Below are positions 1 to 31,742 of a DNA stretch of 31,742 nt, piece after piece. Location: positions 1 to 31,742 of IMG/VR virus record IMGVR_UViG_3300034101_002949; one strand, given 5' to 3'. The translations under genes were made by a program, and so were the position numbers. The notes beneath the pieces are model-generated. The model saw only the letters and a list, made by a program, of their open reading frames with translations. It ran no database searches and was not told the origin of the DNA. Each line of letters opens with the position of its first letter. The stretch's first letter is position 1. Origin of the DNA: a virus.

Positions 1-621
1 CGGGAGCTAGAAGAGAAGCTGAAGGCAATATCGGCAACTGAGAACAATCCGGTTGACCCTGGGCCGAAGCCGACACTTGAAGGCGCTGATTACGACACGG
101 AGAAGTACGAGGCCAAGCTGGCAGAGTGGTTTGACCGGAAACGGAAAGCTACTGAACTCCAAGCAAAGGCCGAGGAAGAGCAGCAAGCCCAACAAGCAGA
201 ATGGCAAAAGAAGCTCGAGAACTACGCAAAGTCGAAGACTGAGCTGAAGGTTCGAGACTACGAAGATGCCGAGGCTGCGGTGCAAGAGGTACTGAACGTC
301 ACTCAACAAGGCATCTTGTTGCAGGGCTCAGACAACTCGGCACTTTTGGTTTATGCGCTGGGCAAGAACCCGAAAAGAGCGAAGGAACTCTCGGAGATAA
401 AAGACCCCGTGAAGTTCGCTTTTGCGGTATCGAAGCTCGAATCACAACTCAAGGTGACAAAGAAAACTGCTCCTCCTCCAGAGAAGACCCCACCGTCAGG
501 CGGGGCAAGGTCAACCGGTGGTTCCGACGAAGTGTTGGAAAACCTACGCGCAAAGGCCGAGCGCACCGGTGACTACACGCAGATTTTGGCCTACAAACGT
601 CAATTGCAGTCAAAAAAGTAA
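1..621 (+). CDS. Phage scaffolding protein, P22 gp8-like (5' end outside window)
   Basis: The frame is open from the first base to TAA at 619-621, so about 206 C-terminal codons are seen and the start lies to the left. The product is very rich in Lys, Glu and Gln. Its first half reads as long amphipathic helix or coiled coil, followed by a Pro-rich linker (KKTAPPPEKTPPSGG) and a short basic C-terminal helix ending RQLQSKK. In P22-type phages the scaffold lies directly before coat and drives procapsid assembly; a basic C-terminal helix is the part that binds coat. The gene ends 3 bases before the coat start. Assignment rests on composition, C-terminal architecture and position, not on a strong motif. 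Internal GTG at 280 is probably not the start, since coding character continues upstream of it. Confidence 0.7.
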   Translation, partial: RELEEKLKAISATENNPVDPGPKPTLEGADYDTEKYEAKLAEWFDRKRKATELQAKAEEEQQAQQAEWQKKLENYAKSKTELKVRDYEDAEAAVQEVLNVTQQGILLQGSDNSALLVYALGKNPKRAKELSEIKDPVKFAFAVSKLESQLKVTKKTAPPPEKTPPSGGARSTGGSDEVLENLRAKAERTGDYTQILAYKRQLQSKK

Positions 622-624
622 CCT

Positions 625-1938
625 ATGGCTAACTCGTTCAATAAAGAAGAGCGCGTAGCGTTTGAAAACCTCCTTGAGGGGTTCAACGACGCGCTTGTCC
701 TCTCCCGTAACGTCTCGATTTACAACACCGATCAGACGATGATGGAGCGCACCAACAACGTCATCTGGCGCCCACAGCCCTACATCGCGACTTCGATCTC
801 GAATGCAGGGGTTGGGACGGACATCACCAGCGTTGGTGGCTACTCCAGCTACACTCAGCTCGCGGTACCCGCCAGCATCAACCAGACCCGCACGGTGGCT
901 TTCGAGCTCAACGCTCAAGAGCTTCGTGACGCTCTGCAAGAGCAACGCCTTGGCGACTCGGCGAAACAGAAACTCGCTTCTGACATCAACGTGTCGGTGA
1001 TGAACCTCGCGGCCAATCAAGGCACGCTGGTGGTTAAGCGCACGACCGCTGCTGGTGCTTCGAGCGGGTTCGATGACGTCGCCCAGTGCGAGGCCATCTT
1101 CAACGAGCAGGGCATCATGGACGGTGACCGCTACCTCGCGCTCAACACGCGGGACTACAACGGCCTCGCTAACGACCTTGCCAAGGCTTCGCGCTCCTTC
1201 GGGAACCAGAAGTCTGACAAGGCTTATGAGCGTGCGTACGTTGGGATGGTGGCGTCCTTCGACATCTACAAGCTCGACTACGCGGTGCGGTTGGCTGCTG
1301 GATCTGCTACGGCGACCATCAACACGACCGACGGTGCAGCGAACTACTACATCCCGAAAGCCATCTCGACTTCGCCAACGACGTCCGAGCGGCTCAACGT
1401 GGATAACCGTTTCCAGTCGCTGACGGTGGCAGTTTCCGCTGGCGCTTTGGCGGCAGGGGACGCATTCACCATCGCAGGCGTCAACGCAGTGCATCACATC
1501 ACCAAAGGCGACACCGGCCAGCCTAAAACCTTCCGTGTCATCTCGGCGAGTGCGCCTGCTGCTGGTAGCCAAGCTATCGTCATCAGCCCTCCGATTATCT
1601 CCAATCAGGTTGCTAACGCGGCTTCCGCGCAGAACCAGAACTGCGTGGTGAACACGAAGGCATCGAACTCCTCAATCACGCTCTTGAACACGGCGGCAGC
1701 TCCTGTGAACTGCTTCTGGCACAAGGACGCGATTGAAATCCTCCCTGGCCGCTACTCGCTCCCCGACAACGCTGGCGTTGCGGTGATGCGCGGTTCAACC
1801 GACCAAGGGCTGGAGCTCGTTATGACCAAGCGTTTCGATCAGAACACCCTCACGACCAAGTATCGTGTGGACACGTTCTACGGGGTTGTGAACAAGCAAC
1901 CCGAAATGAGTGGTATCATCCTGTTCAATCAGGTATAG
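625..1938 (+). CDS. Major capsid (coat) protein, P22 gp5 family
   Basis: This 437-residue protein has the length of P22 coat (430 aa). Matches to the P22 family can be read by eye: NNVIWRPQP near residue 45 (P22 has NTIWMPV), a central VDNRFQSLTVAVSAGALAAG segment (P22 VDNRFATVTLSATTG), FTIAGV, and FWHKDAIEILP near the C-terminus (P22 FWADDAIRI). This predicts an HK97 fold with the extra P22-type insertion domain, forming the icosahedral shell. ATG at 625 follows the scaffold stop by 3 bases and has only a weak purine-rich leader (AAAAAAG). A hairpin directly after the stop probably ends or attenuates a transcript. A long antisense frame exists across the first two thirds and is treated as a shadow. 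Confidence 0.93.
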   Translation: MANSFNKEERVAFENLLEGFNDALVLSRNVSIYNTDQTMMERTNNVIWRPQPYIATSISNAGVGTDITSVGGYSSYTQLAVPASINQTRTVAFELNAQELRDALQEQRLGDSAKQKLASDINVSVMNLAANQGTLVVKRTTAAGASSGFDDVAQCEAIFNEQGIMDGDRYLALNTRDYNGLANDLAKASRSFGNQKSDKAYERAYVGMVASFDIYKLDYAVRLAAGSATATINTTDGAANYYIPKAISTSPTTSERLNVDNRFQSLTVAVSAGALAAGDAFTIAGVNAVHHITKGDTGQPKTFRVISASAPAAGSQAIVISPPIISNQVANAASAQNQNCVVNTKASNSSITLLNTAAAPVNCFWHKDAIEILPGRYSLPDNAGVAVMRGSTDQGLELVMTKRFDQNTLTTKYRVDTFYGVVNKQPEMSGIILFNQV

Positions 1939-1949
1939 TCACCTCACGG

Positions 1950-1980
1950 GGGGTGGCCCTTCGGGGCCATCCCCTTAACT
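1950..1980 (+). terminator. Hairpin terminator after coat gene
   Basis: The left arm GGGGTGGCCC (1950-1959) pairs with GGGCCATCCCC (1964-1974) around a TTCG tetraloop, with one bulged A. A short T-containing run (TTAACTTT) follows. Strong GC stem plus TTCG loop is typical of intrinsic terminators, though the T tract is poor, so partial read-through into the downstream structural genes is likely. Confidence 0.65.
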
Positions 1981-1991
1981 TTACGCAACTT

Positions 1992-2153
1992 ATGCCGCTC
2001 AAGAAGGGTTATTCGCAGAAGACAATCTCCTCCAACATCGGTAAGGAGATGAAGGCCGGTAAACCGCAGAAGCAAGCGATTGCAATCGCGCTCTCAACGG
2101 CTCGCAAAGCGAAGCAAGCGGCTGGAAAACCCGTTGGAAAACTGAAAAAATGA
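1992..2153 (+). CDS. Small basic phage protein (53 aa)
   Basis: ATG at 1992 gives MPLKKGYSQKTISSNIGKEM and then a KPQKQAIAIALSTARKAK segment, a signature I recognise from small conserved proteins in many phage head modules. An upstream in-frame GTG at 1953 lies inside the terminator hairpin and is less likely. The protein is very Lys-rich with no acidic domain, which would suit nucleic-acid binding, but its function is not known to me. Its stop overlaps the next start in ATGA (2150-2153), so the two are probably translationally coupled. Confidence 0.75.
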   Translation: MPLKKGYSQKTISSNIGKEMKAGKPQKQAIAIALSTARKAKQAAGKPVGKLKK

Positions 2154-2473
2154 TTGAGTTTCCTGCAATGGTGTACCGCTCGCCAGGGAAGAACCCTGCG
2201 CGTTATGGCACCTTCGATTACTGCGGCGTCGAATCCCAAGAAGAACTCGATGAAGCCCTCTCCTTGGGCTGGAGTTTGACTGTTGAAGAGGCGGTGGACG
2301 TCTATAACAAGGCCGTGGAAGACGCTGTAAGGCTCAAGAACGAGCCTAAGGTCAAGATTGTGGTCAATGAGCCGGAATCCGAGGCCGCGCCCCTTCCTGA
2401 GGCTGCTGGCGAGCCGGTTTTGTTGGCTGAAGACGAAGAAGAAGAAGATAAACCGCGCCGCAGGCGCAAATGA
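2150..2473 (+). CDS. Conserved phage structural-module protein with acidic/basic tail
   Basis: The 107-residue protein starts MIEFPAMVYRSPGKNPARYG, then TFDYCGVESQEELDEALSLGW, a small domain seen between coat and connector genes in podoviruses. The N-terminal half looks globular. The C-terminal third is low complexity: a Pro/Ala/Glu linker, a run of Glu and Asp, and a terminal RRRR cluster. The start overlaps the preceding stop. The function is unknown; the position suggests a head or head-completion role. The charged tail could contact DNA or coat, but that is inference. Confidence 0.72.
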   Translation: MIEFPAMVYRSPGKNPARYGTFDYCGVESQEELDEALSLGWSLTVEEAVDVYNKAVEDAVRLKNEPKVKIVVNEPESEAAPLPEAAGEPVLLAEDEEEEDKPRRRRK

Positions 2474-2476
2474 CGC

Positions 2477-2953
2477 ATGGGATACACTAAACGCCAGTTT
2501 GTTGAGGCCGCTTTTGAGGAGCTTGGACTGGCGTCTTACGTGTTTGACCTAACGCCTGAAGAGCTTCAGTCGGCGGTGCGCCGGCTCGACGCCATGGTGG
2601 CGCAGTGGTACGCGAAAGCCATCCAGATTGGCTATCCGCTAACCAACTCGCCCGAGAACGCGGACTTGGACACCGAGACGAACGTGCCGATTACCGCGAA
2701 CGAGGCCATCATTTTGAATCTCGCGATGCGGATTGCTCCGCAGTACGGTAAATCGCCATCCCCAGACACCAAACTGGGGGCGATTGCCGGTTACCAGACG
2801 CTCCTCATGCAGAGCGCCAACGTCCTTCAGCAGCAGTACCCTTCTCAGATGCCTTCTGGCGCCGGAAACAAGGACGTGGACTGGCCGTTCTTACCGGTTC
2901 CGTCCATCGCCCCCATCGAGCAACAACCCAACGGTCAGCTTCTCTTCCTCTAA
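2477..2953 (+). CDS. Head-tail connector / tail accessory factor, P22 gp4-like
   Basis: The 158 residues align by eye with P22 gp4 (166 aa): an N-terminal helix pair (FVEAAFEELGLASYVFDLTP), a DAMVAQWYAKAIQIGY segment (P22 EAMMAEWYQDGIITGY), a LAMRIAPQYG segment (P22 LACRIAPDYA), and the YPSQMPSGAGN tail (P22 YPSRMPTGSGN). gp4 subunits assemble beneath the portal to close the DNA channel and start the tail; P22 gp4 also has muramidase activity, which cannot be judged here. It begins 3 bases after the previous stop. Confidence 0.88.
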   Translation: MGYTKRQFVEAAFEELGLASYVFDLTPEELQSAVRRLDAMVAQWYAKAIQIGYPLTNSPENADLDTETNVPITANEAIILNLAMRIAPQYGKSPSPDTKLGAIAGYQTLLMQSANVLQQQYPSQMPSGAGNKDVDWPFLPVPSIAPIEQQPNGQLLFL

Positions 2954-2954
2954 C

Positions 2955-3398
2955 ATGGCTATTCAAAATCTCGATAACGTCGACAGCATCAGCAACTCGA
3001 CGTTGTTTGCGGTCAACCAGAACGGGCTCGACTACAACTGCACGGCAGCGGTGGTGGCTGATTTCATCGAGCAAAATGTGACGGTCAACGACGGCAAGGT
3101 CATCCAGTACGCCTCACCCATCGCCGGCTCGACGGTTGCCATCAGCGGCACCAACAACAGCGTGTGGTTGGTGCTCACGCCCATCAGCACGGTGGCTACG
3201 CTGACGATCCTGCTCCCTGAGGTGTCGGGCTGCGCTGCCAACCAAGAGATTCTCGTGAACACGACGCAGACCATCACCGCGCTCACGGTGAACTTGAACG
3301 GTGCTGTGGGCGGCGGCGTTCCGACGACTCTCGCGGCAAATGGTTTCTTCAGACTCCGGTTCGAGCCGGTCATCCAAAAATGGTATCGCGTAGGCTAA
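2955..3398 (+). CDS. Putative virion structural protein
   Basis: The start chosen is ATG at 2955, just past the connector stop, giving 147 residues beginning MAIQNLDNVDSISNSTLFAV. An upstream in-frame extension to 2733 overlaps the connector gene and is rejected. The sequence is rich in Thr, Val, Asn and Gly in alternating patterns, which points to an all-beta fold. No membrane segment or catalytic motif is seen. Its place between connector and tail genes suggests a head-surface or tail protein. The exact function is not recognised. Confidence 0.7.
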   Translation: MAIQNLDNVDSISNSTLFAVNQNGLDYNCTAAVVADFIEQNVTVNDGKVIQYASPIAGSTVAISGTNNSVWLVLTPISTVATLTILLPEVSGCAANQEILVNTTQTITALTVNLNGAVGGGVPTTLAANGFFRLRFEPVIQKWYRVG

Positions 3399-3399
3399 T

Positions 3400-3696
3400 A
3401 TGACACTCCCATTCAATCCCTCATACGGCAGCGGTGCGACACGCACTGCTACAACCACCTCGGCCCAGTACGCAATCCGCAATGGAACGCGTAGCGTGTG
3501 CGTGACAAACACCGGTGCGACTAACGCGGCCTATGTCCGAATCGGCCAAGGCACGGTGACTGCAACCGCGGCTGACTACATCGTCATGCCGGGCAGCCAA
3601 GTCTCACTTGGTAAGTTCCAAGATGATGACGTCATCGCGGTGCTCTCTTCGGCGAGCACGACAACCCTTCACATCATCTCTGGCGCTGGCCTGTGA
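3400..3696 (+). CDS. Small beta-rich virion protein (98 aa)
   Basis: The protein starts MTLPFNPSYGSGATRTATTT and is Thr/Ala/Val-rich with a repeated strand-like pattern (SVCVTNTGATNAAYVRIGQG, then YIVMPGSQVSLGK). Short proteins of this type, about 100 residues with a VTN-G-A-YVR-G pattern, are common near tail genes of podoviruses and are usually annotated hypothetical. I read it as a single beta-sandwich domain, perhaps a decoration or fibre-associated protein. It starts 2 bases after the previous stop and ends in a GTGA overlap with the next small gene. Confidence 0.7.
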   Translation: MTLPFNPSYGSGATRTATTTSAQYAIRNGTRSVCVTNTGATNAAYVRIGQGTVTATAADYIVMPGSQVSLGKFQDDDVIAVLSSASTTTLHIISGAGL

Positions 3697-3851
3697 TTCG
3701 CTATCTATCCAGACGCAGATCGAAGATTCCCGCCGCGGTGTCTGGCGTTACGCCGGTGCCGCCGCCAACAGATTCGTACTACCTGCGCCCGGGTGGCGGA
3801 ACCAACTACTATCGCCGACCCGGTGGCGTTGACCGGTACATTAGACCCTAA
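3693..3851 (+). CDS. Tiny tyrosine/arginine/glycine-rich protein (52 aa, GTG start)
   Basis: A GTG at 3693 overlaps the preceding TGA (GTGA) and opens 52 codons to TAA at 3849-3851. The first 17 residues are basic (MIRYLSRRRSKIP), then Pro-rich, then three imperfect copies of a Y-x-RPGG unit: YYLRPGG, YYRRPGG and YIRP. It fills the gap between two structural genes with no other candidate and uses the same coupled start style as its neighbours. Aromatic/Arg/Gly repeats suggest a flexible adhesive or nucleic-acid-contacting peptide; the function is unknown. Confidence 0.6.
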   Translation: MIRYLSRRRSKIPAAVSGVTPVPPPTDSYYLRPGGGTNYYRRPGGVDRYIRP

Positions 3852-3856
3852 AGCAT

Positions 3857-5062
3857 ATGCCTGACCTTACAGTTTCAAACGACATCGACTCTTTCATGCA
3901 GTCTGCTTCGAGGCAGGCGGCAATGGACAATCTCGCGGGCGCAACGACCTCCGGCCAGTACCTTCGCGGGAATGGCACCGACGTGGTGATGAGCGCGATC
4001 CAAGCTGCTGACGTTCCAACGCTGAACCAGAACACCACCGGTACAGCATCGAACGTGACCGGAACGGTCTTGGAAGCCAACGGCGGCACAGGGGAAACCA
4101 CCTACTCCAATGGGCAGCTGCTCATCGGCAACGCCGCAGGCGGGCTTACAAAGGCAACGCTGACGGCAGGCAGCAACGTGACCATCACGAACGGGGATGG
4201 AGCGATTACGATTGCATCTTCTGGCGGCAGCGCAACCCCGACCGACGTGCAGGTGTTCACTTCCAGTGGGACGTGGACAAAGCCGTCTGGGGCTGTATCG
4301 GTTAACATTCAACTCTTTGGCGCAGGCGGAGGAGGTTCGAGTGGGCAGAAAAATAACAACACAACAATCGCCCGCGTTGCAGGTGGTGGAGGTTGTGGAG
4401 GTTCCTATTTAAATGCAAACATCAGGGCATCAGATTTAGGGGCAACTGAATCTGTTTCTATTGGCCTTGGCGGCTCAGGCGGGGCTGGACAAACAACAAA
4501 CGGTGGAAGTCAAATTGCAGGCACAGCTGGAGGCAATACAACTTTTGGGTCGCTTATTGCTTTGGGAGGAGTTGCTGGTCAGGCCAACGGAACTGCTGGC
4601 ACTGGAGGGCTGCAAGCGAATCCTGGTGGATCTGCTTCTGGAACAGGCTCAACTGGCGCGGCTGGATCTCCTTCGCTTGTAACTGTTTTAGCTGCGTATG
4701 GTGGTGCTGGTGGAGCAGGAGGAGGCGGCCTTACCAACACATCAGTGACTTCTGCTGGAGGAGCAGGCGGACGGTCTCATGCATTAAATTTAGCTGGTGG
4801 AGCAGCAGGAGCGCAAAGCAATGGCCCAGCTAACGCAGGGGCAGGGGGAGCGGGATTGTCTGCTCCATCGAACCTATTTGCAGTTGGTTCTGGAGGAGGA
4901 GGCGGAGGAGGCGCAAAAGGTGGCGGAAGCGGAGGAGCAGGTGGAGCAGGTGGGTTCCCAGCAGGCGGCGGGGGTGGCGGTGGAGCGACCGAAGATGGAG
5001 CAACAAGCGGCGCAGGCGGCGCTGGCGGCGCTGGGTTTGCTATTATCACAACTTACTTCTAA
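3857..5062 (+). CDS. Glycine-rich tail fibre / receptor-binding protein
   Basis: 401 residues in three parts. Residues 1-50 are a short helical start (LTVSNDIDSFMQSASRQAAM). Residues 55-125 are a beta linker seen in phage fibres (NGGTGETTYSNGQLLIGNAA, then LTAGSNVTITN). Residues about 130-401 begin VFTSSGTWTKPSGAVSVNIQ and run into many GGAGG and GGGG blocks, ending in the hydrophobic strand GFAIITTYF. This is the glycine-rich domain of phage fibre tips, known in T4-like gp38 adhesins to form stacked polyglycine-II helices that bind receptors. DNA composition becomes less GC-rich in the glycine-rich part than in the N-terminal part, which fits module exchange. Confidence 0.82.
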   Translation: MPDLTVSNDIDSFMQSASRQAAMDNLAGATTSGQYLRGNGTDVVMSAIQAADVPTLNQNTTGTASNVTGTVLEANGGTGETTYSNGQLLIGNAAGGLTKATLTAGSNVTITNGDGAITIASSGGSATPTDVQVFTSSGTWTKPSGAVSVNIQLFGAGGGGSSGQKNNNTTIARVAGGGGCGGSYLNANIRASDLGATESVSIGLGGSGGAGQTTNGGSQIAGTAGGNTTFGSLIALGGVAGQANGTAGTGGLQANPGGSASGTGSTGAAGSPSLVTVLAAYGGAGGAGGGGLTNTSVTSAGGAGGRSHALNLAGGAAGAQSNGPANAGAGGAGLSAPSNLFAVGSGGGGGGGAKGGGSGGAGGAGGFPAGGGGGGGATEDGATSGAGGAGGAGFAIITTYF

Positions 5063-5065
5063 GCA

Positions 5066-5248
5066 ATGAAATACGCAGTCGTTGATGAGGCTACCAAAGT
5101 AGTAGTGAACATGATTGTTTGGGACGGTGTAACCCCCTACAATCCACCGCAGGGCACAACTCTCGTTAATGTCACAGATACCCCATGTGGCATGGGCTGG
5201 ATTGAGCAGCCAGACGGAACCTTCGCCCCTCCTCCTGAAGATGCCTAA
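5066..5248 (+). CDS. Small fibre-associated protein (60 aa)
   Basis: It starts MKYAVVDEATKVVVNMIVWD and has the W-D-G-V-T-P-Y/W-x-P-P pattern (WDGVTPYNPPQG) found in small phage proteins downstream of fibre genes and in fibre tips, ending in a Pro-rich PDGTFAPPPEDA. It starts 3 bases after the fibre stop and its end overlaps the next gene by 8 bases. A role as fibre tip or assembly partner is inferred from position and the shared motif only. Confidence 0.7.
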   Translation: MKYAVVDEATKVVVNMIVWDGVTPYNPPQGTTLVNVTDTPCGMGWIEQPDGTFAPPPEDA

Positions 5249-5513
5249 GAAGCAAGTCAACCTCTCGGTCAGCCGCGGTGAGAAGCTCCCTGTATCTCAG
5301 GGAGCAGGACTCACTGCCAAAGGCCGCGCCAAGTACAACCGCGAGACGGGAAGCAACCTTAAGGCACCGGCACCCAACCCAAAGACCGAGAAAGACGCTG
5401 CACGTCGGAAATCGTTCTGCGCGAGGATGAGCGGGATGCCTGGGCCAATGAAGGACGAGAAAGGCCGGCCCACCCGCAAAGCTGCTTCACTCAAACGCTG
5501 GAACTGCAAATGA
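5241..5513 (+). CDS. Small basic DUF6321-like protein (90 aa)
   Basis: ATG at 5241, inside the end of the preceding gene, gives MPKKQVNLSVSRGEKLPVSQ and later RRKSFCARMSGMPGPMKDEK and GRPTRKAASLKRWNCK. I recognise this as the conserved pattern of a short phage family I know as DUF6321, with two Cys in conserved positions and many Lys/Arg. An upstream in-frame start at 5169 is rejected because it lies deep in the fibre-associated gene. The function is unknown; high basicity suggests DNA or RNA contact or an internal virion protein. The stop overlaps the next ATG (ATGA). Confidence 0.75.
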   Translation: MPKKQVNLSVSRGEKLPVSQGAGLTAKGRAKYNRETGSNLKAPAPNPKTEKDAARRKSFCARMSGMPGPMKDEKGRPTRKAASLKRWNCK

Positions 5514-5656
5514 AAAAAGGACTCTACGCCAACATCCACGCTAAACGCGAACGCATCGAAGCCGGTAGCAAGGAGAAGATGCGCAAGCCAGGCTCCAAGG
5601 GAGCGCCGACTGCGGCAGCGTTCAAAGCATCCGCGAAGACCGCCAAGAAGAAGTAA
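5510..5656 (+). CDS. Tiny lysine-rich protein (48 aa)
   Basis: ATG at 5510 overlaps the previous TGA and runs 48 codons to TAA at 5654-5656, whose last base is the first of the next ATG (TAATG). It starts MKKGLYANIHAKRERIEAGS and contains KMRKPGSKGAPTAAAFK before a poly-basic end KTAKKK. The MKxGLYANIHAK...RKPGSKGAPT pattern is conserved in many phage genomes beside tail genes. With the proteins at 1992 and 5241 it makes three very basic mini-proteins in the virion module. The function is unknown. Confidence 0.72.
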   Translation: MKKGLYANIHAKRERIEAGSKEKMRKPGSKGAPTAAAFKASAKTAKKK

Positions 5657-7059
5657 TGCAAGTTCCACTGCTCAGCGGCATCTACACGGACGCAGCCGGC
5701 GACTTCCGCCGCAGCTATCCGCGTAACCTGATACCGGTCATCCAGCCCTCGGGCTTGAGCAACGGGTATCTGCGCCCCGCTGACGGCATCAAACACTTCG
5801 CGGTTGGCCCCGGGGTAGACCGAGGCGGCATCGAGTGGAACGGCGTTCTCTACCGCGTGATGGGCACCAAGCTCGTCTCGGTAAGCTCACTTGGGAACGT
5901 GGTGGTGCTCGCGGACGTGGGTGGCACTGGTCAGGTGACCCTTGACTACTCAGAGACGCTGCTGGCAATTCTCTCCAGCGGCGTGCTGTACTACTGGGAT
6001 GGCTCTGCGCTCACCAGCCTCACGCCTGACCCTGCCATGGGGCCAATCACGGACTTCTGCTGGGTGGACGGCTACTTCTTCTTAACAGACGGGAACTTCA
6101 TCGCTACGACGAACTTGGTGAACCCGACCATCGTTCAGGCCAAGGCAACGTCCGAGGCTGACCCCGATCCCATCACGTCCATCCAGAAGTTTCGGAACGA
6201 GGTCTATGCGATTAACCGACACACCATCGAGCTCTTTAACAACGTCGGAGGGGACATTCTTTCCTTCCCGTTCGCACGCATCGAAGGAGCCCAGATACAA
6301 CGGGGTGGAGTCGGAACGTACTCCTGCTGCGTATATCTGGATTCTGTGGCTTTCGTCGGAGGCGGGAGAAACGAGGGCATCTCGGTGTGGCTGGCGTCAG
6401 GAGCAAACACCGTCAAAATCTCTACCCGTGAGATTGACCAGATTCTGGCAACTTACACTGAAACTGCTCTGGCTACGACTATCTGTGAGGCACGGGTCTA
6501 CAACGGACTTAACCATCTCTACATCCACCTTCCAGACCACACGCTAGTGTACGACGGCTCGGCCTCCCAGATTGCCGAACAGGCCATCTGGTTCACGCTG
6601 GCAGACGGTCTTTACGGCAACAGCAGCTACCGCGCACGCAACTTCATCAACGCCTACGACAAGTGGATTTGCGGCGACACGTCAGCTCCCAACTTGGGAT
6701 ACGCGGTGTACGACGTCTCCTCGCTGTGGGGCGAGCGCGTCGGGTGGCAGTTCGAGACCCAAATCTTCTACAACGAAGGCAAGGGCGCCATCTTCCATGA
6801 GCTTGAGCTTGTCGCCCTGACAGGGCGGGTCGCCTTGGGCGTGAACCCCACCATCTTCGCGAGCTACTCAGCGGACGGCATCACCTACTCGCAGGAGCGC
6901 GGTATCAGCGCAGGGCGCATTGGGGATCGCAACAAGCGCCTCACGTGGATGCGCAACGGTCGCATGGGCGACTGGAGGACGTACCGGTTTCGCGGGACAA
7001 GCGACGCGCACTTGTCTGTAGCCCTCTTGGAGGCGCGGCTTGAGCCGCTTGTGTGGTAA
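5656..7059 (+). CDS. Packaged-DNA stabilization / tail hub protein, P22 gp10-like
   Basis: 467 residues against 472 for P22 gp10. By-eye matches include the N-terminal NLIPVIQPSGLSNGYLRPAD (P22 NMLATPKEILNSSGYLRSFP), LYRVMGTKLVSVSSLGNVVV (P22 VYRVCGGKLYKG), YIHLPDHTLVYDGSASQ (P22 IIHLPRHVLVYDASSSQ), and the C-terminal FASYSADGITYSQER (P22 LSATTDGINYGREQ). gp10 forms the hexameric hub below gp4, plugs the DNA channel and carries the tailspikes and needle. The start is ATG at 5656, overlapping the previous stop. Confidence 0.9.
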   Translation: MQVPLLSGIYTDAAGDFRRSYPRNLIPVIQPSGLSNGYLRPADGIKHFAVGPGVDRGGIEWNGVLYRVMGTKLVSVSSLGNVVVLADVGGTGQVTLDYSETLLAILSSGVLYYWDGSALTSLTPDPAMGPITDFCWVDGYFFLTDGNFIATTNLVNPTIVQAKATSEADPDPITSIQKFRNEVYAINRHTIELFNNVGGDILSFPFARIEGAQIQRGGVGTYSCCVYLDSVAFVGGGRNEGISVWLASGANTVKISTREIDQILATYTETALATTICEARVYNGLNHLYIHLPDHTLVYDGSASQIAEQAIWFTLADGLYGNSSYRARNFINAYDKWICGDTSAPNLGYAVYDVSSLWGERVGWQFETQIFYNEGKGAIFHELELVALTGRVALGVNPTIFASYSADGITYSQERGISAGRIGDRNKRLTWMRNGRMGDWRTYRFRGTSDAHLSVALLEARLEPLVW

Positions 7060-7806
7060 ATGGCGAACTCCATCAAGCCAAACCGGAATGACCTTGCCAA
7101 GTTCTTGCCCGACCAGCGCCTCATCCGCGCCTTCGAGCAACTCTTCGATTACGTCCCAGCCGAAATCGACGCCAACACCATTGACTCGTATAACTCTCAG
7201 ACGTCTGCGCAACAGGCGCTTGATACGGTTGAAGCTCTGCGCAGCGTCATCGAGCTCGCTTCTACAGCGCCTGCGCAGCAGGCTAACCAGATTGCTGAAC
7301 TAGCCCAGCAGGTCGCCCTGCTCTCGCAAGCCCCACCGGTGGAGCAACGCAAGGCTCCCCGTTACGGAACCTTCTACGACACCACAACGCAGACGGCAGC
7401 GGCCATAAACACGGCGTACGCGGTCACGTTCAACTCAACCGACCTCAGCTTCGGCGTGAGCACTGGAACGCCTGCAAGCCGCATTTACGTTGATTCTGAG
7501 GGGGTGTACAACTTTCAGTTCTCCATACAGCTCGACAAGGTGTCGGGCGGCGTTGGGCTCTTTTACTTGTGGGCACGAATCAACGGCGTGGATCAGGCCA
7601 ACTCGGCCACCCAGATTCGCCTGCAAGGAAACAATGCGGAAACTGTTGCAGCGTGGAACTTCGTGTATAAGATGACTGCGGGAGATTACTTGGAGTTGAT
7701 GTGGGCCGTTGACACGGTGGACATTACCATCCAAGCCTTTGCCGCAGCCCCACCGGTGCCCGGAATACCATCCGCAATCCTTAGCGTGACCAACAACATC
7801 TCCTGA
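7060..7806 (+). CDS. Candidate tail needle or fibre protein with C1q-like C-terminal domain
   Basis: Residues 1-30 carry a conserved phage N-terminal motif (PNRNDLAKFLPDQRLIRAFE). Residues about 35-92 are Ala/Gln/Leu-rich helix or coiled coil. Residues about 103-248 look like a trimeric jelly-roll of the C1q/TNF type (FSIQLDK, GLFYLWARINGVD, YLELMWAVDTVDITIQAF). A trimeric coiled coil capped by a TNF-like knob is the plan of the Sf6 tail needle, and this gene directly follows the gp10-like hub, where P22 has needle gp26. No clear sequence match to gp26 is visible, so the needle role is inference; a short fibre is the alternative. Confidence 0.6.
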   Translation: MANSIKPNRNDLAKFLPDQRLIRAFEQLFDYVPAEIDANTIDSYNSQTSAQQALDTVEALRSVIELASTAPAQQANQIAELAQQVALLSQAPPVEQRKAPRYGTFYDTTTQTAAAINTAYAVTFNSTDLSFGVSTGTPASRIYVDSEGVYNFQFSIQLDKVSGGVGLFYLWARINGVDQANSATQIRLQGNNAETVAAWNFVYKMTAGDYLELMWAVDTVDITIQAFAAAPPVPGIPSAILSVTNNIS

Positions 7807-7808
7807 CA

Positions 7809-8144
7809 ATGGCTGTAACCGTCAAAAACATCATCCCGCCCAAGCAGGCCGAGGCTGCTGCGACAGCCCAGTATCAGGCATCGAACTGCAAGTGCATCAT
7901 CGACAAGTTCACGGTGACCAACACCTCTGCGGCGAATGCGTCCATCACGGTGAACCTGATTACGCCCTCGGGGACAGCAGGCAACAGCAACAGGATTCTT
8001 TCCTCGAAGGTCGTTGTGCCCAATGAGACCTACACCTGCCCAGAGCTCGTCGGGCAGGTTCTTGAGTCCGGTGGCATCATCTCCACAACCGCAAGCGCAG
8101 CGACTTCGCTGACCATCATGGCTTCTGGGAGGGAAGTGACGTAA
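7809..8144 (+). CDS. Small beta-rich virion protein (111 aa)
   Basis: It starts MAVTVKNIIPPKQAEAAATA and is rich in Thr, Ala, Ser and Val with strand-like alternation (FTVTNTSAANASITVNLITP). The VTNTSAANASITVNL pattern echoes the 98-residue protein at 3400 and suggests a similar small beta-sandwich. Its last base is shared with the start of the next gene (TAATG). It could be a fibre-associated or head-decoration protein; the function is unassigned. Confidence 0.65.
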   Translation: MAVTVKNIIPPKQAEAAATAQYQASNCKCIIDKFTVTNTSAANASITVNLITPSGTAGNSNRILSSKVVVPNETYTCPELVGQVLESGGIISTTASAATSLTIMASGREVT

Positions 8145-8587
8145 TGAGTGAAGAAGTATCAGTGCCGGTAAACGACCAGATTGAGAACCTCGAAAGAGAA
8201 CTTCTCAGTCTTCCGCAGGTTGAGTGCCCACTGAAACACAACTTCGCGCCTGGGGTGTATATGCGCGAAATAACGATGCCTGCCGGAAGTCTTATTATCG
8301 GCCATGAACATCTTACGGAACACTTCAACGTAATCCTCACTGGAAAAGCACGAGTGATGATTGATGGCGTCATTGAAGACCTTGTTGCGCCATGCTACTT
8401 CATTTCGAAACCGAATGTGCGCAAAGTTCTCTACATCGTTGAAGAGATGAAGTTTGCAACCATTCATCCAACTGAAGAAACGAGCGTCGATGTGCTTGAG
8501 CAAACATTGATTCGCAAAAGCAACTCATTCATTAAACACGAAGAAGCAAAAGCTCTGCTTGAGAGCACTTTAACCAAGGAGGACTAA
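8144..8587 (+). CDS. Cupin-like protein in the virion module
   Basis: 147 residues. The core reads LKHNFAPGVYMREITMPAGS, then GHEHLTEHFNVILTGKARV. The H-E-H-x2-E-H arrangement followed by G and a strand is the metal-binding first motif of small cupins, with the usual Pro-x-Gly step before it. A second strand region (APCYFISKPNVRKVLYIVEE) fits the other half of the barrel. About 35 C-terminal residues are helical. Cupins bind metals, sugars or small acids; no phage role is established to my knowledge. Codon use is AT-richer than in the genes before it, hinting at separate origin. Confidence 0.62.
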   Translation: MSEEVSVPVNDQIENLERELLSLPQVECPLKHNFAPGVYMREITMPAGSLIIGHEHLTEHFNVILTGKARVMIDGVIEDLVAPCYFISKPNVRKVLYIVEEMKFATIHPTEETSVDVLEQTLIRKSNSFIKHEEAKALLESTLTKED

Positions 8588-8590
8588 AAA

Positions 8591-9868
8591 ATGGCATTTG
8601 CAGCTATAGGAGTAGGATTGGGTGTTGGAGGAGCACTTGCAGCCGGCAGTGTTGGAGCGGCTACAGCCCTAGGCGTTGCAGGAACAGCCTTGGTTGGTGG
8701 AGGTTTGGCCGCTGGCGTTGCGTCGCAAGCCATGGCTTCTTCAAAAGCATCTTCAGCGGCAAAGGCTGCGGCTAATGCCCAGAAGAAGGGGCAGGATGCT
8801 GCGATTGCTGAACAGCAGCGTCAGTTCGATGCGATGCGGGAGATTCTTGCTCCGTATGTGACCGCAGGACGGCCTGACTTGACGCAAGCGTACGTTGGCG
8901 CTGGCCCAGGGGCGATTCGCCAAATGCAACGTCTTGCTGGGCTTGGCGGTGAAGAACTCCGTCAACAGGCTCTCTTTGAAGCACGCCAATCACCACAGTT
9001 CACGCAGCTCTCCCAGATTACTCAGTCAAACGTGGATGAGTATCTCAGAAACAGGGAGCAAGAGCTTGCGCTGTACAAGAAGTCAGCCGAGTACAAAAAA
9101 CCAACTCTTGCAGAAGGGCAAAAGGGCAAAACGGCAATCAAACAAGCCCGTGAAGACTTGATTGCCAACTTCCAGCTTGCCACCGACAAGGGTATTCGTG
9201 ACTTGGAGTCACAAGGTTTTCAGCAGCAACAGGCCATTCTGAACCCGATTCTTCAGGATCAGAAGTACGAGCAGATGGGTTTGGAGCAACAGCGCCAAGC
9301 CATTCAGCAGATTGAGCAGGGGCCGCTGTTCCAAGAGCTCGCCAAGCAGGGGGAAGCCGGTTTGCTCGCAACCGCATCTGCCACCGGTCGAAGGGGAGCT
9401 GAGGACACTCAGGCGATGCTCGGCAAGCTCAGGCCACAGCTTCTTAACTCGCTTATCGAGCAGCAGTACGCACGCTTTGCCGGTCTTGCAAACGTGGGTC
9501 AAACCGCTGCGCAGAACCTGCTCAACATGGGGCAGGCATCAGCCGCAGGGACTGCCGGCATGGGGATGCAGTCCGGTAATGCAATCAGCAGTCTTTTGGC
9601 ACAACAAGGGGCAACGCAAGCCGCCGGCATTCAAGCCGCCGGTGCCGCTCAAGCCTCTGGAATCGCCAACATAGGAAACCTGTTGTCAGGCAGTGCTCAA
9701 AACTTTGCGCTCTTGAATAGCCTTGGCGCTGGTAGCACGCCTGGCTTAGGGCAGGGCGGGTTCTATAAAACTCAAGCTGCTGCAACAGCGGCTGGCGGCG
9801 GTGCTCCAGTGGCATACTCGGCGCCATCAGCCCCAGGTGGATATTCAGGCTGGTACATTCAAAGCTGA
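8591..9868 (+). CDS. Ejection protein 1 (internal virion / DNA-transfer protein, P22 gp7-like)
   Basis: 425 residues. The N-terminus is a long Gly/Ala/Val hydrophobic stretch (IGVGLGVGGALAAGSVGAAT, residues 5-48) that could insert in membrane. The middle (60-300) is Gln-rich helix (AIQQIEQGPLFQELAKQG). The C-terminal part has Ala/Gly/Gln repeats (QAAGIQAAGAAQASGIANIG) typical of phage DNA-transfer proteins. It is first of three consecutive genes of ejection type before the tailspike, as gp7-gp20-gp16 in P22. A clear SD (AAGGAGG) precedes ATG 8591. Such proteins leave the capsid first and help form a channel across the envelope. Confidence 0.75.
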   Translation: MAFAAIGVGLGVGGALAAGSVGAATALGVAGTALVGGGLAAGVASQAMASSKASSAAKAAANAQKKGQDAAIAEQQRQFDAMREILAPYVTAGRPDLTQAYVGAGPGAIRQMQRLAGLGGEELRQQALFEARQSPQFTQLSQITQSNVDEYLRNREQELALYKKSAEYKKPTLAEGQKGKTAIKQAREDLIANFQLATDKGIRDLESQGFQQQQAILNPILQDQKYEQMGLEQQRQAIQQIEQGPLFQELAKQGEAGLLATASATGRRGAEDTQAMLGKLRPQLLNSLIEQQYARFAGLANVGQTAAQNLLNMGQASAAGTAGMGMQSGNAISSLLAQQGATQAAGIQAAGAAQASGIANIGNLLSGSAQNFALLNSLGAGSTPGLGQGGFYKTQAAATAAGGGAPVAYSAPSAPGGYSGWYIQS

Positions 9869-9874
9869 TTCCTT

Positions 9875-11470
9875 ATGGCTGACTTCAATATCCCAATCCC
9901 AGCGCCAAACACGTCCATGTTTGGCGGCAACCTCCTCCAAGGGCTCGCGGCCATTGAGGGGCTCAGAGCGTCCCGCGCACAGCAGGAGCAGGCTCAGATG
10001 TTGGCTCCTCTTGAGCTTGAGAGGGCGCAGCTTGGCATTCAGGCGCAACGCCAGCATATGGCACAGAGCGCGGCAGCAGCCGGTCGCGCGGCGTTTGGGT
10101 TCCAGCAACAGCTACAGGCGCTTCAAGCCGAGAAGCAAAGGAAAACGCAGGTTGCCACTGCCTTTGATAATTTCGTAAGGGCTGAAGATTCAGGCGTGGA
10201 TGCAATCGCGCCTGCAATGGGAATTATCAACAAAGAGGAATACGACAGGCTGCAACAAGCAGCGCAGATTAGGCTTTCTCAGGTAATGGGAAAAATGGAT
10301 CCCAACAATCCACAGCCAGAACTGGTTCAGCAGTTTGGGCAGTTGAGCGCCCTATTGCCTCCAGCCGAAGGCAAGAGATTTGATGACATCAAAAATGCTT
10401 TGCCCGACAAGTACCGCGATGGGCTGACGTCAACAATCAACGACGCATCTTTGCTTGGCTTGGGCGGTGAAAATGAAAAGGCGTTGAAGTTATTGGACGA
10501 CCAGATTGAGGCGTTCGGAAAAGACCAAAACCCTGTGGCGCAGCGAATGTCGAAGGAACTTCAATCTGCTCGTGACAGGTTGGATGAAAACACGCCTGCA
10601 AAAATATGGGCGAACACGCTTTACGGTAATGCTCTCAAAAGCGGAGATCCAAAAAAGGCAGAGGCAGCAATCAACTTCCTCAAGGAACGTGCTCCTGAGC
10701 AGGTTGCAAAAACCGAGTCCGAGACAGCAAAGAACGAGGCTGCTGCTCTTAAAGACAGAATGCAAGCTGCCGCCGAGGAGGCAAAGGCGAAAGGGATTCT
10801 TCCTTCGGAAGAGAAGTTCAAGATGGAAGGTCAGCTTCGACAAGACTTCATCAAGAGCAAAACTTACGTAGACCAAGTCGCAAGGACAGATGCACTGTTT
10901 GCGATTCAAGATGCGCTTAGTCAGCAATCTGGCCCAGCAGACGTTTCCGCAGTTCAAGCATTCGTGAAGCTTGGTGATCCCAACTCGACTGTAAGCGTGA
11001 CTGAAAGCGGACAAATCACAGGCGCTGATTTACCAGCAACAACAAGAACACTTTTAGAAAAATTGTTAGGCCAAGGGCTTAATAACATTGAAAGAGCCAA
11101 GTTGATTCAAGCGGCTCAAGACAGGTACAAGAACAATTCAAAGGTGTTTGAATCGCTTGCAAATGATACCACTCGGAATGCACTGGAGTTTAAACTTAAT
11201 CCCAAAAACATCGTTTATCTGCGTGAGGATTTGATGTCTCCAAAGATGGTTGCTGACAGTGTTCTAAAGGCGTTGCGCGAAGGAAAGAAAGTGCCGGCTG
11301 AAAGCCTTAGGCCGGTTCAGCAAGGAAAGGAAATGTCTGTTGGAACACAGACGCGCCAAGAACAACTCAGGGGCAAGTCCGTTCCACCGCCGGTGCCGAC
11401 AGGTGCTGCGCCAGCAGGAACTGGTATGAGCGCAATAGATGCAGCCATTCAGAAATACAGGAGCAAATAA
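9875..11470 (+). CDS. Ejection protein 2 (P22 gp20-position)
   Basis: 531 residues. After an opening MADFNIPIPAPNTSMFGGNL there is a long Ala/Gln/Glu/Arg helical region (about 25-120) and further predicted coiled coil around residues 265-320 (EQVAKTESETAKNEAAALKD). The last 50 residues are disordered and Pro-rich (KSVPPPVPTGAAPAGTG). No enzyme motif is visible. Size, helical character and position between two other ejection-type genes support an internal virion protein released into the host. It ends in a TAATG overlap with the next gene. Confidence 0.68.
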   Translation: MADFNIPIPAPNTSMFGGNLLQGLAAIEGLRASRAQQEQAQMLAPLELERAQLGIQAQRQHMAQSAAAAGRAAFGFQQQLQALQAEKQRKTQVATAFDNFVRAEDSGVDAIAPAMGIINKEEYDRLQQAAQIRLSQVMGKMDPNNPQPELVQQFGQLSALLPPAEGKRFDDIKNALPDKYRDGLTSTINDASLLGLGGENEKALKLLDDQIEAFGKDQNPVAQRMSKELQSARDRLDENTPAKIWANTLYGNALKSGDPKKAEAAINFLKERAPEQVAKTESETAKNEAAALKDRMQAAAEEAKAKGILPSEEKFKMEGQLRQDFIKSKTYVDQVARTDALFAIQDALSQQSGPADVSAVQAFVKLGDPNSTVSVTESGQITGADLPATTRTLLEKLLGQGLNNIERAKLIQAAQDRYKNNSKVFESLANDTTRNALEFKLNPKNIVYLREDLMSPKMVADSVLKALREGKKVPAESLRPVQQGKEMSVGTQTRQEQLRGKSVPPPVPTGAAPAGTGMSAIDAAIQKYRSK

Positions 11471-13488
11471 TGGCTACCATTGAAGAACTCTCAGATGCTC
11501 TGCTAAAAGCAGACAAGGCAGGCAATGTTGACGATGCTAGGATGTTTGCCGACGAAATCGTTCGGCTGCGTCAACTGCAAGGCCCACCGGCTCCTCCAGA
11601 GGCAGCACCCGCCGAGGCACCGCTGCCGTCTGCCGCCAGCGATGAGGCGATGATTGGGCAACCGGAGACGACGGTGGGAGGCATGGCCGGTGGAGCGTTG
11701 CGTGGACTCAGCCCTGCGGCTCTCGGGGCTGTTGGAGGCGCAATCATGGGTGGAGCACCCACAGGTGGCATTGGCGCCGTTCCTGGTGCCCTTATCGGGG
11801 CTGCTGGCATGACTCTGGCCGATCCGGTTGTTTCTGGCATCAACTCGCTTTTCGGTACGCACTACACGAAACCGTCTGATGCGCTAAACCACTATCTCAC
11901 CCAGCTCGGAGTGCCCAACCCTGACACACAGGCGGAACGCCTTGCAGGAGCAGCAGCACGCGGTGTCGGTGAAGGTCTCGGTCAGGTCGGCCTTGGCAAG
12001 GCGCTCATGGCATCAGCCAGACCGGCGATGCAGGCAGCAGGACGGTTCTTGTCGGAGAAGCCTGCTGAACAGATAGCTTCTAGCGTTGGAGCAGAAGTTG
12101 GTATGCAGGCGGCTAAAGAGGCCGGCTACGGCCCTACAGCGCAGCTTCTTGCCGGTCTTGGCGGCGGCATGGGTGCTGGTATTGGCGCAGGGACTAAAAT
12201 CGGCGCAGCTGCCGCTCTTCCAGAAGGCGCGGTACAGGCCGAGAAACGCGGCATTGAGACGATTACCTCCCAAGAGTTCAAGCCAGAGACGCCGCTTGGC
12301 AATGCACTGGCAAAGACCAGAGAGATTACACCGTTTGGAACTGGCTCGCTTCTACGCAAGCAAGAGAAGCAGCGGTCAGAGGCAATCCAAGATTTTGTGT
12401 CTGAATACGCTGGTGTTGGAAGCCCTACGCTCACGGAGGAATTGGCAAATCAGGCGCTTTCTCAAAGGGATAAAATCATCGGGAAACTTAGTGGGATGAA
12501 AAAAGAGGTGCTTAATCGACTATCTGCAACTGGGCCGCTTGTGGATATGTCTGCAACGGCCAAGAAAGCCGAGGACTTGGCGCTAAATTTTGAAAGAGTT
12601 AGTCCTACTGGAAACAAGGAGGTTATTGATGAACTCATCAATTTTGCGGATGAAATTGTTGGCAAGACGCCTGCGGACATTGAAGAAAGAAGAAAACTTT
12701 TTTTCAAAAAATTGAGCTCTTCAGATATTGGGACGACAAAAGACTCGGCTGACAAAGCTTACAAAGAGGTTTATACAGCGTTGAACCAAGACCTTGGCAA
12801 CCATATCAAACAGTTTGGCAAACCAACTGATTTCACCAAGTGGAGTGTTTCCAATCGCTCTCTTTCTGACCTTGCAGATGATCTTAAGGCGTCCTCGTTT
12901 AACTCGCTTCTCAAGAAAGGTGATTTAACTCCTGAAATCGTTAACAACGTGCTCTTTACGGACAAGAAGAGCAGCATCGAAAGACTCTATAGAAACCTGT
13001 CAACAGAAGGGCGTGAAGTTGGAAGAGCGGCAATTATCACCCGTGCATTAGAGAATGCCACTGACCCGTCTGGCGTGATTGTGCCAAACCGGTTTGCAAC
13101 CCAACTTGGGAAACTTGAAAACCAAGTCAACGTGTTTTTCACAGGTTCTGACCTAGACAGTGTGCAGGGTCTTCAGAAGGCTTTAAACTACACCCGCAGG
13201 GCTGGCGAGTTTGCCGCAAATCCACCAACTGGCGCACAGGCTGTTCCGTTTGTTGCGTTCTCTGGTCTTCAGAGTCAACTCGGACTTGTCGGAGCTGGTC
13301 TTGCCGCAGCACTGAACACCGGTCTTGTGCGCTTGTACGAGTCCAAGGCAGGTAGGAACCTTCTCGCCCAACTTGGCAGGGTCAAGAGCAACAGCAGTTC
13401 AGAGCGAGCGGTATTGACCAGTATCGCAAACTACATGGGCTCCAACAAAGACATCCTCAAGCCCAGCGAAGAACCACCTCAAGAGTAA
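11470..13488 (+). CDS. Ejection protein 3 (P22 gp16-position)
   Basis: 672 residues against 609 for P22 gp16. Residues about 70-130 are Gly/Ala/Pro-rich and hydrophobic (LGAVGGAIMGGAPTGGIGAV) and again about 205-250 (AQLLAGLGGGMGAGIGAGTK), suited to membrane insertion. Residues about 300-560 are mostly helical and charged. The C-terminal part has another hydrophobic stretch (LVGAGLAAALNTGLVRLYES). No lytic transglycosylase motif was seen. An AGGAG sequence (11459-11463) sits upstream of the ATG. Role inferred: third protein of the ejection set that carries DNA into the cytoplasm. Confidence 0.68.
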   Translation: MATIEELSDALLKADKAGNVDDARMFADEIVRLRQLQGPPAPPEAAPAEAPLPSAASDEAMIGQPETTVGGMAGGALRGLSPAALGAVGGAIMGGAPTGGIGAVPGALIGAAGMTLADPVVSGINSLFGTHYTKPSDALNHYLTQLGVPNPDTQAERLAGAAARGVGEGLGQVGLGKALMASARPAMQAAGRFLSEKPAEQIASSVGAEVGMQAAKEAGYGPTAQLLAGLGGGMGAGIGAGTKIGAAAALPEGAVQAEKRGIETITSQEFKPETPLGNALAKTREITPFGTGSLLRKQEKQRSEAIQDFVSEYAGVGSPTLTEELANQALSQRDKIIGKLSGMKKEVLNRLSATGPLVDMSATAKKAEDLALNFERVSPTGNKEVIDELINFADEIVGKTPADIEERRKLFFKKLSSSDIGTTKDSADKAYKEVYTALNQDLGNHIKQFGKPTDFTKWSVSNRSLSDLADDLKASSFNSLLKKGDLTPEIVNNVLFTDKKSSIERLYRNLSTEGREVGRAAIITRALENATDPSGVIVPNRFATQLGKLENQVNVFFTGSDLDSVQGLQKALNYTRRAGEFAANPPTGAQAVPFVAFSGLQSQLGLVGAGLAAALNTGLVRLYESKAGRNLLAQLGRVKSNSSSERAVLTSIANYMGSNKDILKPSEEPPQE

Positions 13489-13492
13489 CACC

Positions 13493-15883
13493 ATGTCATA
13501 CATCATCACCTCCCCTTTCCCGTCCTTCAACGACACCGACGGCTCGCCGCTCAACAACGGTTACGTCTACGTTGGCTCCGCCAACCTGAACCCTGTCACC
13601 GACCCGATACCGGTCTACTGGGACGAGGCCCTCACCCAGCCAGCCGCGCAGCCCATCCGCACCATCAATGGCTACCTCTCGCGCAACGGCTCCCCAGGGC
13701 GCATCTACACGGCCTTCGTCACCTACTCCCTGCGCGTCACCAACAACAAGGGCGCACTGGTCTTCTCTGACCTCAACTACCGCGATCCCAGTTCAAGCGC
13801 CGGCAGCACCTACCAGCAGGTCATCACCGCCATCGCGGGGCAGACGGTGTTCAACCTCAGCCGCACCTACATCCCCGGCACGAACAACCTGTTCGTCTAC
13901 CGCAACGGCCTGCGGCTCATCGTCGGTCAAGACTACACCGAGACCGGCTACAGCGAGGTCACGCTGACGGCTGGCGCAGACAACGGGGATGAGTTCGTCT
14001 TCGACATCGGCTATAACTACGACAGTGCCGCCAGCGTCGACGCGCAGGACGTCACCTACAAACTGCCTGCGATTGACTCGGTGTTCACCAACGTCGAAGC
14101 GAAGCTGGCGGAGACCGTCAGCGTGAAGGACTTTGGCGCGGTCGGGGATGGGACGACTGACGACACTGCGGCGTTCACCGCTGCGGCGGCGTATAGCTCA
14201 CCGGTTCAGGTTTCCGTTCCTGTTGGTACTTACCTGCTCAACTCTTCTCCAGTGGCATCTTCGAGCGTTTCTTGGCTTGTCGATAGCGGCGCGACATTCA
14301 CCGGCGCTGGGAGCATCGGCGGTTCTTCTGGAAGGTATTTGCCTCTAGCCAACCTGTCAGCACTTGTGACCGTTACCCAGTTTGGTGCAGTTGGTGATGG
14401 GATTGCAGATGATACAGCCGCAATCCAATCGGCGATTGATTACGTTGCTTCGCTTCCAAGAGGAGGAAGCGTTTACTATCCTTCAGGAAGGTATCTGGTA
14501 ACCTCCCCGCTCACGGTTCAGACGCCTTACGTCAACCAGCGTGGTGACGGAATCTTCTCTTCGCTGATTGTCACAAACACCGATATCAACACGATGATTA
14601 TCGGGTCAAACCCGATTGAGTCTCTTGAAGGAGTCGATGTTGTTGGGATTGGATTTTACCATTCCAATGCCGTTGGAAAAACCAAGCCGCATCTCACGCT
14701 TATCTCTGTTGAGCAGTCTGTTTTCAACGTGTGGATTGGCAATGGTCGATACGGGATTGTGACCTACGGCGGTCAGGGAATCACATTTGACCGTGTTTTC
14801 GCCCCAGGCAACTACGTTTCAGGCTCACCCACCTTGAACTCTGCCGAAGGCATCATGCTTCGGTCGGCATCCGAAGCGGTTGGGTACACCTTGGGAGCAA
14901 CGGCAGTTGACTTGCCCACTGAGGTAAACTTCAACAGCATTTACATCAACGGCCCTTCAATGGCTGGGTGGCAGTACGGTGTTTCAATCTACGCTGGAGA
15001 ACACATAACGTTCTCTGGCGACTTCTACGTTGGGCAGTCAACGGTCAACAATGTCCACATTGAACAGCAAGCTACGAACAAGCTCATTCTTGAGGTGAAA
15101 CTTGAGAAGGGTGGATACATTGACGCCGCTGGAACGGCTGGTATTTGGATTGGTGGCCCTTCTGGCAACGGAAGTCAGTACATTGGATCGGTCAGCATCG
15201 CTTGCGACGTAAAAGGACAGAGCGGAGACGGTCTAAAGGGCATCTACATCGACGGAACTTCACGAGGAGGTAGTTTCCCTCAAGCTGTTCGCAACCTGTC
15301 TTTAACGGGCAACGTGAGCGGTTTTAGAGGCAATGGGATTGAGATTGGTGGAGGCGTGAATATTGACATCACTGGGGTCAAGGCTTGGGGCAACTCTTTC
15401 CTTGCCGCAAACCAAGGCTCGGGCCTTGTGCTTGGCCCAAGTGTAACCGTGTGCAATGTTACCGGAGGGCATTTTGGAGGCGGCACATACGGAGATGGCA
15501 CGGGCAACCAAACATACGGTATCAGCGTGGACAATGCTGCCTTTCGCGTGACGCTCAATGGCGTTGACTTGAGAGGTAACCAAGCCGCCTTAAACTGGAG
15601 CAACAATGCTGATACTCGGCAAAACCAAGTGTTCAACTGCGCTGGATTTAACGGTGGAAGAGCTGCCGCCGCTCCGTCCATGGCAGCTTCAGCTACCAAC
15701 TACACAAATCCGTTTGGATCTCCTGCTGCTGTGCTTATTTTTGGAGGAACTGTAAGCTCCATCAAGCTAAACGGAACGCAGATGTTCTCAACAACAGTGA
15801 ATGCTCCAATTCCAGTTGGAATAAACGATGTCCTCAACATCACTTACACCGTAGCGCCAAGCTGGGTGTGGTGGCCACAATAA
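13493..15883 (+). CDS. Tailspike 1: P22-type head-binding domain plus pectate-lyase-like beta-helix
   Basis: 796 residues. Residues 1-100 match the P22 tailspike head-binding domain: F-x-D-x-x-G-S-P-L-N-N-G-Y-V-Y-V-G, then DPIPVYWDEALTQPAAQPIR. Residues about 105-180 form a small fibre adaptor (VFNLSRTYIPGTNNLFVYRN). At 211-226 comes VKDFGAVGDGTTDD, the start signature of pectate-lyase-superfamily beta-helices, and it recurs at 295-309 as VTQFGAVGDGIADDTAA. The rest is parallel beta-helix with a beta-rich tip. The spike probably binds and perhaps cleaves a surface polysaccharide. DNA composition shifts from very C-rich to AT-richer near 14200, marking a mosaic joint between anchor and receptor module. 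Confidence 0.88.
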   Translation: MSYIITSPFPSFNDTDGSPLNNGYVYVGSANLNPVTDPIPVYWDEALTQPAAQPIRTINGYLSRNGSPGRIYTAFVTYSLRVTNNKGALVFSDLNYRDPSSSAGSTYQQVITAIAGQTVFNLSRTYIPGTNNLFVYRNGLRLIVGQDYTETGYSEVTLTAGADNGDEFVFDIGYNYDSAASVDAQDVTYKLPAIDSVFTNVEAKLAETVSVKDFGAVGDGTTDDTAAFTAAAAYSSPVQVSVPVGTYLLNSSPVASSSVSWLVDSGATFTGAGSIGGSSGRYLPLANLSALVTVTQFGAVGDGIADDTAAIQSAIDYVASLPRGGSVYYPSGRYLVTSPLTVQTPYVNQRGDGIFSSLIVTNTDINTMIIGSNPIESLEGVDVVGIGFYHSNAVGKTKPHLTLISVEQSVFNVWIGNGRYGIVTYGGQGITFDRVFAPGNYVSGSPTLNSAEGIMLRSASEAVGYTLGATAVDLPTEVNFNSIYINGPSMAGWQYGVSIYAGEHITFSGDFYVGQSTVNNVHIEQQATNKLILEVKLEKGGYIDAAGTAGIWIGGPSGNGSQYIGSVSIACDVKGQSGDGLKGIYIDGTSRGGSFPQAVRNLSLTGNVSGFRGNGIEIGGGVNIDITGVKAWGNSFLAANQGSGLVLGPSVTVCNVTGGHFGGGTYGDGTGNQTYGISVDNAAFRVTLNGVDLRGNQAALNWSNNADTRQNQVFNCAGFNGGRAAAAPSMAASATNYTNPFGSPAAVLIFGGTVSSIKLNGTQMFSTTVNAPIPVGINDVLNITYTVAPSWVWWPQ

Positions 15884-15911
15884 TGCACCACTTGCAAAAA
15901 CCTAACAACCT

Positions 15912-17261
15912 ATGAGCAGCAAAGCATTTCAGAACGCAGACAAGCTGAACGAGATTATCTCTGTTATTCAGTTCGGAGCTGTTGGCAATGGCGTTACAGA
16001 CGATTCTGCGGCTATTCAAGCCGCAATCGATGGCGGTGGAACAGTGCTTATTGATGTTCCCTGCGCTCATGCGTCTACAATCACGCTCAAGAACAATTCC
16101 AGCTTAAGCTTCGGCCCTGCTGGAAAGTTGATTTATACAGGTCCGCGCAATGGCGTTGCCGTGCAAACCGACCAAACAACGGTCGTGCAAAATGTGCGAT
16201 GGGAGGGAATGCGTCTTGATGTGGGTGCTTCATTTACTGGCGTTGGTCTTGCCATCCACAGTGCCCATAACATCTACGCTGATGTCATAACGCTCAACAT
16301 GAGCGGCACCACAAGCAAAGCCATAACCATTTACGCAGACAGCACAGGTGGCGAGAGCGCGTTGACGAAAAGAAATGTCACTCAGTGCGTCTTCGGCAGC
16401 ATCGATATTCAGGGAACCTGCGGGACCGGAATCGAGACTGGCGGAGTAACTTCCGGATACGATGCCACACCGCAGGTTGTAACGCTTAACACCTTTGGAA
16501 GCGTCTTCATTCAAGACAGCAAAGTTTTTGGGCTGAACTTTGTGAACTGGACCGATAACAACATCTTTCCAGGGTATGTGCGTGTTGCAATATCCGCAAA
16601 CAACGCAATCGGAGTTCAGATTGGCGGCCCAAGCGCAGTAACAAATCAGGGTGTCTACTCGATGACGTTCGGCCATCTTGCTGTTGACGCATTTGGCGTG
16701 CTCAGTGGTCGTATCGGCATAAAGATTGAACGCTCCAAGCTGACGCGAATCGTTGCCTTCTACTGCAATCCGGTTCCAGAGGGAGGCGTACTTGTCACAG
16801 AGGCAACAGCAATCAGTTACGACATTGACCGTCAAGTTGACTCCACGGGCGAGTTCATCAAGTACGCTCGCGGATTCTCCTACGTTGACGAGGCTGGATT
16901 CAATAGCACACCAGTGCTTTCGCTGGCAGACGACACCGCAACATCGGTTTACGTCATCAACCCGAATGACGCTGGCGCGTACCTTTGCGGTCTTGTAACT
17001 CTGGCCTCGAACTCTCAAAACGGAAACGGTCTTGGATGGTTCAAGGTCTATAAGGGATCAGGCGCAGGCTCACCTGCAATCAATAAGTATGCAGGAGATG
17101 CGTTTTTCAATATGCAAACAGGCCCTTTGACTGGCACAACAGGGCCAGACAACCGCATCACAGTCAGCGCCAACAATGATGGAAGGTTGTACGTCGAAAA
17201 TCGAATTGGTGCCGCTGTAGAGATTCGCCTCTCCTTGCTTTCGACAAACCAAGCAAGCTAA
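15912..17261 (+). CDS. Tailspike 2: beta-helix depolymerase-like protein lacking an anchor domain
   Basis: 449 residues. It opens with SSKAFQNADKLNEIISVIQF and then FGAVGNGVTDDSAAIQAAID at residues 21-40, the pectate-lyase-superfamily signature also present twice in tailspike 1. Beta-helix repeats fill the rest, with a beta-rich C-terminal end (NRITVSANNDGRLYVENRIG). There is no head-binding domain, so it must attach through another protein, most simply tailspike 1 or the tail hub. Sequence just before the signature resembles the linker of tailspike 1, as if the module was moved with its linker. A weak leader (AACAACCT) precedes the ATG. Confidence 0.82.
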   Translation: MSSKAFQNADKLNEIISVIQFGAVGNGVTDDSAAIQAAIDGGGTVLIDVPCAHASTITLKNNSSLSFGPAGKLIYTGPRNGVAVQTDQTTVVQNVRWEGMRLDVGASFTGVGLAIHSAHNIYADVITLNMSGTTSKAITIYADSTGGESALTKRNVTQCVFGSIDIQGTCGTGIETGGVTSGYDATPQVVTLNTFGSVFIQDSKVFGLNFVNWTDNNIFPGYVRVAISANNAIGVQIGGPSAVTNQGVYSMTFGHLAVDAFGVLSGRIGIKIERSKLTRIVAFYCNPVPEGGVLVTEATAISYDIDRQVDSTGEFIKYARGFSYVDEAGFNSTPVLSLADDTATSVYVINPNDAGAYLCGLVTLASNSQNGNGLGWFKVYKGSGAGSPAINKYAGDAFFNMQTGPLTGTTGPDNRITVSANNDGRLYVENRIGAAVEIRLSLLSTNQAS

Positions 17262-17265
17262 CCCC

Positions 17266-17562
17266 ATGCACCACCTAGCCCACACGCTCATTGCTCTCGC
17301 CATCCAGTCGGTCATCGCCATGGTGACCGGAAACTGGTGGACTGGCGCGGCTGCTGGATCGGCGTACTTCGTGGGACGTGAGTACGCCCAAGCCGAGTAC
17401 CGCAACATCGAGCACAACTACGGTGGGCAGCGTGCGAATATGCCCTTCTGGGGCGGTTTACAGCCCCGTGCGTGGACGCTCAAGGGCATCACTGACTTTG
17501 TTTACCCAACCGCTGCGGTCGTTGCCGTGGCGCTCATTGCAAAGCACACAACACACCCATGA
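17266..17562 (+). CDS. Small membrane protein of lysis region (98 aa)
   Basis: It starts MHHLAHTLIALAIQSVIAMV, then NWWTGAAAGSAYFVGREYAQ, and ends with a hydrophobic YPTAAVVAVALIAK segment. Two or three membrane segments are likely, with a conserved soluble middle (REYAQAEYRNIEHNYGGQRA, then WGGLQPRAWTLKG). This pattern is familiar from many phages next to holin and endolysin genes, usually as a hypothetical protein. Its stop overlaps the next ATG (ATGA). A lysis-related or membrane-modifying role is inferred from position. Confidence 0.68.
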   Translation: MHHLAHTLIALAIQSVIAMVTGNWWTGAAAGSAYFVGREYAQAEYRNIEHNYGGQRANMPFWGGLQPRAWTLKGITDFVYPTAAVVAVALIAKHTTHP

Positions 17563-17726
17563 AATACATCCTTGCACGTTTAATGGAGCCATCCACATGG
17601 CGCGGCATCATCAGCCTGCTAACGGTCTTCGGAGTTAGGATTGCGCCTGACCAAGCGGACGCTATCCTCACGGCCGGCGTGAGCATTTACTCAGCCATCA
17701 ACATCTTCAGGAAAGAAAAACCGTGA
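17559..17726 (+). CDS. Putative holin (55 aa)
   Basis: ATG 17559 overlaps the previous stop, and the gene ends in a GTGA overlap with the next. It reads MKYILARLMEPSTWRGIISL, LTVFGVRIAPDQADAILTAG and VSIYSAINIFRKEKP. The PSTWRG-x(2)-LLT-x-x-GV-x-x-P-x-Q pattern with two hydrophobic segments and a charged C-terminus is typical of short phage holin-type proteins. Holins permeabilise the inner membrane to release endolysin. Only two membrane segments are expected, as in class II holins. Confidence 0.7.
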   Translation: MKYILARLMEPSTWRGIISLLTVFGVRIAPDQADAILTAGVSIYSAINIFRKEKP

Positions 17727-17908
17727 TTGCCGACATCTCGTTTGAACCCATGGTGAACCAACTTGTTGCTCAAGGACCGCTGGCGTGCGCGATGGCAATC
17801 GCTATCTGGTATCTCTCACAGAAGATCCGCGAGTGCGAGGACGACCGGAAGGAGCTGTGGAAGAAGGTGAGCGAAATCTCTGAGCGGTTCTTCACCGAGC
17901 ACAAATGA
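17723..17908 (+). CDS. Small single-span membrane protein, second lysis factor candidate
   Basis: A GTG start at 17723 overlaps the holin stop (GTGA). The 61 residues hold one membrane segment (PLACAMAIAIWYLSQKI, residues 19-35) followed by a charged helix rich in Glu, Asp and Lys (RECEDDRKELWKKVSEISER). One N-terminal span plus a periplasmic or cytoplasmic coil could be an inner-membrane spanin, an antiholin or an accessory holin; the sequence does not decide. No lipobox partner gene was found, so a classical two-gene spanin is not supported. It overlaps the endolysin start (ATGA). Confidence 0.62.
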   Translation: MIADISFEPMVNQLVAQGPLACAMAIAIWYLSQKIRECEDDRKELWKKVSEISERFFTEHK

Positions 17909-18531
17909 ACATCTCAGACGCGGGTCTAAAGCTGATCATTGATTTCGAGGTGGGCGGCGGTGAGGAGTACTACCGCAAGTTCCTTCAGAGCCCGACGTGG
18001 CCTGGGGAGCAAAGCGGCGTCACGATTGGAATTGGCTACGACTTGGGCTACGCCACATCGCAACAGTTCGAGGAAGCGTGGGAGCCACTTCTCCCTGAGT
18101 CCGACTATCTTGCGCTCACCGCCGCCCTCGGAGTCAAGGCCAACGCAGCCCGTGAACTGCTGCACGCCTCCCCAACGATGCGCTCGATTGTCGTCCTCTG
18201 GCAAAAGGCCGTCGAGGTCTTCCAAAATAACACCGTCCCAAAGTTCTACCTCCAGATGCTCCGCATCTACCCACAGGCAGAAGACCTGCCTGATGAGGCG
18301 CGGGACGCCCTTATCTCCTTGGTGTTCAACCGTGGAACGGCTCTCTCTGGCGAAAGACGCTCGGAGATGCTGGGCATCCAGAACGCCATGCGAGACCGCC
18401 GGTTCTACGACGTACCGGAACTCATCCGCTCGATGAAACGGTTGTGGCCTAACACCAAAGGTTTACAACGCCGCAGAGACGCTGAAGCAGCCCTCTTCGA
18501 GAAGGCTCTTGAGCCTAGGCGTAAGCGATAA
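17905..18531 (+). CDS. Endolysin, lysozyme-like muramidase
   Basis: 208 residues. The N-terminus NISDAGLKLIIDFEVGGGEE contains a likely catalytic Glu (E15) after an amphipathic helix, followed by SGVTIGIGYDLGYATSQQFE (residues 37-56). The E...T-I-G-x-G-Y-D arrangement is the active-site layout of lysozyme-superfamily phage muramidases, close to the pesticin-type and T4-type lysozymes. A later NRGTALSGERR segment is the usual second-lobe motif. No signal peptide is present, so it depends on a holin. It is last in the rightward late operon, and its 3' end overlaps by 17 bases the end of a leftward gene. Confidence 0.82.
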   Translation: MNISDAGLKLIIDFEVGGGEEYYRKFLQSPTWPGEQSGVTIGIGYDLGYATSQQFEEAWEPLLPESDYLALTAALGVKANAARELLHASPTMRSIVVLWQKAVEVFQNNTVPKFYLQMLRIYPQAEDLPDEARDALISLVFNRGTALSGERRSEMLGIQNAMRDRRFYDVPELIRSMKRLWPNTKGLQRRRDAEAALFEKALEPRRKR

Positions 18532-18748
18532 ACTCCAGTCCCTTGCCTTCAATCTTCGGGAGCATACCGTTCTCGTCGTAAATCCCTGCGCCCTTGGGGA
18601 TAATGGTGTCCGGTGGCAATGCGCTGCCCATGGTTGCAATCGGTCCTGAGTCCGAATGAATTTTCGGAGCGAGGACAAGAAGACCGGCCTGAATGCCGTG
18701 TACACCGGTGAAACGCTGAACGAGAGTGTCGAAAGAGACTGGTTCCAT
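18515..18748 (-). CDS. Leftward small protein, unknown (77 aa)
   Basis: On the minus strand, ATG at 18748-18746 gives MEPVSFDTLVQRFTGVHGIQ and later SALPPDTIIPKGAGIYDENG before GKGLEFIAYA. The composition looks like a real globular protein, with balanced charge and Gly-turn motifs, and there is no competing + strand gene across 18532-18748. An upstream ATG at 18811 would add 21 less protein-like residues and run through palindromes, so the shorter start is preferred. No good SD is seen. It converges on the endolysin and diverges from the HTH gene. The function is unknown. Confidence 0.5.
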   Translation of the reverse strand: MEPVSFDTLVQRFTGVHGIQAGLLVLAPKIHSDSGPIATMGSALPPDTIIPKGAGIYDENGMLPKIEGKGLEFIAYA

Positions 18749-18759
18749 GGGCAAATACG

Positions 18760-18821
18760 TTGCGAGAAAGCGTCTTGCGACGAAATGAAAAAAAGATGTT
18801 GCGATACGCAAAAAATGCGTA
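18760..18821 (+). promoter_or_regulatory. Divergent control region with palindrome and TTGCGA repeats
   Basis: Between the leftward gene and the HTH gene there are three TTGCGA copies (18760-18765, 18775-18780, 18799-18804) and a perfect inverted repeat TACGCA-AAAAA-TGCGTA at 18805-18821, ending 16 bases before the ATG of the HTH gene. This is the layout of an operator serving two divergent transcripts. No unambiguous -35/-10 pair was found. Confidence 0.5.
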
Positions 18822-18837
18822 CATCTTCATCCCCGCC

Positions 18838-19134
18838 ATGAGCTACCAAATCGATGCGAGGCACATGGTCTTCCGGTTCGGGGGAAAGAACCTGCTCTGG
18901 AAGAAGTTGGTGTTGGCGGGTGTACTTGTGCAACCGCGAACAATATCAACATGGGTTCGCAGACGGAAAATCCCGCTGGATAAGTTCGCCGCGCTTGTTG
19001 CGTTGGCGCACAACGAAGGCTGGTCGCTCCGACTCGAAGACGTGTGCCATAAACTGAAAAGAGAACTAGAAAATGAACCTAAAAAAAATGAGGGACGAGA
19101 TAGCCAAACGGCTAACCAAAATATCCGTCCTTGA
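18838..19134 (+). CDS. Small helix-turn-helix DNA-binding protein, putative early regulator
   Basis: 98 residues from ATG 18838. Residues about 13-45 read FRFGGKNLLWKKLVLAGVLV then QPRTISTWVRRRKIPLDKF, an HTH of the Cro/YdaS kind: helix, turn, recognition helix with T-I-S-T-W-V-R-R-x-x-I-P. The C-terminal third is charged and probably disordered. An upstream in-frame ATG at 18760 is less likely because it would translate through the palindrome. It is the first gene of the rightward early block and probably acts on the adjacent operator. The 62-base overlap with the next gene is unusually long. Confidence 0.65.
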   Translation: MSYQIDARHMVFRFGGKNLLWKKLVLAGVLVQPRTISTWVRRRKIPLDKFAALVALAHNEGWSLRLEDVCHKLKRELENEPKKNEGRDSQTANQNIRP

Positions 19135-19474
19135 AGATGAGATAAAGACGCTGGAGGAAGCCATTATGCAAGAGCATGGTGCGAACCTTCAGAACCTGCT
19201 GAAGGAAAGCGGACGCGGTTACGGTGAACTATCCACCGAGATTGACGGCGTGAAACTCAAGTACGAGGTCAAGGCGACGTACCTGTGGGATCAAGCAAAG
19301 CTGCAAGCTCTGTACGATTCCCTGCTGCGAGCAGACGCACGCGAACTCATCACGACCAAGCTCTCGGTGTCCGCCAAGACCATCGAGCGCATCGGCAACG
19401 AGGACGTCCTGCGTCGCGTTATGGAGGCGCGTACCACCAAGTTCAGTGAGCCCCGTATCACCTTCATCAAATGA
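19073..19474 (+). CDS. Conserved phage protein upstream of the Sak4-like ATPase (133 aa)
   Basis: The N-terminal 45 residues are coiled coil (KRLTKISVLEDEIKTLEEAI). The rest is mixed helix and strand (ELSTEIDGVKLKYEVKATYL, then LITTKLSVSAKTIERI). Genes of this size and pattern often precede the Sak4-type ATPase in podovirus recombination modules, where their function is unknown; a regulatory or DNA-end role is possible. The start overlaps the HTH gene; a second ATG at 19088 would shorten it by five residues. It is coupled to the next gene by ATGA. Confidence 0.68.
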   Translation: MNLKKMRDEIAKRLTKISVLEDEIKTLEEAIMQEHGANLQNLLKESGRGYGELSTEIDGVKLKYEVKATYLWDQAKLQALYDSLLRADARELITTKLSVSAKTIERIGNEDVLRRVMEARTTKFSEPRITFIK

Positions 19475-20316
19475 GCCTGCGCATCATCAAAGCGGACGAG
19501 CGTCTCAAGCGCACGTCGGACTGCGTCAAAGCGGTTGTGTTCGGGCCTGCCGGTGTCGGCAAGACCTACCAAGCTCGCACGCTGGACGCCAAGACCACCC
19601 TGTTCGTTGACCTTGAGGCCGGTACGCTGGCGCTTGGCAAAGACTGGAAGGGGGATGTCCTGGACATCCGGGCAACGTCCAACGACATGGCGGCGCACCC
19701 GTGGGAGTTGGCAAAAGCCATCGCTCTCTGGCTTGGCGGGCCTGACCCAGCTGACGCCAACGGCAGTTACAGCGCAGCTGCCTACAAGCAGGTGTGCGAA
19801 GCCTTCGGCTCACCGGACAATCACAAGCAGTACGAGACGCTCTTCGTTGACTCCATCACCGTCGCAAGCCGGATGTGTTTTGCATGGTGCCAGACACAGC
19901 CGGACGCATTCAGCGAGAAGACCGGTAAACCCGACATCCGCGGCGCCTACGGGCTTCTTGGACGCGAGATGATCCGTTGGGTGACCCAGCTTCAGCACTG
20001 CCACAAGAACGTGGTGCTCGTTGGCATTCTGGAGCAGCAGGAGGATGAGCTCAAACGCAAGTACTGGGACGTTCAAATCGAAGGCTCGAAGACGGGCCGC
20101 GAGTTGCCCGGTATCTTTGACCTCGTTCTGACGCTTCAGAACTTTGAGGCCGAGGACAAGTCCCAGTACCGCGCCTTTGTCTGCCACCAACAAAACCCGT
20201 GGGGTTACCCCGCAAAAGACCGCTCCGGTACGCTTGAGCTTCAGGAACCCGCTGACCTTGGGAAGGTGCTCGCCAAGATTCGCGCAGGTAAACGCATCGA
20301 CACCACAAAACACTAA
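19471..20316 (+). CDS. Sak4-like RecA-fold ATPase (single-strand annealing/recombination, AAA_24)
   Basis: 281 residues. Walker A is GPAGVGKT at 25-32. A TTLFVDLEAG strand follows at about 42-51, the characteristic second acidic segment of AAA_24 proteins, and Walker B-like hydrophobics with Asp sit at YETLFVDSIT. Later come VVLVGILEQQ and ELPGIFDLVLTLQ. This fits the Sak4 class of phage recombinases, minimal RecA cores that bind single-stranded DNA and anneal it, usually with an SSB-like partner. The next gene is such a partner. The start overlaps the upstream stop. Confidence 0.82.
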   Translation: MSLRIIKADERLKRTSDCVKAVVFGPAGVGKTYQARTLDAKTTLFVDLEAGTLALGKDWKGDVLDIRATSNDMAAHPWELAKAIALWLGGPDPADANGSYSAAAYKQVCEAFGSPDNHKQYETLFVDSITVASRMCFAWCQTQPDAFSEKTGKPDIRGAYGLLGREMIRWVTQLQHCHKNVVLVGILEQQEDELKRKYWDVQIEGSKTGRELPGIFDLVLTLQNFEAEDKSQYRAFVCHQQNPWGYPAKDRSGTLELQEPADLGKVLAKIRAGKRIDTTKH

Positions 20317-20334
20317 AAACAAAAATCAAAAGTC

Positions 20335-20907
20335 ATGTTCAATTCACAGTCAACAAACGTCGGGTCAACAGAGATGGAACTCATTCCCAAGGGAACAGTG
20401 GCGAAAGCCATCCTTGTGGTGAAGGAGCGCAAGAGCAGCCAGTCAACCGGTGGCGACTACCTCTCCATCGAGCTCGCCATCCAAGGGGGTCAGTACAACA
20501 ACCGGCGCGTGTTCGGGATGGTTTGCAATCCCTTCGATGAGAACAACAGCGAGGCGTGGCGCCAGATGGGCATCGGAGCCATCACTCGCATTCTTGAGAG
20601 CAAGGGCGTCTTCAACTACGAAGACCCTGCCTCGTACGAGCAGTTCAACAGCGGTGATTTCAACCAAATCATCGAGGCGCTCAACGGCGCTGAGGTGGTC
20701 ATCAAGGTCGGAATCGACAAGGGTAAAGACGGTCGCGCAGACCGTAACTCCATCAGCGACTGGGGTTCACCCAACCCGAGCAGCAACGGGTACAAGCTCT
20801 GGAGCCAAGCGCATGAGAGTGCGCCTGAGGCGAAAGCACCGGTGCCAGCAGCGAAGACCGCCGCACCTGCGGCGACGGCTGGCAAGAAACCTGCTTGGTT
20901 GAAGTAG
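20335..20907 (+). CDS. DUF669-type SSB-like protein, partner of Sak4
   Basis: 190 residues. The core (about 15-150) reads ELIPKGTVAKAILVVKERKS, LSIELAIQGGQYNNRRVFGM, and later GAEVVIKVGIDKGKDG, a beta-barrel pattern matching DUF669-type single-strand-binding proteins that travel with Sak4 recombinases. The last 40 residues are a flexible Ala/Pro/Lys linker ending KKPAWLK. SSB tails normally dock partner enzymes; here the tip K-P-x-W-L-K is also the end of the nuclease at 25771. The leader ACAAAAATCAAAAGTC has no SD. A terminator follows the gene. Confidence 0.75.
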   Translation: MFNSQSTNVGSTEMELIPKGTVAKAILVVKERKSSQSTGGDYLSIELAIQGGQYNNRRVFGMVCNPFDENNSEAWRQMGIGAITRILESKGVFNYEDPASYEQFNSGDFNQIIEALNGAEVVIKVGIDKGKDGRADRNSISDWGSPNPSSNGYKLWSQAHESAPEAKAPVPAAKTAAPAATAGKKPAWLK

Positions 20908-20926
20908 CTAGTTTGTTTGGGGTTGT

Positions 20927-20966
20927 GGGGGCGGGGCAATAATGGTTGTCTCGCCCCCCTTTTTTG
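20927..20966 (+). terminator. Intrinsic terminator after the SSB-like gene
   Basis: GGGGGCG (20927-20933) pairs with CGCCCCC (20952-20958), followed by T6 (20960-20965). The 18-base loop is long but the stem is strong, and the T run is immediate. It would end the transcript of the HTH to SSB group or reduce read-through into the helicase. Confidence 0.75.
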
Positions 20967-20977
20967 GGCTAAAACCA

Positions 20978-21042
20978 GCGGCAAATCTTAGCCGCATGGT
21001 GTGCAGGGAGATCCTGCAACGACGCTTTTTCATTTTTGCGTC
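20978..21042 (+). promoter_or_regulatory. Three consecutive short hairpins in the helicase leader
   Basis: Inverted repeats follow one another: GCGGC (20978-20982) with GCCGC (20991-20995), TGCAGG (21002-21007) with CCTGCA (21013-21018), and GACGC (21021-21025) with GCGTC (21038-21042). They end 18 bases before the helicase ATG, with AAAGG as SD between. They may form leader structures or protein-binding sites; no promoter hexamers are clear. Confidence 0.4.
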
Positions 21043-21060
21043 AGTGAAACAAAGGCACTT

Positions 21061-22704
21061 ATGATTTTACGACCAAGGCAGGCGCAGTTCGTTGACGCCT
21101 GCATCGACGCACTCGGCAAGTGCGGCAACACTTTAGGGATTGCGCCAACAGGCGCAGGTAAGACGGTCATGGGCAGCGCAATCCTTGCGCCGTTCGTGAA
21201 GAAAGCACCGGTACTCGTCATTCAACACCGCGACGAGCTTGTCACTCAAAACAAGGAGACCTTCAAGCGGTACAACGTCGGCGCGAAGGTGGACGTATTC
21301 AACGCGGAACGCAAGGCGTGGTCGCCAGGGGCGACCTTCGCCATGGTACAGACGCTGTGCAGGCCAGCGAACTTGGCAACGATGCCGAGTGGGATGTCGG
21401 CGCTGTTCTGTGATGAGTGCCATCACATACGGGCCGACACCTACATGAACATTGTGCAGGCGTTCCGCGAACGCTCGCCAGATGGGGTCATTCTCGGGCT
21501 TACCGCGACCCCCGAGCGCGGTGACAAGCAGGCGCTCACGGCGGTGTTCAACAACGTCGCCGACAAAATCACCGTGGGCGAACTCATCGCTACTGGGAAC
21601 CTCGTGCCGCCGCGTGCGTTCCGCATGGACATCGGCCTCAATGACCAACTCCAGAGCGTGCAGAAGACCGGTGCAGAGTTCGACATGGGCGAGGTGGAAG
21701 CCATCATGGACAAGCGAGCGGTTCACTCGGAGATTCTGCGGCATTGGCGCGAGAAGGCGTCCGACCGCTCGACCGTGGTGTTCTGCTCGACCATCCAACA
21801 CGCCCAGCACTTGGCTGAGGCGTTCCGCGAAGAAGGCATCTCGGCGGAGGCGGTACACTCCGAGATGTCCGACGACGACAACGCAACGGTTCTGAGGCGC
21901 TTCGACCAAGGCAAAATCAAGGTGCTGCTCAACGTGATGAAGCTGACGGAGGGCTGGGACTGCCAGCGTGTGGGGTGCGTTGTGTTGGTGCGTCCGTGCA
22001 GTCAGAAGTCGACCATGATTCAGATGATCGGGCGAGGGCTGAGACCGTGCATCGACGCCAAACGCTACCCTGGGGTGATTAAGAGCGACTGCATCATCTT
22101 GGACTTTGGCGCCTCACTGCTCACGCACGGCGACATCGACGCAGGAGACCGCCTGTTCGTGCGCCAGAGCGAGACCGGTGAAGCACCGATGAAGAAGTGC
22201 CCAGAATGCGGTATTCAGGTGCCGGCTGCGGTCAGCAGCTGCCCCGTGTGCGGCTACGTGTTTCCGGTTAGGGTCAACGGCATCGAGACAATCGAGTCCT
22301 TCGAGATGTCGGAGATGCAAATCATCGAGATGTCGCCGTTCCGGTGGGAGTCGATGTACGGGGACGCCGTGCGCATGGCGAACGCGCTCACTGCGTGGGG
22401 CGCGGTCATCAGGCTTGGTGAGGTGTACAACGCCATTGGCGGCGTCACCGGAGGCGCGGTCACCATCATCACGCGCACCAACTCCAAGGAGCTTGCGCTT
22501 GCTCAGGCTGACGACTTCCTTCGTAGCAACGGTGATAGAACGAACTCCCGAAAGACACGCAGTTGGATTAAGCTGCCACCAACGGACTCGCAACTGAAGC
22601 ATATGGCTGATGTTCCGATGTTTGGGATGTCGCGCTACCGCGCAAGCTGCGTGCTCACGTGGAAGTTCAACGAGGCACGCATAAAAAAAGCGATTCTTGG
22701 CTAA
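21061..22704 (+). CDS. SF2 DNA helicase with C-terminal zinc ribbon
   Basis: 547 residues from ATG 21061, with AAAGG upstream; a GTG at 21001 would translate through hairpins and is rejected. Motif I is APTGAGKT (28-35), motif II DECH (118-121), motif III LTAT (147-150), motif V TEGWD (296-300), motif VI QMIGRGLR (321-328). After the helicase core, CPEC (380-383) and CPVC (394-397) form a zinc ribbon, and about 150 residues of unassigned domain follow. This is the RecG/UvsW/SSL2-like SF2 layout used by phages for replication restart and branch migration. It lies with annealing and resolvase genes, which supports recombination-dependent replication. Confidence 0.88.
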   Translation: MILRPRQAQFVDACIDALGKCGNTLGIAPTGAGKTVMGSAILAPFVKKAPVLVIQHRDELVTQNKETFKRYNVGAKVDVFNAERKAWSPGATFAMVQTLCRPANLATMPSGMSALFCDECHHIRADTYMNIVQAFRERSPDGVILGLTATPERGDKQALTAVFNNVADKITVGELIATGNLVPPRAFRMDIGLNDQLQSVQKTGAEFDMGEVEAIMDKRAVHSEILRHWREKASDRSTVVFCSTIQHAQHLAEAFREEGISAEAVHSEMSDDDNATVLRRFDQGKIKVLLNVMKLTEGWDCQRVGCVVLVRPCSQKSTMIQMIGRGLRPCIDAKRYPGVIKSDCIILDFGASLLTHGDIDAGDRLFVRQSETGEAPMKKCPECGIQVPAAVSSCPVCGYVFPVRVNGIETIESFEMSEMQIIEMSPFRWESMYGDAVRMANALTAWGAVIRLGEVYNAIGGVTGGAVTIITRTNSKELALAQADDFLRSNGDRTNSRKTRSWIKLPPTDSQLKHMADVPMFGMSRYRASCVLTWKFNEARIKKAILG

Positions 22705-22710
22705 AGGACT

Positions 22711-23598
22711 ATGGAAAACCAACCGAAAGACAACGTATGTACAGCAAACTGTGGCGGGAGGTCATCCTCCCCGAGCTCATCGACAACAAGTTCCGTCAAC
22801 CATCCGGAGCACTACAACCAGCACCCAAGTGGTGTAGAGTGTATCGAAATTGCAGAAAACATGGTTTTTCCTTTGGGGAATGCCGTGAAGTACGTTTTCA
22901 GGAATCAAATAAAGCACGAAAATCCAACACTTGATTTAAAGAAGGCTTTGTGGTACATCTCCAGATATGTGGAAACTTTATCCATCAAAGCCGGAATACG
23001 AGGTATCAATTTTTGGTCAGATAAGACGCGTTTCGAATGGAAGAATAAGAAATCCAGTGAAGATAAAGAGTGGATACATGACGTGTATGTTCTCATCTCC
23101 GAGGCAATTACTGTATGTGCATCGAATGGTACTGGAGACATTCGTAGGGCCATGTCCGAGTGGATGCAATGCATCGCATTTGAACGGCAATCGAGAAGAC
23201 AACCGGTTGGAGAATCTGAAGTGGGAAACTCATCTGGAGAACTGTCGCAGGAAATGGGTTCACGGAACATCTTATCATGGGCGACAAAATCCGATGGCAA
23301 AACTTTCGGATGCTCAAGTTCAAGAGATCAGAAATCTTGCAATGAATGGGGTATCCCAAACGAAATTAGCGAAATTATTCTCCGTATCCAGAGCAACAAT
23401 ATACAGAATCTTAAGTATGATATCGTGGCAATATCAAAATATTTAATGATTGAAAAGCCATGCAGTAAGTCACTTGCAATTCTTTATTTATGGAGAGCTC
23501 ACAAAAGCGAAATTGAAGCTGATAAAATCAAAGAACTAAACAATGCTGCATGGCATATTCAATGCGAAATTTCAACTGCAACAACAACAACAAAATGA
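22711..23598 (+). CDS. DUF3310 gene, continuous 295-codon frame interrupted by a nested endonuclease
   Basis: ATG 22711 follows a good SD (AAAGGA). Residues about 29-88 are a complete DUF3310 domain: VNHPEHYNQHPSGVECIEIA, FPLGNAVKYVFRNQIKHE, DLKKALWYISRYVE. From codon 86 the same DNA encodes an HNH endonuclease in another frame, and the translation of the DUF3310 frame there is not protein-like although it has no stop. After the endonuclease stop the frame again looks like helical phage protein (AILYLWRAHKSEIEADKIKE, then NNAAWHIQCEIS). The likeliest history is insertion of the endonuclease into a longer DUF3310 gene. Codons 1-35 are Ser-rich and of doubtful origin. The real product may be only residues 1 to about 90, a full fusion, or two pieces. 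Confidence 0.6.
   Translation: MENQPKDNVCTANCGGRSSSPSSSTTSSVNHPEHYNQHPSGVECIEIAENMVFPLGNAVKYVFRNQIKHENPTLDLKKALWYISRYVETLSIKAGIRGINFWSDKTRFEWKNKKSSEDKEWIHDVYVLISEAITVCASNGTGDIRRAMSEWMQCIAFERQSRRQPVGESEVGNSSGELSQEMGSRNILSWATKSDGKTFGCSSSRDQKSCNEWGIPNEISEIILRIQSNNIQNLKYDIVAISKYLMIEKPCSKSLAILYLWRAHKSEIEADKIKELNNAAWHIQCEISTATTTTK
22967..23446 (+). CDS. HNH homing endonuclease nested in the DUF3310 gene
   Basis: 159 residues in the +1 frame relative to the DUF3310 gene. Residues 1-30 resemble a NUMOD4 DNA-binding unit (MWKLYPSKPEYEVSIFGQIR). The HNH nuclease follows: VHRMVLETFVG (H52), then SHLNGNREDNRLENLKWETH (H71, N73, N79, N83). Residues about 112-150 are a helix-turn-helix (QTKLAKLFSVSRATIYRIL). 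This is the domain order of free-standing phage HNH homing endonucleases. The DNA is clearly AT-richer than its surroundings, a sign of transfer. Its stop forms TAATG with an in-frame ATG of the DUF3310 frame. Confidence 0.85.
   Translation: MWKLYPSKPEYEVSIFGQIRRVSNGRIRNPVKIKSGYMTCMFSSPRQLLYVHRMVLETFVGPCPSGCNASHLNGNREDNRLENLKWETHLENCRRKWVHGTSYHGRQNPMAKLSDAQVQEIRNLAMNGVSQTKLAKLFSVSRATIYRILSMISWQYQNI
23446..23598 (+). CDS. Possible separately translated C-terminal piece of the DUF3310 protein (50 aa)
   Basis: ATG at 23446 shares its first base with the endonuclease stop (TAATG) and is in frame with the DUF3310 start at 22711. It gives MIEKPCSKSLAILYLWRAHK and a second helix ending in a Thr-rich tail. 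It resembles the helix pair of DUF3310-like proteins. If ribosomes reinitiate after the endonuclease, this would be made as a separate chain. The other reading is simply the end of the 295-codon frame. Confidence 0.4.
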   Translation: MIEKPCSKSLAILYLWRAHKSEIEADKIKELNNAAWHIQCEISTATTTTK

Positions 23599-23741
23599 AA
23601 AACAGACTAGAACAAGAAGCCACCGAGCTTCTGGCACTGACGGAAACACTGCTTCAGTCGCACCCAAACCGGCGTGCGTTCGAGGCGACATTCAAACGCA
23701 TCGAGGCCGAAATCATGCGCCTCAGAAAGGAGAGCAAATGA
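23595..23741 (+). CDS. Tiny helical protein, unknown (48 aa)
   Basis: ATG 23595 overlaps the previous TGA (ATGA) and is preceded by four CAA repeats. It reads MKNRLEQEATELLALTETLL then QSHPNRRAFEATFKRIEAEI, two amphipathic helices with no Cys. An upstream in-frame ATG at 23550 lies within the previous gene and is rejected. It opens the run of very small genes that continues to 25774. The function is unknown. Confidence 0.62.
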   Translation: MKNRLEQEATELLALTETLLQSHPNRRAFEATFKRIEAEIMRLRKESK

Positions 23742-23899
23742 GCGGTCTGCCAAGCTGGTACGATGGGTGGCTTACGAACGACGAGAGCGAAGCCGAGAAA
23801 CAATGCCGTTGCGGCAATGTCATGGAGTGGAGCGTGCGCAGCGAGATGTGGTTCTGCCCTGACTGCGACAATGTGCCAAACGAGGAGGAGACGAAATGA
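23738..23899 (+). CDS. Small zinc-ribbon protein (53 aa)
   Basis: ATG 23738 overlaps the previous stop. It reads MSGLPSWYDGWLTNDESEAE, then CRCG (Cys 23 and 25) and CPDC (Cys 40 and 43), a compact zinc ribbon with an acidic tail NEEETK. Such ribbons act as protein- or nucleic-acid-binding modules, often against host RNA polymerase or nucleases; the target here cannot be read. It ends in an ATGA overlap, with the next gene's SD (GAGGAGGAG) inside its last codons. Confidence 0.65.
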   Translation: MSGLPSWYDGWLTNDESEAEKQCRCGNVMEWSVRSEMWFCPDCDNVPNEEETK

Positions 23900-24216
23900 C
23901 CAACGAACAAATAAACGCCGCGATTGCACAGGCGTGCGGGTGGACGGACATTGAAGAATGCACCTGTGGGTTCAAGACCAGAGGTAACCCGCCTTGGTAT
24001 TCAGCGCACAAAAAACACATACCGAACTGCTGCAACGACCTCAACGCCATGCACGAAGCGGAGGAGGTGCTTGGGTCTGAAGCGTTGTTTGAAGCCTACT
24101 ACCTCAAGCTGTACGATGTAACGCATTCCACTTTATGGCCTATCCGCGCCACCGCACGCGAACGTGCAGAGGCGTTTCTGCGGACGCTAGGGAAGTGGGA
24201 GGAGGGGGCGGAATGA
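23896..24216 (+). CDS. Phage ABA-sandwich protein, copy 1 (106 aa)
   Basis: It starts MTNEQINAAIAQACGWTDIE and contains IPNCCNDLNAMHEAEEVLGS, then ATARERAEAFLRTLGKWEEG. The I-A-x-ACG-W...NYCxDLNAMHEAE...RAEAFLRTLGKW pattern is the family I know as the phage ABA-sandwich domain. Proteins of this family occur in many phage accessory regions; function unknown. It is a diverged tandem copy of the next gene. The extra CTC and CC cysteines are not shared by copy 2. Confidence 0.78.
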   Translation: MTNEQINAAIAQACGWTDIEECTCGFKTRGNPPWYSAHKKHIPNCCNDLNAMHEAEEVLGSEALFEAYYLKLYDVTHSTLWPIRATARERAEAFLRTLGKWEEGAE

Positions 24217-24497
24217 GCGAGCAGGAAATCAACGAGGCCATCGCTGAAGCGTGTGGAAGGGAGAGGAACCCAGACGGTGGTTGGTACCCCGACAACGGAT
24301 TACGAGTCGGCACGCAGGCCATTCCAGATTATTGCGGCGACCTCAACGCTATGCACGAGGCGGAGAAGGTGCTGGATGAGACGCAGGCCGAGGATTATGA
24401 GGAACTACTTGGGGAGTATGGGTTTCATTCAACCGCCCGCCAACGCGCAGAGGCGTTTCTGATGACGCTTGGCAAATGGGAGGAGGTGCAGGAATGA
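24213..24497 (+). CDS. Phage ABA-sandwich protein, copy 2 (94 aa)
   Basis: ATG 24213 overlaps the previous stop, and the SD is inside the end of copy 1 (GGAGGAGGG). It reads MSEQEINEAIAEACGRERNP, IPDYCGDLNAMHEAEKVLDE and STARQRAEAFLMTLGKWEEV. It shares the full core with the previous gene. An upstream in-frame start at 24135 is rejected because it lies deep in copy 1. Its final codons are part of the repeated AGGAGGTGCAGG junction found in the next genes. Function unknown. Confidence 0.78.
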   Translation: MSEQEINEAIAEACGRERNPDGGWYPDNGLRVGTQAIPDYCGDLNAMHEAEKVLDETQAEDYEELLGEYGFHSTARQRAEAFLMTLGKWEEVQE

Positions 24498-24745
24498 GCG
24501 AGAAACAATGCCCATGCTGTGGAGGCAACGGATGGGAAGGATCGGACTGTCAGCAACAACGCTGGATTCCGGTGCTAGATAGAGTGCCTGAACTTGGAGT
24601 TGATGTGCTTGTGTTGCAGCGTAGCGGTCAGTGCGAGGTTGCATGGAGACACGTTGTTGACGGCAATTGGATGTCCTATGCTGCACTTGGCGAAATCACC
24701 CACTGGATGCCATTGCCACAACCACCGAAGGAGGTGCAGGGATGA
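24494..24745 (+). CDS. DUF551 protein with Cys-rich N-terminus, copy 1 (83 aa)
   Basis: It starts MSEKQCPCCGGNGWEGSDCQ, a DnaJ-like zinc motif (C-P-C-C-G-G-x-G). Next comes a DUF551 domain: QRWIPVLDRVPELGVDVLVL, then GEITHWMPLPQPPKE. W-I-P-V...P...VLV...THWMPLP-P-P is the family signature. DUF551 proteins are small phage and prophage products of unknown function. The start is set by the junction repeat. A second DUF551 gene lies two genes on, without the zinc motif. Confidence 0.78.
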   Translation: MSEKQCPCCGGNGWEGSDCQQQRWIPVLDRVPELGVDVLVLQRSGQCEVAWRHVVDGNWMSYAALGEITHWMPLPQPPKEVQG

Positions 24746-24963
24746 ACGTTATTGTAGTAACCAGCAAGCGTGGAGACATCCATAAATATATGTCGATTGC
24801 TCGTCTTGCGATTGCGTATGGCGAATGGAGTGACGAGACACACATCATCATGTCCGAACTGCTTGAGGTGCTGTTTGAGAAAAACATCATTAACGGAGAT
24901 GACCTAATTAGGATGCTGAATATGTACGATGCAAAGAGCATTGAGAAGGAGGTGCAGGGATGA
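24742..24963 (+). CDS. Small helical protein, unknown (73 aa)
   Basis: It starts MNVIVVTSKRGDIHKYMSIA and continues with SDETHIIMSELLEVLFEKNI and DDLIRMLNMYDAKSIEKEV. One N-terminal strand then helices; no cysteines and no membrane segment. It is not recognised. Both ends lie in copies of the 17-bp junction repeat, so it is one cassette among small accessory genes. It lies between two DUF551 genes, which suggests insertion between copies or loss of order after duplication. Confidence 0.65.
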   Translation: MNVIVVTSKRGDIHKYMSIARLAIAYGEWSDETHIIMSELLEVLFEKNIINGDDLIRMLNMYDAKSIEKEVQG

Positions 24964-25292
24964 GCGAAAATGATTTAATGTTCATGCCAGACAGCATGAT
25001 TGCAGGAATGCTGATGCACATTTCATTGGAGATGCATCACAACCATCGCGCTCTGATAGATGAGGCTCGCAGAAGGCTGGCTGTACGCCATGAACTGAAC
25101 AGGATCGCACAGCAACAACGCTGGATTCCGGTCAGCGAAGCTCATCCTCCAGCGAACAAGATGGTGCTTGTTTGCATTGGCAGGTGGTATCACTTGACGG
25201 TGTCTTGCATCGACCAGTTTGGGGTGTGGAGAGGCTACCTGCCAACCCATTGGATGCCGCTTCCGGAGCCGCCTGAGGAGGTGCAGGGATGA
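24960..25292 (+). CDS. DUF551 protein, copy 2 (110 aa)
   Basis: Residues 1-48 are helical (MSENDLMFMPDSMIAGMLMH). From about residue 50 a DUF551 domain follows: QQQRWIPVSEAHPPANKMVL, then LPTHWMPLPEPPEEV. The shared QQQRWIPV and THWMPLP-x-PP blocks show it is related to the gene at 24494. The two copies have different N-terminal parts. Start and end are in junction repeats. Function unknown. Confidence 0.76.
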   Translation: MSENDLMFMPDSMIAGMLMHISLEMHHNHRALIDEARRRLAVRHELNRIAQQQRWIPVSEAHPPANKMVLVCIGRWYHLTVSCIDQFGVWRGYLPTHWMPLPEPPEEVQG

Positions 25293-25555
25293 TCAACCCC
25301 GACGAGATACGGGCGATTGTTGCCAAGTGGCAACGGCAAGGACTGGTAAGCGTGGAGCAGGTAAAGCAGGTGGAAACAAAGGAGCGGTTGTCAGTTGCAA
25401 ACTGCAAGGAGTGCGGTGCTGTCTTTAAACCCAGGACAAGTAGGAACATCCGGTGCAGCGCAGCATGCATACGCAAGGCTAGGCTAGAGAGTAAACGTGC
25501 AACCGCAAAGCGATGGCACATCAAAAGAAGACTACAGAGACTACAGGACAGATAA
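25289..25555 (+). CDS. Single zinc-finger protein, paralogue of the 31217 gene (88 aa)
   Basis: It starts MINPDEIRAIVAKWQRQG, then CKECGAVFKPRTSRNIRCSA with C-x2-C...C-x3-C spacing, and a long basic helical tail (KRATAKRWHIKRRLQRLQ). The opening INPDEIRAIV matches INPNEIRSIV in the gene at 31217, which carries two such fingers. It has a strong SD from the junction repeat. The basic tail suggests nucleic-acid binding. No HNH catalytic residues are visible. Confidence 0.7.
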   Translation: MINPDEIRAIVAKWQRQGLVSVEQVKQVETKERLSVANCKECGAVFKPRTSRNIRCSAACIRKARLESKRATAKRWHIKRRLQRLQDR

Positions 25556-25556
25556 T

Positions 25557-25622
25557 ATGATTGTAATGCCAGCAAATAGCACAGAAGAGGAACGGAACAA
25601 GCGACAACTGACGTTTGCATGA
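25557..25622 (+). CDS. Possible leader peptide (21 aa)
   Basis: ATG 25557 follows the previous stop directly, and the frame runs 21 codons (MIVMPANSTEEERNKRQLTF) to a TGA that overlaps the next ATG (25619). The chain of overlaps supports translation, but there is little protein character. It may serve only to couple translation into the membrane protein that follows. Confidence 0.35.
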   Translation: MIVMPANSTEEERNKRQLTFA

Positions 25623-25774
25623 AAATACTCGCAACCGTATTCGCGATCATCGCAATCGTTGACACCATGAAACTATACCAACAGGAGGACAAAGCCTCCG
25701 TAACCGCGTATCTGCTGGTGCTGCTATTGGCAGTCTTCGGCATCTTTTACGCAATGAAGAACGACGAGGAATGA
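25619..25774 (+). CDS. Tiny two-span membrane protein (51 aa)
   Basis: It reads MKILATVFAIIAIVDTMKLY, then a short polar loop (QQEDKAS), then TAYLLVLLLAVFGIFYAMKN. Two hydrophobic helices separated by a charged turn, with a charged end. It lies among replication genes, away from the lysis cassette. It could anchor replication proteins, act in superinfection exclusion, or be a toxin-like peptide; the sequence cannot choose. Start and stop both overlap neighbours (ATGA). Confidence 0.62.
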   Translation: MKILATVFAIIAIVDTMKLYQQEDKASVTAYLLVLLLAVFGIFYAMKNDEE

Positions 25775-26583
25775 GCATCTTCAAAGCAGAGACAAAGAAG
25801 CAGACCGGCAACGAGCCAGCTCAGGCAGCAATCGCTTCGGTGCTGGATGCGGCCATACTCAAGCGGCAGGCCGAGCAGCAAAAGCGGGATTACCTTGGGG
25901 CATCCCGTTGGGGAGAGACGTGCGAGCGGCGCCTGCGGTATGAGTACGAGCACACACCGGAGGACGAAGGATCCGGCTTCTCACCGGAGGTGCTTCGCAT
26001 CTTTGACATGGGGCATGACGGAGAGGCCCGCATGGCGGACTACATTCGCAAGGCAGGGTTCGACTTGCTAACCGAGAAGAGCGACGGCCATCAGTTCGGT
26101 TTCCGGGCTGCGGACGGGCGCCTAGGAGGCCACATCGACGGCATTGTCGCTGGCGGCCCAACCATCACCGGCGTTGAGTACCCGCTCCTTTGGGAAAACA
26201 AGGCGCTCAACGATAGGTCGTGGAACGACACCAAGAACAAGGGCGTCAAAGTTTCAAAGCCGGTTTACTACGCCCAGATGCAGATTTACTGTGCGTACCT
26301 CGACATCCCGTCTGGCGGGATGTTCACGGCTCTCAACCGCGACACCGGTGAGGTGCTCGTTGAGCTTGTCCCGTTCGACGCGCTTGCCGCGCAGGAAGCT
26401 TCCGACCGCGCTGTGCGTGTCATTGACGCGTCTTCGCCCAGCGAGCTCTCTCGCATCGGCAAGGACAGAACCGACTTCCGGTGCAAGTTCTGCTCGTTTA
26501 AGGGGCCATGCTGGGGAGATGTCTCCACGCCAGCCCAACCATCCCAAGCCATCAAGGCAACCAAACCATTCTGGCTTAAGTAA
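25771..26583 (+). CDS. Cas4/RecB-like PD-(D/E)XK nuclease with probable Fe-S cluster
   Basis: 270 residues. Active-site residues are visible: GHIDG (D123) and LLWENKAL (E142, K144), then a Q-x3-Y element (QMQIY, 169-173), the RecB/Cas4/lambda-exonuclease arrangement. Four cysteines are placed as in Cas4 and AddB Fe-S nucleases: C51 (in GETCERRLRYEY) and C238-x2-C241-x5-C247 (CKFCSFKGPC). It probably resects DNA ends to give single strands for the Sak4/SSB pair. The C-terminus ends TKPFWLK, nearly the same as the SSB-like protein's tail. The start overlaps the previous stop. Confidence 0.85.
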   Translation: MSIFKAETKKQTGNEPAQAAIASVLDAAILKRQAEQQKRDYLGASRWGETCERRLRYEYEHTPEDEGSGFSPEVLRIFDMGHDGEARMADYIRKAGFDLLTEKSDGHQFGFRAADGRLGGHIDGIVAGGPTITGVEYPLLWENKALNDRSWNDTKNKGVKVSKPVYYAQMQIYCAYLDIPSGGMFTALNRDTGEVLVELVPFDALAAQEASDRAVRVIDASSPSELSRIGKDRTDFRCKFCSFKGPCWGDVSTPAQPSQAIKATKPFWLK

Positions 26584-26603
26584 GCCACCACTACCCAAAC
26601 AAA

Positions 26604-29156
26604 ATGCAGCCATTGACAGACCGTCGTGGCTTGGTGGATTTACACCAAGCCCAAGAGCACCTTCTTCTCATTTTTGGCGAGAGGGACTGGAGAGAGAACG
26701 AGTTCGTGTGCGTTCGAGGCATCGGCGAAAAAGGCACCGAGCAGGAGGGTGTCTTTCGGGAGGACATCTTCGTTGAGCCAGCCAAAGAGGGCTTTGGCCC
26801 AGTATTGTCTGCCGCCGAGCGGTGGGCACAGTACAACGTGGCGACGTTCGTCGTCCCAGGCATCTTGTCCGAGCGCAAGGCAACAAGCGCCAACGTCGCA
26901 CGGATGCGCTCGCTGGTGGCAGACCTCGACAACGGAAATACCGACGAGAAGATGCGGGCCATCACCGAGCAGCTTGGCGAGCCTTCGCTGGTGGTTCTGA
27001 GCGGTGGAACAACCGAGGAGGGAACTCCAAAGAGGCACGTCTGGTACCAGCTCGATGGAGAGATTCCAGCCGAGCAGGCGATCCGTATGCGGGACGCGCT
27101 TGCCAAGGTAAGCGGCGGGGACTCAGCGATGGGCCTTGGGGTTGACTCAAACCCGTATGGCCGCGCTCACCAACCAATCCGCTTGGCCGGAAGCGTTCAC
27201 GCGAAGAAGGGCACGCCGGTTCAGACCGCCATCGAATGGAGAAGCGAGACCGTGCAGAACGCTGCCGCGTTCACCGAGCGTCTTCGCTCGCTATTGCCAC
27301 AGGGCTCTATTGCGCCGGAGGCGGGGCTCTTCGGGGCCAATAGCACCAACGCGCTCCCGAAGGAGCCAGCCCATCAGCGCGACGTGTACGAGGGCGCTGC
27401 CAACGGGGAAACACGCTGGGACGCGTTTAACAGCGTTGCAGGGGCGAACCTGGGGCTTGTGCGGCGCGGGATGATAACTCTTGAGGAAGCCCGTGAGCAG
27501 ACCCGCGGGTGGATGCTTCAGCGGATGCACCCAGCGTGGACGGACGCGCGCTTCGCCTCGGAGTGGCAGGGGCTTGTCAACGCAGACACGCGCCGAAACG
27601 GGAAGGTTGAGACAGCACCGGCAACAGCGCAAGCGACGGCCCGCGCTCTTCCGGCGTCCACGCCGGCCGAGTCATGGTTTGAGGCATGGCAGGCGCACCG
27701 GTGGATTAAGTGGCCAAAGCCAGAGCACACTTACTTGGTTGAGGCGCTGGTCGTCAAAGGCGAGCCGCATCTCTTCATCGCCGAGGGCGGCGCAGGCAAG
27801 ACCGGTCTCATCGCTGACTTGGCTCTCAAGGTCGCAGCCCAACCAGAGTACGCCGGGGACTTGGACTGGTGCGGGCAGCGCATCACCAACGGTGGAACCG
27901 CGGTGCTCCTGCTATGCGAGGACAGCCAGACCGAGATGCACCGGCGGATCCTTGAGATTGACCATGGCGGGCTAATCACAAAGGCAGGCCGGAGGCTTGT
28001 GGTTATACCGCTCTCAGCAGTTGGCGGGGCATTCCCGCTTGTGGAGCGCGATCCCAAGAGCGGCTCACCGATAGCCTCGCCGAAATGGGAGGCCATCATC
28101 ACTGAGCTTAAGCGCATCCCAGACCTCTGCCTTGTGGCAATCGACACCTTCAACGCGGTCTCCCACGGGGACGAGAACAACGCTCTGGCGGTGGCCGAAA
28201 TGATGCGCGAGGCAGGGCGCGTGTGCGGGGAGCTCAAGGCAGCTCTCATGATTACACACCACATCCGAAAGCCCGGCAACGAGCCAATCCGAACGCTCAA
28301 GGACATGAAGAACTCCATCCGCGGGAGCAGCGCCATCCCGTCGTACTTCCGAATCAACTTGGGGTTCTGGCACGCGACCGATTACGAGCGCCGCATGAAG
28401 GGGATGGCTCTAGCGCCGCGGGTAGACTCTTGTTACCGGTTCGGGGTGCTCAAGGCCAACATCAGTGGGCTCATGCGCGGCGAGCGCACACTGCTTCGCG
28501 ACGGCAACGGCCTGCTCAAGGACGTTACGAAGCTGGACGTGTACAGCGCCATCAACGTGACTGAGAGGCTTGCATGGCTTGTTCTGGCGGTGCGGGAGGC
28601 GGCTGGTAACCTGCATCCGTACACGCTGGGGAACAAGAACGCAGCCAACGGGCTTTACAAGCGCCGCTCTGAACTTCCACCGGTGTTGCGCGCAGTTGGC
28701 GCAAGCGAGTTTGGGCACCTCATCGAGGAGGGGCTCCAGAAGGAGCTCATCGTCTCGTGCGCGGTCAAGGGCAGTAAGGCGAAGAGCTACCTCGATGTTC
28801 CTGGGGGGCTTTTGGCTTCGGATGAGACCGGTGCGGCTATCCAAGCGGGGGCGTATGCGTCTGTTCCCGACTGGAACGAGTACGCCTTCGACGCCGAGAC
28901 CGGCACCTGCGTCGGCAAGGCCGGTCAAGCGGCATGGGCTACCTTTTCATCCAAGGGGGCGCAGGCTTATGGTCAAGATCAGATGGCTGAACCACCGGAT
29001 GAAGAGTTGGATGAGGAGTTGGATGAGGAGTTGGATGAGCCACCGCATGAGCCAGAGGCACCGCCAGCATTGCCTGCAATGCGGTCTCGATTCGCTCAAG
29101 GCGAGCGGATTGGTCTGCCGAGAGCCGCTCGACCATCTTCTCCAGATGACGAATAG
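26604..29156 (+). CDS. Fused primase (PrimPol/RepB-like) and RepA-like helicase
   Basis: 850 residues. The N-terminal part has D-x-D (D107, D109 in VADLDNGN), a later KRHVWYQL with H145, and DSNPYGRAHQPIRLAGS, the three-part layout of RepB/PrimPol-type primases. The C-terminal ATPase has Walker A EGGAGKT (394-400), LLLCEDSQTEMHRR (436-449), Walker B LCLVAIDT (508-515) and MITHHIRKPG (549-558), as in RepA and AAA_25 hexameric helicases. The tail after about 790 is acidic with three D-E-x-L-D type repeats. Its last 218 bases are antisense to a leftward gene. The leader CCCAAACAAA has no SD. It is the main replication initiator candidate. Confidence 0.85.
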   Translation: MQPLTDRRGLVDLHQAQEHLLLIFGERDWRENEFVCVRGIGEKGTEQEGVFREDIFVEPAKEGFGPVLSAAERWAQYNVATFVVPGILSERKATSANVARMRSLVADLDNGNTDEKMRAITEQLGEPSLVVLSGGTTEEGTPKRHVWYQLDGEIPAEQAIRMRDALAKVSGGDSAMGLGVDSNPYGRAHQPIRLAGSVHAKKGTPVQTAIEWRSETVQNAAAFTERLRSLLPQGSIAPEAGLFGANSTNALPKEPAHQRDVYEGAANGETRWDAFNSVAGANLGLVRRGMITLEEAREQTRGWMLQRMHPAWTDARFASEWQGLVNADTRRNGKVETAPATAQATARALPASTPAESWFEAWQAHRWIKWPKPEHTYLVEALVVKGEPHLFIAEGGAGKTGLIADLALKVAAQPEYAGDLDWCGQRITNGGTAVLLLCEDSQTEMHRRILEIDHGGLITKAGRRLVVIPLSAVGGAFPLVERDPKSGSPIASPKWEAIITELKRIPDLCLVAIDTFNAVSHGDENNALAVAEMMREAGRVCGELKAALMITHHIRKPGNEPIRTLKDMKNSIRGSSAIPSYFRINLGFWHATDYERRMKGMALAPRVDSCYRFGVLKANISGLMRGERTLLRDGNGLLKDVTKLDVYSAINVTERLAWLVLAVREAAGNLHPYTLGNKNAANGLYKRRSELPPVLRAVGASEFGHLIEEGLQKELIVSCAVKGSKAKSYLDVPGGLLASDETGAAIQAGAYASVPDWNEYAFDAETGTCVGKAGQAAWATFSSKGAQAYGQDQMAEPPDEELDEELDEELDEPPHEPEAPPALPAMRSRFAQGERIGLPRAARPSSPDDE

Positions 29157-29307
29157 TCTCATCCCGACTCGCCAACGTCTTTTGAACGGCTGTGTTCGCC
29201 TCGAGCGCAGCCTTCAAATCCGCCTTCATATGGTCAGCTTCAGTGGTGGTTTCAGCGGCCTTCGCACGCTTTTTTGCACGCCATTCACGGTAGTATTCTG
29301 CTCTCAT
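28939..29307 (-). CDS. Leftward coiled-coil protein antisense to the primase-helicase 3' end (122 aa)
   Basis: On the minus strand, ATG at 29307-29305 gives MRAEYYREWRAKKRAKAAET, a common opening of small phage DNA-associated proteins, then a coiled coil (DETIRHLEKMVERLSADQSA), a His-Pro-Thr repeat (HPTPHPTPHPT) and the tail KPAPPWMKR. It looks more protein-like than the + strand frame in the overlap. It shares 218 bases with the primase-helicase gene. The first 149 bases of the gene, beyond the primase stop, have no other coding use. The tail resembles the P-x-W-L-K ends of other recombination proteins. Function unknown. Confidence 0.6.
   Translation of the reverse strand: MRAEYYREWRAKKRAKAAETTTEADHMKADLKAALEANTAVQKTLASRDETIRHLEKMVERLSADQSARLERIETALQAMLAVPLAHAVAHPTPHPTPHPTLHPVVQPSDLDHKPAPPWMKR
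28998..29033 (+). repeat. Three tandem 12-bp repeats in the antisense overlap
   Basis: GATGAAGAGTTG (28998-29009) is followed by two exact GATGAGGAGTTG units (29010-29021, 29022-29033) and a partial one. On the + strand they give an acidic D-E-E-L repeat at the primase end; on the minus strand they give a His-Pro-Thr-Pro repeat. Unit length is a multiple of three, so repeat number can change without breaking either frame. Confidence 0.85.
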
Positions 29308-29369
29308 TGTAAGTTGCTGTTTTTTAGTTGGTTGTTACTGTTGCGCAAAACGCGCAGATTCATGTTTGC

Positions 29370-29555
29370 AAAGTTCGCAAAGTTTGTGAAGCGTTTTTTA
29401 CAGAGTATTTTGCGCGAGATGTGCGCACTGTTGCGCGAGAAAATCAAAAGCCCAAAAAACAGCCCAAAAAACAGCTTAAAAACGACCCTTGTAAGTCGTT
29501 CATGTTCAACGGGGCATGGCTTGCACAACAATCGTGCAAGAAAGTTCGCAAAGTT
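29370..29555. repeat. 15-bp direct repeat AAAGTTCGCAAAGTT
   Basis: Exact copies lie at 29370-29384 and 29541-29555; the span given joins them. Each contains two AAGTT half-units separated by CGCA. Between them, a second direct repeat TTGCGCGAGA occurs at 29410-29419 and 29431-29440, 21 bases apart, which is two helical turns. Such spacing suits protein binding on one face of DNA. Confidence 0.75.
29449..29484. repeat. Tandem A-tract repeat AGCCCAAAAAAC
   Basis: Two exact 12-bp units (29449-29460 and 29461-29472) are followed by a diverged third (AGCTTAAAAACG). A6 tracts spaced 12 bp apart, near the helical repeat, should bend DNA. Bent, AT-rich DNA is common beside phage and plasmid origins. 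Confidence 0.7.
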
Positions 29556-29612
29556 CACAAGCATTGCACCATGCCATTCTACAGAGATTTTGCACCACTT
29601 TTGCACGACACT

Positions 29613-29628
29613 TTGCGCAATTGCGCAA
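29613..29628. repeat. Perfect 16-bp palindrome TTGCGCAATTGCGCAA
   Basis: Two abutting TTGCGCAA units, each itself a palindrome, make a 16-bp palindrome. One more isolated TTGCGCAA lies at 29341-29348. Upstream, TTTTGCAC occurs twice (in 29588-29606), so the site closes a cluster of related half-sites. Confidence 0.8.
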
Positions 29629-29735
29629 CAGATTTTTTTTCGCGTTGAAAAAAACAGCAAAAAAGGACGCTACGTAAGTGCCTGAAAACCGTATGATTTG
29701 CGAAAGAAAACCGATGTTTGAGGACATGAGCCCTT

Positions 29736-29858
29736 ATATAGAGAGTAGCGTACTCATCGCTTACGCTCTTCCTACTATCCCCTCTCTCTTCTCTCAGTCG
29801 ACCGCGTTGCTGCCTGAGAGGAGAGGGGATACTGCTTCGCAGGATACTTCCTCTATAT
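29736..29858 (+). ncRNA. Candidate multi-branched structured element
   Basis: Outer stem P1: ATATAGAG (29736-29743) with CTCTATAT (29851-29858). Inside are P2, AGCGTA (29747-29752) with TACGCT (29762-29767); P3, TATCCCCTCTC (29776-29786) with GAGAGGGGATA (29821-29831), extended by CTCTCAG (29791-29797) with CTGAGAG (29814-29820) after a four-base bulge; and P4, CTGC-TTC-GCAG (29832-29842), stacked directly on P3. Together they make a four-way junction. T8 follows at 29877-29884. No coding frame explains it. It may be an RNA or a DNA secondary structure at an origin; no promoter was identified. Confidence 0.45.
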
Positions 29859-29928
29859 CGACCGTTGATGGCCTTGTTTTTTTTGGCTGTTGTGTTTGCT
29901 GACCGTTTTATCCCCCCGCGCCGATTTC

Positions 29929-29940
29929 ATTGTATACAAT
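29929..29940. promoter_or_regulatory. Operator-like palindrome ATTGTATACAAT before RusA
   Basis: A perfect 12-bp palindrome ends 14 bases before the RusA ATG. It contains TATACA and TACAAT, which could serve as a -10 element, but no -35 match at the right distance was found. A dimeric repressor site overlapping a promoter is the simplest reading. Confidence 0.5.
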
Positions 29941-29954
29941 CCCGATAGACTTTT

Positions 29955-30407
29955 ATGACCTTCACTTTCTTCGTTTCCGGTACGCCTCGTCCGCAGCCAA
30001 GACCGCGCTTTGTGCGTGGGAGAGCGGTGTCCACCTTGGATGCGGGCTCCAGTGCGTGGAAGGCGGCTTTGCGTGCGTGCGCGGGCCATGTTTTGCAGCG
30101 GGCGGGGAAGACATCGGAGTCTCTTGGGCTGCGTGAGGCGATTTCGATGGAGTTGACGTTTAGCTTCTCGACCGGTGAGGAAGACCGGTTTGGGAAGCCG
30201 CACACGCACAAGCCGGATGCGGACAACTTGGCGAAGCTAGTGATGGACGCGCTGGTGGATGGCGGTATGTGGGTGGGGGATGACAGCCGAGTGGCGGACT
30301 TGACGGTGAGGAAGCGGTGGTGCGCAGCTGGTGAAGAGGGCGTGAGCGTGAGCGTGTACGTTGACGCACCGGTGCAGGAGCAGGCAGCGCCGGATTGGTT
30401 GGGGTGA
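29955..30407 (+). CDS. rusA: RusA-type Holliday junction resolvase
   Basis: 150 residues against about 120 for E. coli RusA. The N-terminal GTPRPQPRPRFVRGR and the catalytic block KPDADNLAKLVMDALVDGGM, then WVGDDSRVADL, match the family; D88, D90 and the Asp pair at 109-110 are the acidic residues that bind magnesium, as in RusA KPD-DNL-K...DAL...W-DD. It resolves four-way junctions left by recombination before packaging. The C-terminal extension ends APDWLG, similar to the P-x-W-L-K tails of the SSB-like protein and nuclease. No SD is seen upstream. Confidence 0.9.
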   Translation: MTFTFFVSGTPRPQPRPRFVRGRAVSTLDAGSSAWKAALRACAGHVLQRAGKTSESLGLREAISMELTFSFSTGEEDRFGKPHTHKPDADNLAKLVMDALVDGGMWVGDDSRVADLTVRKRWCAAGEEGVSVSVYVDAPVQEQAAPDWLG

Positions 30408-30462
30408 GATTTGTGAAAAGTTTTTCTAAAGGAGACAGAACAACTGACCGAAAGAACAAGCA

Positions 30463-31167
30463 ATGTGGATACTGCCAAAATCACTCATATCAGTCTCTGT
30501 AGCGGATACGGAGGAATCGACCTTGGACTTAGACGCTGCATCCCAAGCCTGCGAACGGTTGCTTATGCGGAGATCGAAGCGTTCGCAATCGAGCTCCTAC
30601 TTGCGAGAATGGAAAGCGGGTCGCTTGATGCGGCTCCTATCTGGCCTGATCTGCGATCCTTCCCGTGGGAGAGCTTTCGAGACCGCGTGGACGTCCTCTC
30701 TGGAGGTTATCCCTGCCAGCCATTCAGCGCAGCCGGTAAGCGACTCGGAGCAGACGACGAGCGGCACCTCTGGCCTGCCATCGCAGATGGCATTCGGATT
30801 CTGCGACCAAGAGTCTGTTTCTTCGAGAACGTCGAAGGGCACATCTCTCTTGGACTGCGAGAAGTCATTGCAGAACTGGAAGGACTCGGTTACCGCACGA
30901 CGTGGGGCATATTCAGTGCGGCTGAAGTCGGCGCACCGCACCAGCGAAAGCGGGTGTTCATCTTGGCCTACCATCAGAGCATCGGAATACAAAGGATGCG
31001 GCCCACTTGGAAGCAAGAGTCACAGTTATCGAGTCAGCAAGTTTTATTTAGATGCAGTGGCACAGGAGAGGACTGGCGCGACGGGACGACTGAATCCGTC
31101 TTGGTGCGAATGGCTGATGGGGGTTCCGATTGGGTGGACAGAATGCGTTTACTGGGGAACGGAGTAG
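30463..31167 (+). CDS. Second open frame across the methyltransferase gene (234 aa), possible overlapping gene
   Basis: ATG 30463 opens two bases before the methyltransferase GTG (ATGTG), and the frame stays open to TAG at 31165-31167, 53 bases before the methyltransferase stop. It contains SSSYLREWKAGRLMRLLSGL, CSSWPTIRASEYKGCGPLGS and RLNPSWCEWLMGVPIGWTEC. From memory, segments of these types, notably LNP-x-x-x-EWLMG-x-P-x-GW, recur in phage proteins near cytosine methyltransferases. Whether the frame is translated, or is kept open by methyltransferase constraints, cannot be told here. The Ser/Arg-rich middle is shadow-like. Confidence 0.4.
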   Translation: MWILPKSLISVSVADTEESTLDLDAASQACERLLMRRSKRSQSSSYLREWKAGRLMRLLSGLICDPSRGRAFETAWTSSLEVIPASHSAQPVSDSEQTTSGTSGLPSQMAFGFCDQESVSSRTSKGTSLLDCEKSLQNWKDSVTARRGAYSVRLKSAHRTSESGCSSWPTIRASEYKGCGPLGSKSHSYRVSKFYLDAVAQERTGATGRLNPSWCEWLMGVPIGWTECVYWGTE

Positions 31168-31220
31168 TGCCAGCGACCGCCGCGAGAGCGTTTGAAACCT
31201 TGATGAAAGAACTTTTATGA
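30465..31220 (+). CDS. C5 cytosine DNA methyltransferase
   Basis: 251 residues from GTG 30465. Motif I LCSGYGGIDLGL (11-22), motif IV GGYPCQPFSAAGKR with catalytic C84, motif VI FFENVEG (119-125), motif VIII HQRKRVFILA (159-168) and motif X LLGNGVVPATAARAFETL (229-246) are in order. Only about 60 residues separate motifs VIII and X, so the target-recognition part is short, as in small phage Dcm-type enzymes. It would methylate phage DNA, probably against host restriction; no matching restriction gene is present. A second frame is open over nearly the whole gene. The nearest AAAGGAGA lies about 30 bases upstream, too far for a normal SD. Confidence 0.88.
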   Translation: MDTAKITHISLCSGYGGIDLGLRRCIPSLRTVAYAEIEAFAIELLLARMESGSLDAAPIWPDLRSFPWESFRDRVDVLSGGYPCQPFSAAGKRLGADDERHLWPAIADGIRILRPRVCFFENVEGHISLGLREVIAELEGLGYRTTWGIFSAAEVGAPHQRKRVFILAYHQSIGIQRMRPTWKQESQLSSQQVLFRCSGTGEDWRDGTTESVLVRMADGGSDWVDRMRLLGNGVVPATAARAFETLMKELL

Positions 31221-31654
31221 ACCTGATGAGAATCAACCCAAACGAGATACGCTCCATTGTGGGCAAGCTGGTGGCGCAGGGCAGAGCGGTTGTACCGCCC
31301 GAGAAGCCCAAACGCGCCAAGTACAGCGGACGCACCCGTGAGCAGAACAAGTTGCGGGTCATCGCGTGTGACCAGTGCGGCAAGAGATTCATGAAGAACT
31401 GCTCGGTGCACTTGCGGTGCAGCAAAGAGTGTTCGCGCAAGGCCAACATCGAGAGCGTGCGCGTGTGGTTTGTTGCGCGGGGTCTGCGGGGCAAACCGCT
31501 GGCGGATTATGCGTGCGACAACTGCGGCACGGTGTTCAGGAAGATCAACGCAGGTCACCGGTTCTGCGGGGCGGAGTGCCGGCGAGTCGGGAAGAAGTTT
31601 TCAGCAGCAACAACAACCAAAACCAAACCAACCAACCATGGTCACACCAAATAA
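31217..31654 (+). CDS. Double zinc-finger protein, paralogue of the 25289 gene (145 aa)
   Basis: ATG 31217 overlaps the methyltransferase stop (ATGA). MRINPNEIRSIVGKLVAQG matches the opening of the protein at 25289. Two fingers follow: CDQCGKRFMKNCSVHLRCSK and CDNCGTVFRKINAGHRFCGA, each with C-x2-C...C-x3-C spacing. The tail is Thr/Lys-rich (AATTTKTKPTNHG). Nucleic-acid binding is likely; no nuclease residues are evident. The CAA-rich end of the gene forms the leader of the next one. Confidence 0.7.
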   Translation: MNLMRINPNEIRSIVGKLVAQGRAVVPPEKPKRAKYSGRTREQNKLRVIACDQCGKRFMKNCSVHLRCSKECSRKANIESVRVWFVARGLRGKPLADYACDNCGTVFRKINAGHRFCGAECRRVGKKFSAATTTKTKPTNHGHTK

Positions 31655-31742
31655 CGACGAGCACAGCGAGCCAGCCTACACCGCCGGCATCCACGACACG
31701 GGGCTACCGGTGATGGAGCCCGAGGACATCATCCGCAACTTG
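31638..31742 (+). CDS. Start of a further gene, running off the window
   Basis: ATG 31638 lies within the end of the zinc-finger gene and the frame is open to the last base (35 codons): MVTPNNDEHSEPAYTAGIHD, then PVMEPEDIIRN. It is preceded by the leader CAAAACCAAACCAACCAACC, rich in A and C and without an SD. Codon use resembles neighbouring genes. Too little is seen to assign a function. Confidence 0.5.
   Translation, partial: MVTPNNDEHSEPAYTAGIHDTGLPVMEPEDIIRNL

Follow-up and report, generated by a model that had tools for sequence, protein, structure and literature searches.

A 123-base element at positions 29736-29858 of the window, the 31.7-kb stretch (31,742 nucleotides) of a P22-like podovirus analysed here, is probably a structural part of the phage replication origin, where it would be read as folded single-stranded DNA. 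This reading draws on the position of the element beside a predicted primase-helicase gene, the conservation of its shape, the loops of its bottom strand, the near absence of wobble pairs, and the precedents of RepB', pRN1 and N4. Against it stand a primase domain recognised from its predicted fold, the iteron count in the window, the weakness of the closing stem P1, a GTG motif that is not conserved, and a group of more distant relatives (clade D) in which our models find no match.

The first-pass annotation had described the element as an 8-bp closing stem with three hairpins, P4 abutting P3, and this geometry proved exact to the base. Both strands can be folded into the four helices, as computed for the plus and the minus strand, and the long P3 is interrupted on its 5' side by a 4-nt bulge, TCTT (29787-29790). 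The loop side of P2 carries GCTTACGC, which on the bottom strand reads GC-GTAA-GC (29759-29766). The element is present in a single copy in the whole record and lies in the replication module, between the replication gene (26604-29156) and rusA (29955-30407), in a gap of roughly 650-800 bp and about 580 bp from the stop codon of the replication gene. Its parts are the following:

29736-29858, bottom strand (presumed functional from the fold, the conservation, the pairing-borne homology and the bottom-strand loop motifs): four-helix fold-back element
29736-29743, no strand assigned: 5' arm of P1, ATATAGAG, pairing with 29851-29858 over 8 bp
29851-29858, no strand assigned: 3' arm of P1, CTCTATAT, partner of 29736-29743
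29747-29767, no strand assigned: P2 hairpin, AGCGTA/TACGCT, with arms 29747-29752 and 29762-29767 (6 bp)
29776-29831, no strand assigned: P3 hairpin of 18 bp, made of 11 bp (29776-29786 with 29821-29831) and 7 bp (29791-29797 with 29814-29820)
29832-29842, bottom strand: P4 hairpin, with arms 29832-29835 and 29839-29842; the bottom strand reads CTGCGAAGCAG and contains the DNA mini-hairpin GCGAAGC (29834-29840)

The left side of the window encodes scaffold, coat, Ad3, Hc3, ejection and tail proteins, and the right side a Sak4-like annealing protein, a helicase, a Cas4-type exonuclease, the primase/helicase, RusA, a methyltransferase and a NinG-like protein. The genes on the two sides of the element are:

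26604-29156, top strand: replication protein (Rep), with a predicted AEP primase fold (residues 9-228) fused to a RepA-like hexameric helicase (residues 381-647)
29955-30407, top strand: RusA-like Holliday-junction resolvase, the next downstream gene

The structure of Rep was predicted from an alignment of 28 sequences, with a mean pLDDT of 67 and values of 85-90 for the N-terminal 230 residues. Residues 9-228 matched the cyanophage S-2L PrimPol (6zp9; Z 20.7, 2.4 Å over 184 residues) and the RSF1010 primase RepB' solved with initiator DNA (3h25; Z 15.8, 3.3 Å over 184 residues). Residues 381-647 resembled RSF1010 RepA most (Z 19.3), closely followed by other hexameric helicases; the helicase part matched RepA- or DnaB-type folds (1olo, 1g8y) and also Pfam AAA_25 at 7e-31. 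As the predicted fold matches RepB' at the N-terminus and RepA in residues 381-647, the replication protein appears to combine RepB' and RepA in a single polypeptide. Its acidic C-terminal tail is encoded in part by a short tandem repeat, GAGTTGGATGAG (29010-29045).

Among the distant relatives, the identity of Rep to that of the window was 71% in L062 and about 50% in clade C (L071-L081, L104-L106). The gene order rep - element - rusA is common to the window clade, L062 and clade C. A 122-aa open reading frame on the minus strand (28939-29307) runs antisense across the 3'-terminal ~220 nt of the replication gene; it is conserved at 54-99% in the window clade and 32% in L062 and is absent in clade C, and both frames of the overlap seem to be used.

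About twenty IMG/VR contigs carry the element at the same place. In a comparison of the window with 14 close relatives, identity was 93-100% over positions 29721-29840, 52-67% over 29421-29660, which lies in the same gap, and 67-97% over the coding region of rusA; no other stretch of this intergenic region is as well conserved among these phages. The differences include changes in loops. In P3, L019 has G-C in place of A-T, a compensatory change, and one pair of L007 is an A-C mismatch.

In L062 and clade C, the element was found at the syntenic place with other stems and the same design, that is, a weak closing stem, P2, a bulged P3 and P4. The bulge of P3 is on the 5' side, at the same place and 4-5 nt long in all clades (TCTT in the window, TTCT in L062, TATT or TACT in clade C). 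P1 covaries, being CATAGG/CCTATG in L062, ATATGG/CCATAT in L072 and AATAG/CTATT in L105, and is weak in clade C. A covariance model (R2) was built from eight window-clade variants only; its shortened calibration makes the E-values rough. All of its matches above noise were at the syntenic place: L062 had an E-value of 3e-20, seven loci of clade C had values between 5e-7 and 1.3e-4, and L105 had 0.011. The next match was noise (7.7). A sequence-only model (R3), made from the same alignment without base pairs, found L062 alone and no clade-C locus. Thus, the distant homology is carried by pairing, and covariation among homologues, the absence of which the first-pass annotation had named as a reason to discard the fold, came out positive. 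The reverse model built from clade C (R1) gave weak matches in the window clade (L003 at 0.021, L062 at 0.11, L007 and L017 at 0.4-0.6) and reported none in the window record itself, so that the cross-clade claim rests mainly on R2. When the clade-C consensus was folded with RNAalifold, the structure of the minus strand was in part a different one. At the level of aligned sequences, the comparison shows that the fold is under selection and that its shape has long been retained in a constant position on the 3' side of the replication gene, with most of its base pairs changed.

Six more distant Rep-relative control loci (L082, L083, L093, L121, L131 and L122) gave no match with R2. The phages of clade D have a similar Rep, yet their elements, if any, were not matched by the models. 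Separately, we observed in these more distant AEP-RepA phages hairpin clusters with compensatory differences, 230-420 bp 3' of the Rep match; the one in L095 is a closing stem with three hairpins and is a candidate equivalent of the window element. The clusters are at:

L082, position 8551: hairpin cluster
L083, position 8762: hairpin cluster
L094, position 3956: hairpin cluster
L095, position 1933: hairpin cluster

The folding energy of the element as RNA was -46.7 kcal/mol on the plus strand and -49.3 kcal/mol on the minus strand (z = -3.9 and -4.5, respectively), and in the comparison with shuffled controls that had been proposed for it, 0 of 200 dinucleotide shuffles folded as well on either strand. 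With DNA parameters, the element had a z of -4.1 and surpassed all shuffles; the minimum-energy structure contained the hairpins without P1. Five elements of distant relatives gave RNA z values of -3.7 to -4.9. Energy alone does not single out the element in the window, as a cruder DNA scan with cheaper shuffles gave it -2.7 and gave a coding stretch at 21329 -4.1. It is the comparative evidence, in the sequences at hand, rather than energy that decides the reality of the element.

The element had been said to have no coding explanation, and this view was borne out. The sole open frame (ATG at 29727) is broken in close relatives, where it ends after 30-73 aa (indels within hairpin loops), and among distant relatives every frame of L105 and L072 contains stops. 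A search of Rfam gave no match for the element at gathering score and a permissive search no credible weak one, the best sub-threshold match being far below gathering scores; the only match at gathering score was a tRNA elsewhere in L131. ARAGORN found no tRNA in the element. With BLAST, the intergenic region had no match in phages and the element none in plasmids, and a scan of genome contigs with the Rep alignment, made as a host look-up, returned no relative. The GC skew across the window had no turning point at the element.

Whether the fold is one of DNA or of RNA, and on which strand, can be approached through its base pairs and loops. We counted base pairs in 16 sequences with the arms set by hand and bulged bases left out, a procedure that favours Watson-Crick pairs, equally for G-T and A-C. 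Of the base-pair cells, which are not independent since the sequences are related, 583/586 were Watson-Crick; the top strand had no G-T, two A-C and one other mismatch. An A-C on the top strand is a G-T or G-U when read on the bottom strand, and these two events are too few alone for a strand call. RNA families normally hold several per cent of wobble pairs. The loops are biased to one strand: GC-GNA-GC or GC-GNNA-GC occurred on the bottom strand in all 23 distinct elements, in one to three copies, and on the top strand in none of the 23. The bottom-strand motifs are GCGAAGC in P4 and GCGTAAGC in the loop of P2 or P3, with the exceptions of L074, L078 and L079, which have no GN(N)A loop in P4, and L104, which has one copy in total. 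In six representatives, the motif count on the bottom strand was reached in at most 0.45% of 2000 shuffles. DNA mini-hairpins with a loop of the form GNA or GNNA and two or more G-C pairs are extraordinarily stable (PMC4686876), and the loop variants GTTA and GTCA obey this DNA rule and break the GNRA rule of RNA. Moreover, the DNA folding energy of the bottom strand was lower than that of the top strand in 14 of 15 sequences. The scarcity of wobble pairs, the one-strand loops and the lower energy of the bottom strand strongly suggest folded DNA of that strand; the case is short of proof because a bottom-sense RNA, copied from the top strand, would share the bias in loops and in energy.

The region around the element looks like an origin. 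Its features are:

29720-29733, top strand: conserved flank GAGGACATGAGCCC, with the counterpart GAGGACACGAG in L062 and much of clade C
29665-29688, top strand: conserved block GGACGCTACGTAAGTGCCTGAAAA, which corresponds to TAAGTnnTTGAAAA of L062, clade C and the rhizobial prophages
29341-29626, no strand assigned: repeat-rich region with TTGCGCAA-type repeats, possible iterons
29400-29410, top strand: ACAGAGTA motif, present in this region in every clade; the window has another copy, ACAGAG, at 29581

The TAAGTnnTTGAAAA block, which in the window reads TAAGTGCCTGAAAA and is at 29675, is some 45-65 bp ahead of the element in the window and L062 and nearer to it in clade C. The repeats differ in type and strength: TGCGCAA is present in six copies in the repeat region of the window, which is not above the shuffled maximum; L062 has repeats of the type GGTCGCGCAAAG; and in clade C AGGACAC is present in 6-11 copies against a shuffled mean of 2-3, clearly above the shuffled maximum, with many copies of GAGGACACG in both orientations around the CAACAGAGTAAA motif. 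In L105 (6406 and 6531) and L106, (A)ACAGAGTA forms an inverted pair between GAGGACACG repeats, which could be an unwinding or initiator site. A GTG start motif like that of RepB' and ORF904 is not conserved next to the element: on the bottom strand, the GAGGACACGAG flank carries it in L062 and clade C, the window has ATG instead, and L105 has neither. On the side of rusA, a 12-bp palindrome, ATTGTATACAAT (29929-29940), just 5' of the gene, is kept in all close relatives and may be an operator or promoter element.

Several known systems resemble this arrangement in part. RepB' recognises the single-stranded DNA hairpins ssiA and ssiB and starts the primer 3' of the hairpin (PMC4434180, PMC4234260). 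The window phage shares with RSF1010 (IncQ) a predicted RepB'-type AEP primase and a RepA-type hexameric helicase in the same replicon, and hairpins in a repeat-bearing non-coding region, the recognition of which as single-stranded DNA is here a proposal. It differs in that its primase and helicase are fused. In addition, RSF1010 has one ssi site per strand, each a lone hairpin within 40 nt that has a conserved 5' tail of 6 nt and a GTG start a few nt 3' of the hairpin, whereas the window has one element of four helices, with loop motifs on one strand and GTG not conserved; another sequence could serve the other strand. The archaeal plasmid pRN1 needs for its replication a stem-loop of 100 nt on the 3' side of its primase-helicase gene; this stem-loop is a putative origin, and its shape is conserved but its sequence is not. 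Phage BIP-1 has a similar stem-loop 3' of its replication gene (PMC4234260). The likeness to these lies in a fold-back of about 100 nt directly 3' of an AEP primase-helicase gene and in the conservation of shape over sequence, but pRN1 and BIP-1 combine an SF3 helicase with one large stem-loop and lack iterons, in contrast to the RepA-type helicase, four helices and repeats of the window.

The promoter hairpins of phage N4 extrude under supercoiling and need a loop G, an A and a C:G closing pair on one strand (PMC4496689). Both would have GNA loops with a C:G closing pair, restricted to one strand, and both would extrude from supercoiled DNA, but the N4 promoters are of 5-7 bp and serve the virion RNA polymerase, and no such enzyme was seen among the ORFs of the window. 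Prophages of the Rhizobium phage RHph_Y3_1 type have iterons, the TTAAGnnnTTGAAAA motif and fold-back stems directly 3' of the primase-helicase gene. These rhizobial RepA-helicase prophages share only the RepA-like half, with a different iteron and a primase part that by a weak match is Toprim-like instead of AEP, and have one fold-back with an inner hairpin, in which no GN(N)A loops were noted. In their own right, they (L121:5171-5476; L124-L134, L136 and L142) have an iteron-rich origin-like region 3' of the primase/helicase gene, in which two TTAAGnnnTTGAAAA motifs accompany an iteron fold-back with a covarying inner hairpin. By analogy, the window element may work like an ssi site or the pRN1 stem-loop, yet it fits neither class: we did not file it as an ssi site because it lacks the GTG start and the one-site-per-strand arrangement of RSF1010, nor as a pRN1-type element because the helicase is not SF3.

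If the element acts as part of an origin, the origin would be opened by binding to the repeats or by negative supercoiling, and the bottom strand would then fold into hairpins, to which the GNA/GNNA loops would give unusual stability. The fused primase-helicase of the phage could recognise the folded single strand and load there. The primer would begin within 29661-29735, the conserved flank that lies on the 3' side of these hairpins in the bottom strand, and a host or other polymerase would extend it rightwards.

The first-pass annotation had proposed that the element might be a phage small RNA, serve in packaging, or be extruded as a structure at an origin. The origin structure gained from the location 3' of the predicted primase-helicase gene in a repeat-rich non-coding region, from the mini-hairpin loops on one strand and from the near lack of wobble, while the other two lost ground. 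A non-coding RNA folding as a four-way junction, be it a regulatory RNA, a rusA leader or a processed sRNA, would agree with the strong fold on both strands and in relatives, and conserved structure with compensatory changes is the classical evidence for RNA; the closure of P1 is also predicted by RNA and not by DNA parameters. However, the element belongs to no Rfam family, a crude scan, the scope of which was sigma-70-like promoters and not other promoter types, found no promoter-like site, the top strand has no G-U, A-C (G-U on the bottom strand) occupies just 2 of the 586 cells, and the loop variants violate GNRA and keep GNNA. We therefore consider an RNA unlikely, and less likely than folded DNA. 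Packaging is made unlikely by the position in the replication module, although the terminase genes are outside the window.

Other readings are less probable still. RusA cuts four-way junctions, and an extruded DNA cruciform could be a target or autoregulatory site of the neighbouring RusA; the element stands directly before rusA in the window clade, L062 and clade C, and clade D has neither an adjacent rusA nor a model match. This is improbable, as a resolvase reads the shape of the junction and needs neither one-sided loop motifs nor a conserved bulge, cutting would harm the phage, and the adjacency could be inherited gene order. A transcription terminator or a stabiliser of the mRNA end of the replication operon would suit a place after the replication gene, with a T8 run about 15 nt past P1 in the window. 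Yet no simple hairpin adjoins this T-run, clade C has an A-run instead, the element is far beyond the rep stop and was not called by a pattern scan, and its bulge, loops and flank are conserved beyond the needs of a terminator, which makes such a role very improbable. We rate just as low an N4-like hairpin promoter or another binding site for single-stranded DNA hairpins, such as a packaging or partition signal: one-strand GNA loops with C:G closure are what the N4 virion RNA polymerase requires of its promoters (PMC4496689), but the ORFs of the window (the largest of 850 aa; the record is incomplete) include no giant N4-type RNA polymerase, and the element is far larger than an N4 promoter.

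Returning to the origin reading, we tentatively suggest a class of phage origins in which a multi-helix fold-back DNA with GNA/GNNA loops on one strand serves as the address for a fused RepB'-RepA primase-helicase, its sequence being free and its versions lineage-specific. Most replication origins are recognised by sequence, and a strand-specific DNA fold conserved in shape beside the phage's own primase-helicase would differ from them. One protein and one 150-nt DNA would make a small and concrete test system. The analysis also indicates that comparative genomics can tell a DNA-level fold from RNA, by the lack of wobble pairs, the loop rules of DNA and the restriction to one strand. If true, the proposal would link plasmid ssi sites, pRN1-type stem-loops and the supercoil-extruded hairpins of N4 to tailed phages.
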